Part shown: positions 1-64,000 of the stretch, one piece after another | Layout: the number at the start of each line of letters is the position of its first letter | Numbering within the stretch: position 1 is the first letter of the stretch | Origin: Olsenella sp. An270 | GTDB taxonomy: Bacteria; Actinomycetota; Coriobacteriia; Coriobacteriales; Atopobiaceae | Length of the DNA: 64,000 nucleotides | Direction: 5' to 3' | NCBI RefSeq assembly: GCF_002159735.1 | Contig: NZ_NFJF01000004.1 | Location: 124,001 to 188,000, forward strand | Position numbers and translations under genes: made by a program | Notes under the pieces: generated by a model | Told to the model about the DNA's origin: nothing | Database searches by the model: none | What the model saw: the letters and a program-made list of their open reading frames with translations, nothing else

Positions 1-1
1 C

Positions 2-337
2 TACTACGTCCCCGACTACGTCCTGTCGCGCCGGCGCGAGGTCGCCAACCAGTCGGTCGGGTCGGTCCGCCAGCTCAACTCGACGTCCGACATGACCCGC
101 TACTACATCACGCGCAACCGTGGCCACCTGGCCCGCTACTTCATGCTCCACGGCGAGTACAGCCCGCTCGGCTTTGCGCTGGGCACGGCGCTCACCTTTG
201 CCAAGGAGCTGATAAGGATCGCCGTCGTGGACCGCGAGCACCTGGTCTCGGGCATGCGCCGGCTCGTCGCCGGGCACCGCGACGCGCGCAAGATCCTGCA
301 CGACCCCAGCTGGGAGCCGATGCCGCCGCTCGCGTAG
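2..337 (+). CDS. Glycosyltransferase (family 2-like), C-terminal fragment
   Basis: The reading frame is open from the first bases of the window to a TAG at 335-337, so only the last ~111 residues of a longer protein are present. The tail contains Tyr-Tyr-Ile-Thr-Arg-Asn followed by an Arg-rich amphipathic stretch and a closing Gly-His-Arg-Asp motif. This resembles the C-terminal region after the catalytic GT-A domain of rhamnosyltransferase-like family 2 enzymes, which build cell-surface polysaccharide. The catalytic domain lies outside the window, so the call rests on tail similarity only. An internal ATG at 92 is not a likely start because the frame continues upstream. Confidence 0.5.
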   Translation, partial: YYVPDYVLSRRREVANQSVGSVRQLNSTSDMTRYYITRNRGHLARYFMLHGEYSPLGFALGTALTFAKELIRIAVVDREHLVSGMRRLVAGHRDARKILHDPSWEPMPPLA

Positions 338-385
338 CGCGGGCGTACAATGGAAGACCGTGACGCGAGGAGAGGAACGACGCAC

Positions 386-1675
386 GTGGCCGAGAAGAGA
401 GACTTTCTCGATGAGCTCATAGACCTGCAGAGCGACTGGCGCTCCCTCAAGGAGATGCCCAACCAGATGGTGGGCTCCCTCATGGACGACGGGGAGCAGA
501 AGGTCTTCAACCCCGCCGACTACAAGGAGAAGCCCTTCGCCAACTCGGGGCGCTGCCTGCGCGTGGCCAGCCAGCGCACCGACGTCTGCTCGCGCTGCCT
601 GGACGTGTGCCCCACGCACTCGATCACCATCCACAACAAGTCGGTCTCGGTGGCCGACGACTGCCGGAAGTGCGGCCTGTGCGGCGCGGTCTGCCCGACC
701 GAGGCCTTTGCCAACCGCCGCCACATGCCGCGCCAGCTCTACGACCAGATCGCCCGCGTGGCGTCCTCCTACGAGCAGTGCTACGTGACGTGCACCCGCG
801 CGCTGAAGCGCCTGCCGCACGGCAACGAGGTCGTGCTCGCCTGCGTGGGCTCGATCTCGCGCGACCTGTGGTTCTCGCTGCTCGCCGACTACGACAACAT
901 CAACGTCTACCTGCCCGTGGGCATCTGCGACCGCTGTCGCACCACCACCGGCGAGGAGACCTACGCCGACGCCATCGCGACCGCCGAGGAGTGGGCCGAC
1001 GCCGCCGTCGGCCTGGAGGTCGAGGAGTCGGCGATGACCCACGAGCTCACGCGGGCCTACAAGCGAAGCCAGTTTGTGAGCGGGGCGGTGACGTCCGTGG
1101 AGCGTCTGGTCACGCGCACCAACCCGGCGCTCGCCGGCGCCAAGGCGGTGGCCAAGAAGATCTCCGACCACTCCTCCCGCCTGAACCGCCTGCAGAAGGA
1201 GCTCGAGAACGCGGTGGGCTCCAAGACGACCAACAACCACGTGCGCCTGCTCACCCAGGGGCGCAAGCTCATGATGGGCGCCCTGCAGCACGACGAGTCT
1301 CTTGCCGACCTCGTGAGGCTCGAGGTCCCCGTGTGCGACCACGCGCTGTGCACCATGTGCGGCGACTGCGCCCAGGTCTGCACCACGCACGCGCTCGACC
1401 TCGACCGCAGCGGCCAGGTGACGGTGCAGAGCGCCTACTGCGTGAGCTGCGGCGCCTGCGTCAGGGTGTGCGAGGAGGGGGCGCTCGCCATGGAGCGCAT
1501 GGACGTGCGCGAGCTCGTGATCCCCGACAAGGTCGCCGAGGAGGTCGCCCGCAAGAAGGAGCAGGCCAAGGCCAAGGCGTCCGAGTACGTGGCGCAGGGC
1601 AAGAAGCAGCTGAACCGCGTCGCCGACGCGCTGGAGAGGCTCGACGACGACCCGGCGGACGCCGGGAGGCACTAG
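386..1675 (+). CDS. 4Fe-4S polyferredoxin-like electron-transfer protein
   Basis: A 429-residue soluble protein with four Cys-rich cluster-binding motifs. Two are N-terminal: a CxxCxxxCP around residues 68-75 and a CRKCGLCGAVCP near 93. Two are C-terminal: CTMCGDCAQVC near 320 and CVSCGACVRVC near 351. Extra Cys pairs (CDRC) lie between them, and the tail is Lys/Ala-rich and helical. This is a duplicated 2[4Fe-4S] ferredoxin arrangement, so electron transfer is the expected role; the redox partner is unknown. The GTG at 386 is preferred because AGGAGAGGA lies about 9 nt upstream, whereas an in-frame ATG at 350 has no ribosome-binding site. It is followed by a hairpin and then ychF. Confidence 0.75.
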   Translation: MAEKRDFLDELIDLQSDWRSLKEMPNQMVGSLMDDGEQKVFNPADYKEKPFANSGRCLRVASQRTDVCSRCLDVCPTHSITIHNKSVSVADDCRKCGLCGAVCPTEAFANRRHMPRQLYDQIARVASSYEQCYVTCTRALKRLPHGNEVVLACVGSISRDLWFSLLADYDNINVYLPVGICDRCRTTTGEETYADAIATAEEWADAAVGLEVEESAMTHELTRAYKRSQFVSGAVTSVERLVTRTNPALAGAKAVAKKISDHSSRLNRLQKELENAVGSKTTNNHVRLLTQGRKLMMGALQHDESLADLVRLEVPVCDHALCTMCGDCAQVCTTHALDLDRSGQVTVQSAYCVSCGACVRVCEEGALAMERMDVRELVIPDKVAEEVARKKEQAKAKASEYVAQGKKQLNRVADALERLDDDPADAGRH

Positions 1676-1701
1676 GGCGACAAGAACCCCGTTCTTGTCG
1701 G
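1676..1701 (+). terminator. Inverted repeat after the ferredoxin gene
   Basis: CGACAAGAAC (1678-1687) pairs perfectly with GTTCTTGTCG (1691-1700) around a 3-nt loop, directly after the TAG at 1673-1675. There is no T-tract, so it may be a weak terminator, an RNA-stability stem or a binding site. The arm belongs to the GGCGASAAGRAC motif family seen in many other gaps of this window. Confidence 0.5.
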
Positions 1702-1722
1702 CGTCATAGTAAGGAGAAGGAC

Positions 1723-2799
1723 GTGTCGCTTTCCATTGGCATCGTGGGCCTGCCCAACGTGGGCAAGTCGACGCTTTTCACCGCGCTCACCAAGAAGGGC
1801 GGCCTCGCGGCCAACTACCCCTTCGCGACGATCGACCCCAACGTGGGCATCGTCGACGTGCCCGACGAGCGCCTCGGCAAGCTGGCCGAGATCGTCCACC
1901 CCGGGCGCATCGTGCCCGCGACGGTGGAGTTCGTCGACATCGCCGGCCTGGTGAAGGGCGCCAACGAGGGCGAGGGCCTGGGCAACCAGTTCCTGGCAAA
2001 CATCCGCGAGACCGACGCCATCTGCGAGGTCGTGCGCTACTTCTCCGACCCCAACGTCATGCGCGAGGTCGGGCGCGTGGGCGAGTTCGTGGACCCCGCG
2101 GGCGACGCCGAGACCATCATGACCGAGCTCATCCTCGCCGACATCCAGTCCCTGGAGAAGCAGCTGCCGCGCCTCGAGAAGGACGCCAAGCGCGACAAGG
2201 AGCTCATGCCCAAGTTCGAGGTGGCGCGCCGCCTGCTCGACTGGCTCAACGACGGCAACCGCGCCGGGACGATGGAGATGACCGACGAGGAGCGCGCCGA
2301 GACCAAGGGGCTCTTCCTCCTCACGATGAAGCCGATCCTCTACGTGGCCAACGTCGACGAGGACCAGCTGGGCGAGGAGCTCGCTCCCATCGACGGCGTC
2401 ACCCCGATCCCGATCTGCGCCAAGGTGGAGGCCGAGCTCTCCGAGCTCGAGCCCGAGGAGGCGGCCGAGTACCTGGCCGACCTGGGCCTCGAGAAGAGCG
2501 GCCTGGAGACGCTCGCGCAGGCGGCGTATAGGCTGCTCGGCCTGCAGAGCTACTTCACCGCGGGCGAGATGGAGGTCAAGGCCTGGACCGTGCGCGTGGG
2601 CGCCAAGGCCCCCGAGGCCGCCGGCGTCATCCACTCCGACTTTGAGCGCGGCTTCATCAAGGCCGAGGTCGCCAGCTACGCCGACTACGTCGAGCTCGGC
2701 GGCGAGGCCGGCTGCAAGACCGCCGGCAAGCTCCGCATCGAGGGCAAGGACTACGTCGTCCAGGACGGCGACGTCATGCACTTCCGCTTCAACGTGTAG
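1723..2799 (+). CDS. ychF: Redox-regulated ATPase/GTPase YchF
   Basis: A 358-residue Obg-family P-loop NTPase of the YchF/Ola1 group. In other bacteria it binds ribosomes and hydrolyses ATP, with a role in stress and translation. The G1 motif GLPNVGKST starts at residue 8, followed by the typical NYPFATIDPN switch region and DIAGLVKGANEGEGLG (G3). The last ~85 residues form the TGS domain. The length matches the family (~360 aa). The GTG start at 1723 follows AAGGAGAAGG by 2-3 nt. The frame stays open far upstream, but that part is the antisense-like shadow of the ferredoxin gene. Confidence 0.95.
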   Translation: MSLSIGIVGLPNVGKSTLFTALTKKGGLAANYPFATIDPNVGIVDVPDERLGKLAEIVHPGRIVPATVEFVDIAGLVKGANEGEGLGNQFLANIRETDAICEVVRYFSDPNVMREVGRVGEFVDPAGDAETIMTELILADIQSLEKQLPRLEKDAKRDKELMPKFEVARRLLDWLNDGNRAGTMEMTDEERAETKGLFLLTMKPILYVANVDEDQLGEELAPIDGVTPIPICAKVEAELSELEPEEAAEYLADLGLEKSGLETLAQAAYRLLGLQSYFTAGEMEVKAWTVRVGAKAPEAAGVIHSDFERGFIKAEVASYADYVELGGEAGCKTAGKLRIEGKDYVVQDGDVMHFRFNV

Positions 2800-2845
2800 G
2801 GCGAGAAGAACCCGCCCCTAGGCGGCTCGACGATCGGGGGATCGC

Positions 2846-4015
2846 ATGGACTGCAGCTTCAAGCGAGGAACCGTCCGACTCACCGAGGGCGTCGAGCCCA
2901 ACTGGGATGAGGTCGCCGCGCGACTCGACTTCGTGCGCGAGGTCTGCGGCGTGCCCGTGTGCTTCCAGCGCGCCCGCCGCGAGGGCGACTCCTGGGTCGT
3001 CCCGTTCCTCTCCGCGGAGAGCGAGCGGCACCCGGATGCCGCAGACGTCATGCTCGAGAGGTATACCCCCTACGAGGCCCTGGGGGCGGAGCGCGTGGAC
3101 GTTCCCACGGCGACTGTCGACGAGCTGGAGGTCATGACCCTGCTCTCCAAGGGCGAGGCGCCCGCGGTGCGCGCCAAGGCCCTCGTGCCCGAGGAGCCGA
3201 CGCCGGGGCCGGACCCCGAGGCCGCGGACCCGGAGAGCGTGTTTGACGGCCTGGTGGGCATGGACGAGCAGAAGGAGATGCTCATCAAGCTCTCGACCGC
3301 GCTTGCCAAGCACGGCCGCTCCGCCGTCGAGTGCTTCCACTTCGTCTTCGTGGGCAACCCCGGGACCGGCAAGACCGAGCTGGCGAGCCGGCTCGTCTCA
3401 TACCTGGACAGCCTGGGCGTCACGGACGGGACGCACAAGATGGTCAAGGTCAGCGGCAGCGAGCTCATGGCGGACTACGTGGGCCAGACGGGCAACAAGG
3501 TTCGCCGGATCGTCGACTCGGCCGTGGGTGGGATGCTCTTCATCGACGAGTTCTACGGCCTCAGCGTCAAGGACGCCGGCGGCTACGGTCACGAGGCCAT
3601 CGACGCGCTCACCGAGCGTCTGGACACGCTCCAGGACAAGCTCGTCTGCGTGGTGGCCGGCTACCCCAAGGAGGTCGACCAGACGCTCGACCTCAACCCC
3701 GGCCTGCGCGACCGCTTTGGCTACCGCGTGGAGTTCCCCGACTACACGCCCGAGGAGCTCGCAGAGATCCTGGTCTCGATCGCGGGGCGTCGGGGCTTCA
3801 CGGTCGCCTGCAACGACGAGGCACTGGCGGATGTGCTCGAGCGCCTGCGGACCTCGAAGGACTTCTCCAACGCGCGCTCGGTGCGCAGGCTCGTGGACCA
3901 TGCGGTGGTGGAGGCCTCGTGCGACCACGACGAGGCGGTCATCACCGAGAAGGACCTTCTCGCCGCGCTTCCCCAGTGCCTGACGAAGAGCAAGGTTCGC
4001 CGGGCCGGGTTCTAG
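2846..4015 (+). CDS. CbbX/CfxQ-type AAA+ ATPase
   Basis: A 389-residue protein with an N-terminal ~130-residue domain of unknown function and one AAA+ module: Walker A GNPGTGKT near residue 170, Walker B LFIDEF near 231, and a sensor-1 region VVAGYP. The pore-loop and arginine-finger regions resemble the CbbX/EccA (type VII secretion and Rubisco-activase-like) clade, which remodels partner proteins using ATP. It starts 46 bp after ychF and sits 13 bp before the DUF285 gene, so these two probably form a unit. The same AAA clade recurs, in tandem and fused to a protease, at 16358-19708. The physiological substrate cannot be told from sequence. Confidence 0.75.
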   Translation: MDCSFKRGTVRLTEGVEPNWDEVAARLDFVREVCGVPVCFQRARREGDSWVVPFLSAESERHPDAADVMLERYTPYEALGAERVDVPTATVDELEVMTLLSKGEAPAVRAKALVPEEPTPGPDPEAADPESVFDGLVGMDEQKEMLIKLSTALAKHGRSAVECFHFVFVGNPGTGKTELASRLVSYLDSLGVTDGTHKMVKVSGSELMADYVGQTGNKVRRIVDSAVGGMLFIDEFYGLSVKDAGGYGHEAIDALTERLDTLQDKLVCVVAGYPKEVDQTLDLNPGLRDRFGYRVEFPDYTPEELAEILVSIAGRRGFTVACNDEALADVLERLRTSKDFSNARSVRRLVDHAVVEASCDHDEAVITEKDLLAALPQCLTKSKVRRAGF

Positions 4016-4016
4016 C

Positions 4017-4024
4017 GGGGGGGG
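4017..4024 (+). repeat. G8 homopolymer in the ribosome-binding site
   Basis: Eight consecutive G residues lie between the TAG of the AAA+ gene (4013-4015) and the GTG start at 4029. They form the only plausible Shine-Dalgarno sequence of the DUF285 gene. Slippage here would alter spacing or strength of the site. Confidence 0.6.
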
Positions 4025-4028
4025 TGCC

Positions 4029-5006
4029 GTGAGCGAGACAACCAGGGTCTTCGCGGAGACCTACAAGATGTACGACGAGCGTCTCGCCGCGTTCTCGGAC
4101 CGCTGGAAGGACGTCGTGGTGCTCGGCGCGCGCCCCGAGGACTGCCGACTGCGCTCGGTCGAGGCGTTCGGGCGCACCTGGCGGCTCTCGCTTGCCGGCG
4201 AGATGGTCGAGGTGCCGCCCGAGGGCTTTGCCGAGGTCGTGAGCGAGCCGGACGAGATGGGCATGCGCAGCGTGAGCTACCGCGTGCCGTGGACGGACGC
4301 GTCGCTCGCGGTGGTTGCCGCCCCCATCGCCCCGGAGAGGCTCGACCACTGGTTTGCCGGCTGCTGGAACCTGCGCGAGGTCCGCGGGCTCGGCCTTCTC
4401 GACACCTCGTGCGCCCGAAGCATGCGGGGGACGTTCCTGGGGTGCGAGGCACTCGCGGAGCTGGACGTCTCGGGCTTTGACACCTCGCGGGTCGAGGACA
4501 TGCGCAACCTGTTCTGGGGCTGCTCGTCCCTCTTGGCGCTTGACGTCTCCGGGTTCGACACCGCGCGCGTGGAGACCATGGGCGGCATGTTCCACGGCTG
4601 CTCGTCACTCGCGAACTTGGATGTCTCCGGCTTTGACACCTCGCGGGTCACGTCGATGACGAACCTGTTCTGCGGCTGCTCCGCGCTCGCGGAGCTGGAC
4701 GTCTCCGGCTTTGACACCTCGTGCGTGGAGCAGATGTCCGGGATGTTCTGGGGATGCTCCTCGCTGCGCGAGCTCGACCTCGCCGGCTTTGACCTCTCAC
4801 GCGTCACGAGCCTGTTCTTCCTGTTTCGCGGCTGCTCGTCGCTTGCCGCGCTCAGGATGCCCGGGATCGACCCGGCACGGGCGGACGAGGTCCGCATGGG
4901 CGCCATGTTCGAGGGGGCGGACGCGCTCGGGGACACGCCGGAGCACCTTGCGGAGCTCGTGCGCAGCGGCTCGGGCGTTGCGGTGGGGCGGACGAGAAGG
5001 GCCTAG
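4029..5006 (+). CDS. DUF285/BspA-like repeat protein
   Basis: A 325-residue protein whose residues ~114-300 consist of successive ~22-24-residue units of the form LDVSGFDTSRVxxMxxLFxGCSSL. This is the DUF285 (Mycoplasma lipoprotein-type, BspA-like) repeat, which folds as a leucine-rich-like solenoid. At least six units are visible. Unlike typical BspA surface proteins there is no signal peptide, lipobox, transmembrane segment or sorting signal, so this copy appears cytoplasmic. The GTG start at 4029 is placed by the G-run just upstream. It is coupled to the CbbX-type ATPase, suggesting a client or adaptor for that remodeller (inference). Confidence 0.75.
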   Translation: MSETTRVFAETYKMYDERLAAFSDRWKDVVVLGARPEDCRLRSVEAFGRTWRLSLAGEMVEVPPEGFAEVVSEPDEMGMRSVSYRVPWTDASLAVVAAPIAPERLDHWFAGCWNLREVRGLGLLDTSCARSMRGTFLGCEALAELDVSGFDTSRVEDMRNLFWGCSSLLALDVSGFDTARVETMGGMFHGCSSLANLDVSGFDTSRVTSMTNLFCGCSALAELDVSGFDTSCVEQMSGMFWGCSSLRELDLAGFDLSRVTSLFFLFRGCSSLAALRMPGIDPARADEVRMGAMFEGADALGDTPEHLAELVRSGSGVAVGRTRRA

Positions 5007-7096
5007 ACGATCAGGTCGTCGATGATGTCGCGGTCCTTCTGCTGGTTGGGCTTGAGGCAGTCTGAGGCGAGGAGCTCGTCGTAGGTTCCCGTCTCGCGAC
5101 CCATCCGGACGAAGAGCTCGTCGAGCTCGGGCAGGAGCTCCCAGTCGACGAGCGCGGCGTGCTCGCGGTTGACCTGATCCGCGGTGACGGCCTTGAAGAC
5201 CTTCTTCGCGGGCAGGGGCTGGTCGAGCGTCTCGTTCTCCCTCAGCGCGCGGGCGTAGGCGGCGGGGAGCTCGCCCCAGGGCTTGAGCGTGAAGCCCGTC
5301 GTCACCATGTACGCGTTCCAGCGCAGGTGCTCCAGATGGCCGATGGCCTCGCGCATCGCCTCGTCGTCGCGCTCGCTGTCGCTCTGGCCGGCGCCGGGGA
5401 CCTCGCCCACGCCGTTCTGCCAGAGGAAGCGCTCCACGGTGGCGAAGTCAGCGGTCGCGCGGCTGGAGTCGCGATCGTAGGCGCTGCACTCGGCCCAGCG
5501 CTTCTGGGCCTCGGGGATGAACTCCTGGTTGCCCGCGGGGTCGAAGAGGCTTGGCTTGGAGGCGTCCGGACCGAGGCGGTAGCGGAGGTTCACGAGCATG
5601 GCGGCGCGGTCGAGGTTCTTGTGGAGCAAAAGCGACGCGCGCATGGACTCGGAGGTGCCCCCGTACAGGAGCACCTGCTTGGTCCCGCTCGACGCCTCGG
5701 GCGCCCTGCCGCCGTAGGAGTCCTCGAACACGAGGCAGGAGTCCTCGTCCCCGCTGTACTGGACGTAGACCGCCTGGGCACCCCCCAGCTTCTTCTGCAG
5801 GCGCTGCTGCCAGAGCTGCCGCTGGGTGGGGGCGCGGCCGAGGTCCGGCTCGGTGTTGATCACGAGCACGAGGTCGTTGCGGTCGATCTCGACGGCGTCC
5901 AGCATCTCGAACTTGCTCTCGAAGGCATCGCCGACGATGGCGGGGGGCGTGAGACCGGGCTCTTGTCCCGTCGCCGAGCCGCCCGGGAAGAGGGCGGGGT
6001 AGGCGCAGCGCAGGCGCCGGTTGATGCGGGACGCCTGGGGGCTCGCGATGGCGATGCGCGGGATGGCGGCCTCGATCGAGCCGTCCGAGCGGGCGTTCGT
6101 CAGCGCCTGCCCGTTGCGGATGAGATAGGCGACCATCAGGACCACGCGCTCGACGTCGTTCCCTATGACCATGGCGTTGAGCGGCCTGAGCCCCAGGCCA
6201 AAGCCCGGGTCGCCGAGCCGGTCGACCGGGGGCAGCAGGCGGCGGACGAGCTGCCGGACCCTGATCTCCTCGACGCTGTAGGAGTAGACGTCCTCGGGCT
6301 TGACCGGGCTGTTCTCCGTCTCGCCGCTCATGAGGAACTCGACGAGGCTCGCGCGCTCCTCGCGCGAGAGAGGCTCGTCCCCGTAGCTCGTGACGGTGAC
6401 GCGCCCGTTCCTGAGGGCAACGAGCGCGAGCTGCTCGTCGTCCACGCGGTTCGTTGACCTCGAACTCACGGCGTCGCTCAGGCGGTGGCGGAACGACTCG
6501 TACGAGAGCTCCCTCGTCGTGTCCCCCGTGCACAGGCGATACGTCTTCTCGCCCGACGCGTCCCTCGCAATCGAGAAGACCGCGCGCGGACAGCCGTCGC
6601 CGCGTGCGGCGTCGATGACGAACGAGCGGGCGTAGGGGGCCATGTCGCTCGAGGAGGTGACAACCACGACCTGCTCGAAGTGGTCGAATTGGGTGCTCAG
6701 CCAGGTGGACGCGCTGGTGAAGACGCTGAGGACGCCCTCCGCGGTGAGCGCGAGCGCCAGCAGGCTCAGAAACTCAAAGACGACGTGGAGCTCGAAGGAG
6801 CCGCCGCCCTCGGGGAGCAGCGAGAACCCGTTGCCGCCGATGAAGGCGAGCGCGGCGCGGCCGAGCGCGGCGAGGACCATCATGACCGAGACCGCGACGT
6901 CGCTCGTCGCGGCGGCCAGCTCCTGGGCCCACGCGACGACAAACAGGAGCGCGAAGACCGCCGCGAACACGACGCCGCGGGAGACGTGCTCGGAGATCCG
7001 GTAGGCGAGAAAGACAAACAGCAGGAAGAGTCCTGCGGCGATCAGAAAGCCTGCGAGATTTGCGGCGAGCGTGCCGCTTGCGAGCAGTTCTGCCAT
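5003..7096 (-). CDS. Membrane-anchored protein with RyR-like C-terminus, function unknown
   Basis: A 697-residue protein with about four hydrophobic segments in its first ~130 residues, followed by a large cytoplasmic region. Around residues 150-200 a VVVTSSSD-like stretch and around 315-345 an MVIGNDVERVVLMVAYLI stretch resemble nucleotide-binding or TrkA-N-like folds. The C-terminal GHLEHLRWNAYMVTTGF segment is reminiscent of the bacterial RyR domain found in some ion-channel and nucleotide-sensing proteins. The start at 7096 is preceded on its strand by GGGGGAAG. It converges on the DUF285 gene and their 3' ends overlap by 4 bp. The family assignment is tentative; a ligand-sensing membrane protein is the best guess. 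Confidence 0.45.
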   Translation of the reverse strand: MAELLASGTLAANLAGFLIAAGLFLLFVFLAYRISEHVSRGVVFAAVFALLFVVAWAQELAAATSDVAVSVMMVLAALGRAALAFIGGNGFSLLPEGGGSFELHVVFEFLSLLALALTAEGVLSVFTSASTWLSTQFDHFEQVVVVTSSSDMAPYARSFVIDAARGDGCPRAVFSIARDASGEKTYRLCTGDTTRELSYESFRHRLSDAVSSRSTNRVDDEQLALVALRNGRVTVTSYGDEPLSREERASLVEFLMSGETENSPVKPEDVYSYSVEEIRVRQLVRRLLPPVDRLGDPGFGLGLRPLNAMVIGNDVERVVLMVAYLIRNGQALTNARSDGSIEAAIPRIAIASPQASRINRRLRCAYPALFPGGSATGQEPGLTPPAIVGDAFESKFEMLDAVEIDRNDLVLVINTEPDLGRAPTQRQLWQQRLQKKLGGAQAVYVQYSGDEDSCLVFEDSYGGRAPEASSGTKQVLLYGGTSESMRASLLLHKNLDRAAMLVNLRYRLGPDASKPSLFDPAGNQEFIPEAQKRWAECSAYDRDSSRATADFATVERFLWQNGVGEVPGAGQSDSERDDEAMREAIGHLEHLRWNAYMVTTGFTLKPWGELPAAYARALRENETLDQPLPAKKVFKAVTADQVNREHAALVDWELLPELDELFVRMGRETGTYDELLASDCLKPNQQKDRDIIDDLIV

Positions 7097-7222
7097 GACT
7101 TCCCCCGTGACGTGGCTCCCTTTACGGGTCCGATTGTGCCACTGTCACGCCTCCGGGGAGGAGGAGAAGGGGGCCGCGACCGGTGAGCGTGGCGCGAGGG
7201 CGCGTCCTTGTCGCCCGCCTGG

Positions 7223-8749
7223 CTACTCCGCCTGGTCGGTTCCCAGCACCACGACGACGTCGTACTCGGTCGAGTAGCCCGCGGTGTTCTCGGAGACGTT
7301 GGCCTCGTCGATCCCGAGCGTCTGAGCGACGCCGAGGGCGGCGGAGCGGGCGTCGCCGTTGTAGTAGACAGCCGAGGTGGTGTGGTCCGTGGAGCTGTCG
7401 CTGTCCGCGTAGGGCGAGAAGCCCGCGCCCTCGAGGGTCGTGGACTTGCTGGCGGCCAGGCCGCTCACCGTGGTCCCGTTGAGGACGAGGACGTTGCCCG
7501 AGAAGGTGGCCCCGCCGTCGGAGGAGCTCGAGTCGTCGTCGCCCGTGGAGGTGCCGTCGCCCGAGCTCACGCCGATCGATCCGGCCACGCCGTGGGTGAA
7601 GTCCTGGCTCTCGTCGGAGTAGGGCGGCAGACCGGAGTCCACGCGCTCCATCATCTCACGCCAGCCGTCCTCGTCGGGGAGCTCGTACCAGACGTTGTTC
7701 GTGTACGTGGAGATGGTGGGCGTCTGGCCGGAATAGAAGCCCGTGTCCACGTCGAAGCTCTTGAACTGCATCGCGAGGCCCATGATGTCGTTGGCCGTGA
7801 GGGGGTAGACCGCGACACTCTCCGCCATCGAGGCGACGGCGTTGAGCATGCTCACGGGGTCGAGCGTCAGGACCTTCTTGATGATGGCGCCGATGACCAT
7901 GCGCTGGTTGGCCGCGCGGTAGAAGTCTCCGCCGCCGTACTCGTCGTAGGCGTGGCGCGCGCGGCACAGGCCGAGCGCCTGCGCGCCGTTGATGGTCTGG
8001 GTGCCCTCGGGCAGGTCGACCGCGGCGAGGACGTCGCTCACGGCGACGGGCAGCGTGACCTCGACGCCGCCGATGGCGTCGACGATGGAGGTGAACTGCT
8101 CGAAGTCGACCTCGGCGTAGGCGGTGATGTCCACGCCGGCAAACTCCTCGACGACCTCCATCATGTAGGCGCCGCCGCCGATCGAGTAGGCGTCGTTGAT
8201 CTTGCGCTCGCCGTTCGCGCCCATGTCGACGAGGGTGTCGCGCGGGATGGAGACGAGCGTGACCTTCTGGGCGGGTGCGTCGACGCGGGTCAGGATGATG
8301 GTGTCGGAGCGGAAGTTCACCGTGGAGTCGCCCCAGTCCTCCGCGCGCCCCTCGCTCTTATCGACGCCCAGAAGCAGCATGTAGAACGGGTCCTGCATCT
8401 CGACGGGCTCGGTGAGCTGGGCGCGGATGTCGTCGGTGACGTCCTGCTGGAAGGCGCTGTTGATCTTCACGATGTAGGCGGCAGCGGCGGCCCCCACGCC
8501 CACGAAGGCAACGAGGAGCACGGCGAGAACGACCTTCAGCACGCGGCCGCGGCGCTTCTTCTTCAGGCGCGCCGAGTAGGACTGGGCGCCCTCGGAGCGC
8601 GATGCGACGTGCCGCGCGGAGGTGCGCGAGGTCGCGCGCGGGGCCGGGGCGGGAGTCGCGTGAGAGGCGTGCGCCGCCCCGTGGTTGCTCTGCGAGCGGC
8701 GAACCTGCTCGGCACTGGTCATGCGTCGATGGGTCTTCCTGTCGGCCAC
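7223..8749 (-). CDS. LytR-CpsA-Psr (LCP) family wall-polymer ligase
   Basis: A 508-residue protein: basic cytoplasmic N-terminus of ~85 residues, one transmembrane helix (VLKVVLAVLLVAFVGVGAAA), then the LCP domain with DPFYMLLLGVDKSEG, RSDTIILTRVD, VSIPRDTLVDM, INDAYSIGGG and CRARHAYDEYGGGDFYRAANQR. The last ~110 residues are a LytR_C domain after a Ser/Asp-rich linker. LCP enzymes transfer undecaprenyl-linked glycopolymers to peptidoglycan outside the cell. The GTG at 8749 is chosen because AAGGAGGG lies 5 nt upstream on that strand; an in-frame start nine codons earlier has no such site. It is divergent from guaA. Confidence 0.9.
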   Translation of the reverse strand: MADRKTHRRMTSAEQVRRSQSNHGAAHASHATPAPAPRATSRTSARHVASRSEGAQSYSARLKKKRRGRVLKVVLAVLLVAFVGVGAAAAAYIVKINSAFQQDVTDDIRAQLTEPVEMQDPFYMLLLGVDKSEGRAEDWGDSTVNFRSDTIILTRVDAPAQKVTLVSIPRDTLVDMGANGERKINDAYSIGGGAYMMEVVEEFAGVDITAYAEVDFEQFTSIVDAIGGVEVTLPVAVSDVLAAVDLPEGTQTINGAQALGLCRARHAYDEYGGGDFYRAANQRMVIGAIIKKVLTLDPVSMLNAVASMAESVAVYPLTANDIMGLAMQFKSFDVDTGFYSGQTPTISTYTNNVWYELPDEDGWREMMERVDSGLPPYSDESQDFTHGVAGSIGVSSGDGTSTGDDDSSSSDGGATFSGNVLVLNGTTVSGLAASKSTTLEGAGFSPYADSDSSTDHTTSAVYYNGDARSAALGVAQTLGIDEANVSENTAGYSTEYDVVVVLGTDQAE

Positions 8750-8912
8750 GAGGGGCCCTCCTTGCGTGTCTGGCACGAGTGCTCTTGTCGGCTGACTGAA
8801 TCCGACTCACAAATGATAGGGAAGCCAGATGTGCGCTGCGTGTAGGTGGGCAAAAAACGCGGTATTCTCTATAAACTGTCACTGTTTGGCAACACGTGAA
8901 GAAAGAGGATTC

Positions 8913-10502
8913 ATGAGCGAGGCTACCCCCAGGCAGTTCGTGGCGGTTCTGGACTTTGGCGCCCAGTACGGGCAGCTGATCGCGCGTCGCGTGCGTGACC
9001 TGCACGTCTACTCCGAGATCGTCCCGTGCGACATCCCCGCCGACGAGCTCGCCGCCATGGGCCCCTCCGCGCTCATCCTCTCTGGCGGCCCGGCGAGCGT
9101 CTACGCCGAGGACGCGCCGACCGTCGACCCCGCGATCTTTGACCTGGGCCTGCCGGTCCTGGGCTTCTGCTACGGCCACCAGACCATGGCCGTGGCGCTG
9201 GGCGGCGAGGTCGCGCACTCCGAGGTGGGCGAGTACGGCCCGGCCACGATCACGCGCAGCGGCGAGTCCGCGCTGTTTGCGGGCACGCCCGAGGAGCAGA
9301 CCGTCTGGATGAGCCACCGCGACGCCGTGAGCCGCGTGCCCGAGGGCTTTGTCGTCACCTCCTCGACCGACGTGTGCCCCGTCGCATCCATGGAGTGCGC
9401 CGAGCGCAGGCTCTTCTCGACGCAGTTCCACCCGGAGGTGCGCCACACCGAGTACGGTCGCAAGCTGCTGGAGAACTTCCTCTTTGGCGTCTGCGGGCTC
9501 GACGCCACGTGGACCATGGACAACATCATCGACGAGAAGGTCGCGGAGATCCGCGCGCAGGTGGGCGACCGCAAGGTCATCCTGGGTCTCTCCGGCGGCG
9601 TTGACTCCTCCGTTGTGGCCGCGCTCGTGCACCGCGCGATCGGCGACCAGCTGACCTGCGTCTTCGTGAACCACGGGATGCTCCGCAAGGGTGAGCCCGA
9701 GATGGTCGAGGAGGTCTTCCGCGACCAGTTCCAGGTGCCGCTCGTGCACGTGCACGCTGAGCAGCGCTACGAGCGCCTGCTCGCCGGCGTCACCGAGCCG
9801 GAGGAGAAGCGCCGTCGCATTGGCTCCGAGTTCTGGAAGGTCTTCTTCGACGAGGCCCAGCGCATCGGCGGCGTGGAGATGCTCGCGCAGGGCACCATCT
9901 ACCCCGACATCATCGAGTCCGGTGCCCGCAAGACCGGCGGCAAGGCCTCCACGATCAAGAGCCACCACAACCTGATTCCGTTCCCCGAGGGTGTGCACTT
10001 TGACCTCATCGAGCCTCTCGACCACTTCTTCAAGGACGAGGTGCGCGAGCTGGGCGTGGCGCTCGGCCTGCCCGACCGCATGGTCTACCGCCAGCCGTTC
10101 CCGGGCCCGGGCCTGGCGATCCGCATCATCGGAGAGGTGACCTCCGAGAAGCTGGAGATCCTCAAGAACGCCGACGCCATCGTGCGCGAGGAGCTGGACG
10201 CCTACAACGAGCGTCTCTTCGAGGAGACGGGGGAGCGCAACTCCGAGCACAGCTGCTGGCAGTACTTCGCCGTGCTGCCCGACATCCGCTCCGTGGGCGT
10301 GATGGGCGACGAGCGCACCTACGCGCGCCCGGTGATCGTGCGCGCGGTGGAGTCGAGCGACGCGATGACCGCCGACTGGGCGAAGCTGCCCTACGACGTG
10401 CTGGGCAAGATCTCCAGCCGCATCGTGGCCGAGGTGCCGGGCGTGAACCGCGTGGTCTACGACGTCACGCCCAAGCCTCCCGCCACGATCGAGTGGGAGT
10501 AA
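8913..10502 (+). CDS. guaA: GMP synthase, glutamine-hydrolysing (full length)
   Basis: A 529-residue enzyme converting XMP, ATP and glutamine to GMP. It has a class I glutaminase domain with the nucleophile motif GFCYGHQ and the His/Glu part TQFHPEV, an ATP-pyrophosphatase domain with LSGGVDSSV, and the C-terminal dimerisation domain ending TIEWE. ATG 8913 follows AAAGAGGA; earlier in-frame codons lack a site. The length is typical (~520). A second gene at 22879 encodes only the ATP-pyrophosphatase and dimerisation part. The ~160 bp upstream holds AT-rich promoter-like sequence (TATAAA near 8870), but no guanine-riboswitch-like structure was recognised. Confidence 0.96.
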   Translation: MSEATPRQFVAVLDFGAQYGQLIARRVRDLHVYSEIVPCDIPADELAAMGPSALILSGGPASVYAEDAPTVDPAIFDLGLPVLGFCYGHQTMAVALGGEVAHSEVGEYGPATITRSGESALFAGTPEEQTVWMSHRDAVSRVPEGFVVTSSTDVCPVASMECAERRLFSTQFHPEVRHTEYGRKLLENFLFGVCGLDATWTMDNIIDEKVAEIRAQVGDRKVILGLSGGVDSSVVAALVHRAIGDQLTCVFVNHGMLRKGEPEMVEEVFRDQFQVPLVHVHAEQRYERLLAGVTEPEEKRRRIGSEFWKVFFDEAQRIGGVEMLAQGTIYPDIIESGARKTGGKASTIKSHHNLIPFPEGVHFDLIEPLDHFFKDEVRELGVALGLPDRMVYRQPFPGPGLAIRIIGEVTSEKLEILKNADAIVREELDAYNERLFEETGERNSEHSCWQYFAVLPDIRSVGVMGDERTYARPVIVRAVESSDAMTADWAKLPYDVLGKISSRIVAEVPGVNRVVYDVTPKPPATIEWE

Positions 10503-10535
10503 CTTCCACCTGATTTTCTCCAGCTTTGGCTTTTT

Positions 10536-10577
10536 TACGGCCTTATTTTCGCCATATTATGCGAAAATAAGGCCGTA
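10536..10577 (+). promoter_or_regulatory. Perfect 17-bp palindrome between guaA and the AAA ATPase
   Basis: TACGGCCTTATTTTCGC (10536-10552) is exactly complementary to the arm at 10561-10577, around the 8-nt loop CATATTAT. It sits 34 bp after guaA and 20 bp before the ATPase start. It could be a guaA terminator stem, an operator for the ATPase gene, or both. The AT-rich centre resembles a -10 element. Confidence 0.7.
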
Positions 10578-10597
10578 GCCTATTTTGGAGGGACTGC

Positions 10598-11899
10598 ATG
10601 GAACGCTTCCTTACGGACGAGCTCATCGCTTGGAAGACCAAGCCTCGCCGCAAGCCTCTTATTCTCAACGGCGCGCGTCAGGTTGGTAAAACATGGCTGC
10701 TCAAGGAGTTTGGTAGGACGCAGTTCGAGAACGTTGCGTACGTGAATCTCGACGACAATCCTCAAATGTGCGAGCAGTTCGAGCTGGGCTACGACATCCC
10801 CCGCATCGTCTCGGCCATCCAGTTCGAGACGGGGCAGGTCGTGTCCGAGGGAGGCACCCTCATCGTCCTCGACGAGATCCAGGCATGCCCAAAGGCGCTC
10901 ACCTCCCTCAAGTACTTCTGCGAGGATGCGCCCGGGTACGCGGTGGCTGCGGCCGGCTCGCTGCTGGGCATCACTGTGCACGAGGGCAGCGGGTACCCCG
11001 TCGGGAAGGTGAACACGCTCGACCTCCATCCCCTCAGCTTTAGGGAGTTTCTCGTCGCGACGGGGAATCGGGCGCTCTGCGACCTCATCGACACGGGTGG
11101 CGCGAGCCTCATCAACGGCTTCTCAAGCAAACTCGTTCCGCTCCTTCGCCAGTACTACTACGTCGGGGGCATGCCCGAGGCGGTGAGCGCCTTTCTTGAG
11201 CGAGGTCTCTTGGAGGATGCGCGCGAGGTGCAGCTCGATATTCTGCGCGGTTACGAGCGCGACATCTCGAAGCACCTCGGTAGGGTCGAGACTGAGTACG
11301 CGCTCGCCGCGTGGCGGTCGATCCCGTCCCATCTCGGTCGAGAAAACAAAAAGTTCGTGTTCAGCCACATCGCGCAGGGGGCGCGGGCACGGAACTACCA
11401 GGCGGGGATCACGTGGCTCACGCAGGCTGGCATCACGACCCTCGTCCGCAGGATCTCGAAGCCCGGTATCCCCCTGGCTCCCTACGCCGACGACGCGGCG
11501 TTCAAGCTCTTTCTGGTGGACGTCGGCCTGCTGGGCGCGATGGCGGGGCTCGACAGGGAGACGGTCGTCGGGGGCAGCGATATCTTCGAGGAGTTCAAGG
11601 GCTCCCTCACCGAGCAGTACGTCTGCCAGCAGCTTGTCTCCGATTGCGGGCTCACACCGTATTACTGGTCCGCTGAAAACTCTTCGGGAGAGATTGACTT
11701 TCTTGTGCAGAAGGCGAATGGAGTGTATGCCATAGAGGTAAAGGCTGAAGAAAACCTGCGTGCCAAGAGTCTGCGAGCATTCAAGGAATCCCATCCGGAG
11801 ATTAATTCCGTTCGCTTTAGCCTGTCTGGCTATCGTGAGCAGGACTGGATGAGGAACGTCCCACTGTACGCGATGTCGAACATGGGACTGTGGGGATAG
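10598..11899 (+). CDS. AAA ATPase with C-terminal DUF4143
   Basis: A 433-residue STAND-like/AAA_14 P-loop ATPase: Walker A NGARQVGKTW near residue 24, Walker B TLIVLDEIQ near 90, and a sensor-1 region AAAGSLLG. The C-terminal half (DUF4143) carries a restriction-endonuclease-like motif, GEIDFLVQ...IEVKAEE, near residues 365-390. These proteins are widespread, often horizontally acquired, and of unsettled function. ATG 10598 follows TTGGAGGG. Only 38 bp separate it from the ApeA-like gene, so the two are probably co-transcribed. Confidence 0.8.
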   Translation: MERFLTDELIAWKTKPRRKPLILNGARQVGKTWLLKEFGRTQFENVAYVNLDDNPQMCEQFELGYDIPRIVSAIQFETGQVVSEGGTLIVLDEIQACPKALTSLKYFCEDAPGYAVAAAGSLLGITVHEGSGYPVGKVNTLDLHPLSFREFLVATGNRALCDLIDTGGASLINGFSSKLVPLLRQYYYVGGMPEAVSAFLERGLLEDAREVQLDILRGYERDISKHLGRVETEYALAAWRSIPSHLGRENKKFVFSHIAQGARARNYQAGITWLTQAGITTLVRRISKPGIPLAPYADDAAFKLFLVDVGLLGAMAGLDRETVVGGSDIFEEFKGSLTEQYVCQQLVSDCGLTPYYWSAENSSGEIDFLVQKANGVYAIEVKAEENLRAKSLRAFKESHPEINSVRFSLSGYREQDWMRNVPLYAMSNMGLWG

Positions 11900-11937
11900 G
11901 TCGAGAGAGCCTTCGTTGATTGACTGGAGGACATGCT

Positions 11938-13446
11938 ATGCTTCCTTCAAGTTTTACCCAGGGAGTATGGGGAAAGAGCTGGGAAGAGGCGCGTGGGGAC
12001 AACGCGGTTCAAGGGACGGCAAACCTTGGCGACGAGGGTGTTGTTCTCGACATCCCCTGCGGAAAGCTGTTCGGTTCCCCAAGCGTTGTCATAAACGGTG
12101 AAAAAGAGCTCTCTGCTGCGGAGTACTTATACGGGTTCTCTCAAGACGGGTATGCGTTGGTGCTTGGAAACGCTGCGTACAGTGGCGGTGAAACGCGCTA
12201 TCCGGGCATGGTCCATCAGGCCATCCGTGCAGATTATCTTATGGCAGCAAAGGGATGCCGTGAATTCGACCCGTCTAGCGTAATTAAAAGGACGGATATC
12301 GAGGTAAGGAATCTGGCTGACTGGTACGGGAAATCAGCTTATTGCATGACTTTTGAGTCTGATGATCAAGATAATATGCGCTTCAGAGCGCTCGAATATA
12401 AAAAAGAAAATGACGAGGCCACGGTCTTGCTAGAGAGTGGGCAATGCAGTATTACGCTGTTCAGCAAGTACATCATTCCCGGGATGAATGTAAACGAGAT
12501 GACTTTTCGTCACCAGTGCTGTTTGAGAGTATGTTTCTCGGCCGGAAAGGCTCTCGAGGAGGCTCGTGATTTCGCTGTCAAACTGTCAAAGTTCCTTAGC
12601 TTGTGCATGGGCTTTCATGCAGCCATCCAAAGGCTCACTTTGTATTTTGATGGTGAAGAGAGCGCAATTCAATACTACGCACCATTGATCGATTCTCCCG
12701 CCCCGTCAAAAAATGCTATACGTGCGATGCCATTCCCTTATCGCGCACTAGAAAGAGAAATCGGCAACTATCTTTCTAGCTGGTTCGACTATGGCATCGA
12801 AAGGAGAGACAAGGAAGACTACCCGCTTCTTAAACGTGCCGGCGACTTAATTGTTTCAATACTTACCTATGACTGGAAAATGCCAGTTGAGTTGCAGTGC
12901 GTGTCCGCATCTCAGGCTTTGGAAGCGATTTCAAGATACAGAGCCGACCTACAATCTTGGCCAAAAGCTGAGTTGAAGCAAAATCGAAAAGAGCTCTTGA
13001 AGCGAATCGAAGGAATGCCAGAAGAATTTGTGGCATGGATCCAGTCTCGAATAGGGCAGAATTCAAAAGGCGCAAAGCGTCTGATAAATGAACTTATGGA
13101 CAGACATAAGGATGCTGTCGGGTGGCTTGTCCCTGATATAGATAAGTTTGTGTCTGAACAACAGGCTGCTCGAAATACATACTCGCATGGGTCTGCGGCC
13201 GCCGCGGTCGATCCATCTTATTTATATCGGCTAACGATGGGGACCGCATTGCTTTGCTATGTCATACTATGGCAACTGCTTGGCATGTGCCCAACACAAA
13301 TCAGGTGTGAGCTTGAGCGTTCTCATTTTAAATCATGGGTGATAGATTGGCTAAACGTGCAATATCAAAGCCAGGATTTGGTTGATGCGTCGGAATGTGA
13401 TGAAGACGGTGACTCAGGTTGCTCCGGAAGAGCGCCTGACATCTGA
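11938..13446 (+). CDS. ApeA-like HEPN-domain protein (candidate anti-phage factor)
   Basis: A 502-residue protein. The N-terminal ~320 residues resemble the ApeA N-terminal region: an opening GVWG motif, a VQGTANLGDEGVVLDIP beta segment, then mixed alpha/beta. The C-terminal part is helical with an RNTYSH motif at residues 412-417, matching the RNxxxH (Rx4H) active site of HEPN ribonucleases. ApeA proteins act as abortive-infection RNases, so an anti-phage role is inferred. Base composition is clearly lower in GC than the surroundings, with many AT-ending codons, which suggests horizontal transfer. ATG 11938 is chosen because TGGAGGA lies ~6 nt upstream; a TTG at 11920 would add six residues. 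It overlaps no neighbour and follows the DUF4143 ATPase. Confidence 0.55.
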   Translation: MLPSSFTQGVWGKSWEEARGDNAVQGTANLGDEGVVLDIPCGKLFGSPSVVINGEKELSAAEYLYGFSQDGYALVLGNAAYSGGETRYPGMVHQAIRADYLMAAKGCREFDPSSVIKRTDIEVRNLADWYGKSAYCMTFESDDQDNMRFRALEYKKENDEATVLLESGQCSITLFSKYIIPGMNVNEMTFRHQCCLRVCFSAGKALEEARDFAVKLSKFLSLCMGFHAAIQRLTLYFDGEESAIQYYAPLIDSPAPSKNAIRAMPFPYRALEREIGNYLSSWFDYGIERRDKEDYPLLKRAGDLIVSILTYDWKMPVELQCVSASQALEAISRYRADLQSWPKAELKQNRKELLKRIEGMPEEFVAWIQSRIGQNSKGAKRLINELMDRHKDAVGWLVPDIDKFVSEQQAARNTYSHGSAAAAVDPSYLYRLTMGTALLCYVILWQLLGMCPTQIRCELERSHFKSWVIDWLNVQYQSQDLVDASECDEDGDSGCSGRAPDI

Positions 13447-13532
13447 TGCTAGTCTGGAATAGTTGAGTTCATTATTGAGTTTATCCGAGGGCTCGACATT
13501 CGTGCCATTTCGGCGATGAGTGAGACAACGAC

Positions 13533-13622
13533 GCACCACGTAGACGAGAGGTCATGGGAATGCACGATCTGATTACTGAGTGGGAGTAAGAATTTGGGCA
13601 GTTATGGGGGTATAAGACGTTA
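13533..13622 (+). repeat. ~90-bp direct repeat, copy 1
   Basis: This stretch, starting GCACCACGTAGACGA, is repeated with roughly 80% identity at 15238-15327. Both copies can encode the short ending MHDLITEWE-stop. Here the frame is closed 4 codons upstream of the repeat, so it reads as the 3' relic of a small gene. The repeat lies just upstream of the second DUF4143 ATPase. The rest of the 13447-13692 gap is AT-rich promoter-like DNA. Confidence 0.7.
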
Positions 13623-13660
13623 GTCTTGATAAAAATACCCCAATAAATATGATATTTGCT

Positions 13661-13694
13661 ATACTGGCCTCAGTCGGGAGATTGGGGCCAGTAT
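13661..13694 (+). promoter_or_regulatory. Inverted repeat spanning the RBS and start codon
   Basis: ATACTGGCC (13661-13669) pairs perfectly with GGCCAGTAT (13686-13694). The right arm contains the first two bases of the ATG at 13693 and the loop holds the CGGGAG ribosome-binding site. A TATACT -10-like hexamer overlaps the left arm. It could be an operator or an RNA hairpin that hides the start codon. Confidence 0.55.
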
Positions 13695-14961
13695 GCGTCT
13701 GTTCGAGCGCGAGGACTACCTCGAGAAGATCCGCGGGTTCTACCACGACGACGGCGTGATCAAAGTGCTCACCGGCGTCCGCCGGTGCGGCAAGTCATGC
13801 CTCATGCAGACCATAGCCGAGGAGCTCAGGGCTGAGGGCATTGAGGGGGACCACATCATCTACCTCGACCTCGACCGGTACGGCTTCCGCTCGGTGAAGA
13901 CGCCCGACCAGCTCGAGGCGCTGATCGAGCCCGCGCTCAAGATCGGTGGCATGAAGTACCTCTTCATCGACGAGGTCCAGAACGTCGAGGGGTTCGAGGG
14001 GGTCGTGAACGAGTTCCGCGCCGAGGGCGGATTCTCCATCTTCATCACCGGCTCGAACTCCTACCTGCTCTCCGGCGAGCTTGCCACCAAGCTGACGGGG
14101 CGCTACGTCGAGTTCGAGGTGCAGACGCTCAGCTTCAAGGAGTACCGCGAGATGAAGCGCTTCCTCGGGCAGGCGGTCGACCCCAACCCCGTGGCCGAGC
14201 TCGACCGCTACATCCTCGAGGGGGGCTTCCCCAAGGCGCTCGACTACCCCAGGATGGCCGACAAGCGCGCCTACGTGAGCTCCGTCATCAGGGAGATTTT
14301 CGAGAAGGACATCCGCCGGCGCGTGAAGGTGAAGAACGCCTCGGTCTTCAACCAGGTGCGCGACTACGTCATCAACAACTTCGGGGCGACGACCTCGCTC
14401 ACGAACATCCTCTCGGACCTCGAGCGTCAGGGCGTGCGCATCAAGCGCGAGACGCTCAACCGCTACCTCCAGATACTCGAGGATGCCAAGATCATCAGCA
14501 GGTGCACGCGCTTCGACATGAAGTCGCGCAAGTCGCTTCGGGGCGAGCAGAAGTACTACCTCGCCGACTTGAGTTTCTATTTTGCGCTCAACACCGACAA
14601 TCGTATCAACTACGGGCCCGTACTCGAGAACATCGTCTATAGCTACGCACGGAGCCTGGGCTACGAGGTGAGCGTGGGGCGCATCGGCAAGCTCGAGTGC
14701 GACTTCGTCATGCGCTCGCCCGAGATGGGGTACGCCTACGTGCAGGTGGCGATGACCATCATGGGTGGCCGGAAGACCGAGGACCGCGAGTACCGCCCGC
14801 TCGAACAGATTCGTGACAACTGGCCCAAGTTCGTCATCACGCGTAGCGACCCCATCCAGCACCGTAGCGGCATCGTGCACGAAAACGTGACGGAGCTGAT
14901 CGGGGAGGGACGGACGTTCGGGTTGGCGCAACCGAGCGTTTCAGCGGGGGCAGATTACTAG
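13693..14961 (+). CDS. AAA ATPase with C-terminal DUF4143, second copy
   Basis: A 422-residue P-loop ATPase of the same broad family as the gene at 10598 but diverged: Walker A TGVRRCGKS near residue 28, Walker B KYLFIDEVQN near 92, sensor-1 FITGSNSYLL, and a C-terminal nuclease-like motif ECDFVMRS...YVQVA near residues 335-350. Base composition is GC-rich like the core genome, unlike the ApeA-like gene before it. The start overlaps an inverted repeat. It is bracketed by ~90-bp direct repeats, and its last ~45 bp are echoed at ~15324-15371. Function is unknown; members of the family recur in defence and accessory islands. Confidence 0.8.
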   Translation: MRLFEREDYLEKIRGFYHDDGVIKVLTGVRRCGKSCLMQTIAEELRAEGIEGDHIIYLDLDRYGFRSVKTPDQLEALIEPALKIGGMKYLFIDEVQNVEGFEGVVNEFRAEGGFSIFITGSNSYLLSGELATKLTGRYVEFEVQTLSFKEYREMKRFLGQAVDPNPVAELDRYILEGGFPKALDYPRMADKRAYVSSVIREIFEKDIRRRVKVKNASVFNQVRDYVINNFGATTSLTNILSDLERQGVRIKRETLNRYLQILEDAKIISRCTRFDMKSRKSLRGEQKYYLADLSFYFALNTDNRINYGPVLENIVYSYARSLGYEVSVGRIGKLECDFVMRSPEMGYAYVQVAMTIMGGRKTEDREYRPLEQIRDNWPKFVITRSDPIQHRSGIVHENVTELIGEGRTFGLAQPSVSAGADY

Positions 14962-15046
14962 GAAGTTATTCTTACCTACTCGGACCTGCTTTTGCCTACT
15001 CTGCCTTTCAGATCGAGTAGGAAAAGCTCCTGGATGCCGCAAAAAT

Positions 15047-15112
15047 GCGGTCGAGGGCGCAGGCGCCCGCGACCGCTAAAAGCCCAGAGGCTTTTCACAA
15101 TAAAATTATTGT
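15047..15112 (+). terminator. Triple hairpin downstream of the ATPase
   Basis: Three adjacent stems: a 14-bp stem with one mismatch (15047-15060 with 15063-15076), AAAAGCC (15078-15084) with GGCTTTT (15089-15095), and ACAATAA (15097-15103) with TTATTGT (15106-15112). The second ends in a short T-run and fits a rho-independent terminator. The cluster may also be a structured RNA end. Confidence 0.6.
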
Positions 15113-15159
15113 ATCACGCCGATTGACACGTCACTCGGTGGTCCCAACTCCGCAAGACA

Positions 15160-15294
15160 ATGAGAAGAAGCGGCTCTGTTGAGTTCAACTCAGGTATCCG
15201 AAAACTGCTTGATTCCGGTAAATGGGAAGACTGTGGTGCACCACGTAGACGAAAGGCTGCGGAAATGCACGATTTGATTACTGAATGGGAGTAG
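15160..15294 (+). pseudogene. Small ORF or remnant, 44 aa, antitoxin-sized
   Basis: ATG 15160 opens a 44-residue frame ending APRRRKAAEMHDLITEWE. It has no clear ribosome-binding site. The 3' 57 bp are shared with the relic at 13533-13589, where the upstream frame is broken. No family was recognised. It may be an expressed small protein, but the duplicated and decayed context favours a remnant. Confidence 0.35.
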
Positions 15295-15371
15295 GAAGTT
15301 TGCTAGGTATAGGGGTATAAATCGTTGATCGGGGAGGGGTGGGCGTTTGGTTTGGGATAACGCCGGTTGAG
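15238..15371 (+). repeat. Direct repeat copy 2 joined to a relic of the ATPase 3' end
   Basis: Positions 15238-15327 match 13533-13622. They run straight into ~45 bp (15324-15371, beginning GATCGGGGAGGGG) resembling the last codons of the ATPase gene (14899-14940). The simplest reading is a second copy of the ATPase unit reduced by internal deletion to its upstream region plus its tail. No intact gene lies in 14962-15409. Confidence 0.5.
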
Positions 15372-15409
15372 GGGGGAGAGCCGGCGAGCCTCTGAACGGG
15401 CGAGAGGCC

Positions 15410-16186
15410 TCAGGCCGAGACGAACCTGTGGCGCAGCTCGGCGCGTGCGGCGTCGTCGACGCCGAGGGCGTTCGCGAGGTAGCCGTCGAGCGAGCCGTAC
15501 GCCCCATCGATCGCGTCGAGCGCCGCATGGAGGTAGTGCGCGTCGACGCCCCCGACGTCAAACATGTTCCGGGCGCTCCCCTTGGCCTCGATCAGCTCGT
15601 TGGTGGCGAGATAGTCCCGCTCGACGAGGTCGCGGGGGACGCCGAGCGCCGTCTCCACCAGGACGGAGGCCATCCCGCAGCGGTCCTTGCCGGCGGAGCA
15701 GTGCCAGAGCGCTGCTCCCTCCTCGAGCTCGAGGAGCTCCCGGAAGAAGCCTCGGTAAGCGGCGACGCCGTCCTCGCCGAGCACGAAGCGCGGGTAGAGG
15801 TCGGCAAACAGCCCCGCGACGTCGAGCTCGCCGCTCGCGAGCTTCTCGCCCAGCGCCGTCATGGCCTCCCGGGCGTCAGCCCCGCCGGGCGCGCGGAACA
15901 CGGGCAGGCGGACGAGACGTGCGTCCGGCATGGAGTCCATGGGGTCGGGCCAGCGCGCGGCCTCCTCGTCGGTGCGCAGGTCGATGACGAGGCGCACGTC
16001 GTATGCGTTGCGAAGGACGTCGAGGTCCCCGGGCGTCGCCGAGGCGAGTGATCCGGAGCGCAGCAGGCGACGCGGGAGGACGTGGCCCGCCTCTGCGGGC
16101 AGCCCTCCCAGGTCGCGGGTGTTGTGCAGCCCGTCGAGGGCAACCTTCCCGTACGTCATGCGGTATGGCTCGAGGACATCTGTCAT
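15410..16186 (-). CDS. Tyrosine-protein phosphatase (Y_phosphatase3 type)
   Basis: A 258-residue soluble enzyme with NTRDLGGLP near residue 22, the RTDEEAARWPDP region, and the catalytic P-loop HCSAGKDRCGM (Cx5R) near residue 160. It lacks secretion signals. Members dephosphorylate phosphotyrosine, phosphoinositides or nucleotides; the substrate here is unknown. ATG 16186 is preceded on its strand by GGGGAG. A TATAGT -10-like hexamer lies upstream on the same strand near 16215-16220. It is divergent from the large AAA-protease gene. Confidence 0.85.
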   Translation of the reverse strand: MTDVLEPYRMTYGKVALDGLHNTRDLGGLPAEAGHVLPRRLLRSGSLASATPGDLDVLRNAYDVRLVIDLRTDEEAARWPDPMDSMPDARLVRLPVFRAPGGADAREAMTALGEKLASGELDVAGLFADLYPRFVLGEDGVAAYRGFFRELLELEEGAALWHCSAGKDRCGMASVLVETALGVPRDLVERDYLATNELIEAKGSARNMFDVGGVDAHYLHAALDAIDGAYGSLDGYLANALGVDDAARAELRHRFVSA

Positions 16187-16357
16187 GCGGCTCCCCTGTT
16201 CGATGCTCGCGATGCTGAGGGTACTATACCCAGCGACCGCTCGTCGTCGCGCCAGACGTGCTCGCTGCTAGGGCCCGGGAGGCCCGCGCGGCCTGTGATA
16301 TAGTTAAAAAGTCGCTGTTCACAGGCGCGTTGCCCCGTCCATGGGAGGGTGCGAGTC

Positions 16358-19300
16358 ATGGCTGTCACCGGCAATCAGATCGCGGAGCTCCTCTCGTCGC
16401 TCGATGTCTCCGACGAGACGGCCCTCGAGCTGGCATGCGAACTGCATCGCGCCCGCGAGGTCGAGCCCCTCGGCGCCGAGCTGTCGGATGCCCCCGCGGG
16501 GTCGTTCGCCTACCACCTCAAGGACGCCGCAGCCTCGAGGCGTCTCGGGGAGTGCGCCCTGCTCGACGGCTCGCTCGCACGCCGCAACGGCGTCGTCATG
16601 GGATCGGGCCACCGCGACCTCAGGTGCTCGTATCGCAGCTGCGGCTTCTCCGTGTGCCCTGTGGCGCTCGCCGCGTGCTTCTCGCTGCACGAGGCCCTGC
16701 TCCCCAAGAGGGAGGTGCCGCTCTTCGGGCGCGAGGAGAGGCGCCGGCTCGACAGGGAGCGGCGCGGCAGGGAGTTCGTCGAGAAGTGGTCGGAGCGGAC
16801 CGTCGACTCCGAACGCGCGCTCAGGCTCCTCGTGAGCGAGCAGGAGAACGACTTCGCCGGCATGGTCGTTGCCGACGACGACTCGTACCGTGCCGACTTT
16901 GTCTCCGACGTCGCCGCCCTTCTCGCCGCGCTGGGCAAGATCGACCGCGGGTCGATACGCCACGTCCGCGCGGTCTCGCTGATGCAGCGCGTCGACCAGG
17001 AGAAGTTCACCTTCAAGGCGACGGGCGACGAGAACCTCGAGCCGCGCGTGCTCTACGTGATCGACCGTCTGGGCGACTTCGTCTCCTACGAGGGCGCCCG
17101 CATGCTCAAGGACTACGTCGTCGAGCGCCTGAGCCGCATCGTCAACGACCGCTACGTCCTGCTGGTGGGCACGCGCGCCGAGCTCATGCGCTTCGCCGGC
17201 CTCTCCGCCGCCTTCCACTTCACCTACGAGCAGAACTGCATCGAGCTCGGCTACATGACGTCCGAGCGGGTGTTCGAGCACTACCTCGCCAACCTCGACG
17301 AGCCGCTGCGCCTCGAGGCCGCGGCCGACCCGGGCTTCAGGGAGCGGTTCTGCTCGTTCGTTGGCTTCAACGCCGACGCGCTGCCCTTCAAGGGGCGCGA
17401 GCTCGCGGACTACCTCGCCAAGGGGTCCAACGCCGCCGGTCGCCTCGAGCTCCCGCGCAGCCGCTATCAGAGCTCGTCGCTCGAGGAGATGCTCGACGAG
17501 ATCGTGGGTCTCGAGGACGTGAAGGAGACGGTTCGCAAGCTCGAGCGCTTCGCCGTCTTCCGCAAGACCGCGGAGGGTCGCGGCGCCAAGCTCCCGCCCG
17601 CGAACTTCCACATGCTCTTCACCGGCAATCCCGGCACCGGAAAGACCACCGTGGCCCGCATGGTGGCGACGATGCTCTACAAGATCGGCATCACCAAGCA
17701 GAACCTCTTCAAGGAGGTCACCGCCAAGGACCTCATCGGCGAGTACGTGGGGCATACCGCGCCCAAGACCGCGGCGGTGGTCGGCGAGGCCATCGGCGGC
17801 GTGCTCTTCATCGACGAGGCCTACGCCCTCGCCGGCGGCAAGGGGAGGATGACCGGGGCGGACTACGGCGCCGAGGCGGTCGCCGAACTCATCAAGATCA
17901 TGGAGGACCACCGGGACGACCTCGTCGTCATCTTCGCGGGATACGAGCGGGAGATGGCCGACTTCATCGACTCCAACCCCGGGATCTCGTCGCGCATCGG
18001 CTACAAGTTCCGCTTCGAGGACTACTCCACCGACGAGCTCCTCCAGATCTTCCGCAAGAACCTGGCGGCGTCGGGCTTCGACTACGACCGCGACGAGGTG
18101 GACCCGGTCCTGAGGAGGACGTTCGACTACCACCGGCGCTTCCGCAGCTTTGGCAACGGGCGCTTCGTGGGCACCCTCGTGCAGAAGGCCATCATCAAGC
18201 GTGCGGACCGTGCCGCCCGGGAGGGGGCGTCGGCGGAGGGCGCCATGAGGCTCTCCCTCGAGGACATTCCCACCCGCCAGGAGCTCTTTGACATCCAGGA
18301 CTGGGAGCCGCGGGCCGCCGAGGAGCTCCTCGAGCCGCTCGTGGGCATGGAGGAGCTCAAGGAGCGGGTCTGCGAGTTCGAGCGCGTCGTCTCGTTCCAT
18401 GAGCGCGGCAACCGCTCCGGCCTCAGGATGCCGCCCATGAACCTGCACATGGTCTTCACCGGCAACCCGGGCACGGGCAAGACCACCGTGGCGCGCATCA
18501 TCGGCCAGATCCTCTACAACGTGGGCGTCATCCCCACGAACCGCTTCGTCGAGGTGGAGGCCAAGGACCTCACCTCCTCGATCGTGGGCGGAAGCTCCGG
18601 GGCCACGGAGGAGAAGATCGAGGAGGCTGTGGGCGGCGTGCTCTTCATCGACGAGGCATATGGCCTCCTCGAGACCCACGACGGGGCGGAGGTCATCGCG
18701 CAGCTGGTGAAGGCGATGGAGGACCACAAGGGCGAGCTGTCGGTGATGTTCGCGGGGTACAAGACGGAGATGCAGCGCTTCATCGAACTCAACCCCGGCC
18801 TCGCCTCGCGCGTCGGCTACACCTTCCACTTCGACGACTACGACACCGACGAGCTGGAGGAGATCTTCGAGCGGAAGATGGCGGGCTACGGCTTCTCCCT
18901 CGACGACGAGGCCAAGGCGGCGACGCGCAAGATCTTCCAGTACTTCCACAACGTGGAGAACTTCGGCAACGGCCGCTTCGTCGACAAGGTGGTCCAGGAG
19001 GTCATCGCCAAGCGCTCGGAGGGCGACTCTGACGACCTCGCCGCGATCACGGCCCACGACGTCCCCGCCATCAAGGACCTCTGCGAGATCGTCTCCATGC
19101 CGGTCCTGAGCCCGGACGACGACTTCTCCGATGACTCTCTGCGCCGGGTCGCCATCCACGAGATGGGCCATGCGACCTGCAGGCTCGCGCTCGTGGGCGA
19201 GACGAACATCGTCGTGGTGACCGTGGAGCGGGAGGCGAGCGGGTCGCTCGGCTACGTCCAGCACAAGGCGGGCGGCGCCGCCATGCCCACCGCGTCGCAC

Positions 19301-19708
19301 TTCGAGAACCGCATCGCCGAGCTCATGGGTGGCATGGCTGCCGAGAGCCTGTACTTCGGAGACTACTCGGCGGGCAACTCGTCCGACCTCCAGCAGGCCA
19401 CCGCGCTCGCCCGCGACTACGTCGCCCGTTACGGCATGTCGCCGGCGGGCTACGTGCAGTACGTCGGAGACGCGCGGGCCTCCGTCGACCAGGCGGAGAT
19501 CGTGGAGCTGCCCCGCGAGGTGAGGGACGAGATGAACCGGGTCATGGCCTCCTCCTTCGAGCGGGCCAAGGAGGTCATCGAGGCCCATCGTCCGGTCTTC
19601 GACCGGCTCGTCGAAGTTCTTCTCGCCGAGCAGACGATTTCCGGCGAGCGCATAATGGCGCTGTGGAACGAGCTGAGCGAGAAGGAGGCTCCGCATGAGC
19701 AAGGCTGA
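16358..19708 (+). CDS. Tandem CbbX-type AAA+ ATPase fused to an M41-like metalloprotease
   Basis: A 1116-residue three-part protein. Residues ~1-370 are an uncharacterised N-terminal region. Two CbbX/EccA-type AAA+ modules follow, with Walker A GNPGTGKTT at ~423 and ~702 and Walker B GGVLFIDEAY after each. The C-terminal ~190 residues resemble the FtsH (M41) zinc protease: HEMGH at 934-938, GGMAAE, GNSSDLQQAT (the usual third zinc-ligand region) and YGMSP. There is no transmembrane anchor, unlike FtsH. An ATP-driven soluble protease is the natural inference, with the double ring recalling Clp-type unfoldases. ATG 16358 follows GGGAGGG by 8 nt; a GTG at 16349 is in frame but inside that site. 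It overlaps the small ORF at 19695. Confidence 0.8.
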   Translation: MAVTGNQIAELLSSLDVSDETALELACELHRAREVEPLGAELSDAPAGSFAYHLKDAAASRRLGECALLDGSLARRNGVVMGSGHRDLRCSYRSCGFSVCPVALAACFSLHEALLPKREVPLFGREERRRLDRERRGREFVEKWSERTVDSERALRLLVSEQENDFAGMVVADDDSYRADFVSDVAALLAALGKIDRGSIRHVRAVSLMQRVDQEKFTFKATGDENLEPRVLYVIDRLGDFVSYEGARMLKDYVVERLSRIVNDRYVLLVGTRAELMRFAGLSAAFHFTYEQNCIELGYMTSERVFEHYLANLDEPLRLEAAADPGFRERFCSFVGFNADALPFKGRELADYLAKGSNAAGRLELPRSRYQSSSLEEMLDEIVGLEDVKETVRKLERFAVFRKTAEGRGAKLPPANFHMLFTGNPGTGKTTVARMVATMLYKIGITKQNLFKEVTAKDLIGEYVGHTAPKTAAVVGEAIGGVLFIDEAYALAGGKGRMTGADYGAEAVAELIKIMEDHRDDLVVIFAGYEREMADFIDSNPGISSRIGYKFRFEDYSTDELLQIFRKNLAASGFDYDRDEVDPVLRRTFDYHRRFRSFGNGRFVGTLVQKAIIKRADRAAREGASAEGAMRLSLEDIPTRQELFDIQDWEPRAAEELLEPLVGMEELKERVCEFERVVSFHERGNRSGLRMPPMNLHMVFTGNPGTGKTTVARIIGQILYNVGVIPTNRFVEVEAKDLTSSIVGGSSGATEEKIEEAVGGVLFIDEAYGLLETHDGAEVIAQLVKAMEDHKGELSVMFAGYKTEMQRFIELNPGLASRVGYTFHFDDYDTDELEEIFERKMAGYGFSLDDEAKAATRKIFQYFHNVENFGNGRFVDKVVQEVIAKRSEGDSDDLAAITAHDVPAIKDLCEIVSMPVLSPDDDFSDDSLRRVAIHEMGHATCRLALVGETNIVVVTVEREASGSLGYVQHKAGGAAMPTASHFENRIAELMGGMAAESLYFGDYSAGNSSDLQQATALARDYVARYGMSPAGYVQYVGDARASVDQAEIVELPREVRDEMNRVMASSFERAKEVIEAHRPVFDRLVEVLLAEQTISGERIMALWNELSEKEAPHEQG

Positions 19709-19868
19709 TCCGGCGGACCTGGAGAGGGCGCTCGCCGAACTATTGGGCAGCTCGCCCAAAACCGGGGATTCCGGTCCCGCGGACGACGGGGCCGAGAGAG
19801 AATTCCTGGAGAGGCTTCGCGCATGCGAGGCAGAGGTGAACGCGAACGACAACGCGAGTCAGGCGTAG
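19695..19868 (+). CDS. Small acidic protein overlapping the protease gene
   Basis: A 57-residue ORF (MSKADPADLERALAEL...) whose ATG at 19695 is preceded by AAGGAGG with 6-nt spacing, the best ribosome-binding site in this operon. It overlaps the end of the AAA-protease gene by 14 bp in another frame, typical of translational coupling. It is acidic and predicted helical, with no recognised family. Position suggests an adaptor or regulator of the protease (inference). The YbjN gene starts 44 bp later. Confidence 0.6.
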   Translation: MSKADPADLERALAELLGSSPKTGDSGPADDGAEREFLERLRACEAEVNANDNASQA

Positions 19869-19912
19869 GCGGCGGGCGACTCCGCCCGCCCTGCTAGGAA
19901 GGGGACTTTTGC

Positions 19913-20425
19913 ATGGCTACCACCGAGACGCTGAGGACCGAGTTCGAGCGGTACATGGATGAGCACAACGTGAAGTACACGGTCGTCAACGAGGCGGAGA
20001 ATGTCGTCCTTCTCTCCTTCTCGCGCAGCGAGGACGAGAGCACCCGCGTCTTCGTGGACTTTGACGAGTCCGACAACGCGAGCTCCGTCCACTTCTGCGT
20101 GCAGAACTTCGCGAAGGTCAAGTCCCAGGACCTCCTGCCCAAGGCGCTGCTGATCGTGAACGAGCTCAACATGAACTGGCGTTGGCTCAAGTTCTACATC
20201 GACGTGAACAGCCTCGAGATCACCGCCGACTCCGACGCCAAGGTCTTCCCGGGCACCGTCGGCGACGAGTGCACGGAGATCTGCTTCCGCGCCGCCAACA
20301 TCATCGACGAGGCCTTCAAGCAGCTCGACGCCGTCATCGAGAAGGATGAGGGGGAGGACACGCCCTCCAAGGAGGAGCTGCTCTCCATGCTCAAGCAGCT
20401 GATGGACCAGATCTCCAACGAGTAG
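19913..20425 (+). CDS. YbjN-domain protein
   Basis: A 170-residue acidic soluble protein with the YbjN/CesT-like alpha-beta fold: an N-terminal helix, then VVLLSFSRSED...TRVFVDFDES strands, NELNMNWRWLKFYID, and a long helix around residues 115-140 ending in an acidic C-terminus. YbjN proteins resemble type III secretion chaperones and modulate stress or motility traits; the exact role is unknown. ATG 19913 follows GGAAGGGG. It is the third gene of the AAA-protease cluster, fitting a chaperone-like role. Confidence 0.75.
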   Translation: MATTETLRTEFERYMDEHNVKYTVVNEAENVVLLSFSRSEDESTRVFVDFDESDNASSVHFCVQNFAKVKSQDLLPKALLIVNELNMNWRWLKFYIDVNSLEITADSDAKVFPGTVGDECTEICFRAANIIDEAFKQLDAVIEKDEGEDTPSKEELLSMLKQLMDQISNE

Positions 20426-20454
20426 GGCGCGGCGAGTCGACCCTGGTTGAAGCG

Positions 20455-21153
20455 ATGCTGTTCTTCTCGATAGACGGGCGGGTGTTCGAGACCCTGCCGA
20501 GGCTCTGCGTGGGCGTCGTCCTGGCGGAGGGGGTTCGTGGCGCTGGCCCTCATCCCGGCGTGGACGGGATGCTCGACGCCGCCGTCCGAGACGCCGAGGC
20601 GCGCCTCGACGGCGCCCACGCCAGCGACGACCCGCGCGTCCAGCCCTACCGCGCTGCCTTCCACGAGCTGGGGATGAGCCCCAGTCGCTACCCCTCGTCC
20701 AACATCGCGCTGCTCAGGCGCATCGCCAAGGGCAAGGGGCTCTGGCGCGTGAACCCGGTCGTGGACCTGGGCAACGCCATCTCGATCAAGTACGGCCTCC
20801 CCCTCGGCGCCCATGCGCTGGAGGAGGGGGAGGTGCTCGAGCTGCGGTTCTCGCGACCGGGGGACGTCTTCGTGGCGCTTGGTGAGGGAGAGCCGGATCC
20901 GACGCTGGCTCCGGGCGAGCTCGTCTATGCCGTGGGTGAGCTCGTCCACACGCGTCGCTGGACCTGGCGACAGAGCGAGAACGGTAAGGTCGATCCCGCC
21001 GCGACGCGCGTGGCGTTTCCCATCGACGGCTTCATCGACGAGAACGAGGCGGAGGTCAGGGCCGCGTGCGAGGAGCTCGCCGAGGTGCTGCGCAACGAGT
21101 TTGGCGCCCGGGCCGAGGTGTTTCTCGCGGACGCGCGCTCCCCGCGGGTGTGA
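20455..21153 (+). CDS. B3/B4 (PheT-like) tRNA-binding domain protein
   Basis: A 232-residue stand-alone B3/B4 domain as found in the phenylalanyl-tRNA synthetase beta subunit, with AAFHELGMSPSRYPSSNIALLRRI, NPVVDLGNAISIKYGLPLGAHAL and a C-terminal RVAFPIDGF block. Free-standing copies are thought to act in tRNA quality control or amino-acid sensing, but no reaction is established. ATG 20455 has only a weak upstream GGTTGAAG. The start is 29 bp after YbjN on the same strand, so read-through from that operon is likely. Confidence 0.8.
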   Translation: MLFFSIDGRVFETLPRLCVGVVLAEGVRGAGPHPGVDGMLDAAVRDAEARLDGAHASDDPRVQPYRAAFHELGMSPSRYPSSNIALLRRIAKGKGLWRVNPVVDLGNAISIKYGLPLGAHALEEGEVLELRFSRPGDVFVALGEGEPDPTLAPGELVYAVGELVHTRRWTWRQSENGKVDPAATRVAFPIDGFIDENEAEVRAACEELAEVLRNEFGARAEVFLADARSPRV

Positions 21154-21155
21154 CG

Positions 21156-21842
21156 CTAGCGCGCCGCCGCTGCTGTCGGCTCCGCGATGAAACGTAGCGA
21201 CAGCAGGAAGAGGGCGCTGATCGCCAGGCACGCGAACTGGCCCGTCAGGTCGATGAGGAGCTTGCAGGCGACGGCGCCGACGCAGAACGAGAGGATGAGG
21301 CCGGCGTAGCGCTGCGAGCGGTGCAGCTCGTGACGGTCGCCCTCGAAGAGGCCGTCGTAGAGCGTCTCGCCGAGGGAGCGCAGGTTTCCGGTGCAGAAAA
21401 CGCTGGCGTAGGCGGACTTGGTGCCAAACTGGCGGAAGTTCTCGTAGGAGACAGCGGCGCAGAATGAGATGGCGCTGTTGACCAGGAGGTCGGGCGTCCA
21501 CGCGGGGAGCAGCGCTATCGCGGCGAACGCGACCGCCTCGAAGACGGCGACCCAGCGCTGCATGCGATGCGTCGCCCTGCCGTGAACGCGTACCAGCACG
21601 TGGCGCGAGAGCATGATGCCGGCCACGAACGCGAGGATGGAGACGAGGTAGCGAACCACGCCCAGCCACGCCCCCTCGGAGAGATTCATGCAGAGCAGCA
21701 CGATGTTGCCCGTCTGGCCCGTGGCAAAGACATGGTCGTGCAGCAGGTACGAGTATGCGTCCATGAACCCGCCCGCACAGATGACGGTGAGTCCCAGCCT
21801 CACGGGAACCTTGGGCGTGCCGATTGCGCTCGGTTGGACCAT
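21156..21842 (-). CDS. YoaK family (DUF1275) membrane protein
   Basis: A 228-residue integral membrane protein with about six hydrophobic helices and the family-defining GGFMDAYSYLL...FATGQTGNIVLL motif near residues 20-50. YoaK/DUF1275 proteins are putative transporters of unknown substrate. The start at 21842 is preceded on its strand by AAGGAGG. It converges with the B3/B4 gene (2-bp gap) and diverges from rsmJ across repeat element A. Confidence 0.85.
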   Translation of the reverse strand: MVQPSAIGTPKVPVRLGLTVICAGGFMDAYSYLLHDHVFATGQTGNIVLLCMNLSEGAWLGVVRYLVSILAFVAGIMLSRHVLVRVHGRATHRMQRWVAVFEAVAFAAIALLPAWTPDLLVNSAISFCAAVSYENFRQFGTKSAYASVFCTGNLRSLGETLYDGLFEGDRHELHRSQRYAGLILSFCVGAVACKLLIDLTGQFACLAISALFLLSLRFIAEPTAAAAR

Positions 21843-21918
21843 GCGGCGCCTCCTTTTCAGCTTTGCCGCGTCTGACCGAGCGTCATGCTAGCTCACGCGA
21901 CGGGCGTCCGCTGCGAAA

Positions 21919-22135
21919 TGCATAAAAATGCCTTTCATGTAGCATTAAGCGCGTTTGGAAGACCAAAAGTCGCGTTCGTGTAGCGTATTTTTCGCCGATT
22001 TTCGAAAACAGATTTCTGGATTGATATTACTATCTGGGAGAATGTCTCCGCGCGGGGTTCGGCAGGCGCCGAAGACGGCGAAATCGTGCTACACGAACGC
22101 GACTTTTGTTTTGAAAATCGCGTTAATGTAGCACG
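21919..22135. repeat. Four-site intergenic element, copy A
   Basis: Four related ~22-27-bp sites: forward 21919-21945 (TGCATAAAA...CATGTAGCAT), forward 21963-21985 and inverted 22087-22108 (CAAAAGTCGCG-TTCGTGTAGC, 21 of 22 bases shared between these two), and forward 22112-22135. The middle is AT-rich. It occupies most of the 318-bp gap between the divergent YoaK and rsmJ genes; related elements lie at 36376 and 62846. Confidence 0.8.
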
Positions 22136-22160
22136 GAGGGAAGTTTTGGACAGGAGCGGG

Positions 22161-22841
22161 ATGGCCGAGACGGATTACAGGGTCGCGCTTCCCGCCGAGC
22201 TTGAGCTGCGGCACGGTGACGAGGGTCTCGAGCTCGTGGGTGACGGTATGGTTCTGCGGGCGGATTTCGCGCGGATGCTGCCCCGGCTGCGGCCGGATCG
22301 GCTCGCGCGCGAACTCCTGGTGCGCGCGGCGCGTGTTCGGGGCGCTGAGTCTCCGACCGTGGTGGACGCCACCGCCGGGCTGGGGGAGGACTCGCTTCTG
22401 CTGGCTGCCGCCGGATTCACCGTCACGATGTTCGAGAGAGATTCGGCCATCGCGGCGCTCCTGCGAGACGCGCTCGAGCGTGCGGCAGACGAACCACAGC
22501 TCGCAGGCATCGTCGAGCGCATGACGCTCGTCGAGGGCGACTCCGTGGCGGGCCTGCGCGAGCTGAGCGTCCCGCCCGACGTCGTGTTCCTCGATCCCAT
22601 GTTCCCCGAGCGCACGAAGAGCGCTGCGGTGAAGAAGAAGTTCCAGCTGCTGCACCACCTGGAACGCCCGTGCGAGGACGAGGAGGGGCTGCTTGCCGCC
22701 GCGCTCTCCGCGCGCCCGCGCAAGGTCGTGGTCAAGCGGCCGCCCAAGGGCCCATGGCTCGCGGGCGTCAAGCCGAGCCACTCGCTGGCTGGAAAGGCCG
22801 TCCGCTACGACGTCATCGTCCTGCCGCCCAGCTCACGGTAG
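22161..22841 (+). CDS. rsmJ: 16S rRNA (guanine-1516-N2)-methyltransferase, RsmJ family
   Basis: A 226-residue class I SAM-dependent methyltransferase: motif I VVDATAGLGEDSLLLAAAG near residue 68, an acidic FERD loop, and the RsmJ-specific DPMFPERTKSAAVKKKFQLLHHL near 148. RsmJ modifies G1516 of 16S rRNA. ATG 22161 has GGAGCGGG close upstream; TTG 22146 with GGAGGG is an alternative. The frame extends back to 22086, but that part is repeat element A and is unlikely to be translated. The second GMP synthetase starts 37 bp downstream. Confidence 0.85.
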   Translation: MAETDYRVALPAELELRHGDEGLELVGDGMVLRADFARMLPRLRPDRLARELLVRAARVRGAESPTVVDATAGLGEDSLLLAAAGFTVTMFERDSAIAALLRDALERAADEPQLAGIVERMTLVEGDSVAGLRELSVPPDVVFLDPMFPERTKSAAVKKKFQLLHHLERPCEDEEGLLAAALSARPRKVVVKRPPKGPWLAGVKPSHSLAGKAVRYDVIVLPPSSR

Positions 22842-22878
22842 AATCGGGGCATCGATCCCCCGTTCAAAGGAGCCGCGC

Positions 22879-23865
22879 ATGGACCTCCCGAACAAGCGCC
22901 CCGACGACACGGCGCGCATCACCACCCCCGAGCTTGCGCAGGCTTTCATCGACGAGCAGGTTGAGCTCGTCCGCCAGCAGGTCGGCGACAAGAAGGTCCT
23001 GCTTGCCCTTTCCGGCGGCGTCGACTCCTCCGTTGTTGCCGCGCTGCTGATCAAGGCCATCGGCAAGCAGCTCATCTGCGTGCACGTGAACCATGGCCTC
23101 ATGCGCAAGGGCGAGTCCGAGCAGGTCGTCGACGTCTTCCAGAACCAGATGGACGCCAACCTCGTCTACGTTGACGCCACGGATCGCTTCCTCGACCTGC
23201 TGGCCGGCGTGGCCGAGCCCGAGCGCAAGCGCAAGATCATCGGTGCCGAGTTCATCCGCGTCTTCGAGGAGGAGGCCCGCAAGGTCGCCGATGACGTCGA
23301 CTTCTTGGCGCAGGGCACCATCTACCCGGATATCGTCGAGTCCGACGGCGTGAAGGCGCACCACAACGTGGGCGGCCTGCCCGACGACCTGCAGTTTGAG
23401 CTCGTCGAGCCCGTGCGTCTGCTCTTCAAGGACGAGGTCCGCGTGGTGGGTCGCGCGCTCGGGCTGCCCGAGGGCATGGTCGAGCGTCAGCCGTTCCCGG
23501 GTCCGGGCCTGGGCGTGCGCTGCCTCGGCGCCATCACCCGCAACCGCCTGGAGGCGCTGCGCGAGGCGGACGCCATCCTGCGTGAGGAGTTCGCGGAGGC
23601 GGGGCTCGCCGGCAAGGTCTGGCAGTACTTCGTCGTTGTGCCCGACATGCGCGCGACCGGCGTGCGCGACGGCAAGCGCGCCTACGACTGGCCGGCCATC
23701 ATCCGCGCCGTCAACACCGTCGACGCCATGACCGCCACGGTGCCCGAGCTGGACTGGACGCTGCTCAAGAAGATCACCGACCGCATCCTCGCCGAGGTGC
23801 CGGGCATCTGCCGCGTGACGTACGATCTGACTCCCAAGCCTGTCGGCACGATCGAGTGGGAATAA
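22879..23865 (+). CDS. guaA: GMP synthetase ATP-pyrophosphatase subunit, no glutaminase domain
   Basis: A 328-residue protein matching the ATP-PPase and dimerisation domains of GuaA: LALSGGVDSSVVAALL near residue 41, LAQGTIYPDIVES, QPFPGPGLGVRCLG, and the C-terminal DLTPKPVGTIEWE. The class I glutaminase domain is absent and no separate glutaminase gene is adjacent. In archaea such GuaAb subunits pair with a separate GuaAa; alternatively the enzyme could use ammonia. ATG 22879 follows AAAGGAG. A complete guaA exists at 8913, so this is a diverged paralogue rather than the only copy. Confidence 0.85.
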   Translation: MDLPNKRPDDTARITTPELAQAFIDEQVELVRQQVGDKKVLLALSGGVDSSVVAALLIKAIGKQLICVHVNHGLMRKGESEQVVDVFQNQMDANLVYVDATDRFLDLLAGVAEPERKRKIIGAEFIRVFEEEARKVADDVDFLAQGTIYPDIVESDGVKAHHNVGGLPDDLQFELVEPVRLLFKDEVRVVGRALGLPEGMVERQPFPGPGLGVRCLGAITRNRLEALREADAILREEFAEAGLAGKVWQYFVVVPDMRATGVRDGKRAYDWPAIIRAVNTVDAMTATVPELDWTLLKKITDRILAEVPGICRVTYDLTPKPVGTIEWE

Positions 23866-23946
23866 AGATTTAAATCAAACTCTGGGCGTCCCATCGTTTT
23901 AGGGCGGCGGGGCGCTCGCTTATCCAGCGAGAAGGACGGAGGCTCG

Positions 23947-24573
23947 ATGGACCTCACGGAAGTGCGGCAGCGCATGGCCGACGGCAGGCTTTACACCTGC
24001 AACAGCCCGGAGCTCTTTGCGGAGCAGGAGCGCTGCCGCGACGTGCTGGACGCCTACAACGCGCTGCCGTTCAGCAGCTCGAAGGAGCGTGACGAACTGC
24101 TGCGCCAGCTCGTCGCCGAGGCGGGCGAGGGCTGCATGATCGAGCCGCCGTTCCACGCCAACTGGGGTGGTGCCAACCTGCACCTGGGCAACAACGTCTA
24201 CGCCAACATGGGCCTCACGCTGGTGGACGACGCGGACATCTTCGTCGAGGATGACGTGATGATCGGTCCCAACGTCACCATCTGCACGGCGTCGCACCCC
24301 GTCTCGCCGCGCCTGCGCGCAAAAGGCCTGCAGTACAACAAGCCCGTTCGCATTTGCCGGGGCGCGTGGCTGGGCGCCGGCTGCGTGGTGCTGGCTGGCG
24401 TGACGGTGGGCGCGGGCTCGGTCGTGGGCGCGGGCAGCGTGGTCACGCGCGACGTCCCCGCCGGCGTGGTGGCCGCGGGCAACCCGTGCCGCGTGCTCCG
24501 CGAGATCGGAGAGAAGGACGAGCGCACGTACGACCACGACAAGCCCGTCGAGGAGCGTTGGCTCGACGAGTGA
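23947..24573 (+). CDS. Maltose/galactoside O-acetyltransferase-like hexapeptide enzyme
   Basis: A 208-residue trimeric left-handed beta-helix acetyltransferase: N-terminal Mac domain (MADGRLYTCNSPELFAEQERCRD), then hexapeptide repeats with FHANWGGANLHLGNNVYANMG, the catalytic His in CTASHPVSPRLRAKG, and GAGSVVTRDVPAGVVAAGNPCRVLREI. Members transfer acetyl from acetyl-CoA to sugars. ATG 23947 follows CGGAGG. The ribosome-binding region overlaps the recurring motif AGCGAGAAGGAC (23926-23937). Confidence 0.9.
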   Translation: MDLTEVRQRMADGRLYTCNSPELFAEQERCRDVLDAYNALPFSSSKERDELLRQLVAEAGEGCMIEPPFHANWGGANLHLGNNVYANMGLTLVDDADIFVEDDVMIGPNVTICTASHPVSPRLRAKGLQYNKPVRICRGAWLGAGCVVLAGVTVGAGSVVGAGSVVTRDVPAGVVAAGNPCRVLREIGEKDERTYDHDKPVEERWLDE

Positions 24574-24598
24574 CCTCGCCGATCCGACGTTCTTCTCG

Positions 24599-25645
24599 CT
24601 AACGTAGCATGTAGCGCTGCAGCTCCTTGCGGCTCGTCACGCCGAGCTTGTCCATGGCGTGCGCGAGGTGGCGCTTCACCGTGTTGATCGAGACGTCCAG
24701 GTGGTCGGCGATCTCCTGATTGGTCCATCCGCGCGCGGCGAGCATGGCCGTGGCAAACTCCGTGGTGGTGAGGTCGTCGGCCACCTCGTCGCCGGTGACG
24801 GGGTTGTGCACGCGACGCCATCCAGCGGAGAAGCGGTAGGTTATGTCTATGATCCGCCTGAAGTCGTCCGGCCACTCCGGCTTGATGACCGACTCCAGCA
24901 TGCCGCCGAGAAGACCGTGGTGCTCGCCGAAGGCCTCGATGAGGTCGTCCGGGCGGGCGAGCTCCCATGCGGCGAGGAGGTGCTCGCGCGCCTTCTCGAC
25001 GTCCTTCAGGCTCATGTAGTCCATGACGGCAACGAGGCGCAGGTAGATGGTCGGAATGGGGTAGTCCGTGGCGCCCATGAGCAGCGTCGCCTCCACGATG
25101 CCGGCGCTGATGGCATACTCGCCCTTGAGGTAGAGCAGGTGCGCCTGCACGTAGAGCGCAAAGGTGCGCAGGCCACGGGGCAGAAGCGGCAGGAGTGCGT
25201 CGGTGTCGGGAAGCTCCTGGGGGAGCGGCAGGTGGAGCAGGACGGCGGCGGCCGCGGAGACAAAGGCGGAGGCGGCGCCAAGCTGCGGCGAGTGCTCGCC
25301 GGCCTTGGTGAGGATGGCGTTCATCTGGTCGAGCAGGGCCTTGGCCTCGTGCGCCTGGCCGAGGGGCAGGTTGGCGTAGGCGCAGATCAGGCAGGCGGAG
25401 AGCCGCGCGGCGATGTCCTGCGAGCTGAGGTAGGGGGCGGCGGTCGCGAGGGCCTGCTCGGGTTGGCCGCTGAAGTAGAAATACTCTGCCTGGGCGATGT
25501 CGCGCTGGGCGCCCGGAGCCATGGACTCGATCGCCTGGAGGTGCGTGCCGGGAGCGAACGGCGTGTTCATGAGGGGCATGAGCGTTTTGGTGGCGAAGGG
25601 TGTGCCCCTCGCGGCTGCGTCATCGTGCGATGTCATGTCGCTCAT
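24599..25645 (-). CDS. LuxR-type HTH transcriptional regulator
   Basis: A 348-residue regulator with a helical TPR-like N-terminal region (~residues 30-260) and a C-terminal LuxR/GerE HTH: FATAMLAARGWTNQEIADHLDVS followed by NTVKRHLAHAMDKLGVTSR. There is no receiver or kinase-like domain, a layout common for orphan LuxR regulators in Coriobacteriia. ATG 25645 is preceded by GGGAGGG on its strand; an ATG nine codons earlier lacks one. It is divergent from the surface-protein gene, a possible target (inference). Confidence 0.8.
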   Translation of the reverse strand: MSDMTSHDDAAARGTPFATKTLMPLMNTPFAPGTHLQAIESMAPGAQRDIAQAEYFYFSGQPEQALATAAPYLSSQDIAARLSACLICAYANLPLGQAHEAKALLDQMNAILTKAGEHSPQLGAASAFVSAAAAVLLHLPLPQELPDTDALLPLLPRGLRTFALYVQAHLLYLKGEYAISAGIVEATLLMGATDYPIPTIYLRLVAVMDYMSLKDVEKAREHLLAAWELARPDDLIEAFGEHHGLLGGMLESVIKPEWPDDFRRIIDITYRFSAGWRRVHNPVTGDEVADDLTTTEFATAMLAARGWTNQEIADHLDVSINTVKRHLAHAMDKLGVTSRKELQRYMLR

Positions 25646-25746
25646 GCGTTTCCCTCCCGTCGCCCTGTCCATTTGACCCGAGATTCAACCCGTTTTCAAG
25701 GGACGGGGCCACGCTCTGCGTTGATAAGCCCTCGACGATAGAGCCC

Positions 25747-25793
25747 CATCACCCAAAATGTCGGGCAAACGGGTGATGCGCCCACCCCCCCCC
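25747..25793. promoter_or_regulatory. Inverted repeat and C9 tract upstream of the surface protein
   Basis: CATCACCC (25747-25754) pairs with GGGTGATG (25771-25778), and a run of nine C lies at 25785-25793, 72 bp before the surface-protein start. The repeat could be an operator for the divergent LuxR-type regulator. The C-run is prone to slippage and could tune promoter spacing. The rest of the 219-bp gap shows nothing further. Confidence 0.45.
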
Positions 25794-25864
25794 TCGCTGA
25801 AAATAACCCTACTACGTGCGCCTTCCCCTCAGGTGGGATGGCATGGCGAGAAGGACGGTGGGCT

Positions 25865-27547
25865 ATGGGGAAGAAGTTCGCGGCGCTGATCGCGTGCATG
25901 TTCGCGGCAGTGCTGTTCGCGCTGCCCGCTACGGCACGGGCGGCGACTCCAACGGAGATTCTCGTGGGTGGGCAGGATATCCTGGCCACGTCGGATTACA
26001 CCATTGTCTGCGGTCAGGGGCAGGCGACGTACGATAAGGCAACGAATACGCTCACCTTAGAAAACGTCAAGATCAACTACCAGCAGGACGAGACGGACAA
26101 CACAAAGGGCGCGATTCGCTTTGATGGAGACCTGAACATCGAGCTTGTGGGTAAGAACAGCATCACGTCCGCCACCTGCGGCATCATGAGCGCTGGGGCG
26201 GGTAGCCTTACCATTACGGGAGAAGCGGACGACTCCCTGACGGTTGACGCCGTGTATTTTGGCATCGGTAGCGCCGATGGTGCCCGTAACGTCACGATCT
26301 CCGGAGCTTATGTGGACGTTGACGTTGATCTGCGGAGCCCGTTCATTGGCACGGGAATTCAGGCGGGCGGACAGCTCTCAATCGTTGACGGGGCGACAGT
26401 TGACGTCTCCGGGTCAACGTCCGAAACGCTGCCTGTGGTTGGCAACGGAGGGGTCTCGATCGTAGGTTCGAACGTAAGCGCACGTGTTCTGGCTGATGGC
26501 GCGTATGGAAGCGGCGTCATCGTTTCCGATGGTGATGTCGTCATTGACGGCTCGAAGGTCGAGGTCAGCACGACTGCTACGTATAACTTCGGCATTCGTG
26601 CGGGCAACGACCTGACTCCCAGCGAAGGGACCATCCATATCAAGAACAACAGTCGCGTAAACGCAACCTCCGGCGATGGAATGGCACTATTTACCATGCT
26701 GGGCGACATCCAGATTGAGGACAGCAACGTCACGGCTACTTCATCGGGTCACGATGCGGTGTACGCGATTGGCGATATCCTCATCGCGGGTGCCGCCAAC
26801 GTTACGGCGAGCGGCCCCTATCCCGCCCTTGTTGCAACGGGAAGCATTGTGCTCGACCCGCAGGGCGCTCACATCGACGTTTGGTCGGGGGACGCCGAGG
26901 GGGATGCGGACAAGATCGTGGGGTCTCCGTTCACGGAAAAGGTGACGTTGGGAACGTCCAGCGGTAACTACTTCCACTGTGCGCCGCATGCCCATGAGTT
27001 CACCGAGCAGATTGCGGACGATGCTCACCTGGCGAGTGGAGCCACCTGCACGGAGGCGGCGAGCTACTACCTTTCCTGCTCGTGCGGCGAGATGGGCACG
27101 GACACGTTCTCGAGCGGCGATTCCCTGGGCCACGACTGGGGTGAGCCCGCGTGGAGCTGGAGCGACGACCACACGGAGCTCGTGGCGACGTTCACCTGCG
27201 CCAACGACCCCACTCACACTGAGGTGCTGACCGCCAAGCCGACCGCGTCCGTCCAGGCAGAGCCGTCCTGCACGGAGCCGGGCACGATGCTCTACAGCGC
27301 AACGGTCGAGCTTGGCGGCGAGAGGTACGAGGCCACCGCTACTGCGGAGATCCCCGCGACCGGCCACGACTTCGTCGACGGCACCTGCGTGACCTGTGGC
27401 GCCGAGGACCCGGACTACGTGGAGCCCGAGAAGGGCGCTGCCGCCATTCCCGCGACGGGCGACGCGAACACGCTCTTCTCGGCCGCGCCTGCCCTTGCCG
27501 GCGCGACCGCGGTGGCTGCTGGCACCCTCCTGAGGCGCCGTCGCTAG
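25865..27547 (+). CDS. Sortase-type cell-surface protein with beta-helix repeats
   Basis: A 560-residue exported protein. Signal peptide MGKKFAALIACMFAAVLFAL with cleavage after ARA; residues ~50-330 are parallel-beta-helix-like Asx/Gly/Val/Thr repeats; residues ~370-510 carry two Cys-rich modules with His/Cys pairs (CSCGE, CVTCG). The C-terminus has an IPATGD sorting motif, a hydrophobic Ala-rich segment and an RRRR tail, so it is probably anchored to peptidoglycan by a sortase. Its GC content is lower in the repeat region than in the flanks. The start gives an ideal signal peptide; an in-frame ATG at 25838 is an alternative. No sortase gene is nearby. Confidence 0.8.
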   Translation: MGKKFAALIACMFAAVLFALPATARAATPTEILVGGQDILATSDYTIVCGQGQATYDKATNTLTLENVKINYQQDETDNTKGAIRFDGDLNIELVGKNSITSATCGIMSAGAGSLTITGEADDSLTVDAVYFGIGSADGARNVTISGAYVDVDVDLRSPFIGTGIQAGGQLSIVDGATVDVSGSTSETLPVVGNGGVSIVGSNVSARVLADGAYGSGVIVSDGDVVIDGSKVEVSTTATYNFGIRAGNDLTPSEGTIHIKNNSRVNATSGDGMALFTMLGDIQIEDSNVTATSSGHDAVYAIGDILIAGAANVTASGPYPALVATGSIVLDPQGAHIDVWSGDAEGDADKIVGSPFTEKVTLGTSSGNYFHCAPHAHEFTEQIADDAHLASGATCTEAASYYLSCSCGEMGTDTFSSGDSLGHDWGEPAWSWSDDHTELVATFTCANDPTHTEVLTAKPTASVQAEPSCTEPGTMLYSATVELGGERYEATATAEIPATGHDFVDGTCVTCGAEDPDYVEPEKGAAAIPATGDANTLFSAAPALAGATAVAAGTLLRRRR

Positions 27548-27568
27548 CCGTTCTATCAGGCAGCCGTT

Positions 27569-27640
27569 CGCCGAGGCGGAGGAACTGCGGAAAAGAGGTG
27601 CTCTGGGAGGCCGATTTTCCGCAAATCCTCCGCCTCGGCG
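27569..27640. terminator. Long hairpin after the surface-protein gene
   Basis: The arm 27569-27594 (CGCCGAGGCGGAGGA, ACT, GCGGAAAA) pairs with 27615-27640, interrupted only by a 3x3 internal loop; the apical loop is 20 nt. It lies 21 bp after the surface-protein stop and 107 bp before the HerA-like gene. It may terminate the first gene or attenuate the second. There is no strong T-tract. Confidence 0.65.
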
Positions 27641-27747
27641 TTTGCTGTCAGACGCGCGGTCAATTGGAGATTGAAGGCGAACGTTCTTCTCGGCTGGTAT
27701 CCCTAGCTGCGGATATTCACCACGCAACCGCCACGCAAGGGGGACTC

Positions 27748-29289
27748 ATGCTCAAGGACAACGCCATCTGGATGGGCGTGGGCGCCGAGCCCACGAGCAA
27801 GCCCGTCAGCCTGCTGCTCGACCAGGCCAACCGCCACGGCCTCATCGCCGGCGCGTCCGGCACGGGCAAGACCGTGACGCTCAAGGTCATGGCCGAGGGC
27901 TTCTCCAAGGCGGGCGTCCCCGTCTTCATGGCCGACGTCAAGGGCGACATCACCGGCATGTGCTCGCCCGGCGAGGACACCGAGGACATGCAGAAGCGCA
28001 TCAAGAAGTTTGGCCTCGAGGGCTTCACCTACGAGGGCTGCCCGTGCCGCTTCTGGGACATGCTCGGCGGCCAGGGCATCCCGGTGCGCATCACGGTCTC
28101 CGACATGGGCCCCACGCTGCTCTCTCGCCTGCTCGAGCTCACCGAGGTCCAGGAGGGCGTGCTCGACATCGTCTTCCGCATCGCGGACGACAAGAACCTC
28201 CTGCTGATTGACCTCAAGGACCTGCGCTCGATGCTCAACTACGTGGCCGAGAACGCCAAGGAGTACGAGACCACCTACGGCAAGGTCTCCAGCCAGTCCG
28301 TGGGCGCGATCCTGCGCCAGCTCATCTCCGTGGAGGACCAGGGCGGCGACGTCTTCTTTGGCGAGCCGGACCTTGACCTCTCCGAGTGGTTTGCCTGTGA
28401 CTCCAACGGCCATGGCTACGTGAACGTCCTCAACGCCGCCAAGCTCATCCAGAGCCCGCAGATCTACGCGATGTTCCTGCTGTGGATGCTCTCGGAGCTC
28501 TTTGACACGCTGCCGGAGGAGGGCGACCTCGAGAAGCCCAAGTTCGTCTTCTTCTTTGACGAGGCGCACCTGCTCTTCAACGACATGCCGAGCGAGCTCC
28601 TGGACAAGATCGTTCAGGTGGTCAAGCTCATCCGCTCCAAGGGCGTGGGCGTCTACTTCATCACCCAGAGCCCGAGCGACATCCCCGACGAGGTGCTCGC
28701 CCAGCTCTCCAACCGCGTGCAGCACGGCCTTCGCGCCTACACGCCGGCCGAGCAGAAGGCGGTGCGCGCAGCCGCGCAGTCGTTCCGCGAGAACCCGGCG
28801 TTCAAGAGCGAGGACGCGATCCTCGAGCTGGGCACCGGCGAGGCGCTGGTCTCGTTCCTGAATGACGACGGCCAGCCTGAGATCGTGGAGCGCGCCAAGA
28901 TCCTGCCGCCGCAGTGCCTCATGGCCGCGGCGCCCGAGTCCGACCTCAAGGCTGCGCTTGACGCCCAGTCCGACCTCATGAAGAAGTACGGCGAGGCCGT
29001 GGACCGCGAGAGCGCCTTCGAGCAGCTGGGCGAGGTTACCAAGCAGGACGAGGAGGCCAAGAAGCTCGAGGAGGAGCGCGCGGAGCTGGAGAAGGAGAAG
29101 GCCAAGCTCGAGAAGGAGAAGGCCAAGGAGGCCGAGAAGGCCGCCAGGAAGGCCGAGCGCGAGGCCGAGAAGCAACAGCAGCAGTTCATGAAGGGCGTGA
29201 GCAAGTTCGCCGGCCAGATTCTGGGCACCTTCGGCCGCGAGGCCACGCGCCAGATCACCCGCAACCTCTTCGGCGGTCGCCGGCGTTAG
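27748..29289 (+). CDS. HerA/YjgR-like ATPase (DUF853)
   Basis: A 513-residue FtsK/HerA-superfamily ATPase: Walker A AGASGTGKTVT near residue 35, Walker B KFVFFFDEAHLLF near 270, and a sensor YFITQSPSDIP near 305. A C-terminal ~60-residue Glu/Lys/Ala coiled coil precedes a short basic tail. DUF853 (YjgR) proteins are related to the HerA DNA translocase, but their role is unsettled. ATG 27748 follows AAGGGGGA. A GTTCTTCTCGGC copy of the recurring motif lies at 27683. Confidence 0.85.
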   Translation: MLKDNAIWMGVGAEPTSKPVSLLLDQANRHGLIAGASGTGKTVTLKVMAEGFSKAGVPVFMADVKGDITGMCSPGEDTEDMQKRIKKFGLEGFTYEGCPCRFWDMLGGQGIPVRITVSDMGPTLLSRLLELTEVQEGVLDIVFRIADDKNLLLIDLKDLRSMLNYVAENAKEYETTYGKVSSQSVGAILRQLISVEDQGGDVFFGEPDLDLSEWFACDSNGHGYVNVLNAAKLIQSPQIYAMFLLWMLSELFDTLPEEGDLEKPKFVFFFDEAHLLFNDMPSELLDKIVQVVKLIRSKGVGVYFITQSPSDIPDEVLAQLSNRVQHGLRAYTPAEQKAVRAAAQSFRENPAFKSEDAILELGTGEALVSFLNDDGQPEIVERAKILPPQCLMAAAPESDLKAALDAQSDLMKKYGEAVDRESAFEQLGEVTKQDEEAKKLEEERAELEKEKAKLEKEKAKEAEKAARKAEREAEKQQQQFMKGVSKFAGQILGTFGREATRQITRNLFGGRRR

Positions 29290-29297
29290 GAGATGGG

Positions 29298-30137
29298 CTA
29301 CGCGCGGCGCCTGAGCTGGCGCTCGCGTATCTCGCTCACCTCGGAGATAACCCAGAACGCCGTTGGGTCGGTGGACGTTATCATCTCGCGGATCGACCAG
29401 AGCTTGCGCCTGGGAATCACGCTGAGCAGCGCCCTGCCCTCCTGGCGCGTGTAGCCCTGCTCAACGGGGATCACGGTGACGCCCGCGTCCTGCTCGTGCA
29501 GGATGTTCTCGCGGATCGCCTCGTGCTCGGCGGAGAAGATGAGCAGCTGGACCTGCGAGCTACCCATGATCATGACTCGGTTCATGACGATGGTGAGCAG
29601 GGTGAGCGTGAGTATGCCCAGCAGCACCTGGTCGAAGTTGGAGAAGGGGATCTGCCCGGCGATGACGCACCCGTCGATGATCCAGAGCAGTGCCGAGACG
29701 CTGACGTGCAGATACTTGTGCGTGACGAGGGCAATAACGTCGCTTCCGCCCGTCGAGCCGCCCGATCGCAGGATGAGTCCCGCGCCCGCGCCCATGAGGG
29801 CGCCGGCGCAGAGGGCGGCGAGCATGGGCTCGCTGGTGAGCTGGCCCAGGGGGAGCGCCTCGAGAACGGACATGGCGAGCGGGTAGGCGAGCGTGCTGAA
29901 GATGGTCGACGCCGCGAACGACCGTCCCAGAAAGGCCGCGCCCAGCAGGAAGAGCGCCGCGTTGATGACGAGCACCACGAGCGACAGGGGCAGGGGCACG
30001 GCGTGCGTGACGATCAGCGCGATGCCGGTCGACCCTCCGAGTACGAGGCCGTGCGGGACGATGAAGCAGGTGACGGCAAGCGCCACGAGCAGGTTGCCGA
30101 GCGTCAGCGACGCCATCTTGAGCAGCTTGTGCGACAT
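29298..30137 (-). CDS. YitT family membrane protein (DUF161/DUF2179)
   Basis: A 279-residue protein with five or six transmembrane helices in the first ~190 residues, including GGSTGIALI and LRSGGSTGGSDVIALV (the repeated GGSTGG motif), and a C-terminal soluble DUF2179 domain (VTVIPVEQGYTRQEGRALLSVIPRRK). YitT proteins are common but of uncertain transport function. ATG 30137 is preceded by CGGAGGG; an extension of 20 codons upstream lacks a site. It converges with the HerA-like gene. Confidence 0.85.
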   Translation of the reverse strand: MSHKLLKMASLTLGNLLVALAVTCFIVPHGLVLGGSTGIALIVTHAVPLPLSLVVLVINAALFLLGAAFLGRSFAASTIFSTLAYPLAMSVLEALPLGQLTSEPMLAALCAGALMGAGAGLILRSGGSTGGSDVIALVTHKYLHVSVSALLWIIDGCVIAGQIPFSNFDQVLLGILTLTLLTIVMNRVMIMGSSQVQLLIFSAEHEAIRENILHEQDAGVTVIPVEQGYTRQEGRALLSVIPRRKLWSIREMITSTDPTAFWVISEVSEIRERQLRRRA

Positions 30138-30184
30138 GACCCTCCGTAACGTGATCGGGACCAACGCCTGCAATGGTATCCGTC

Positions 30185-31060
30185 TTAGCGTCTCCACTCG
30201 CAGAGAAGGGCGCGATAGCGTGCGGCGTAGTGGCTCCCCCGCTGCCAGATGAGGCTGAAGTCGTGCTCTATGGCAAAGTCCTCCGGCGTGACGTCTGCCA
30301 GCGAGCCGTCTGCGAGCTCCGACTCCACCGCGACTCGGTACATGAAGCTCATCCCCGCGCCGGCGGTGACGCAGGCCTTGATCGTGGGTATGCTGGCGAG
30401 CTCAATGACACCGGCGAAGTCGCCGACGGACAGCTCGCGTGCCGCAAGGTGACGCTCGAGGATTTCTCGGGTACCCGATCCGGGCTCGCGGAGCACGAGC
30501 CGTCGGGCGAGAAGATCCGTGATGCTCGAGGGGCGCTCCCCGTTGGCGGCAACCGCCACGAAGGGCTCTCGCGAAAGCACCTCGCTCTCGAAGACCTCCC
30601 GATCGAACGAGCCCTCCACGAGGGCGAGGTCGATCCCTCCGGCCTCGATGAGCTCCACGAGCTCGGCCGTGTTCCCCGTTCGCAGGTAGACGTGGTCGTC
30701 CGGGTGACGTCTCAGGTGCTCGGAAAGCAGACGTGGGGCAACGTAGTCGGCGATAGTCCTCGTGCAGCCGAGGCGCAGGGGAGGCCGCTCGTCCTTCTCG
30801 CCTCCAAGGGCGACGAGCTCCTCGCGCAGCCGGGCCTCGTCGTTCTCCGCCACGTCGAGGGCTCGGTAGAGCAGTTTCCCCGCCGACGTGGGCTCCACGC
30901 CGCGTCCGGTCTTCGAGAAGAGCGAGCAGCCGTAGTGTGCCTCGAGTTGCCGTATGTGCTGCGAGACCGCCGGCTGGGTGACATGCAGCTGCTCGGCGGC
31001 GCGCGTGAAGCTGCCGGTGCGGTACACGGCGAGGAACGTGTGCGTGCGGTAGTCGAGCAT
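30185..31060 (-). CDS. LysR family transcriptional regulator
   Basis: A 291-residue LysR-type regulator: N-terminal winged HTH (FLAVYRTGSFTRAAEQLHVTQPAVSQHIRQLE, residues ~8-40) and a two-lobed periplasmic-binding-like effector domain. It is divergent from the yeiH-like exporter gene, matching the yeiE/yeiH arrangement known in enterobacteria, so control of that exporter is inferred. The 112-bp gap holds a perfect palindrome. The start at 31060 is preceded by GAGAAGGACGAGG. Confidence 0.9.
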   Translation of the reverse strand: MLDYRTHTFLAVYRTGSFTRAAEQLHVTQPAVSQHIRQLEAHYGCSLFSKTGRGVEPTSAGKLLYRALDVAENDEARLREELVALGGEKDERPPLRLGCTRTIADYVAPRLLSEHLRRHPDDHVYLRTGNTAELVELIEAGGIDLALVEGSFDREVFESEVLSREPFVAVAANGERPSSITDLLARRLVLREPGSGTREILERHLAARELSVGDFAGVIELASIPTIKACVTAGAGMSFMYRVAVESELADGSLADVTPEDFAIEHDFSLIWQRGSHYAARYRALLCEWRR

Positions 31061-31085
31061 CCTCGTCCTTCTCGATAAAAGAATC

Positions 31086-31103
31086 GCTTATGACTTCATA
31101 AGC
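31086..31103. promoter_or_regulatory. Candidate LysR operator
   Basis: GCTTATGA-CT-TCATAAGC is a perfect 18-bp palindrome lying 25 bp upstream of the LysR start and 69 bp upstream of the exporter start. LysR proteins usually bind interrupted palindromes in such shared promoters. Confidence 0.6.
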
Positions 31104-31172
31104 AATAGGGTGGAATCAATTATAACCGCAGGGAGTAGCCTGAATGAGAAATGAAATGCGGCGAAGGGGCTC

Positions 31173-32213
31173 ATGCGAATGGAACTCGTTAAGGACTTTG
31201 GGAAGATGTGGAAAGGCGTGCTGTTTGCGCTGGCCATCGCCGTTCCGGCGTGGCTTCTGGGCAAGCAGTTCGAGGTCGTGGGCGGCCCGGTGTTCGCCAT
31301 CCTCATTGGCATGGTGCTCGCCCTGCTGGTGCCGGCCGAGAAGGGCGAGCCGCTTGCCGCCGGCGTCAGGTTCACGTCCAAGAAGGTGCTCCAGTACGCG
31401 GTGATCCTGCTGGGCTTTGGCCTCAACCTCGCGCAGATCGCGCAGGTCGGGATGACGTCGCTGCCGATCATCGTCTCGACCATCACCACGTCGCTCGTGG
31501 TGTCCTACGCGCTCTGCCGCGCGCTCGACATCCCGGGCAAGATCTCCACGCTCATTGGGGTGGGGTCCTCCATCTGCGGTGGCTCGGCCATCGCGGCCAC
31601 GGCTCCCGTGATCGAGGCGGACGACGAGGAGGTTGCCCAGGCCATCAGCGTGATCTTCCTGTTCAACGTGATCGCGGCGCTCGTGTTCCCCACGCTGGGC
31701 GGCGCGCTCGGCCTCACCAACGAGGGCTTTGGCCTCTTCGCGGGTACGGCGGTGAACGACACCTCGTCCGTCACCGCTGCGGCGGCCGCCTGGGACGGCA
31801 TGCATCCCGGCGCCAACACGCTCGACGCGGCCACCATCGTGAAGCTCACGCGGACGCTGGCCATCATCCCCATCACGCTGGCGCTCGCGTTCTGGCAGCT
31901 GCGTCAGGCCCGTCGCTCGGGCGGCGAGGCGAGAAGCACCTTCAGTCTGCGTCGCGCGTTCCCGACCTTCATCGTCTTCTTCGTGCTGGCGAGCGTGGTG
32001 ACCACGGTCTTCTCGCTGCCCGCCGCCGTGACCGCGCCCGTCAAGGAACTCTCCAAGTTCCTCATCGTCATGGCGATGGCAGCCATCGGATTCAACACCG
32101 ACCTCGTCAAGCTCGTGCGTACGGGCGGCAAGCCGATCCTCATGGGACTCTGCTGCTGGGTCGCCATTGCGTGCGTCAGCCTGGGCATGCAGCACGTGCT
32201 TGGGATCTGGTAG
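31173..32213 (+). CDS. YeiH family (UPF0324) putative sulfate exporter
   Basis: A 346-residue membrane protein with about ten hydrophobic helices and the family motifs [49 protein letters not shown] and AAIGFNTDL. The family (TC 2.A.98) is annotated as putative sulfate exporters; the substrate is not proven. ATG 31173 follows GAAGGGGC. It shares its promoter region with the divergent LysR gene. Confidence 0.9.
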
Positions 32214-32239
32214 GCGTCCGCCCCACTTGAAAAAGCGAG

Positions 32240-32737
32240 TCAGAGGAGCTCGACGCACTGCTTTCCGGTGATGTGCTCCAGCGTCACATCGATGATCGCA
32301 ACGCGCGGGAAGCGAGCGATCTCCGCCTCGGTCGACTCCTCGGGAAGCTCGGGGCAGTACTTGGCTGCGAGGGCGCGCAGCGCGGCGTGACGGGCCTCGA
32401 CGTCCTCGACGAGGCATGCCCGCCCAAAGGCGATGACGCTTTTGAAGTGTGTGGTGAACTCCTCGGGGACTACGTCTCCCTGCGCGATCACGCAGACGCT
32501 CACGCGCGGGTCGGCGGAGATCGCATCGAGCTTGGCCCCGGCGGGCGCGCAGTGAATGAGCAGGTGAAGGGCACCGCTGGCGTCCTCGTGCAGCGCATAG
32601 TTCACGGGCACGGCGTACGGGAAGCCGTCCGTGGAGGCGCTTGCCGCGAGCGCGAGCACGCACTCGCGGCCTTGCGCGAGGATCTCGCGGCACGCGGCCT
32701 CGTTGAGCTGCTGCTTGCTTCGACGCATGGGCCTCAT
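32240..32737 (-). CDS. Pyridoxamine 5'-phosphate oxidase-like flavoprotein
   Basis: A 165-residue split-barrel FMN-binding protein (NimA/PPOX-like): ECVLALAASASTDGFPYAVPVNYALHED, LLIHCAPAGAKLDAI and RVSVCVIA are the typical strands. Such proteins bind FMN, haem or F420 and reduce small molecules; 5-nitroimidazole-reductase-like NimA proteins belong here. Substrate unknown. ATG 32737 has AAGGGAG upstream; six codons of extension are possible but lack a site. Confidence 0.8.
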   Translation of the reverse strand: MRPMRRSKQQLNEAACREILAQGRECVLALAASASTDGFPYAVPVNYALHEDASGALHLLIHCAPAGAKLDAISADPRVSVCVIAQGDVVPEEFTTHFKSVIAFGRACLVEDVEARHAALRALAAKYCPELPEESTEAEIARFPRVAIIDVTLEHITGKQCVELL

Positions 32738-32854
32738 GGGGAGCTCCCTTCGCACGTTGCCAGAGGCCCCATTGTACGGCGGGCCTGCATGAAGCGCCGT
32801 CTCGCCAAACGACAGGTTTTGGGTTTCTCGGTCCCGCGCGTTTCTCGGAAGGCC

Positions 32855-32878
32855 GGCGGATTCAAACTTGAATCCGCC
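32855..32878. terminator. Palindrome downstream of the flavodoxin gene
   Basis: GGCGGATTCAA-AC-TTGAATCCGCC is a perfect 11-bp-arm palindrome starting 9 bp past the flavodoxin stop on the minus strand. It is a likely transcript end, although no T-tract follows. Confidence 0.55.
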
Positions 32879-32886
32879 CTGCGAGA

Positions 32887-33363
32887 CTATCGCGCCGACC
32901 CCTCAGCCCAGGCGCGCAGGTCGTTGGCGTCCAGGCGACCGTTGAGCAGGCGGCCCTCCGTTACCGTCGCGCCGGGCGCGAGGCTTGCCATGCGCTGCGG
33001 CGCCTTGCCCAGACCGGAGCCGCCGCTCGTGGCAAACGGCACGATGGTCTTGCCGGAGAAGTCGTGCGCCTCGAGGAAGGTGTCGACGATGCGCGGCTCC
33101 ACGTACCACCAGATCGGGAAGCCCACGAAGACGGTGTCGTAGGCGCTCATGTCGGGAGCGTCGCCCGTAACGGCTGGACGGCACTTCTCGTCCGCCATCT
33201 CACGCGAGCTGCGGCTGTTCTTGTCGTTCCAGTTGAGGTCCGCCGAGGAGTAGGGATGCTCGGGCGCGATCTCAAAGAGGTCCGCACCGATGGCCTCGGC
33301 GAGGGCCTTGGCGGCTCGCGCGGTTGTTCCGGTTGCGGAGAAGTAGGCTACCAGCGTGCTCAT
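32887..33363 (-). CDS. Flavodoxin
   Basis: A 158-residue flavodoxin-fold protein: FMN phosphate loop YFSATGTTARAAKAL at residues 7-21, VFVGFPIWWYVEPRIVDTFLEA (FMN ring region) near 78-100, and PFATSGGSGLG near 110. It carries low-potential electrons or acts as a small flavin reductase. The start at 33363 has GGAAGGAG upstream. A 15-bp palindrome lies 20-34 bp before the start. Confidence 0.9.
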   Translation of the reverse strand: MSTLVAYFSATGTTARAAKALAEAIGADLFEIAPEHPYSSADLNWNDKNSRSSREMADEKCRPAVTGDAPDMSAYDTVFVGFPIWWYVEPRIVDTFLEAHDFSGKTIVPFATSGGSGLGKAPQRMASLAPGATVTEGRLLNGRLDANDLRAWAEGSAR

Positions 33364-33382
33364 GAGGGTCTCCTTCCAATAG

Positions 33383-33397
33383 GTGACGTAACGTCAC
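33383..33397. promoter_or_regulatory. Candidate operator of the flavodoxin gene
   Basis: GTGACGT-A-ACGTCAC is a perfect 15-bp palindrome between the flavodoxin start and the upstream gene. It would overlap the -35/-10 region, as with MerR- or MarR-type sites. The binding protein is unknown; no such regulator is adjacent. Confidence 0.5.
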
Positions 33398-33421
33398 TAA
33401 CTAGGATACCCAGAAGTGCTG

Positions 33422-33679
33422 CTATCGAGTCATGAAGAACAGCGCGATGTTGCTCAGGAGCGAGAGCGCCGGCGTGAGAAAGCACAGCAGCGTTCCCGTG
33501 ATCGAGCACAGCATGCCGATCGCGGTGGTGAGGCTCTTGCGGTAGTCGGCCTTCTTCGCGCGCCGCGCCAGCACGATGCCGGCGATGCCCACGAAGCCGC
33601 CGACGACCTGGAGCCAGATGAGCGGCGTGAAGGCCGTTACGAGGGACAGCGCGCCGAGCACGATGGACAGGATATCCAT
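33422..33679 (-). CDS. Small membrane protein, 85 aa
   Basis: Two hydrophobic helices (ILSIVLGALSLVTAFTPLIW and, after a basic ARRAKKADYRKS turn, a longer segment to the C-terminus) resemble small DUF4190-like proteins. No catalytic motif is visible. The start at 33679 has GGAGG 6 nt upstream; a longer in-frame reading to 33877 runs over the EIIA gene start and is not credible. Role unknown. Confidence 0.6.
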   Translation of the reverse strand: MDILSIVLGALSLVTAFTPLIWLQVVGGFVGIAGIVLARRAKKADYRKSLTTAIGMLCSITGTLLCFLTPALSLLSNIALFFMTR

Positions 33680-33794
33680 GGAGAACCTCCGATGGTCGCG
33701 TGGCGCCATCCTAGCACAACGAAGTGAGAACGATTTCAGTAATATACAATCGGCGCGTACAAAGATCGGAACAAGACGAGAGGAGCCACGCGCA

Positions 33795-34322
33795 ATGGCA
33801 ATCTTCGACAAGTTCACCAAGAAGGACACCCCGGTCGAAACCCCCGAGAGCCTTGAGATCGACGCTCGGCCCGGCATCGGCTACGCCCCGGTCTCCGGCC
33901 GCGTCATCCGCATGACCGACGTCCCCGACAAGGTCTTTAGCACCGAGGTCCTCGGCAAGGGCTGCGCGCTCTGGCCGGACAGCGACGTCGTCTACGCCCC
34001 GGCGAGCGGCTGGGTCGGCACCGCGATGGGTCATGTCGTGACCATCAAGTCCGACGGCGGCGCCGAGGTCCTCGTCCACGTGGGCGTCAACACCGTCAAC
34101 CTCAAGGGCAAGGGTTTCACCAACTTCGTCTCCGACGGCGACCGCGTGGTGGCGGGCCAGCCCATCATCAAGATGGACCGCAAGGTCATCAACGAGGCGG
34201 GCTACCAGGACTGCGTCGTCCTCGCCATCTCCAACTCCGACGAGCTGGCTGGTGTGGAGCTCACCGCGGGCTTCAGTGAGAAGGTCGAGGCGGGCGCCCC
34301 GATCCTCAAGGTGACGTTCTAG
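33795..34322 (+). CDS. PTS glucose-type EIIA component
   Basis: A 175-residue EIIA-Glc/Crr-family protein: GYAPVSGRVI, a PASGWVGTAMGHVVTIKS region with the first active-site-proximal His, and EVLVHVGVNTV with the phosphorylated His near residue 97. It accepts phosphate from HPr and passes it to EIIB domains or regulates permeases. No EIIBC is adjacent, so it is an orphan EIIA that may serve a distant permease. ATG 33795 follows GAGAGGAG. A strong terminator follows. Confidence 0.92.
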   Translation: MAIFDKFTKKDTPVETPESLEIDARPGIGYAPVSGRVIRMTDVPDKVFSTEVLGKGCALWPDSDVVYAPASGWVGTAMGHVVTIKSDGGAEVLVHVGVNTVNLKGKGFTNFVSDGDRVVAGQPIIKMDRKVINEAGYQDCVVLAISNSDELAGVELTAGFSEKVEAGAPILKVTF

Positions 34323-34346
34323 CTCCTCACGCACATCGCTCTGAGC

Positions 34347-34380
34347 GGGGGCGGCGGCCGTGCGGCTGCCGCCCCCTTTT
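34347..34380 (+). terminator. Rho-independent terminator of the EIIA gene
   Basis: GGGGGCGGC (34347-34355) pairs with GCCGCCCCC (34368-34376), followed by TTTT, 24 bp after the EIIA stop. Confidence 0.85.
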
Positions 34381-34387
34381 CGTGTGG

Positions 34388-34567
34388 CTAACCCTCGTAG
34401 TCGTGGAGCACGGCCTCGATGTTGTTGCCCTCGGGGTCCAGGGCGAAGCACGCGTAGTAGCCGGGGTACTCGACGCCCTTGTGGTAGCCGAGCGTTGCCA
34501 TGACGCGCTCGTAGTAGGGGACCATGACCTCGGGGTCGGACACGTGGATGATCAGGTGGTCGAGCAT
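34388..34567 (-). CDS. Minimal glyoxalase/VOC-like protein, 59 aa
   Basis: The first ~33 residues (MLDHLIIHVSDPEVMVPYYERVM...LGYHKG) match the start of VOC-family proteins and the last ~20 (ACFALDPEGNNIEAV) match their end, but the ~60 residues usually between them are absent. The frame is intact and AGAAGGGAG precedes the ATG, so it may be expressed as a mini-protein. It more likely marks an in-frame deletion of a VOC gene. Confidence 0.55.
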   Translation of the reverse strand: MLDHLIIHVSDPEVMVPYYERVMATLGYHKGVEYPGYYACFALDPEGNNIEAVLHDYEG

Positions 34568-34699
34568 CAGGGGCTCCCTTCTCGTGAGCTTGTCGTGGCC
34601 CATTGTGCCGAGGCGCCCGCCGCGCGAATGACGCCCCTTCGGTCGACGGCTCGGGTCGCTTCGCGTGCGTTCGTGCGAGAATCTACGAGGGGAGGTCAC

Positions 34700-35284
34700 A
34701 TGATCTACGTCGTTGACTCGCAGGAACACCCGCTCGACGTGGTGCCGGCCGCGAAGGGGCTGCGCTCACGCGTGGTGAGCGTACCGGTGGCCGGGTGGGG
34801 CGATGCGCTCACGCCGTGGCCCGCCCCTGCGCTGCGTCCGGGAGAGCGGGACTTCGGTGGGCATGCGGACGAGACGCTCGCTTTGCTCGCCGCCGCGCTC
34901 GACCAAGCTCCTGGACCCCATGCCATCTGCGGCTATTCGCTCGGCGGGCTCTTCGCGCTCTATGCGTTCGTGCGGGAGCCGCGCCTCGCGGCTTGCGCAT
35001 GTCTCTCTGGCTCGGTCTGGTACGAGGGCTGGGTCGACTGGCTGCGCAATAACGCACCAGACTGCGCTGGGCGCTACGCGTACCTCTCGGTTGGGAAGAA
35101 AGAGAAGCGCGCGGGCCTGCCGTTTCGTCACGTGGAGGAGGACCTCGCCGCCTGCGCGGAGATCCTCCGCGACCGCGGCTGCGAGGTGGACGTGGCGTTG
35201 GGGCCAGGCAGTCACATGCAGCACGTGACCGAGCGCCTCGCCGCGGGCCTTGTCTCCCTCGACGCTGTTCTGACCGACGACTGA
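34700..35284 (+). CDS. Alpha/beta-hydrolase, putative esterase
   Basis: A 194-residue serine hydrolase-like protein with the nucleophile elbow ICGYSLGGLFALYAF near residue 78, SGSVWYEGWVDWL (enterochelin-esterase-like region) near 105, and the catalytic His in GPGSHMQHV near 175. It is small and lacks a signal peptide. The substrate is unknown. ATG 34700 follows GGGGAGG. It is divergent from the mini-VOC gene and converges on the GNAT gene. Confidence 0.75.
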   Translation: MIYVVDSQEHPLDVVPAAKGLRSRVVSVPVAGWGDALTPWPAPALRPGERDFGGHADETLALLAAALDQAPGPHAICGYSLGGLFALYAFVREPRLAACACLSGSVWYEGWVDWLRNNAPDCAGRYAYLSVGKKEKRAGLPFRHVEEDLAACAEILRDRGCEVDVALGPGSHMQHVTERLAAGLVSLDAVLTDD

Positions 35285-35314
35285 TTCAAGTAAATTGTTG
35301 ACATAAATTCTGTT

Positions 35315-35755
35315 CTAGAGCCGCATGTAGAGCAGTGGATAGGGGCGCCCCTCCTCGTCGAGCTCGGTGCGGCGATACGTCTTGAAGCCCAGATGCTCGT
35401 AGAACCCCACCGCCTGCGGATTCTGCTCGTTGACGGTGAGCTCGGTCACGTCGAGGTGCGAGATGCCGTGCTCGAGAAGCTGGCGGCCGAGGCCGCGCCC
35501 GCGCGCCTCCGGGTCGAGGAGGAGCATCTCGAGACGGCCGTCCTGTACGCCCATGAAGCCCACGGGCTCGTCGTCGCGCTCTGCCACGACGAGCGTCTCC
35601 ACGCCCGCGACCGCCTGGGGGACAAAGGGCTTGATCTCGGCGATTTCTGCCTCGGAGAGAAACTCGTGGGTAGCGCGCACGGAGCGCTCCCACACGGCCA
35701 CGAGCCGCTCGATGAGCTCGGGTGTACGGTCGGAAACGGTGCTGAGGCTTGCCAT
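35315..35755 (-). CDS. GNAT family N-acetyltransferase
   Basis: A 146-residue GNAT enzyme (YjaB-like) with acetyl-CoA-binding motif A LEMLLLDPEARGRGLGRQLLEHG near residues 75-95, motif B VNEQNPQAVGFYEHLGFKTYRR, and a C-terminal Tyr-rich strand. The acetylated substrate cannot be inferred. The ATG lies 6 bp after the trmL stop codon on the same strand, so the two are co-transcribed and probably translationally coupled. Confidence 0.85.
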   Translation of the reverse strand: MASLSTVSDRTPELIERLVAVWERSVRATHEFLSEAEIAEIKPFVPQAVAGVETLVVAERDDEPVGFMGVQDGRLEMLLLDPEARGRGLGRQLLEHGISHLDVTELTVNEQNPQAVGFYEHLGFKTYRRTELDEEGRPYPLLYMRL

Positions 35756-35761
35756 GAGGCC

Positions 35762-36328
35762 TCACATTCCCTTGAAGTCGGTCTGGCGCAGGGCTTCGTA
35801 GAGCACGACGGCGGCTGCATTGGAAAGGTTGAGCGCGCTGATTCGGTAATCGTCCGGGTTCACGAAGTTGCCGCAGACGTCCTGAGCCAAGATGGTGTCA
35901 TGGTTGCCCGACGAGCCCCAGGTCGAGGCGTTTTTGAGCGACGCGGCGTCCGGCAGCATGGGAATGCGTTCGCAGAGGTTCGCGTGTGCGGCGAGCAGCT
36001 CCTCCGGCAGCCCCACGCTCTCGCAGCCAAAGACGAGGTAGTCACCGTCTTGATAGTGCGCCTCGGCATAGGTGCGCCGTGCCTTCTTGGTGAGGAGGTG
36101 CAGGCGGGCTTTGGGACCCGCCGCGACAAGAAACGCTTCCCAGTTCTCGTGGACCGTGACATCCAGGCTCTCCCAGTAGCCGAGCCCCGCGCGATGCAGG
36201 CTCTTCTCGTCCAGCGAGAAGCCGAGCGGTCCCACGAGGTGCAGCCGCGAGCCCGTGACGACGCAGGTGCGCCCGATATTGCCTGTGTTGGCCGGAATCT
36301 CCGGTGCCACCAGCACGACGTTGAACAT
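35762..36328 (-). CDS. trmL: tRNA (cytidine/uridine-34 2'-O)-methyltransferase, SPOUT family
   Basis: A 188-residue SPOUT-fold methyltransferase: FNVVLVAPEIPANTGNIGRTCVVTG at the N-terminus, a LVFGCESVGLPEELL loop and the knot region SALNLSNAAAVVLYEALRQ. TrmL methylates the wobble base of certain tRNAs. The usual RSLNLSN motif is preceded here by an unusual ~25-residue insertion (STWGSSGNHDTILAQDVCGN) after RIPML. The start at 36328 gives the canonical N-terminus; the frame extends 17 codons upstream without a ribosome-binding site. The promoter region is repeat element B. Confidence 0.88.
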   Translation of the reverse strand: MFNVVLVAPEIPANTGNIGRTCVVTGSRLHLVGPLGFSLDEKSLHRAGLGYWESLDVTVHENWEAFLVAAGPKARLHLLTKKARRTYAEAHYQDGDYLVFGCESVGLPEELLAAHANLCERIPMLPDAASLKNASTWGSSGNHDTILAQDVCGNFVNPDDYRISALNLSNAAAVVLYEALRQTDFKGM

Positions 36329-36375
36329 GATGCAAGCCCTGTCGCGAGAATTGTCTCCAGAAGCGGGTTGACGCC

Positions 36376-36616
36376 GCATAAAACGGCGTCTCGTGCTACA
36401 TTCTGACGACTTTCAGATCAAAATGCTCGCTCGTGCAACACGGATTTTGGCTCTGTGGCGCATCTGATTCAAATTACAATGTCCCGAGTCACGTTTCCGC
36501 AGGTGAAAAATAATACAAGACATTATCCAGCGTCTTTTGGCGAAAAATGACGCAGCACGAGAGTCACTTTTATGCACCATACTCAGATAATGCCGCACGA
36601 GAGAGCGTTTTATGCA
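36376..36616. repeat. Four-site intergenic element, copy B
   Basis: Two forward sites (36376-36400 and 36418-36442) and two inverted sites (36552-36576 and 36592-36616) flank an AT-rich centre. Site 1 reads GCATAAAA, CGGCG, TCTCGTGCTACA. Start-to-start spacing within each pair is 40-42 bp. It fills most of the 358-bp gap between divergent trmL and the deformylase-like gene. Confidence 0.85.
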
Positions 36617-36686
36617 CCAGAGACGATTCTGCGGGGCCCGCTATACTATGTGGGTGCAACAAACGGCGACTTTTGAAGGGAACCCC

Positions 36687-37106
36687 ATGATCAAGGAACT
36701 GGTCCACGACGAGGCCATCCTCTCCACCCCGTGCGAGCCCGCCACCGCCGAGGACGCCGACCTGGCGCAGGACCTCATCGACACCCTCGCCTCCATCGAC
36801 GATGCCGTCTGCCTCGCCGCCAACCAGATCGGCGTGACCAAGGCCGTCGTCGTGTACCAGGACGACAACGGCCAGCCGCACGTGATGTACAACCCCAAAG
36901 TGCTCGCGGGCTTTGCCGCGGCCAAGGTCGAGGAGAGCTGCCTCACCCACGAGGAGCCGGTGCGCATCACGCGCTTTGCCAAGATCAAGGTGTCCTTCGA
37001 CGAGCTGGTGGACGGCGAGCTCAGGCCGCGTCGTCGCGACTACACGGGCTGGACGGCGCAGATGATCCAGCACATGGCCGACCACTGCAAGGGCAAGCTG
37101 GTCTAG
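36687..37106 (+). CDS. Peptide deformylase-like protein lacking the catalytic Glu
   Basis: A 139-residue member of the PDF fold. Motif 1 is CLAANQIG, motif 2 is ESCLTHEEP with the metal-ligand Cys, and motif 3 reads QHMADH instead of QHExDH. The two His ligands remain, but the Glu needed for deformylation is Met. It may therefore bind metal without normal deformylase activity. ATG 36687 follows GAAGGGA; in-frame upstream codons lie in repeat element B. The UvrA paralogue starts one base after its stop, so the two genes are tightly coupled. Confidence 0.75.
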   Translation: MIKELVHDEAILSTPCEPATAEDADLAQDLIDTLASIDDAVCLAANQIGVTKAVVVYQDDNGQPHVMYNPKVLAGFAAAKVEESCLTHEEPVRITRFAKIKVSFDELVDGELRPRRRDYTGWTAQMIQHMADHCKGKLV

Positions 37107-37107
37107 C

Positions 37108-39621
37108 ATGCCCGCGCGCGGCGGTGCCGCGGCGCCCGACCATATCGAGGTGCGCGGCGCCCGCGTGCACAACCTCAAGAACGTCGACGTCGACATCCCG
37201 CTGAACGAGCTCGTGGGCGTGGCCGGGGTCTCCGGCTCTGGCAAGAGCTCGCTCGCCCTGGGCGTACTCTACGCCGAGGGTAGTCGTCGCTATCTGGAGT
37301 CGCTCTCCACGTACACGCGTCGCCGCATGACGCAGGCGAGCCACGCCGCGGTGGATGACGTGCGTTACGTGCCAGCGGCCCTGGCGCTTCACCAGCGTCC
37401 GGCGGTGCCGGGCGTGCGTAGTACCTTTGGCACCATGTCCGAGCTGCTCAACAGCCTACGTCTGCTCTTCTCGCGCGTGGCGAGCCATCGGTGCCCGCAC
37501 TGTGGCGCCTACGCCCCGCCCTCGATGGCGGTGGCGACGGACCAGCCCATCACCTGCCCTACCTGCGGGCAAGAGTTCTTTGGCCCCGGTGCCGAGGACC
37601 TGGCGTTCAACAGCACCGGCGCGTGTCCTGCCTGCGGCGGCACGGGTATCGTGCGCACGGTGAACGAGGCATCGCTCGTGCCCGACGAGTCCATCTCCAT
37701 CGACGACGGGGCGGTGCTGCCCTGGGGCAGCCTCATGTGGGACCTCATGAAGCAGGTCTGCGGCGCCATGGGCGTGCGCACCAACGTACCCTTCTGCGAG
37801 CTCACGCCCGAGGAGCGCGACATCGTCTTCTATGGCCCCGCCGTCAAGAAGCACATTCTCTACCACCCCAAGAAGGGCGACGACTTCGCCGAGCTGGACT
37901 TCACCTACTTCAACGCGGTCTACACCGTGGAGAACGCGCTCGCCAAGGTCAAGGACGAGAAGGGCCTCAAGCGCGTGAGCCGCTTCCTCACCGAGGGGTC
38001 CTGCCCCGACTGCGGCGGCACGCGCCTCTCCGAGGCGGCGCGTGCCCCGCGCGTGGCGGGAATCGGTCTCGCCGACGCCACGGCGATGACGCTCGACGAC
38101 GTCGTTGCCTGGGTCGCCGCGGTCCCCGCGAGCCTGACCGAGGAGCTTCGTCCCATGGCTCAGAGCATCTGCGACTCCTTCCGTCACACGGCGCAGCGCC
38201 TGCTTGACCTGGGCCTTGGCTACCTCTCGCTCAACCGTGCGGCCGCCACGCTCTCCACGGGCGAGCGCCAGCGCGTGCAGCTGGCCCGCGCGGTCCGCAA
38301 CCGCACGACGGGCGTGCTCTACGTGCTCGACGAGCCGTCCATCGGCCTGCACCCCGCCAACGTGGATGGTCTTCTCGGCGTCATGCGCGACCTTTTGGCC
38401 GACGGCAACTCCGTCGTGATGGTGGATCACGACGCACGCATTCTCGCCGAGACGGACCACCTCATCGAGCTGGGCCCCGGCGCGGGGGCGGACGGCGGGC
38501 GCGTGATCTGCCAGGGTACCGTCGCCGAGGTGGCGGCCGATCCCGCATCGCGCGTCGGCGGCTTCCTCACGGGCGAGAAGGACGTGCTCTCTCGGCCGCG
38601 CGCCGCTGCGGACGAGATGTTCGACCTCGGCACCATCTCGATGGAGACCGAGGCGCTGCATACGGTGCGCCCGCTCCACGTGGAGGTCCCGCGCGGGCGG
38701 CTCGTGGTGGTGACGGGCGTCTCGGGCTCGGGCAAGACGACGCTCGTGCTGGAGACGCTGGTGCCGGCGCTCGCCGCTGCGGCGGCGGGGGAGACGCTGC
38801 CCGCGCACGTGCGCTGGGTGGACGCCGAGGGCGTGCGGCGCGCGAACCTCATCGACGCGACGCCGATCGGGATCAACGTGCGTTCCACGGTGGCGACGTA
38901 CGCCGGCGTCCACGACGAGCTGCGGCGCGCCTATGCCCGCACCGACGAGGCGCGCGCCGCCGGCTACAAGGCCGGGGACTTCTCGTACAACACCGGGCGC
39001 CTGCGCTGCCCCACCTGCGACGGCACGGGCGAGGTCTCGCTCGACGTGCAGTTCCTCCCGGACGTGGACATCCCGTGCCCGGACTGCCGCGGGTCGCGCT
39101 ACGCTGCGGCGGCGGACGGCGTGCACCGCCCGCGCAAGGGCGAGCCGACGGACACGGGCCTCACGCTCCCGCAGCTCATGGCGCTCTCCGTGGACGAGGC
39201 GCTCGACGCCTGCTCTGACCTGCGTCGCGTTGCCACACGGCTGCAGGTGCTGCATGACCTTGGCCTGGGATACCTCACGCTCGGCGAGGCCACGCCGGCA
39301 CTCTCCGGCGGCGAGGCGCAGCGTCTCAAGCTCGCGAGCGAGATGGGCCGCGCGCAGGATGACGCCGTCTTCGTCTTTGACGAGCCCACGATCGGTCTGC
39401 ACCCGCTCGACGTGCAGACGCTGCTCGCGGTGTTCCAGCGGCTCGTGGATGCCGGCGCCACCGTCATCGTGATCGAGCACGACCTGGACGTCATTCGCAA
39501 CGCGGACTACGTGATCGACATGGGCCCCGGCGGCGGCGAGGCGGGCGGCCGCATCGTGTGCGCCGGCACTCCCGAGGAGGTTGCCGCCTGCTCCGACAGC
39601 GTCACCGGCCGCTACCTGTGA
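37108..39621 (+). CDS. UvrA-like ABC ATPase paralogue
   Basis: An 837-residue protein with two ABC modules: Walker [10 protein letters not shown] near residue 45 and GVSGSGKTT near 540, signatures [14 protein letters not shown] and [14 protein letters not shown], and Walker B segments [11 protein letters not shown] and [11 protein letters not shown]. Zinc-finger Cys pairs are present ([26 protein letters not shown]). It is ~100 residues shorter than canonical UvrA and fits the UvrA2/UvrA-like group, some of which give tolerance to DNA-binding antibiotics. It is coupled to the deformylase-like gene. Its TGA lies inside the palindrome at 39618. Confidence 0.85.
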
Positions 39622-39650
39622 GACAAATGAACCCGTCCCCTTTGTCTCAC
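39618..39650. terminator. Bidirectional terminator-like element GTGAGACAAA
   Basis: GTGAGACAAA and TTTGTCTCAC form perfect 10-bp arms around a 13-nt loop. The 33-nt sequence recurs with only two loop differences at 45937-45969. It separates convergent uvrA-like and nth genes, and the left arm supplies the uvrA-like TGA stop. Confidence 0.75.
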
Positions 39651-39653
39651 GAC

Positions 39654-40316
39654 TCAGCAGCGGTGGGCGCTGGGGCAGATGTCCTCGAGGACGCAGCCGT
39701 CACAGCGCGGGCCGCGCGCCACGCAGGTGTCGCGCCCGTGCTTGATCCACTGGTGGTTCACCGGTCCCCAGAGCTCGCGCGGCAGCAGGTGCAGCAGGTC
39801 CTGCTCGGTCTTGAGCGGCTCCTTCTCGTGCGTCTTGGGCGAGAGCGCCAGCCGGTGCGCGATGCGGTTGACGTGCGTGTCCACCGCGATGCCCTCCACG
39901 ATGCCAAACCCCACGTTCATCACGATGTTGGCCGTCTTGCGCCCCACGCCGGGCAGACGCGTGAGCTCCTCCATCGTGTGCGGGACCTCCCCGCCAAAAT
40001 CGGAGACGATCATCTGCGCGCACTCCACGCAGTGCCGCGCCTTGGACTTGTAGAAGCCCAGGCTGTGGATGTACTCGGAGACCTCCTCGGGCGAGGCGGC
40101 CGCCATGGCCTCCGGCGTGGGGAAGCGCTCGAAGAGCGCGGGCGTCACCTTGTTGACCTGAGCGTCGGTCGTCTGTGCCGAGAGCAGGACGGCGATCGTC
40201 AGGCGAAACGGGTTCGCGTGGTCGAGGAAGCACTCGACCGGCCCGTACTTCTCGTCAAGGCGTCGGCAGACCTCAACGGCCCGCTCGACCTTGGCCTGCT
40301 TGGTCTCTCGTGGCAT
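39654..40316 (-). CDS. nth: Endonuclease III
   Basis: A 220-residue DNA glycosylase/AP lyase for oxidised pyrimidines: HhH motif LPGVGRKTANIVMNVGFG with the catalytic Lys near residue 126, VDTHVNRIAHRL with the catalytic Asp near 144, and the C-terminal [4Fe-4S] ligands in CVARGPRCDGCVLEDIC. The N-terminal extension is short and Lys-rich. It converges with the UvrA-like gene, and the element at 39618 ends both transcripts. Confidence 0.95.
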   Translation of the reverse strand: MPRETKQAKVERAVEVCRRLDEKYGPVECFLDHANPFRLTIAVLLSAQTTDAQVNKVTPALFERFPTPEAMAAASPEEVSEYIHSLGFYKSKARHCVECAQMIVSDFGGEVPHTMEELTRLPGVGRKTANIVMNVGFGIVEGIAVDTHVNRIAHRLALSPKTHEKEPLKTEQDLLHLLPRELWGPVNHQWIKHGRDTCVARGPRCDGCVLEDICPSAHRC

Positions 40317-40464
40317 CGCGTCCCCTTCCTTGGCCTTCCGACCGATGATAGGGCGACCGGTCGGGGGAGAAAAGGGGCTTCTCGCCCTCCGGCGTTCGTT
40401 GCGTGTGCTAGCGTCTTTTCAGAAATCTCGCCAAGCGGGCGAGAAGAACGCGGAGGGAGGGGCG

Positions 40465-41721
<1,257 letters not shown>

Positions 41722-41761
41722 CGAGCCTGCCCCCGTTGACCTCATGTGCGAGCCTGGAAAG

Positions 41762-41933
41762 CCGGGGCCTTGTCCTGCCGGCGTCCAGGAATCGCCGTCC
41801 TTGTCCGCCAGGGTTCTAAGAATCCGGGCCCTTGTCGCCAGAGCTTCTATGAAATGGCGCCCTTGTACGCTGGAGGGCGGCCAGGACCGCACAAGGTCCG
41901 CGATTTCTAGAAGTACTGACGACAAGGGCCCGT
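41762..41933. repeat. 31-bp phased array, four forward and two inverted units
   Basis: A CTTGT core recurs at 41769, 41800, 41831 and 41862, exactly 31 bp apart, inside units resembling SSGGSCCTTGTCCGCCAG. On the other strand ACAAG occurs at 41891-41895 and 41922-41926, again 31 bp apart. The unit at 41824-41854 pairs closely with the inverted unit at 41903-41933, making a large imperfect hairpin. It fills the gap before the XRE-aminotransferase gene. Confidence 0.7.
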
Positions 41934-41942
41934 TGTCTCGAC

Positions 41943-42023
41943 AAGTTCAATTTGAGTTGTGCTAGAGTACCGATATTGAACTTCTCGGTCGAGAAGTTCA
42001 ATTTTTGCCCATCAGATTGAACT
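41943..42023. promoter_or_regulatory. Operator region of the XRE-aminotransferase gene
   Basis: A perfect 28-bp palindrome, ATTGAACTTCTCG-GT-CGAGAAGTTCAAT (41975-42002), is flanked by half-sites AAGTTCAAT (41943-41951) and ATTGAACT (42016-42023). It lies 33 bp before the start codon, ideal for autoregulation by the gene's own N-terminal HTH domain. Confidence 0.75.
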
Positions 42024-42035
42024 CCGGGAGACGAG

Positions 42036-43547
42036 ATGGCGCACGAGACCTTCGCAGAGCGTCTTCGCCAGGCGATGGCCGAGAAGGGCCTCAAGCAGAC
42101 GGACCTCGTCCGCGAGGCGTCGGCACGTGGCGAGAAGCTCGGGAAGAGCCAGGTCAGCCAATATGTGAGCGGCAAGGTCGTGCCGCGTGCGAACGTGGTG
42201 TCCCTGCTTGCTGCGCTTCTCGGCGTGGATGCGGGTTGGCTTGCCACGGGGGAGGGGGCCCGAGCTGCCGCGCGGCCTGAGACCGCGACCCAGCCCATCC
42301 CCACCGACACCGGCAAAAGGAGTTCCACCATGCGCGAGTTCAAGAAGTCCAGCAAGCTCGACAACGTCCTCTACGACGTCCGCGGCCCCGTCGCCGACGA
42401 GGCGGCCCGCATGGAGGACGAGGGCCTGCGCATCCTCAAGCTCAACATCGGCAACCCCGCGCCGTTTGGCTTCCGCACGCCCGACGAGGTTGTCCACGAC
42501 ATGCGTCAGCAGCTGCCCGACTGCGAGGGCTACTCCGACTCGCGCGGCCTCTTCTCTGCCCGCAAGGCGATCATGCAGTACGCGCAGCTCAAGCACCTGC
42601 CCAACGTGAGCATGGACGGGATCTACACCGGCAACGGCGTCTCCGAGCTCATCCAGCTCTGCATGAACGTGCTGCTCAACACCGGTGACGAGATCCTCAT
42701 CCCGAGCCCCGACTACCCTCTGTGGACCGCCTGCGCCACGCTCGCGGGCGGCACGCCCGTGCACTACCTGTGCGACGAGGAGGCCGAGTGGACGCCCGAC
42801 CTCGCCGACATGGAGGCTAAGATCACGAGCAACACCAAGGCGCTCGTGATCATCAACCCCAACAACCCCACGGGCGCCGTCTACCCGCGCGAGGTGCTCG
42901 AGCAGATCGTGGAGATCGCCCGCCGGCACCAGCTGATGATCTTCTCGGACGAGATCTACGACCGCCTGTGCATGGACGGCTTCGAGCACGTCTCCATTGC
43001 CTCGCTGGCGCCCGACCTGCCGTGCGTCACGTTCTCCGGCCTCTCCAAGTCCCATATGGTGGCGGGCTACCGCATCGGCTGGATGATCCTCTCGGGCAAC
43101 AAGCGCTGCATGAGCGACTTCATCTATGGCATCAACATGCTCTCCAACATGCGCCTGTGCTCCAACGTGCCGGCGCAGTCCATCGTCCAGACGGCGCTCG
43201 GCGGCTACCAGAGCGTGGAGCGCTACGTGGAGCCCGGCGGGCGCATCTACGAGCAGCGCAACTTCGTCTACGAGGCGCTCAACGACATCGACGGCATCAC
43301 GGCCGTGAAGCCCAAGGCCGCGTTCTACATCTTCCCCAAGATCGACGTGAAGAAGTTCAACATCACTGATGACGAGCAGTTCGCCCTCGACCTGCTGCAC
43401 GAGAAGCACATCCTCATCACGCGCGGCGGCGGCTTCAACTGGCCCAAGCCCGACCACTTCCGCATTGTCTATCTGCCGCGCATGGGCGTCCTGCGCGAGG
43501 CCATGACCGACCTCGCGGACTTCTTCGCCCACTACCGCCAGGGCTAG
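42036..43547 (+). CDS. alaA: XRE HTH-AlaA aminotransferase fusion
   Basis: A 503-residue fusion. Residues ~5-70 are an XRE/Cro-type HTH (FAERLRQAMAEKGLKQTDL...SQVSQYVSGK). Residues 99-503 are a complete class I/II aminotransferase very like E. coli AlaA: KSSKLDNVLYDVRGPV, LNIGNPAPFGF, NPNNPTGAVY, and the PLP lysine K338 in SGLSKSHMVAGYR. AlaA makes alanine from pyruvate and glutamate. The linker contains an internal ATG (42330) with its own AAAAGGAG site, giving exactly the E. coli-like N-terminus, so both a fused and a stand-alone enzyme may be made. Upstream operators suggest metabolite-responsive autoregulation. Confidence 0.9.
   Translation: MAHETFAERLRQAMAEKGLKQTDLVREASARGEKLGKSQVSQYVSGKVVPRANVVSLLAALLGVDAGWLATGEGARAAARPETATQPIPTDTGKRSSTMREFKKSSKLDNVLYDVRGPVADEAARMEDEGLRILKLNIGNPAPFGFRTPDEVVHDMRQQLPDCEGYSDSRGLFSARKAIMQYAQLKHLPNVSMDGIYTGNGVSELIQLCMNVLLNTGDEILIPSPDYPLWTACATLAGGTPVHYLCDEEAEWTPDLADMEAKITSNTKALVIINPNNPTGAVYPREVLEQIVEIARRHQLMIFSDEIYDRLCMDGFEHVSIASLAPDLPCVTFSGLSKSHMVAGYRIGWMILSGNKRCMSDFIYGINMLSNMRLCSNVPAQSIVQTALGGYQSVERYVEPGGRIYEQRNFVYEALNDIDGITAVKPKAAFYIFPKIDVKKFNITDDEQFALDLLHEKHILITRGGGFNWPKPDHFRIVYLPRMGVLREAMTDLADFFAHYRQG
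42315..42332 (+). promoter_or_regulatory. Internal ribosome-binding site and start in the fusion gene
   Basis: AAAAGGAG (42315-42322) precedes ATG 42330 by 7 nt, in frame with the upstream HTH. Translation from here yields the 405-residue aminotransferase alone (MREFKKSSKLDNV). Confidence 0.65.
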
Positions 43548-43565
43548 CGTCCGTCTTTCATTATC

Positions 43566-43678
43566 TGGGTACTTTTTCTGGCACCTCCCAAGTACGACCT
43601 GGGAGGTGCCATTTTTCTACCAGCGGATTTGTGAGCTGGATGGGCGGGGATACTTCGGGGGTCCTCAAAAAGTACCCA
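43566..43678. terminator. Terminator nested inside a second inverted repeat
   Basis: TGGCACCTCCCA (43579-43590) pairs with TGGGAGGTGCCA (43600-43611), followed by TTTTT: a strong terminator for the aminotransferase gene. It is enclosed by a perfect outer pair, TGGGTACTTTTT (43566-43577) and AAAAAGTACCCA (43667-43678), which could serve the converging minus-strand gene. Confidence 0.8.
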
Positions 43679-43686
43679 ATTAATGC

Positions 43687-44019
43687 TCAGGAGAGCGGCT
43701 CCACGCACCAGACGTCGTCGAAGGCGATGTGGTGCCGCACGACCGTGAGCTCGCGGGACACGGGGTCCACGCAGGTCACGATGCCCTCGGTCGTGACGTA
43801 GGCGTCGCGCTCGTAGTGGGTCACGCGGACGAGCTGGCCTTTGCGCACGGCGGCGAGCTCGCCGGAGATGCGCGCGGACTCCTCCTCGGAGGGCTCGCGG
43901 CGCGGCTCGGTCACGCGCTCGCGTTCCCGCACGAGGTCGTAATAGCCGGTGAGCGCCGCGAACGGGGAGAACTGCGCCGCTCGGTCGGCGTGTCGGCGCG
44001 GCTCCTCGACCCTACTCAT
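43687..44019 (-). CDS. YolD-like protein
   Basis: A 110-residue protein with the YolD-family opening RAAQFSPFAALTGYYDLV and a C-terminal beta domain (GQLVRVTHYERDAYVTTEGIVTCVDPVSRELTVV). YolD-like proteins are encoded beside UvrX/DinB-type polymerases and are presumed accessory factors in SOS mutagenesis. Its ATG overlaps the end of the polymerase gene by 8 bp, indicating coupling. Confidence 0.85.
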   Translation of the reverse strand: MSRVEEPRRHADRAAQFSPFAALTGYYDLVRERERVTEPRREPSEEESARISGELAAVRKGQLVRVTHYERDAYVTTEGIVTCVDPVSRELTVVRHHIAFDDVWCVEPLS

Positions 44020-45340
44020 GATGGCCTCCCACCTGCTCGTTTCGCTCCCGCCCGGTCGCCTCGGGGCGGTAGCTGATCCCGCGCACGAGCGCGTTCTTTC
44101 CGAAGCGCCGCTTCACGGCCATCGTGGCGCGCGCGAGGCTCTTCTCGGCCGTGTCCGCCGCGGGGTCTGAGAAGAGCGTGAGTTCCGCATACTCCTCCGG
44201 CACGAGTTCGCCCACGGAGATGTTGACGCGGCGCACGGCCCGGGCAGGGTCCACAATCTCCTCGTAGAGCGCGAGGAACGCCGCAGTGAGCTCCGTGCGC
44301 GAGCTCGTGGCCTCGGCGAGCTTGCGCGAGGCGTTGGCGCCCTCGCCGCGACGGCCCACCACGCGCGTCCCGTGCTCGCCGGTGAAGGTCTCCGTTGCCG
44401 CGCCCCTCTCGCCCGCCGGCCCCCGCTCGTGCGCGTAGCCCACGAAGAGCGAGACGTGTCCGCAGACCAGGCCCTTGTCCACGAGCTCCAGCGTGAGGTT
44501 GTCGACCATCTCGCGCAGGACCACGCGCGCCTCCTCGAAGGCGTAGTCGCGCATGAGGACCTGCCCCGAGCCCATCGAGTGCGCCCTGGGCCGATAGGCG
44601 TGGATCTCTGCCATCGTGCACGGCTCGATACCCCAGGCGTGGTCGATGAGCAGCTCGGCGTTGATGCCAAACTCGTCGTAGAGGGCCCGTTCGGGAAGCA
44701 GGGCCACGCCGCCCATGTCGTGCGCGCCCATCTGGGCCAGGCGCCGAGCGATGCCGGGACCGATGCCCCAGATGTCGGTGATGGGCCGGTGGTGCCAGAT
44801 GAGGCACTTGTAGCGCTCCTCGTCCAGCTCGCCGATGTTGTCGGGCGTGTGCTTGGCCGTGATGTCCAGCGCGACCTTCGCCAGGAACAGGTTGGTCCCG
44901 ATGCCGGCCGTGGCGCAGATGCCGGTCTCGCGACGGACCATGTCGATGAGCTCCACGGCCAGCTCGCGAGCCGTCTTGCCGTAGAGCGCGAGGTAGGGCG
45001 TCACGTCGATGAACACCTCGTCCACCGAGTAGACGTGGATGTCCTCGGGCGAGAAGTACCTCAGGTAGCGGGCGTAGATGTCTGCGGAGACCTCCATGTA
45101 GCGCCGCATGCGCGGCCGGGCCATCTCGTAGTCGATGCCGTCCGGGATCTCGAAGACGCGGCAGCGGTTGCGCACGCCGAGCGCCTTCATGGCCGGCGAG
45201 ATGGCCAGGCAGATGGTCTTGCGGCCACGCGAGGGGTCGGCCACCACGAGCCGGTGCTCGAACGGGTCGCGCCCGCGGTCCACGCACTCGACCGAGGCGT
45301 AGAAGCACTTGAGGTCTATGCAGAGGTAGGCGCGGTCCAT
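44012..45340 (-). CDS. Y-family DNA polymerase (UmuC/UvrX-like)
   Basis: A 442-residue translesion polymerase: first catalytic block CIDLKCFYASVECVDRG (Asp near residue 9), SVDEVFIDVTPYL with the DE catalytic pair near 115, a GIGTNLFLAKVALD palm segment, the IWGIGPGIARRLAQMG HhH, and a C-terminal little-finger region without an obvious clamp motif. It copies damaged DNA at the cost of errors. ATG 45340 has CGGAGG upstream. A LexA-like box and a palindrome lie in the 75-bp divergent promoter shared with thpR. Confidence 0.9.
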   Translation of the reverse strand: MDRAYLCIDLKCFYASVECVDRGRDPFEHRLVVADPSRGRKTICLAISPAMKALGVRNRCRVFEIPDGIDYEMARPRMRRYMEVSADIYARYLRYFSPEDIHVYSVDEVFIDVTPYLALYGKTARELAVELIDMVRRETGICATAGIGTNLFLAKVALDITAKHTPDNIGELDEERYKCLIWHHRPITDIWGIGPGIARRLAQMGAHDMGGVALLPERALYDEFGINAELLIDHAWGIEPCTMAEIHAYRPRAHSMGSGQVLMRDYAFEEARVVLREMVDNLTLELVDKGLVCGHVSLFVGYAHERGPAGERGAATETFTGEHGTRVVGRRGEGANASRKLAEATSSRTELTAAFLALYEEIVDPARAVRRVNISVGELVPEEYAELTLFSDPAADTAEKSLARATMAVKRRFGKNALVRGISYRPEATGRERNEQVGGHHE

Positions 45341-45352
45341 GTCCTCCGGTCC

Positions 45353-45383
45353 AAACGTTTGTTCTATGATGGGACCATCATAG
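45353..45383. promoter_or_regulatory. LexA-like box overlapping a 20-bp palindrome
   Basis: AAACGTTTGTTC (45353-45364) matches the Gram-positive/actinobacterial LexA form GAAC-N4-GTTC at 7 of 8 positions. It abuts CTATGATGG-GA-CCATCATAG (45364-45383), a perfect palindrome. Both lie between the divergent Y-polymerase and thpR genes, suggesting SOS control. Confidence 0.45.
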
Positions 45384-45415
45384 CGAAGGGGCCGGACAAT
45401 TTCGAGGAGGGTGTC

Positions 45416-45940
45416 ATGCGGGCGTTCATTGCGTTGGAGCTGCCGGAGGCGTTTGCGGACGAGGTCGCCGCCCTGTCGCGGCAGCTGGCCGCTGTCTGCG
45501 AGGGGCGCTTCGTGGCGGAGGGAAACCACCACCTCACGTTGGCGTTTCTTGGCGAGCTCGACGAGGCGGGCGTGCGGTCCGCGATGGACGCGCTCGAGGT
45601 GGCGTGCGCTGGCATGGGGCCGGTCGAGCTGGTGGCGGAGGGGCTCGGAACGTTCGGCCGTGGCCGCGCCACTACGCTCTGGCTGGGGATTCGGCGCTCC
45701 GAGGAGCTGGACCTCCTCGCCCGGCGCGTGCGCGGCGAGCTCGCGGCGCGAGGGCTCGCCTACGACGAGAAGGACTTCCTGCCGCACGTCACGCTGGCCC
45801 GTCGCGCCCGCATGCCCCGCGGCGAGCTGGGCGAGCTCGCCTTCCCGCTGCCCGACGAGGCGCGCCGCGTCACGCTCTTCCGCAGCATCCTCGAACCCGA
45901 CGGCGCCCGCTACAAGCCGCTCCATACCGTGACGCTGTGA
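45416..45940 (+). CDS. thpR: RNA 2',3'-cyclic phosphodiesterase
   Basis: A 174-residue 2H phosphoesterase of the ThpR/LigT family. The two catalytic HxTx motifs are HHLTLAFLGE near residue 40 and LPHVTLARR near 123. The enzyme opens 2',3'-cyclic phosphates on RNA ends. MRAFIALELP is the family-typical start; ATG 45416 follows GAGGAGGG. Its TGA lies in the palindrome at 45937, where it converges with recQ. Confidence 0.93.
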   Translation: MRAFIALELPEAFADEVAALSRQLAAVCEGRFVAEGNHHLTLAFLGELDEAGVRSAMDALEVACAGMGPVELVAEGLGTFGRGRATTLWLGIRRSEELDLLARRVRGELAARGLAYDEKDFLPHVTLARRARMPRGELGELAFPLPDEARRVTLFRSILEPDGARYKPLHTVTL

Positions 45941-45969
45941 GACAAACGAACCTGTCCCCTTTGTCTCAC
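45937..45969. terminator. Second copy of the GTGAGACAAA element
   Basis: The same 33-nt palindrome as at 39618, with loop CGAACCTGTCCCC. Each arm contains TGA, and the two arms supply the stop codons of thpR (45938-45940) and recQ (45966-45968, minus strand). Confidence 0.8.
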
Positions 45970-47834
45970 CGGGCGATCTCGGCGAGAAATGCGTCGGCGT
46001 AGAGCTCGGCCTTCTTGGCGCCCACGCCGGAGACGCCGAGGAACTCCTCGTGCGTGCGCGGTCGCTTGGCGCACATGTCAACCAGCGCGGCGTTGGAGAA
46101 GACGATGTAGGCCGGCACGCCCTGCTCGCGCGCGAGCTCGCCGCGCAGGGACGCGAGGCGAGCGTAGAGCTCCTGGCCGGTGGCGTCCAGCTCGGAGACG
46201 TCGGTCGCCGCGCGCGTCTTCGCGGGCGCCGCGGGAACGCGCTCCGCCTTGGGCTTGCCGCGCGCCACCCTGAGGACGAACGGCTCGTCCCAAGGCGCCT
46301 CGCGCCGCAGGAACGCGCCCGAGCTCGCGGTGAGTGCGACCGTGGGGTAGTCGCCGCCCGTGCGCGCGAGCACGCCGCGGAAGACCAGCTCGTCCAGGAC
46401 GGCCCGCACGTGCGCCGCGGGCGCGTCCGCCATGATGCCGTAGGTGGAGAGCGTGTCAAAGCCGCGCTGCCGGACCTTCTCGCCGCGCGAGCCGCGCAGC
46501 ACGTCCACGACCATGCCGGCCCCGGCGCTGCGCCCGCGCTGGGCGATTCGCGCCACGCAGCTCACGACCTTGAGGGCGTCCTCGGTGGCATCGGTCTCCT
46601 CGTAGTCGGTGAGGCAGTTGCCGCAGCTCCCGCAGTACGCGGGCGCCTCCTCGCCAAAGTAGCGCAGGATGTGGGCGCGCAGGCACTCCGTGGTGGTGGC
46701 GTAGAAGACCATCTGGCGCAGCCGCTCGGCGTCGCGCTCGGCGAGAAGCGCCACCTGCTCGGGCGTGAGGTCCTCGCGCGGCTCGCTCTTCGAGAGGAGG
46801 AACTCGGCCGTGTGCACGTCGCCGGGGGAGTAGAGCAAAAGGCAGTCGGCGTGCGTGCCGTCGCGCCCGGCGCGCCCAGCCTCCTGGTAGTAGTTCTCCA
46901 GCGAGAGCGGTAGGTTGTAATGGGCCACGTAGCTCACGTTGGACTTGTCGATCCCCATGCCAAAGGCGTTGGTCGCCACCATCACGCGGGCGCGGTCGTA
47001 GAGGAAGTCCTCCTGGTTGCGCTCGCGCTCACCGGCTGCAAGCCCCGCGTGGTAGCGCGTGGCGGCCAGGCCCTCGTCGCACAGCAGCTCGCAGACCTCC
47101 TCGACCGCACGCCGGCTCGAGCAGTAGACGATGCCGGAGCGCTCGGTCCGCTCGCGGCAGAAGGCCACGAGCATGCGGTCCTTCTCGGCGCGCCCGCGCG
47201 GGCGCTCCACGGAGAAGAACAGGTTGGGGCGGTCAAAGCTGGCGAGAACCACGAGCGGGTCGCGCAGCGCGAGCGCCTCCCGGATGTCGCGGCGCACCGC
47301 GCGCGTGGCCGTCGCCGTGAGCGCCATGACCGGCGGCCGTTCAGGCAGCGCGTCCAGGAAGTCAATGATTCGCTGGTAGCTGGGCCTGAAGTCGTTGCCC
47401 CACTGCGAGATGCAGTGCGCCTCGTCCACGGCGAGCAGGCTCACGCCGCGCGCGGTCACGGTCTCCACGAAGGCGGGGTCGTCGAGTCGCTCGGGCGCCA
47501 CGTAGACGAGGCGCAGCGCGCCGGCGGCGACGCCGTGGAGCACCTCGGAGCGCTCGGCGGCCCCGAGCGTCGAGTTGAGGTAGCTCGCCGCGACGCCCAT
47601 CTGGCGCAGCGCTCCCACCTGGTCGGCCATGAGGGAGATGAGCGGCGAGACCACGATCGTGAGCCCGTCGAGCGCAAGCGCCGGCACCTGGTAGCAGATC
47701 GACTTGCCCGCCGAGGTGGGCATGACGGCGAGGACGTCGCGACCCGCCAGCGCGGCGTCCACGATCTCCGCCTGGTGCGGGCGGAAGGTCTCGTAGCCAA
47801 AGGTCTGGCGCAGTATGTCGATCGGCGTGGGCAC
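45966..47834 (-). CDS. recQ: ATP-dependent DNA helicase RecQ
   Basis: A 622-residue RecQ helicase: motif I MPTSAGKSICYQ near residue 48, motif II VDEAHCISQWGNDFRPSY (DEAH plus the aromatic-rich loop), motif III MALTATAT, motif VI QEAGRAGRDG, zinc-binding Cys in ECLRAHILRYFGEEAPAYCGSCGNC, and a C-terminal HRDC domain (last ~75 residues). It unwinds recombination intermediates. GTG 47834 is chosen for the GAGGGGGG site upstream; the frame extends 26 codons further without one. Confidence 0.93.
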   Translation of the reverse strand: MPTPIDILRQTFGYETFRPHQAEIVDAALAGRDVLAVMPTSAGKSICYQVPALALDGLTIVVSPLISLMADQVGALRQMGVAASYLNSTLGAAERSEVLHGVAAGALRLVYVAPERLDDPAFVETVTARGVSLLAVDEAHCISQWGNDFRPSYQRIIDFLDALPERPPVMALTATATRAVRRDIREALALRDPLVVLASFDRPNLFFSVERPRGRAEKDRMLVAFCRERTERSGIVYCSSRRAVEEVCELLCDEGLAATRYHAGLAAGERERNQEDFLYDRARVMVATNAFGMGIDKSNVSYVAHYNLPLSLENYYQEAGRAGRDGTHADCLLLYSPGDVHTAEFLLSKSEPREDLTPEQVALLAERDAERLRQMVFYATTTECLRAHILRYFGEEAPAYCGSCGNCLTDYEETDATEDALKVVSCVARIAQRGRSAGAGMVVDVLRGSRGEKVRQRGFDTLSTYGIMADAPAAHVRAVLDELVFRGVLARTGGDYPTVALTASSGAFLRREAPWDEPFVLRVARGKPKAERVPAAPAKTRAATDVSELDATGQELYARLASLRGELAREQGVPAYIVFSNAALVDMCAKRPRTHEEFLGVSGVGAKKAELYADAFLAEIAR

Positions 47835-47911
47835 GCGCACCCCCCTCGGGCGGACGGTTCTTCTCGCCCTCCCATTGTGCGCCTTTCCGCCCCGTCCGTC
47901 TGGCTGCGTCA

Positions 47912-48008
47912 AGTGTACGAGTTAGCCGCTCGTCGGACACGTCGTCCTTCTCGCCAACTGGGCAAACGCGGGCGAGAAGGACGCTCGGAAGGCCAAAACT
48001 CGTACACT
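47912..48008. promoter_or_regulatory. Nested inverted repeats between recQ and sigI
   Basis: Outer arms AGTGTACGAGTT (47912-47923) and AACTCGTACACT (47997-48008) enclose inner arms CGTCCTTCTCGCC (47943-47955) and GGCGAGAAGGACG (47971-47983), all perfect. They lie 75 bp before the SigI-type promoter. The remaining gap sequence up to 48134 is described in the promoter entry. Confidence 0.65.
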
Positions 48009-48082
48009 CGCCGCTCCTTACGAACGGCTTACATACGGGTCGTGGCGGGCCGGTAACCTGAGGTGATCGGACAATTTTCGCC

Positions 48083-48122
48083 GCGACCCCGAAATCGGGG
48101 CACGCCGTGCGCATTCTTTCAC
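48083..48122 (+). promoter_or_regulatory. Candidate SigI-dependent promoter of the sigI operon
   Basis: GCGACCCCG (48083-48091), 17 bp, then GCGCATTCTTTCAC (48109-48122). The same two blocks with identical spacing precede the lipoprotein gene (49655-49694). The ACCCC block matches the -35 type reported for Bacillus/Clostridium SigI promoters. The predicted transcript start is only ~13 nt from the coding start. Confidence 0.65.
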
Positions 48123-48134
48123 ATGGGGGGCGTG

Positions 48135-48875
48135 ATGAAACGGGACAGGGATCTGGTTGCTCGGGTCCTTGCTGCGAAGCGGGACCCTCGTTGCGCGGAC
48201 GACCTCGTGCGCGATTACCTTCCGTTCATCAAGGCGGAGACGGCGCGGTTCATGGGCCGGCCCCCGCGGCAGGGAAGCGACGACGAGCTGGGGATTGCTA
48301 TGTTCGCATTCCACGAGGCGGTGCTCTCGTACGACCGGGCGCGCGGCGCGTTCCTGTTATTCGCGGCGATGAACGTGCGCAACCGTCTCGTGGACTTCTC
48401 CCGCAGGGAGCGTCGCCACGCCGACGTCCTCTCGCTCGACGAGAGGCGCCCCGACGGAGGCGAGGGGGGCGAGCGCTCCCTCGTTGAGATGATCGCCTCC
48501 GAGCGCGACGAGCTCGAGGAGCGTCAGACGCGGGAGGCCTCCCGTCAGGAGATCGTCCAGTTTGGGGCGGAGCTCGAGTCCTTTGGCCTCACCTTCCTCG
48601 ATGTGTCCGAGAACTGCCCGAAGCAACAGCGCACGCTCGAGGCGTGCCAGCGCGTGCTCGGCTGCGCGCGGAGGAACCCGGAGCTGCTCGACCGTCTGGT
48701 GCAGACGAAGAAGTTGCCCATGGCGGAGCTCTCCCGTGGCTCGGGGGTGGAGCGGAAGACGATCGAGCGGCACCGTCGGTACCTCGTGGCTGTCCTTCTC
48801 GCCTTCACGAACGGCTTCGAGATCATCCGCGGCCACCTGAGAAAGATCGTCCCGACTGGGGGTGACGGGCGATGA
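48135..48875 (+). CDS. sigI: RNA polymerase sigma factor, SigI family
   Basis: A 246-residue sigma-70-like factor of the SigI group. Region 2 is recognisable from DYLPFIKAETARFMGRPP through DDELGIAMFAFHEAVLSYD and FAAMNVRNRLVDFSRRE. The C-terminal half (residues ~140-240) is the SigI-specific DNA-binding region with an HTH-like LSRGSGVERKTIERHRRYL. ATG 48135 is taken because GGGGGG sits just upstream and the predicted transcript begins near 48122; ATG 48123 is in frame. Its stop overlaps the anti-sigma start (ATGA), the classic sigma/anti-sigma coupling. Confidence 0.85.
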   Translation: MKRDRDLVARVLAAKRDPRCADDLVRDYLPFIKAETARFMGRPPRQGSDDELGIAMFAFHEAVLSYDRARGAFLLFAAMNVRNRLVDFSRRERRHADVLSLDERRPDGGEGGERSLVEMIASERDELEERQTREASRQEIVQFGAELESFGLTFLDVSENCPKQQRTLEACQRVLGCARRNPELLDRLVQTKKLPMAELSRGSGVERKTIERHRRYLVAVLLAFTNGFEIIRGHLRKIVPTGGDGR

Positions 48876-49633
48876 GATACCTCGTCATGGAATGCCATCC
48901 GGCATACGCCGTCGTCCTTGATCGGGAGGGCAGGTTCGTCCGCGTGCCAAACCTCGGCTACGAGGTGGGACAGAGACTCGACGACGTCGTGACCTTCGAC
49001 GCCGAGGTGCTGTCACTCGAGCGAGCGCGGCCGAGAAGGGCTCGCCGCAGGCTCGCTGCGGCGCTCGCGGCTGCTGCATGCCTGTGCGCGCTCGTCATTG
49101 GCGGCTTCGCGACGTGGCAGACGCCCATAGGAACGGTTCACATGAGCATCAACCCCGAGGTAGACATCGACGTCAACCGCTTCGACCGCGTGGTGGGGCT
49201 CGACGGGGGCAACGAGGACGGCGAGAGGCTGATCGAGGGCTTCTCGTATTACGGGCGCACGATCGACGAGGTCTCGGACGATCTTGCGCTGCGGGCCAAG
49301 GACCAGGGCTATCTCGTGCCGGGCGGGACGATCCAGATCAGCGTGGAGTCCGATGACGAGGAGTGGCGCGTCGCGACCGAGGACCGCCTCATCATCGAGC
49401 TCGAGGTGCACCTCGAGCAGCCGGTAACCCCCGAGCCCGAGGCGGAAGAGGCCGGCCCAGTAGAGACGCCTCCGGAGCAGGGTGCGCCGGAGACGGAGGC
49501 TCCAGAGGCGCCCACCCCTGCGCCCGCTCAGCCCGCCCCCGACGTCGATGACGACGACTGGGACGACGATGACGACGACGCTGACTGGGACGATGACGAC
49601 GACTGGGACGACGACTGGGATGACGATGACTAG
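48872..49633 (+). CDS. rsgI: RsgI-like membrane anti-sigma factor
   Basis: A 253-residue single-pass protein: N-terminal RsgI anti-sigma domain (MRYLVMECHPAYAVVLDREG...GYEVGQRLDDVVTF), a transmembrane helix near residues 59-81, then an extracytoplasmic domain opening with MSINPEVDIDVNRFDRVVGL. The Asn-Pro in this motif is where clostridial RsgI proteins self-cleave. The C-terminus replaces the usual carbohydrate-binding sensor with a Pro/Glu linker and a ~30-residue Asp/Trp-only tail. It should hold SigI at the membrane until a signal is received. Coupled to sigI by a 4-bp overlap. Confidence 0.85.
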   Translation: MRYLVMECHPAYAVVLDREGRFVRVPNLGYEVGQRLDDVVTFDAEVLSLERARPRRARRRLAAALAAAACLCALVIGGFATWQTPIGTVHMSINPEVDIDVNRFDRVVGLDGGNEDGERLIEGFSYYGRTIDEVSDDLALRAKDQGYLVPGGTIQISVESDDEEWRVATEDRLIIELEVHLEQPVTPEPEAEEAGPVETPPEQGAPETEAPEAPTPAPAQPAPDVDDDDWDDDDDDADWDDDDDWDDDWDDDD

Positions 49634-49654
49634 TCGCGAGAAAAAAGTTCCGGC

Positions 49655-49694
49655 GCGACCCCGGTTTTGAGGTTGTCCCTGCGCATTCTCTCAC
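49655..49694 (+). promoter_or_regulatory. Candidate SigI-dependent promoter of the lipoprotein gene
   Basis: GCGACCCCG (49655-49663), 17 bp, GCGCATTCTCTCAC (49681-49694): 22 of 23 conserved bases are identical to the sigI promoter. It places the lipoprotein in the SigI regulon. Confidence 0.65.
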
Positions 49695-49734
49695 CGTACG
49701 GCAAGAAAAGGGCTCAACCACCGAGGAGGACACC

Positions 49735-50664
49735 ATGAAGACCACGAGCCTGAAGATGAGGGGCATCATCGCGACCGCGGCCGTCGGCGCCGCTCTAGTG
49801 GCAACCCTGGGAGGGTGCGGAGCGGCTTTGGGAACCGCCCAGAGCACCCCGTCGGGAGCTTCCGCAGAGACCGCCGCAACGAGGACCGCGGGCGTCCTGC
49901 TCCTGAGCGTCAACCCCGAGATCGAGGTCGAGTATGACGAGAAGGGCCTCGTGACCGAGGTCGAGGGCGTCAACGACGAGGGCAGGGGCATCGCGGACGG
50001 CTACAGCGGGTTCGAGGGCAGGGAGTGTCGCGAGGTCGTGTCCGAGCTCGTGACCGAGATTTACGAGTCTGGACACTTCAACCAGACGATTGACGGTCAC
50101 GACCGCAACATCGTCGTCAAGCTCGAGCAGGGGTCGGAGTATCCCGGGGACGACTTCCTCACGGGCATTGAGAGCGACGTTCGATCGACCGTCAGCGGCT
50201 TTGGCCTGCAGTCCGACACGCTCTCCGTTGCCCCCGAGCAGCTCGACGACCGTGGCTACATCGGCATCGATGCGGCAAAGGACATTGTCCTCGCCCAGCT
50301 CGGCCTGAGCGAGGCGTCGTTCAACGACCATGAGTACGAGCTCGATGACGGCGTCTACGAGCTCGAGTTCACGTCGGACGGCGTTGAGTACGAATACGAG
50401 GTCGATGCGAGGACCGGCAAGGTCCTCGAGGCCGACATCGACGGGAACGACGACTGGGACGACCGTGACGACTGGGACGACTGGCACGACGACCGCTACG
50501 ACCGTGATGACGACTGGGACGACGCCGACGACCGTGACGACGACTGGGACGACGCCGACGACCGTGACGACGACTGGGACGACGACCGCGACGATGACGA
50601 CGACCGCGATGACGATCGCGACGATGACTGGGACGACGACGATGACGACTGGGACGACGACTAA
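49735..50664 (+). CDS. RsgI-like lipoprotein with PepSY-like domain and Asp/Trp tail
   Basis: A 309-residue exported lipoprotein: signal peptide ending LGGC (lipobox, Cys ~28). Next comes an RsgI-type extracellular segment LLLSVNPEIEVEYDEKGLVTEVEGVNDEG with the same Asn-Pro motif as the anti-sigma factor. A PepSY-like module follows near residues 178-235 (IGIDAAKDIVLAQLGL...YEYEVDARTGKVLEADID), then a ~70-residue tail of Asp, Trp and Arg. It has no anti-sigma domain. It could bind the signal or buffer RsgI (inference). ATG 49735 follows GAGGA. The tail DNA contains a perfect 30-bp tandem repeat. Confidence 0.8.
   Translation: MKTTSLKMRGIIATAAVGAALVATLGGCGAALGTAQSTPSGASAETAATRTAGVLLLSVNPEIEVEYDEKGLVTEVEGVNDEGRGIADGYSGFEGRECREVVSELVTEIYESGHFNQTIDGHDRNIVVKLEQGSEYPGDDFLTGIESDVRSTVSGFGLQSDTLSVAPEQLDDRGYIGIDAAKDIVLAQLGLSEASFNDHEYELDDGVYELEFTSDGVEYEYEVDARTGKVLEADIDGNDDWDDRDDWDDWHDDRYDRDDDWDDADDRDDDWDDADDRDDDWDDDRDDDDDRDDDRDDDWDDDDDDWDDD
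50521..50580 (+). repeat. Perfect 30-bp tandem repeat in the acidic tail
   Basis: The 30-bp unit GACGCCGACGACCGTGACGA plus ten bases occurs at 50521-50550 and 50551-50580 without a mismatch, encoding two DADDRDDDWD units, and a partial third copy precedes it. Length variation of the tail between strains is expected. Confidence 0.85.
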
Positions 50665-50689
50665 CTGACGGCCCATACGTCCTAATCGG

Positions 50690-50722
50690 AAGGGCGGAGC
50701 GCCTCTGCTCCGCCCTTCTTGC
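50690..50722. terminator. Terminator between the lipoprotein and DUF2974 genes
   Basis: AAGGGCGGAGC (50690-50700) pairs with GCTCCGCCCTT (50707-50717). It ends both converging genes; a short CTTGCT follows on the plus strand. Confidence 0.75.
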
Positions 50723-50730
50723 TCTCGTCC

Positions 50731-51876
50731 CTAGAACAGCTCCGACAGCCCCTTGGCGCCGGCCCGCGCCGCCGAGGCCGCGAGCTTGCCGAGCGCCGGT
50801 GTGAGCACGTCGCGCGACTCCTGGTCGAGGTTGCGCGCAGCCTCGCCGATGAGCGCGGGCGCGTCCGCCCCGCTGAAGATCACGGCACCCACGCTCGGCG
50901 CGCCGGACGCCTCGAGCGCGCGGAAGAGAGCGTCCACCACGCGCGGCATCTCCTCGGGCGAAAGAGACGCGAGCCAGTCGTCCATGAGCTCGTGCGTGAA
51001 CACCGCCGAGGGCGAGAGCTCGTCGACGTAGGCAAAGTCGTTGCCGTCGATCTCCCAGGTGAAGATGTCGTGCTGCTCGGCACCGCGGGCGGTGCTGCGA
51101 ACCACGTGCGGCTCGATGGGCGTGTCCATGAGCATGCCCACCACGGACTCCTCGGGGACGGTCCGGTGGATGAGGTCGCGCACGGGCTCGAAGTCCTCAT
51201 CGCGCAGGAAGCCGGCCTTGAAACCGGGCCCGTCGTGGTCAAAGACGCGCTCGATCCGGGAGCGGACCTCCTCGGGCGCCCGCAGCACCGCGTAGGTGGC
51301 GAGGTTGCCGCCCTTGGAGTGGCCTCCCACGTAGAGGCGTCGCGGCAGGTAGCGTGCGACGGACGCCAGGTAGTCTGCCGCCATGCGCTGTGCCGGCACC
51401 GGCGGGTCGATGGCCATGTCGAAGTTCTCGCGCCAGCCGGTGAAGGAGTCGTCGGTGCCGCGGAAGCCCACGTAGGCGAAGTCGCGGTCGTGCCCGGCGG
51501 GGGAGCGCCATACGAAGGTGGTCGCCGAGAACTGCACATGCTCCGTCTCATCGAAGCGGGAGGCATAGTCCCTGAGCTCGAGGTCGCGGAAGCGCGGGCT
51601 CGCCACGAGTGCCGCCAGCTCGCGCTTGACGCCCTCGGGCGCCAGGCCGCAGAAGAGGCCGCTGTAGCGCTCGGCCTGCAACAGGTCCGAGAAGCGCGCG
51701 GGCCGGCTGGCCCAGGCGCGCAGGCGATCCGCGGCACTCCCGCGCCACAGGGCCGCGGGGATGACGCCCTCGCCGCGCACCATGCAGAACTGGGAGAGCG
51801 CCGCCGAGTCCACCGGGCCCAGCGGGCGCTCGTCAAAGGTGTCGAGGGCCGTTTCCAGATAGTCGAAGAGGTTCAT
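50731..51876 (-). CDS. DUF2974 (Mbeg1-like) alpha/beta-hydrolase
   Basis: A 381-residue lipase-like protein with the nucleophile motif YVGGHSKGGNLATYAVL near residue 180, upstream AYVGFRGTDDSFTGWRENF (lipase-type oxyanion region), and a later FDHDGPGF stretch typical of DUF2974. No signal peptide. Activity on lipids or polyesters is plausible but unproven. ATG 51876 has AAAGGCGG upstream; a 17-codon extension lacks a site. Confidence 0.8.
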   Translation of the reverse strand: MNLFDYLETALDTFDERPLGPVDSAALSQFCMVRGEGVIPAALWRGSAADRLRAWASRPARFSDLLQAERYSGLFCGLAPEGVKRELAALVASPRFRDLELRDYASRFDETEHVQFSATTFVWRSPAGHDRDFAYVGFRGTDDSFTGWRENFDMAIDPPVPAQRMAADYLASVARYLPRRLYVGGHSKGGNLATYAVLRAPEEVRSRIERVFDHDGPGFKAGFLRDEDFEPVRDLIHRTVPEESVVGMLMDTPIEPHVVRSTARGAEQHDIFTWEIDGNDFAYVDELSPSAVFTHELMDDWLASLSPEEMPRVVDALFRALEASGAPSVGAVIFSGADAPALIGEAARNLDQESRDVLTPALGKLAASAARAGAKGLSELF

Positions 51877-51918
51877 GCGCCGCCTTTCTCGCTGCTCTAG
51901 AGATACCCATAACGAGCG

Positions 51919-51979
51919 ACCATACATACCTACCTAAAAACACCTTGAAAGTGGCGTAAAAGGGGTAGGTGTGTATGGT
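51919..51979. promoter_or_regulatory. Separated 16-bp inverted repeat
   Basis: ACCATACATACCTACC (51919-51934) and GGTAGGTGTGTATGGT (51964-51979) match at 15 of 16 positions across a 29-bp AT-rich spacer. They lie upstream of the DUF2974 gene in its divergent gap with marR. Candidate paired operator. Confidence 0.5.
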
Positions 51980-52026
51980 TGGCCGATTTACACCTCGTGA
52001 CGGAACCGTGATGAGCGCGTGCCGAA

Positions 52027-52071
52027 TGTTGACAGGGTAACAACTCCGCCGATACTGTTGACGTGTCAACA
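52027..52071 (+). promoter_or_regulatory. Sigma-A promoter with two MarR-type operators
   Basis: TTGACA (52029-52034), 16 bp, GATACT (52051-52056). Palindrome TGTTGAC-GT-GTCAACA (52056-52071) covers the start region, and a second copy with identical geometry, TGTTGAC-AG-GGTAACA (52027-52042), covers the -35. This fits autorepression by the MarR protein encoded next. Confidence 0.7.
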
Positions 52072-52091
52072 AGCGAGGAGGAAGGCGCGCC

Positions 52092-52538
52092 ATGGAGGAG
52101 ACCCGCTTCGAGGACTTCGTGGGCATCATCAGCGCCCTGAACAAGGAGATCCAGCGCATCAAGAACGCCGAGGCGCATCGACTGGGCTTTCGCGGCGCGG
52201 ACGTGATGTGCCTCTATTACCTCGTCAAATATCCCGACGGTCTCACCGCCGCCGAGCTCGCCCGGCTGGTGGACGTGAGCCGCGCCGCCGTGTCGCGCAC
52301 CGTGGCCCACCTCGCCGAGGACGGCTTCGTTGAGGTGGGGGGCTCCGACGAGGAGGCCTCCCGCTACCGCGCGCCCATTCGCCTCACCGAGAAGGGCTAC
52401 GAGGCCGCGAGGCCGCTCGACGACATCATTCACCGAGTCCTCGACGAGGCTGGCGGTGAGCTCGCCCTGCGCCAGCGCATGCAGATGTACGATTCGCTCA
52501 ACCACATCCTCGAGAAGCTCAGGACCTTCGGCCGCTAG
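52092..52538 (+). CDS. MarR family transcriptional regulator
   Basis: A 148-residue winged-helix regulator: GADVMCLYYLVKYPDGLTAAELARLVDVSRAAVSRTVAHLAEDGFVEV (wHTH), then the wing SRYRAPIRLTEKG and C-terminal dimerisation helices. MarR proteins usually repress their own operon until a ligand binds. Two matching operators overlap its promoter. The DegV gene follows after 39 bp and is probably in the same transcript. Confidence 0.88.
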   Translation: MEETRFEDFVGIISALNKEIQRIKNAEAHRLGFRGADVMCLYYLVKYPDGLTAAELARLVDVSRAAVSRTVAHLAEDGFVEVGGSDEEASRYRAPIRLTEKGYEAARPLDDIIHRVLDEAGGELALRQRMQMYDSLNHILEKLRTFGR

Positions 52539-52577
52539 TCGCGCCCGAGCCCGGCTGGGCGAGAGAAGGGAAGACCC

Positions 52578-53423
52578 ATGGCTGTTCGCATCATCACCGA
52601 CTCTGGCATCGATCTCCCCGGTCAGGCCGACCCTCGTCTCACGGTGCTGCCCCTCGGCATCACCTTCGGCGATACCACCTACGCCGACGGCGTGGACCTC
52701 ACCAACGACCGCTTCTACGAGCTGCTCATCGAGAGCGACGAGCTCCCCAAGACGAGCCAGGCCACGCCCTTTGCCTACCAGGAGGCCTTCGAGCAGGTCC
52801 GCGCGGCGGGAGAGGAGGCCGTGGTGATCACGCTCTCCTCCAAGCTTTCCGGAACCTACCAGAGCGCCGTGACCGCCGCTTCCGACTATCCCGAGGTCCA
52901 CGTGGTCGACAGCAAGAACGTGACCATCGGTCAGACGATTCTCGTGCAGTACGCGCTGCGCCTTGTCGACGAGGGACTCAGCGCGGCGGAGATCGCCGAG
53001 AAGACCGCGGAGGCGGCAGATCGCGTCTGTCTGCTCGCGCTTCTCGACACGCTCGAGTACCTGCGCCGCGGTGGTCGCATCCCCAAAAGCGTGGGCATGG
53101 TCGGCGAGGTGCTCTCCATCAAGCCCGTCGTGGGCGTGGAGGACGGCGAGGTCGTCATGCTTGGTAAGGCGCGCGGTTCCAAGAACGGCCGCAACCAGCT
53201 GCACCAGCAGGTCGAGAAGCACGGCATCGACTTCACCATGCCGGTTCTTCTCGGCTACACGGGTCTCTCGGACAAGCTCCTGCGCAAGTATCTCGACGAC
53301 AACCGCGCCATCTGGGAGCACATGGTCGCCGAGGAGGACCTGCCCATCGCGTCCGTGGGCGCCACCATCGGCACGCACGTGGGCCCGGGTGCCATCGCGC
53401 TCGCCTTCTTTGCCAAGAACTAG
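52578..53423 (+). CDS. DegV family fatty-acid-binding protein
   Basis: A 281-residue DegV protein: VRIITDSGIDLPG at the N-terminus, LPLGITFGDTTYADGVDL, the lipid-contacting TSQATPFAYQEAFE region and SSKLSGTYQSAVTAA. DegV/FakB proteins present fatty acids to the FakA kinase for phospholipid synthesis. No fakA is adjacent. ATG 52578 follows AGAAGGGAAG. It converges with the TetR gene. Confidence 0.9.
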   Translation: MAVRIITDSGIDLPGQADPRLTVLPLGITFGDTTYADGVDLTNDRFYELLIESDELPKTSQATPFAYQEAFEQVRAAGEEAVVITLSSKLSGTYQSAVTAASDYPEVHVVDSKNVTIGQTILVQYALRLVDEGLSAAEIAEKTAEAADRVCLLALLDTLEYLRRGGRIPKSVGMVGEVLSIKPVVGVEDGEVVMLGKARGSKNGRNQLHQQVEKHGIDFTMPVLLGYTGLSDKLLRKYLDDNRAIWEHMVAEEDLPIASVGATIGTHVGPGAIALAFFAKN

Positions 53424-53432
53424 CGCCGCACC

Positions 53433-53978
53433 TCACTGCACGATGCGCATGACGAGCTGGATGAGCTGGTCGATGGGCATGGGGTCCTCGTCGGCCGTCC
53501 AGGTGCGAATGATTGCGAGGATGCCGGAGAGGTAGAACTCGCGCACGATGTCGCCTGCCTGCTCGTCGAGCTGGGCTTCGGGCAGGAAGAAGCGGTCAAC
53601 GAGCGGGCTGATGATTTGCTTGAGGCGGTCCGAGAATGCGGGGTCGCCGTGCGGGCCCAGAAGGACGCGGGTGTAGTCGCGCGAGCGCTGCGCGAGGCGC
53701 AGGATGAGACCCATGTGCTGCGAGAAGTCGAGTCGGTCGCCCTGGAGCAGGCGGCCCTGCACCAGGCGCTCGATGTTGCCGAGCACCGTGTCCTCGATCT
53801 CATCGAGTAGCTCGTAGACGTCGTGGTAGTAGAGGTAGAAGGTCGCCCGGTTGTAGCCGGCGCGGTCCGTGATCTCCCGCACGGAGATCTTCTCGACGGG
53901 CCTCTCCGCGTAGAGCTCCCAGAACGCCTGGCGGAGGTTGGCGCGCGTCTGCTCGGTGACCTGCGGCTGCTTCTTCAT
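53433..53978 (-). CDS. TetR family transcriptional regulator
   Basis: A 181-residue TetR-type repressor: N-terminal HTH RANLRQAFWELYAERPVEKISVREITDRAGYNRATFYLYYHDVYEL (residues ~12-55) and a helical ligand/dimer domain. It is divergent from the ABC exporter operon, the usual target layout. The 141-bp gap holds a GTTCTTCTCGCC motif copy (54051-54062), a TATACT -10 (54075) and two TGTCGAGC direct repeats that could be operator parts. Confidence 0.88.
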   Translation of the reverse strand: MKKQPQVTEQTRANLRQAFWELYAERPVEKISVREITDRAGYNRATFYLYYHDVYELLDEIEDTVLGNIERLVQGRLLQGDRLDFSQHMGLILRLAQRSRDYTRVLLGPHGDPAFSDRLKQIISPLVDRFFLPEAQLDEQAGDIVREFYLSGILAIIRTWTADEDPMPIDQLIQLVMRIVQ

Positions 53979-54119
53979 GACGGCATCCCCTTAGGTTTTG
54001 TGGCGGAGCCGAGAAGGGCGCGACACTTGGAGCGCGCCTGTCGAGCGCAGGTTCTTCTCGCCCACCTTCCTCAGTATACTTCGATGTAGACAACACGCTG
54101 TCGAGCAATCGGAGCTGGG

Positions 54120-54821
54120 ATGGCCTACATCGAGTTTACGGACGTCGTGCGCACCTACGGTGAGGGCGGCGCCAAGATCAACGCCCTGGACGGGGCCACC
54201 TTTGAGGTCGAGAAGGGCGAGCTCGCCGTCATCCTGGGGCAGTCCGGCGCGGGCAAGACCACGGCGCTCAACATCCTGGGCGGCATGGATAGCGCCACCT
54301 CCGGGACCGTGCGCGTGGACGGCCGCGACATCAGCGGCGCGAGCGAGAGCGAGCTCGTGCTGTACCGGCGTGCCGACGTGGGCTTTGTCTTTCAGTTCTA
54401 CAACCTCGTTCCCAACCTCACGGCGCTCGAGAACGTGGAGCTGGCCACGCAGATCTGCCCGGACTCGCTCGACCCCGAGGAGACGCTCGCCAAGGTGGGC
54501 CTGTCCGCGCGTCTGGCTAACTTCCCGGCCCAGCTCTCCGGCGGCGAGCAGCAGCGCGTCTCCATCGCGCGCGCCCTGGCCAAGAACCCCAAGCTGCTGC
54601 TTTGCGACGAGCCCACGGGCGCCCTCGACTACCAGACGGGCAAGCAGATCCTGCAGCTGCTGCAGGACATGTGCCGCGTGGAGGGCATCACGGTCGTGAT
54701 TGTCACGCACAACGCGGCGCTCGCGGACATGGCCGACCGTCTCATCCGCTTCAAGAGCGGAAAGGTCACCTCCATGACCGTGAACCCCGAGCCCAAGCCC
54801 ATCGCGGAGATCGAGTGGTAG
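54120..54821 (+). CDS. ABC transporter ATP-binding protein (MacB/LolD type)
   Basis: A 233-residue ATPase: Walker [13 protein letters not shown] near residue 40, signature [15 protein letters not shown] near 140, Walker [13 protein letters not shown] near 162, and a H-loop VIVTHN. It powers the FtsX-like permease that starts 3 bp after its stop. MacB-type systems are mechanotransmitters that export peptides, lipids or antibiotics. ATG 54120 follows GGAGCTGGG. Confidence 0.93.
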
Positions 54822-54824
54822 CGC

Positions 54825-57800
54825 ATGGCCGGCCGCCGCGATACGTCAGCCTTTGCCAAGGGAATTCTGCGCACGGTGCGCGGGAGCCTCAAGCGCTTCG
54901 TGGCGCTGACCACGATCACGGCGCTTGGCGTTACGATGCTCGTGGGCCTGCGTGCTGCCTGCGTCGACCTGCGCAACTCCGCGGACCGCTTCTTTGACGA
55001 GCAGAGCCTCTTCGACGTGCGCGTGCAGTCCACGCTCGGCCTCACGGACGAGGACGTGGCGGCGCTCGCGGCGCTCGACGGCGTGGAGACGGCAGAGGGC
55101 GGCTGGTCGGAGACCGCCTACACGACGGTGGGCTCCGCCTCCGAGAAGGTCGACGTCAAGGCGCTCTCGTCGAGCGGCCTGAACGAGCCGCTCGTCCTGG
55201 AGGGGCGCCTGCCCGAGGCGTCGGGCGAGGTAGCTGTTACCCAGCGCTACCTCAAGGACTCCGGGCTCACGATCGGCGACGTCGTGAGCTTCCACGGTGA
55301 CGACGACCAGGGCGACGATGCCGAGAAGGACGAGGGGCTCGACGCGCTGGACTCCGAGTCGACCGAGGTCTTCGAGCGCGGCGAGTACACGATCGTGGGC
55401 TCGGTGCTCGACCCGATGGAGATCAACGCCGGCGAGGGCACGATGTCGTTCCGCTCGAGCGGAGGCTCGCAGTACTCGTTCTTCGTGGTGGCCGACGAGG
55501 TCGTCGACCCGAGCGTCTATACCGTGGCGTACGTCATGGTCGAGGGCGCGGAGGCGCCGCTGTGCTACTCGGCCGAGTACGAGGGGATCGTCGACGAGGT
55601 GTTTCAGAGCGTCGAGGACGCGCGTGCCGAGCGCGAGCGCGCCCGTGGCGACCAGATTCGCTCCGATGCGAACGAGGAGATCGACGAGGCGGAGGCCGAG
55701 GCGCTCGAGGAGCTAGCCGACGCCGAGGCCGAGCTCGACGACGCGCAGCGCGAGCTCGACGAGGGCCGCGCCGAGGTGGCCGACGGCCAGCGCGAGCTCG
55801 ACGAGCAGCGCGAGGACGCGATGGCGCAGCTCGACGACGCGCAGGCCACGATAGACGAGAACCGCCGCACGCTCGAGGACGGCGCCGCGGAGTACGCGGC
55901 GGGCCTCGCGGAGTACGAGGCCGGCCTTGCCGAGTACGAGGCGGCGCTCCCCGGCGCCGAGCAGCAACTCCGCGACGGCCAGGCGGCCCTCGATGCCGCG
56001 CGGGCAAACGTGAGCGGCATCGAGGTCGCGGATGGCGTCACGATCGGCGACCTCGAGGCGCAGCGCGACGAGGCCCAGGCAGCGGTGGACTCGCTGCCGG
56101 GAACGATTGCCGGAATCGACGACACCGCCGAGAGCATTGCCTCGGGCATCGACCAGCTGGCCGCAGCGCTCAAGGGCATGATGGGCACGGACATGGGGCT
56201 TGGCGCGCTGGCGACGCAGGCGCGCGAGGCGTGGGCGACCGTCGAGACCGTGGACCCGTCAGACGAGGAGGCCGCGGCTGCCGCCACCACCGCCTACGCG
56301 GACGTGCTCTCCCAGACGGCGGACAAGCTCGCGCCCTTCTCGTCGATTCTTGCGGGGCAGCTGAGTGGACTCGACGCGGAGATCGAAAAACTCGATGGCC
56401 AGCTTAGGGACCTTGAGGTTGCCATCGGGGAGAACGAGGGGAAACTTGAGGAGCTTACGGACAAGATCGAGGACCTCCAGGCGTCCGATCCCGGGTCGCC
56501 CGATCTTGCGGAACTCATCGATCAAAAGTCCGAGCTCGAGGGGACGCTTGAGTGGCAGCGGGGGGACCGCGAGGAGCTCCAGGGTCAGTGCGACACCCTG
56601 CGAACCCAGCGCGAGACCTACGCCGGTCACCAGACGAGCCTTGACCAGCTTGTCTCGTTCGGACGTGATGACGCCGCGGACGGTCAGGGCGCCACTGCCC
56701 TGGCGAGCGGCCGCATCCAGGCAGTCGCCGGCCTCGCGCAGGCCCAGGCGGGTCTCGACCAGCTCAACCCGGCGATCGACCAGGCGAAGAGCGCCGTGGA
56801 GGCCGAGTTCGACCGCCAGCAGGCGCTCATCGACCAGGGTTGGCAGGAGCTCTCCGACGGGCGGGCACAGCTCGAGAGCGCCCGCGCCCTTCTCGACCAG
56901 AGCGCCGCGCAGATCGCCGACGGCCGTGCCCAGCTCGCCGAGGGCCAGGCCGAGCTCGACCGCCAGCGCGCAGATGCCCTGGAGCAGCTCGCGGACGCCC
57001 AGCGCCAGCTCGATGATGCGCTCGCCGAGATCGCCGACGGCCAGAAAGAGCTCGATGAGGGCCGCGCGACCTTCGAGCAGGAGCGTGACGACGCGCTCAC
57101 GGAGATCGCGGACGCCCGCGAGGAGGTCGAGGACCTTCCTGACGCCACGTGGTACGTGCAGGACCGCTCCAGCCTCTCGAGCTATGCGAGCGTGGACTCC
57201 GACGCCTCCTCGATCGAGGCCATCGGCACGGTGCTGCCGGTCGTCTTCTTCGTGGTGGCGGTGCTGATCAGCCTCACCACGATGACGCGCATGGTGGAGG
57301 AGGAGCGCGGGCTCATCGGCGTCTACAAGGCGCTCGGCTACGGTCGCGGGCGCATCCTCTCCAAGTACGTGCTCTACGCGCTGGCGGCGTGCGTGCTCGG
57401 CTGGCTCGTGGGTACGCTGCTCGGCTTCATCGTGCTCCCGGCCATCATCTTCACGATCTTCTCGACCATGTACGCGCTGCCGGGCTTTGTCTACGGCTTC
57501 GACGCGGCGTACTCGGTTGTCTCGCTGCTGCTCTTCACCGTGGGCATCGTGGGCGCGACGGCTCTTACCTGCCGCCATGAGCTGCGGGAGACTCCCGCCT
57601 CCCTCATGCTGCCCAAGGCCCCCAAGGCCGGTTCGCGCATCTTCCTCGAGCGCATCGGGCCCGTCTGGCGGCGCATGAGCTTCCTGAACAAGGTCACGGC
57701 GCGCAACCTCTTCCGCTACAAGCAGCGCTTCTTCATGACCACGTTTGGCGTGGCGGGTTGCGTGGCGCTGCTCATCACTGGCTTTGGCATTCGCGACACC

Positions 57801-58808
57801 GTGCTCTCGCTCTCGCCGCGCCAGTACGGCGATGCGGGCGTGATCGGCTACGACCTCATGGCGGTGACCTCCGTTGACGACCTGGATTCCGCCGCCGATG
57901 AGCTGGCCGACGACGAGGGCGTCTCCGACCTCGTGCGCGTCTACATCGACAACCTCACCGTGAGCTATGGCGACGACAAGGAGACCGTGCAGCTCGTGGT
58001 GGTGCCGGAGGGGGAGAGCCTTGAGGGCTACGTGAACCTCGTCGCGGACGACGGCTCGGCGGTCTCCCTGGACGAGGCGCAGGTGGCCATCACCAAGAAC
58101 GCCGAGCAGGTCATGGGCGTCGTCGTGGGCGACGAGCTGGGCCTGCAGGACTCCACGCTTGCCGAGGGCACGGCCGCGCCGGGTTCGATCGTCCTCAACT
58201 ATCTGGGCAACACCCTCTACATGACCGAGGCGGCCTACGAGGACGCGTTTGGGGAGGAGCTTGAGCCCAATGGTCTTCTCGCCCACCTGACGGGTGACGC
58301 GGGCGAGCAGGTCGCGCTCTCCGAGCGCCTCTCCGAGGACGGGCGCTACCTCTCCGTGGTCTCAACCCAGAAGCTCGTGAACGACTTCTCGAGCGCCTTC
58401 ACGCTGATCAACACCGTGGTCTACGTGGTCATCGTCCTGGCGGCGGCGCTCTCGTTCACCGTGGTCTTCACGCTCTCCAACACCAACATCTCCGAGCGCG
58501 AGCGCGAGCTCGCCACCCTCAAGGTCCTGGGCTTCAAGCGTCCCGAGGTCCACCGCTACATCAACACCGAGACGCTCATCCTCACGGGGATCGGCGTGGT
58601 CATGGGCCTGCCGCTGGGCTATGCGCTGGCGCGCAGCCTCACGTGGATCCTGCGCATGCCCTCGCTCTACTTCGACGTGGTGGTGGACCCGCTCACGTAC
58701 CTGATCGCGGCGGTTATGGCCTTTGCCTTCACGGTCGTGGTGAACCTCATCACCAACCGCGCGCTCGACCGCGTGGACATGGTGGGTGCCCTCAAGTCCG
58801 CAGAGTAG
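54825..58808 (+). CDS. Giant FtsX-like ABC permease with extracellular coiled coil
   Basis: A 1327-residue permease. One N-terminal transmembrane helix (residues ~22-45) precedes a ~700-residue extracytoplasmic region dominated by Glu/Asp/Ala/Gln-rich coiled coil (about residues 260-780, with repeats such as [19 protein letters not shown]). Two FtsX domains follow: helices near 800-925 and 1190-1325, the second after a periplasmic block. The layout is like MacB-type permeases with an enlarged stalk, as seen in YhgE-like and related Gram-positive exporters. Cargo unknown. Controlled presumably by the adjacent TetR. Confidence 0.85.
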
Positions 58809-58830
58809 CCGGCTCCGTTGCCCCCTCCAC

Positions 58831-59043
58831 GCGGTTTGGGTTCACGTTCTCGCGGTTCCGCGAGTATCCGTTTGCAAACGCGCAGGTAGCGGTGTCGCGT
58901 CCTGACGCCGTCGCCCCACAGCGAACCCAAACCGTTTTCCGGTTTGGGTTCGTGCCCGCAACACCGCGCACCGGCGCAAGCCGCTGAGCTGGGACTCCTT
59001 AATCGGCTACTCTCGAAACCGCGAGAATGCGAACCCAAACCGC
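58831..59043. mobile_element. 213-bp inverted-repeat element (MITE/BIME-like)
   Basis: Terminal inverted repeats of 34 bp (58831-58864 and 59010-59043, 30 of 34 matching, starting GCGGTTTGGGTTC) flank a centre with an inner hairpin of the same core: CGAACCCAAACCG (58922-58934), loop TTTTC, CGGTTTGGGTTCG (58940-58952). The core thus appears four times in alternating orientation. A CGTTTGCAAACG palindrome lies at 58869. It fills the gap between two convergent genes. Confidence 0.65.
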
Positions 59044-59055
59044 TCCATAGTCGCG

Positions 59056-59830
<775 letters not shown>

Positions 59831-59838
<8 letters not shown>

Positions 59839-60484
59839 GGTAGTAGCTCAGCTTTCTCTCGATGCGCCCGGCGACGAAGTCGATGAGCAGGTTGAAGACC
59901 CAGTAGAACGCGGCGGCGATGGCAAAGGGCAGCATGGACACCTGGCTCGCCACCAGCTGCTTGGCAACGGTGAACATCTCGATGACGCCGATGGAGAAGG
60001 CGAGCGAGGTGTCCTTGACCAGCGTGATGACCTCGTTGGTCATGGCGGGCATGATGCGCTTGACCACCTGCGGCAGCACGATGCGCACGAAGGTCTGCGC
60101 GCGCGAGTAGCCCAGGACCTGGGCCGCCTCGTGCTGGCCGCGCGGGATGGACTGGATGCCGGAGCGGTAGATCTCGGCGAAGTAGGCCGCATAGTTGACG
60201 ATGAAGGCCACGATTGTGGCGTACCACTTGCTGTCGGTGGTGAGGCGGATGCCAAAGACGTAGTACGGCACGAAGTAGATGGCAAACATCTGCAGCATGA
60301 GCGGGGTGCCGCGCATGATGGAGATGTACAGGCGGGCGAGAAGCGCGAGCGGCTTGAAGCGGCTCATGCGCGCGAAGGCCACCAGCATGCCGAGCGGCAG
60401 CGAGCCCAGCAGGGTGAAGGCGAAGATCTGGAGGCTCACGAGGAAACCCTCGGAGAGCATGCCGGTCATGGTGAGGAAGTCCAC
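59831..60484 (-). CDS. Polar amino-acid ABC transporter permease
   Basis: A 217-residue HisM/GlnP-family permease with five hydrophobic helices, [14 protein letters not shown], and the EAA loop [29 protein letters not shown]. It is the second gene of the operon binding protein - permease - ATPase. It presumably forms a homodimer because only one permease gene is present. Confidence 0.95.
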
Positions 60485-60559
60485 GGTGTTCCCTTCATGC
60501 GCGGGATGCCCGAGGCGGCTCGCCGCTCGGGCATCCCGGGGAGGAATTCTTCTGGGGCG

Positions 60560-61432
60560 CTACGCGAGGCACCAGTTGTCGTAGGAGATGCCGTCCTCCG
60601 CGTACTTGTCGCAGAGCTCCTGGACAAAGCCCTCCTCGTCCATGGCACGCAGGGCCTCGTTCACGGCGTCGGCGGTGGCGTCGTCGCCCTTCTTGAAGCC
60701 GACGGCGTAGTGCTCCTCGGAGAGGAACTCGTCGAGCTGGACGTAGGCGTCGGGCTTGGCCGCGAGCTGGTAGGCGGCGATGGAGAGGTCGCAGGCCACG
60801 GCGTCCACGGCACCGGACTCGAGCTGCATGAAGGCGGTGTTGTACTCGCCGATGGTCTCGAGGCCGGCGAAGGTGGCAGCGAGCTCGGCCTGCGTGGCGT
60901 CCTCGCCGGCGAGGACGTTGTAGGCGGCAGAGTCGACCTGGGTGATCACGGCCTTGCCCGCGAGGTCGTCGAAGCTCGCGATGCCGGAGTCAGCGCGCAC
61001 GACGATGACCTGGCCGTTGATCATGTAGGGCTCGGAGAAGGTGTAGTCGTCCTCGCGACCCTCCATGGTGAAGCCGTTCCAGATGCAGTTGATGGCGCCG
61101 CTGTCGAGCATGGTGTCCTTGGCGTCCCAGTCGATGGGCTCGAGCTGGACCTCCCAGTCGTTGCGAGCGGCGACCTCCTGGGCGAGCTCGAGGTCGAAGC
61201 CGGTGTACTCGCCGTCGTCGCCGACGTAGCCGTAGGGTGGGTACGAGGAGTCAAAGCCGACGATGAGCTTGCCGGTGTCGACGGCGCCGGTTCCGGCCTC
61301 ATCCTCGGCCTCGGTGGTGGTGTCGCTGGCGGGGGCGTCGTCGCTGGCGTCGGGCGATCCACCGCAGCCGACAAGAGCGGTGACGGAGAGACCGGCGGCG
61401 GCGAGGGACAGGAACGACCTTCTATCGAGCAT
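60560..61432 (-). CDS. Amino-acid ABC transporter substrate-binding lipoprotein
   Basis: A 290-residue SBP_bac_3 protein. The N-terminus MLDRRSFLSLAAAGLSVTAL ends in a VGC lipobox, with an RR-x-F-L Tat-like motif. The mature part has LIVGFDSSYPPYGYVGDDGEYTGFDLELA, typical of polar amino-acid binding proteins, and VDAVACDLSIAAYQL. ATG 61432 follows AAAGGA; five extra codons upstream are possible. First gene of the import operon. The upstream gap carries two repeated sites. Confidence 0.92.
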   Translation of the reverse strand: MLDRRSFLSLAAAGLSVTALVGCGGSPDASDDAPASDTTTEAEDEAGTGAVDTGKLIVGFDSSYPPYGYVGDDGEYTGFDLELAQEVAARNDWEVQLEPIDWDAKDTMLDSGAINCIWNGFTMEGREDDYTFSEPYMINGQVIVVRADSGIASFDDLAGKAVITQVDSAAYNVLAGEDATQAELAATFAGLETIGEYNTAFMQLESGAVDAVACDLSIAAYQLAAKPDAYVQLDEFLSEEHYAVGFKKGDDATADAVNEALRAMDEEGFVQELCDKYAEDGISYDNWCLA

Positions 61433-61464
61433 GAGAGATCCTTTCATGAGGCGCCCACGTGAGG

Positions 61465-61520
61465 CGCTTTACTTTGCTAAAGTGCATGCTCGAATATACG
61501 CTTTACCACGATAGAGTGCA
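61465..61520. promoter_or_regulatory. Two repeated near-palindromic sites between gln-type operon and mntP
   Basis: CGCTTTACTTTGCTAAAGTGCA (61465-61486) and a second copy at 61499-61520 reading CGCTTTAC, CACGA, TAGAGTGCA, 34 bp apart. Each is a near-palindrome (GCTTTA...TAAAGTGC). Candidate sites for a regulator of either divergent transcript, for example a manganese-responsive repressor. Confidence 0.5.
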
Positions 61521-61596
61521 AGACGGTTTTCAGGCTGGAAACAGAGGGGCTGTGGTACCATGCGTCCCCGTGCGAGTGGTCGCGAGAGGGGACGTC

Positions 61597-62178
61597 ATGG
61601 GAATCGTGGAGCTGCTGCTCATAGCCGTGGGGCTTTCGATGGACGCGTTTGCCGTCTCGATCTGCCGCGGGCTGGGGATGCGGCAGCTCAACCTGCGCAC
61701 GGCGGCGGTGCTGGCGCTTTTCTTCGGCGGCTTCCAGGCGCTCATGCCGCTCGTCGGCTGGGCGCTCGGCAGTCAGTTCATGTGGCTGATCGAGCCGGTG
61801 GACCACTGGGTCGCCTTCGTGCTGCTCGCCTTCATCGGCGGCAAGATGCTCTGGGAGGCGTTCCACGAGGACGCCGACGAGGACTGTGGCTGCGAGGACA
61901 CGAGCGGCATCGACTTGCGTGAGTTCCTCGTCCTGGCGGTGGCGACCTCGATCGATGCGCTCGCGGCGGGCATCTCGTTCGCCGCGCTGTCGGTCGACAT
62001 CGTCACGACGGTGACGCTCATCGGCGTCATCACCTTTGCGCTCTCGTTCGCCGGCGTGGCGGTGGGGCACTTCTTCGGCGCGCGCTACGAGAAGCCCGCG
62101 AGTGTGACGGGCGGCGTCGTGCTCATCCTGATTGGGCTCAAGGTCCTGCTGGAGCACCTCGGCGTGCTGGCGCTATAG
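61597..62178 (+). CDS. mntP: Manganese efflux pump MntP
   Basis: A 193-residue membrane protein with six helices in two repeats, each with an Asp-containing motif: LSMDAFAVSICRGL near residue 14 and ATSIDALAAGISFA near 120. A Cys/Asp-rich loop (HEDADEDCGCEDTS) connects the halves. MntP exports excess Mn2+. ATG 61597 follows GAGAGGGGA. No yybP-ykoY riboswitch was recognised upstream. Its stop abuts the engB stop on the other strand. Confidence 0.93.
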   Translation: MGIVELLLIAVGLSMDAFAVSICRGLGMRQLNLRTAAVLALFFGGFQALMPLVGWALGSQFMWLIEPVDHWVAFVLLAFIGGKMLWEAFHEDADEDCGCEDTSGIDLREFLVLAVATSIDALAAGISFAALSVDIVTTVTLIGVITFALSFAGVAVGHFFGARYEKPASVTGGVVLILIGLKVLLEHLGVLAL

Positions 62179-62760
62179 GCATGCCTCGGCGATGCGACGG
62201 CGGAGCTCGTCGACGCCCTGGCCCGTCTCCGAGGACGTGACGACCAGCTGATCGCGGTCGATTCCGAGCTGGCGTGCGATGGCGGCGGCCTGCTGGGCCT
62301 GCTTCGAACGTCCCAGCTTGTCCGCCTTGGTGAGTGCCACCACGAAGGGAAGCTCGCTCTCCTTGAGGAAGGCGACCATCTCGTGGTCCAGGCGCTGGGC
62401 GTCATGACGGATGTCCACGAGGGCGATCACCAGGTTGAAGCTGCGCTCCTGGGCAAAGTAGCCCGAGATGAGGTCGGCCCAGCGCTGCTTCTCCTTCTGC
62501 GAGACCTTGGCAAAGCCATATCCAGGCAGGTCCACGAAGCGAATCCCGTCCACCTCGAAGAAGTTGATGTTCGCGGTCTTGCCCGGCGTGGCGGAGACCT
62601 TGACGAGGCCCTTGCGTCCGAAGAGCTTGTTGAGCAGTGAGGACTTGCCCACGTTGGAGCGACCGGCCACGGCGACCTCGGGCGTGGTGGAGGCGGGGAG
62701 CTGTGCCACGGTGCCGTACGAGGCCTCGAAGCGTGCGGTCTGGTAGTTGATGCCTGCCAT
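62173..62760 (-). CDS. engB: Ribosome biogenesis GTP-binding protein YsxC/EngB
   Basis: A 195-residue GTPase: G1 GRSNVGKSSLLN near residue 33, G2/G3 ATPGKTANINFFEV and DLPGYGFAKVS, G4 TKADK near 143, and G5 SSETGQG. It acts in late 50S assembly. ATG 62760 follows AAAGGAC; 11 upstream codons lack a site. Its promoter side is repeat element C. Confidence 0.95.
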   Translation of the reverse strand: MAGINYQTARFEASYGTVAQLPASTTPEVAVAGRSNVGKSSLLNKLFGRKGLVKVSATPGKTANINFFEVDGIRFVDLPGYGFAKVSQKEKQRWADLISGYFAQERSFNLVIALVDIRHDAQRLDHEMVAFLKESELPFVVALTKADKLGRSKQAQQAAAIARQLGIDRDQLVVTSSETGQGVDELRRRIAEACL

Positions 62761-62845
62761 GGGCGTCCTTTCGGGTGCGATTGCGTGAGGCAATTCTAAC
62801 GTGCGAGCGCTCGTGGGGCGATTGGGGCGAATGAGTCACATTGGG

Positions 62846-63078
62846 TGCATAAAATGTTCGCTCGTGCTACAAGCTGACCTATTGGCTGCATAAAACGCTC
62901 GTTCGTGTAGCACGTTTTTTCGACCATGCGCGAAAGCGATTCAACTATTGTTATCAAATCCTGCGAAAACATGAGTTTAATTTATTGATATGCTCTTCTG
63001 AGGGGAATTCTACGCAGCACGAGCGACGTTTTTATGAATCAAACGGCCAAAATGTCGCACGAGCGACAGTTTTATGCA
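62846..63078. repeat. Four-site intergenic element, copy C
   Basis: Forward sites 62846-62871 and 62887-62914 and inverted sites 63014-63038 and 63054-63078. Site 1 reads TGCATAAAA, TGTT, CGCTCGTGCTACA. Within-pair spacing is 40-41 bp, as in copy B, around an AT-rich centre. It fills most of the 330-bp gap between divergent engB and the kinase-like gene. Confidence 0.85.
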
Positions 63079-63090
63079 ATTGGGGGCATC

Positions 63091-63903
63091 GTGGCAGAGA
63101 CGTTCGTGAAGACTGCGGGGTACGGGGACAACCTTCCGGGTGAGGCGGCGGCGTTGCGCTGGCTCGCCGAGGCGGAGTCGACAGGGGGCATCCGTGTCGC
63201 CCGCGTGCTGAGCGTCACCACGGACGAGCTCGTCGAGGAGCGCGTGACGACGGGAGCCCCGTCGGCTGCGGCGGCACGACGGATCGGTGCCGCGCTGGCG
63301 CGCACACATGCCGCGGGCGCCCCCTGGTACGGATGCGCCCCGGACGGATGGTCAGGGGAGCCGTGGTGCAGCCAAGCCCGAACGCCCTATGTCGCGCGCG
63401 AGGGGGCAACGGAAAGCTGGGGCTCGTTCTTTGCCGAGCATCGCATCATGAACTACGTCCGGACCCTCGTGGACCGAGGCGAGTTCGGCACGTCAGAGCT
63501 CAACCTCTTCGAGCGTGTGGCGGCGCGCCTCGAGGCGGGAGAGTTCGACGCCCCGCAGCCACGGCTCGTGCGCGACTCCGCCGTCCTCTGCGCCCGGCTC
63601 CACGGCGACCTCTGGGCGGGCAACGTCCTGTGGGACGCCGACCCCGCCTCGCCTACCGGCGGCGTCCTCATAGACCCGATGGCCTACGGCGGCCACGCTG
63701 AGACCGACCTCGCGATGCTCGCGCTCTTCGGGTATCCCTTCCTCGAAGAGGTGCTCCGCGGCTACGACGAGGCGTCGCCGCTCGCGGACGGCTGGCGGGA
63801 GCGCGTCGCCCTCCACCAGCTCGCCCCGCTGCTCCTTCACTGCGTCCTCTTTGGAGGGTGGTACCTCGCGGAGGCGACGGCCGCCGCTCGCCGCTACGCG
63901 TGA
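63091..63903 (+). CDS. Fructosamine kinase-like phosphotransferase
   Basis: A 270-residue member of the FN3K/aminoglycoside-phosphotransferase fold: EAAALRWLAEA near the N-terminus, catalytic loop LHGDLWAGNVLW near residue 172, and the metal-binding and family motif LIDPMAYGGHAETDLAML near 192. Bacterial homologues phosphorylate ketosamines, initiating deglycation or sugar-amine use. GTG 63091 is chosen for TGGGGGC upstream; in-frame ATGs at 63034 and 63052 lie inside repeat element C and would translate it. Confidence 0.85.
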   Translation: MAETFVKTAGYGDNLPGEAAALRWLAEAESTGGIRVARVLSVTTDELVEERVTTGAPSAAAARRIGAALARTHAAGAPWYGCAPDGWSGEPWCSQARTPYVAREGATESWGSFFAEHRIMNYVRTLVDRGEFGTSELNLFERVAARLEAGEFDAPQPRLVRDSAVLCARLHGDLWAGNVLWDADPASPTGGVLIDPMAYGGHAETDLAMLALFGYPFLEEVLRGYDEASPLADGWRERVALHQLAPLLLHCVLFGGWYLAEATAAARRYA

Positions 63904-63912
63904 GGCCGACCG

Positions 63913-64000
63913 CTACCCGGCGAGCCCGCCCACCACGCTCGCCAGCGCGATGACCACGCCTACGATGGACTCGCCGCCCAGGACGCCGGACGCCACCACG
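63913..64000 (-). CDS. OPT family oligopeptide transporter, C-terminal fragment
   Basis: The last 28 codons of a minus-strand gene that begins beyond the window: a hydrophobic VVASGVLGGESIVGVVIALASVV-like tail before TAG at 63913-63915. The SGxxxGES motif is typical of the last helices of OPT oligopeptide transporters. Only this fragment supports the call. Confidence 0.5.
   Translation of the reverse strand, partial: VVASGVLGGESIVGVVIALASVVGGLAG

Follow-up and report, generated by a model that had tools for sequence, protein, structure and literature searches.

Well-known classes of DNA repeats are regulatory repeats, mobile repeats and restriction sites. The described systems closest to the repeats treated here are the operators of the AbiEi family. 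AbiEi of S. agalactiae and Rv2827c of M. tuberculosis bind 23-bp repeats arranged in inverted pairs, Rv2827c binding four repeats at once and AbiEi bending the DNA, and neither protein binds the repeats of the other (PMC7319586). The likeness to the arrays of this study lies in the inverted pairs of repeats and in what is presumed for the arrays, namely the binding of four sites at once, the bending of the DNA and an exclusive specificity, whereas the AbiEi-family operators are single autoregulatory toxin-antitoxin promoters (PMC7319586) and here 26 arrays are distributed chromosome-wide. The arrays also differ from the AbiEi-family operators in the position of the array downstream of the gene, in the presence of a dyad motif, and in the Vsr-like domain predicted for the protein. 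By analogy, AbiEi and Rv2827c may be regarded as a precedent for such arrays, not as proof.

A second likeness is to the REP and REPIN sequences with RAYT, which likewise combine intergenic repeats with a responsible protein family; REPs are described as short palindromes with usually more than 100 copies per genome (PMC2817692, PMC3686654). Unlike REPs, the arrays consist of asymmetric sites of about 27 bp in a fixed four-site layout, give no hairpin signal in the comparison of their arms, occur in about 26 copies and are linked to a protein of another predicted fold. The repeats of REP/REPIN systems differ between species. As to the linked protein, the predicted C-terminal fold resembles that of Vsr and I-Bth0305I and of the DUF559/MTES_1575 restriction endonuclease domains, and we know of no described member of the Vsr, DUF559 or MTES_1575 type with chromosome-wide arrays. 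In type I restriction-modification systems, the specificity of hsdS changes by exchange of gene segments, and the logic of PRDM9 hotspots and of hsdS switching may be comparable to that of the system proposed here. Unlike the situation with hsdS, the sites described here form conserved arrays on the chromosome of the cell itself, and the array next to the gene is exchanged along with it; in contrast to both cases, the positions are conserved and the code word changes.

None of the papers listed in our literature searches describes such four-site arrays. Place, geometry and centre of these arrays are retained, whereas the recognition sequence is replaced together with a linked nuclease-like protein; such an array fits no repeat class known to us. 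We describe the arrays and their relatives in other species, and present the reading, which we consider probable on the basis of the sequence comparisons below, that they form a chromosome-wide array system bound by a protein encoded at the CNNM locus, the specificities of protein and sites co-evolving. Such a system would offer a natural series of matched pairs of proteins and DNA sites for studying the evolution of DNA recognition, and it raises the question why a bacterium should maintain two dozen sites of attachment for such a protein among its housekeeping genes.

Four-site elements in the window and in the genome

The stretch analysed, here called the window, comprises 64,000 nucleotides (G000:C9:124001-188000) of a genome of 2,013,220 bases (G000) whose genus appears to be Thermophilibacter, formerly Olsenella. 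The original prediction had named three copies of a four-site element in this window, at 21919-22135, 36376-36616 and 62846-63078. All of them are present, and the phenomenon is larger than had been noted. Site positions were obtained from sequence and spacing analysis, those of the dyad motif from a motif search over 26 centres, and strands are given in parentheses.

Copy A (21918-22153) is located in the gap between rsmJ and a DUF1275 gene and corresponds to the half-elements G000:C9:145918-145993 (+) and 146080-146153 (-). It is composed of an outer-left site at 21919-21946 (+), an inner-left site at 21962-21987 (+), a dyad motif TGATATT-N5-CTGGG... at 22022-22045 (+), an inner-right site at 22085-22109 (-) and an outer-right site at 22125-22152 (-). 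The second site of this copy recurs in inverted orientation as the third; the fourth, which had been thought to be flipped and to make this copy irregular, has diverged in sequence but is inverted in the normal way. Copy B (36374-36618; half-elements G000:C9:160374-160448 (+) and 160543-160618 (-)) lies between a trmL-like gene and a deformylase gene, with the outer-left site at 36375-36402 (+), the inner-left site at 36416-36442 (+), the dyad motif at 36491-36514 (-), the inner-right site at 36549-36577 (-) and the outer-right site at 36589-36617 (-); its inner-inner distance of 121 bp is one helical turn longer. Copy C (62844-63079; half-elements G000:C9:186844-186920 (+) and 187006-187079 (-)) occupies the gap between engB and a fructosamine-kinase gene and consists of outer-left (62846-62873, +) and inner-left (62887-62913, +) sites, a dyad motif (62949-62972, +), and inner-right (63011-63038, -) and outer-right (63051-63078, -) sites.

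A half-element model of 78 positions, R1, was built from 24 halves. In G000 it detected 52 strong half-elements with E values from 3e-19 to 2e-10, well above chance expectation, and a single further match with E<=1 (E 0.08). The 52 half-elements assemble into 26 complete inverted pairs of 227-245 bp each, a number which is a lower bound, since 150 of 315 first-look candidates were scored. In G000 there are 35 exact matches to the inner core TCGTGTAGCG, compared with five occurrences of the reversed control pattern, and 32 of these cores fall inside the elements; the genome scan proposed earlier as a test for random placement finds the sites at non-random positions. The three remaining exact cores lie in open frames of coding appearance, and isolated operator sites were rejected as an explanation for them.

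Architecture of the elements

Each element has an outer and an inner site of about 27 bp per arm, and the two arms are mirrored around an asymmetric dyad motif. The consensus of the outer site is TGCATAAAA-N5-CTCGTGC-N-RCATT and that of the inner site ATCAAAA-N5-TTCGTGTAGCGT-NN-TTTT. The spacing from outer to inner site, previously given as 40-42 bp, is 40 bp in 27 halves and 41 bp in 25 halves. The distance between the inner sites of the 26 elements is 111 or 112 bp in 21 cases, 110 bp in one, 102 bp in three and 121 bp in one, so that the length variants differ by one helical turn, which is a mark of proteins obliged to meet on one face of the DNA.

The centre had been described as AT-rich. 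This it is, but not merely so, as a motif recurs at the dyad in the 26 centres: TGATATT-N5-CTG[CG]GNAAACG, with a log-likelihood of 243 compared with 68-73 for three sets of shuffled centres searched with fewer restarts, in a search that assigns every centre one best place. The motif is oriented one way in 13 centres and the other way in 13, and in 22 of 26 it starts 30-33 nt from one arm, the other starts being at 22, 23, 27 and 42 nt. Comparison of the left with the right outer core gives no higher similarity inside one array than across different arrays (P=0.66), which argues for protein sites and against a hairpin. An RNA hairpin or cruciform formed between the arms was rejected, there being no excess of left/right similarity in the outer sites or the inner cores, and hairpins within a single site were assessed by eye; an exception to the lack of similarity are the 6-bp spacers of the inner sites, whose likeness is 0.57 within and 0.44 between arrays (P=0.003).

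Recognition types in related species

Matches to R1 were found in 14 of 31 Thermophilibacter genomes, G000 included, and in none of 15 genomes from the order's other genera. The array geometry itself was found in 26 of the 31 Thermophilibacter genomes in at least one gap, in many cases combined with a different recognition sequence. The site sequence of the G000 arrays, type T1, is restricted to one species group, and other species have the same architecture with other sequences. The orthologous gaps compared among relatives show that the four-site layout, whose absence in close relatives would have refuted the original prediction, is kept. At the engB and trmL gaps of many species missed by R1, for example, the recognition sequences CTCGTGTGAT, CTCGTGCCACA, CTCGTGATGAA and TTCGGGTCAGTG were read, as were CTTCAGTCCATG, GGGATAGTGCGAAG, CTTGGTGCGAAG and ATAAGTGTGACG, and these alternatives mostly stand behind a TGCA(A)AA-like end. 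By our own reading there are about a dozen recognition types among the 31 species. In G008, arrays similar to TTCGGGTCAGTG occur at ten fetched places with spacings of 40 bp and, where both inner sites were found, 111-113 bp; the inner-inner distances in other types are 101-103, 111-114 and 122 bp. A related dyad motif, CAACTGGG-NN-TTCG, was obtained over 57 centres mostly of other types (log-likelihood 261 vs. 45-47), a set from which T1 centres, the fetched T4 arrays of G004, the G012 gap and arrays missed by the detector are excluded, in which one G005 array is counted twice and in which a few best places are poor matches.

A sequence-blind detector with a threshold of 24, a score reached by one of 60 shuffled gaps, scored the trmL gap as array-bearing in 13 and the engB gap in 16 of 30 genomes. 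By our reading, 21 genomes combine an array at the CNNM gap with one at trmL, at engB or at both, and the types agree in 17 of these; they do not fully agree between gaps in G016, G019 and G040 and are mixed in G023. Arrays of types T1 and T4 coexist in G004, G040 and G023, and G000 has no exact T4 core.

Several gaps deviate from the standard layout. In locus L226 (G013:C1:105200-110500, at about 2450-2900), arrays of the types TTCGTGTAGCG and CTCGTGCCACA adjoin in one gap, the second being partly seen. The engB gaps L156, L159 and L178 (G010, G045 and G001) hold a reduced form with one inverted pair GCGCTCGTGCAAAAGTC around a CCAACTGGGAAAAC motif, and the engB gap of G004 (L164) has, in place of the four-site array of other species, a 22-bp inverted repeat that is nearly perfect and encloses a short loop. 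Other short inverted repeats occur in the engB gap of other Atopobiaceae genera (L180, L185, L188) and may be a distant form of the arrays. The two arms of the arrays in the engB gaps L163 and L165 (G043 and G022) are near-identical, including the spacer, over the greater part of their extent, as though one arm were a copy of the other. An array of G008 (L217, contig C12) contains five site-like matches, three of them consecutive at 40 bp spacing. Five scans of viral contigs returned 0, 0, 8, 0 and 4 stretches; no four-site layout was found among these 12 matches, which were taken as chance, having two to three loose matches each.

A nuclease-like protein encoded at the CNNM locus

The candidate for a protein acting on the arrays is encoded outside the window by G000:C3:9834-10847 (L072:2035-3048). 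One of the 26 arrays follows directly downstream of this gene, and a CNNM/CorC gene is its neighbour on the array side. The protein of G000 has 337 aa and is hypervariable, being 48-62% identical to its counterparts in seven other species, compared with 89-97% for the CNNM neighbour. It belongs to a nuclease-like family represented in each of the 31 genomes by 6-17 members, and one ortholog (E<=1e-100) is present in 26 of them. In 25 of these 26 the downstream DNA reaches the apparent leader of the CNNM gene, which is not the case in the G021 contig. An array directly downstream of the ortholog was recognised by eye in 26 of 26 genomes and by the detector in 25, the G000 array scoring 23 at a threshold of 24 because the outer and inner sites of T1 differ. 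No array was found within 400 bp of the paralogs at 24 loci, which represent 23 distinct genes, L385 and L401 being the same gene. At a stricter detector threshold, an array was reported beside three of four orthologs tried (G000 being missed) and beside none of the 24 paralog loci.

Protein and sites vary together. With site strings read by eye, the partial Mantel correlation between protein and site distance given species distance is r=0.56 (0 of 5000 permutations), and the co-variation is strongest in windows of 25 columns whose first residues are 51-71 and 194-214. Site distance itself is hardly correlated with species distance (r 0.14). The proteins of G019 and G021 agree to 96% and their sites in 12 of 13 letters, while the trmL and engB DNA is 84% identical. 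The co-variation could be due in part to linkage through cassette exchange rather than to recognition.

Five genomes (G001, G007, G010, G020 and G041) are without the ortholog. Of these, G001, G007 and G010 are below the detector threshold at trmL and engB, G001 and G010 having the reduced one-pair form at engB, whereas G041 scores 24 at trmL and G020 scores 25 at engB at the threshold of 24, so that another protein may serve some arrays and the rule has exceptions. G040, G004 and G023 have arrays of two types and one close ortholog each, and the G040/G004 pairs show no decay of T4 sites although the own cassette of G040 is T1. Searches of phage and plasmid records gave no match to the protein at E<=1e-5.

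Two domains are predicted for the protein, an N-terminal alpha/beta domain and a C-terminal PD-(D/E)XK nuclease domain similar to Vsr and DUF559. A structure model computed with 45 family sequences has a pLDDT of 91 and a pTM of 0.89; an earlier model from eight sequences was poor (pLDDT 57). For residues ~180-296, the best structural match is the domain of the homing endonuclease I-Bth0305I (Z 8.4, rmsd 4.1, 95/97 residues), and the match to Vsr (Z 6.5, rmsd 4.1, 100 aligned) is tied with matches to mitoribosomal proteins (7.0 and 6.6) and Bax1 (6.6). With neither model did Foldseek return a match at E<=0.001. Searches with the 337-aa protein against Pfam, NCBIfam and PADLOC stayed below threshold, and for the G000 protein a Pfam search relaxed to E 10 was likewise without a match; among the 45 family members, MTES_1575 was matched in 16 and DUF559 in 11 at E<=0.1. 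The family set comprised 45 of 50 members from the fetched loci, with L390, L401, L402, L403 and L404 excluded, and E184, D229 and H246, which may correspond to the Vsr catalytic residues, are invariant in these 45 sequences. On the model, the C-terminal domain is assigned a Vsr-like fold. Residues 1-177 match residues 96-240 of Rv2827c weakly (1ZEL; Z 5.7, 119 aligned). By the domain order of Rv2827c, the matched part lies beyond its N-terminal winged helix, so that the AbiEi-family precedent for DNA binding is loose (PMC7319586).

Inheritance and exchange of the arrays

In seven other genomes, 61 of 89 arrays adjoin an ortholog of a gene flanking a G000 array, 52 of them with both flanks, and 19 of the 26 G000 arrays have an array at the same place in another genome; this count was made without the loci of G012, G014, G004, G003 and G013, the far end was inferred for arrays with one half hit, and the background of 6% is a rough figure of our own. 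The share of same-place arrays falls with distance (13/14 in G023, 4/10 in G008, 3/9 in G044). In the sister species G040 and G004, seven same-place T4 arrays are 80-97% identical. Positions within the sites of these seven pairs differ in 4 of 532 cases, compared with 134 of 1169 elsewhere (P=4e-18); the loci had been picked by site pattern, so that a bias towards intact sites is possible. These comparisons argue that the array copies are inherited, not jumping, and that the sites are kept by purifying selection. At the distance of G006 and G023 from G000 the element interiors are saturated: by whole-element identity the supposed ortholog ranks first in only 4 of 19 comparisons, which include at least one array of another type (L125) and two loci (L104 and L108) that failed the later adjacency test.

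It is improbable, given the following evidence, that the arrays are the ends of small non-autonomous mobile elements of the IR/DR type, with two transposase sites per end and a preference for gaps, whose families replace one another. In favour of this, the arrays lie between genes of any orientation, and several families of site sequences share one architecture; two families occur in one genome, two types lie side by side in G013, T4 sites are common to the distant species G005 and G004/G040/G023, and an array is absent from a given gap in some species. Against mobility, the best pair among the 26 G000 arrays is 73% identical (median 0.65) and T4 paralogs do not exceed 73%, compared with the high identity of the sister-species orthologs in place. 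No autonomous T1 copy was seen in G000, since each of the 52 strong half hits has its partner close by; the purifying selection on the sites also counts against mobile ends, as does the linked protein, whose predicted fold is that of a nuclease and whose 45 relatives match no transposase at E<=0.1. No target-site duplication was seen by eye in copies that are too old to judge. The earlier proposal of a domesticated small mobile element is, as it was stated, not borne out, although the arrays may have an ancient mobile origin.

Array types have also changed in place. Six of the eight G040 T4 arrays sit where G000 has T1 arrays, and the CNNM gap holds a T1 array in G040 and a T4 array in G004. 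Here the flanks are 95-97% identical, and 1,034 bp between them are without a blastn match. The exchanged block begins within the outer site, after a shared GCTCGTG, and ends inside the neighbouring gene, in such a way that the first ~64 residues of the protein are kept and the rest is replaced. The alignment indicates that the array and the variable segment of the gene were swapped as one block between these species.

This exchange, with its breakpoint inside an outer site, also bears on a reading to which we give little credence, namely a selfish system of the homing type, in which the Vsr-like nuclease would spread array and gene, in the course of gene exchange, to alleles that lack an array or carry one of another type. 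Such spread would explain the fixed places, the type switching and the conserved sites, and the best fold match is the catalytic domain of a homing endonuclease. A self-cutting nuclease, however, would meet 26 arrays in its own chromosome, and inspection by eye of array-free gaps revealed no common empty target.

Possible mode of action

If the arrays are bound by the CNNM-locus protein, as we propose, four protomers would sit on one array, two per arm, and face each other across the conserved dyad motif; the protein would bend or loop the centre of about 111 bp, and one protein would serve all arrays of its own type. Of the original interpretation, this retains the sites for a DNA-binding protein, the helical phasing and the conserved layout, and it abandons the divergent-promoter regulon and the domesticated mobile element.

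As to the output, the likeliest of the possibilities considered, albeit only a guess, is a conflict or self-recognition system, in which the nuclease-like protein would be held on, or would recognise, chromosomal arrays of its own type, so that protein and sites could change specificity only together; a purely architectural role appears rather unlikely, and slow selfish maintenance of the homing type still more so. Conceivable, though less likely than not, is a new kind of bacterial system, in which a nuclease-fold protein of rapidly switching DNA specificity would act on some two dozen arrays of its own type at largely fixed places of the chromosome, its specificity being exchanged along with its array as one cassette. 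That system could be one of programmed nicking/recombination or of self-recognition.

The positions of the arrays, which are largely conserved across species beside unrelated housekeeping genes, and the helical phasing, which suggests looping, would also suit arrays that organise the chromosome (nucleoid) without DNA cleavage, the nuclease fold being retained by descent only. We regard this reading as improbable: the active-site-like residues are kept in the 45 sequences, there is no evident reason for so fast a change of specificity, and in the closed genome G006 the 19 positions of arrays found by R1, compared with dnaA by simple arithmetic, show no evident bias towards origin or terminus.

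Genomic placement and flanking genes

All 26 elements of G000 are intergenic; four of these reach 8-28 bp into the end of a predicted gene. The surrounding gene pairs, called by our own crude codon-usage gene finder, are divergent in 11 cases, tandem in 11 and convergent in four. The description of the elements as lying between divergent genes applies to the three window copies and, genome-wide, to those 11 only. Their flanks had been noted to include RNA- or translation-related genes; over the genome they are housekeeping genes of many kinds without a common theme. Some of the gaps lie within the gene pairs prfA-prmC, rph-rdgB and tilS-hpt, which are often operons. The proposal of a regulon operator of a transcription factor at divergent promoters, in line with the three window copies, is very improbable, because the arrays are placed at pairs of any orientation (15 of 26 at tandem or convergent pairs, the three gaps just named included) and flanked by genes without a shared function. 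One G000 array adjoins the gene of a TerB_N/TerB_C protein (L084:3269-4792), a defence candidate with a strong PADLOC match to SngA (E 7e-74).
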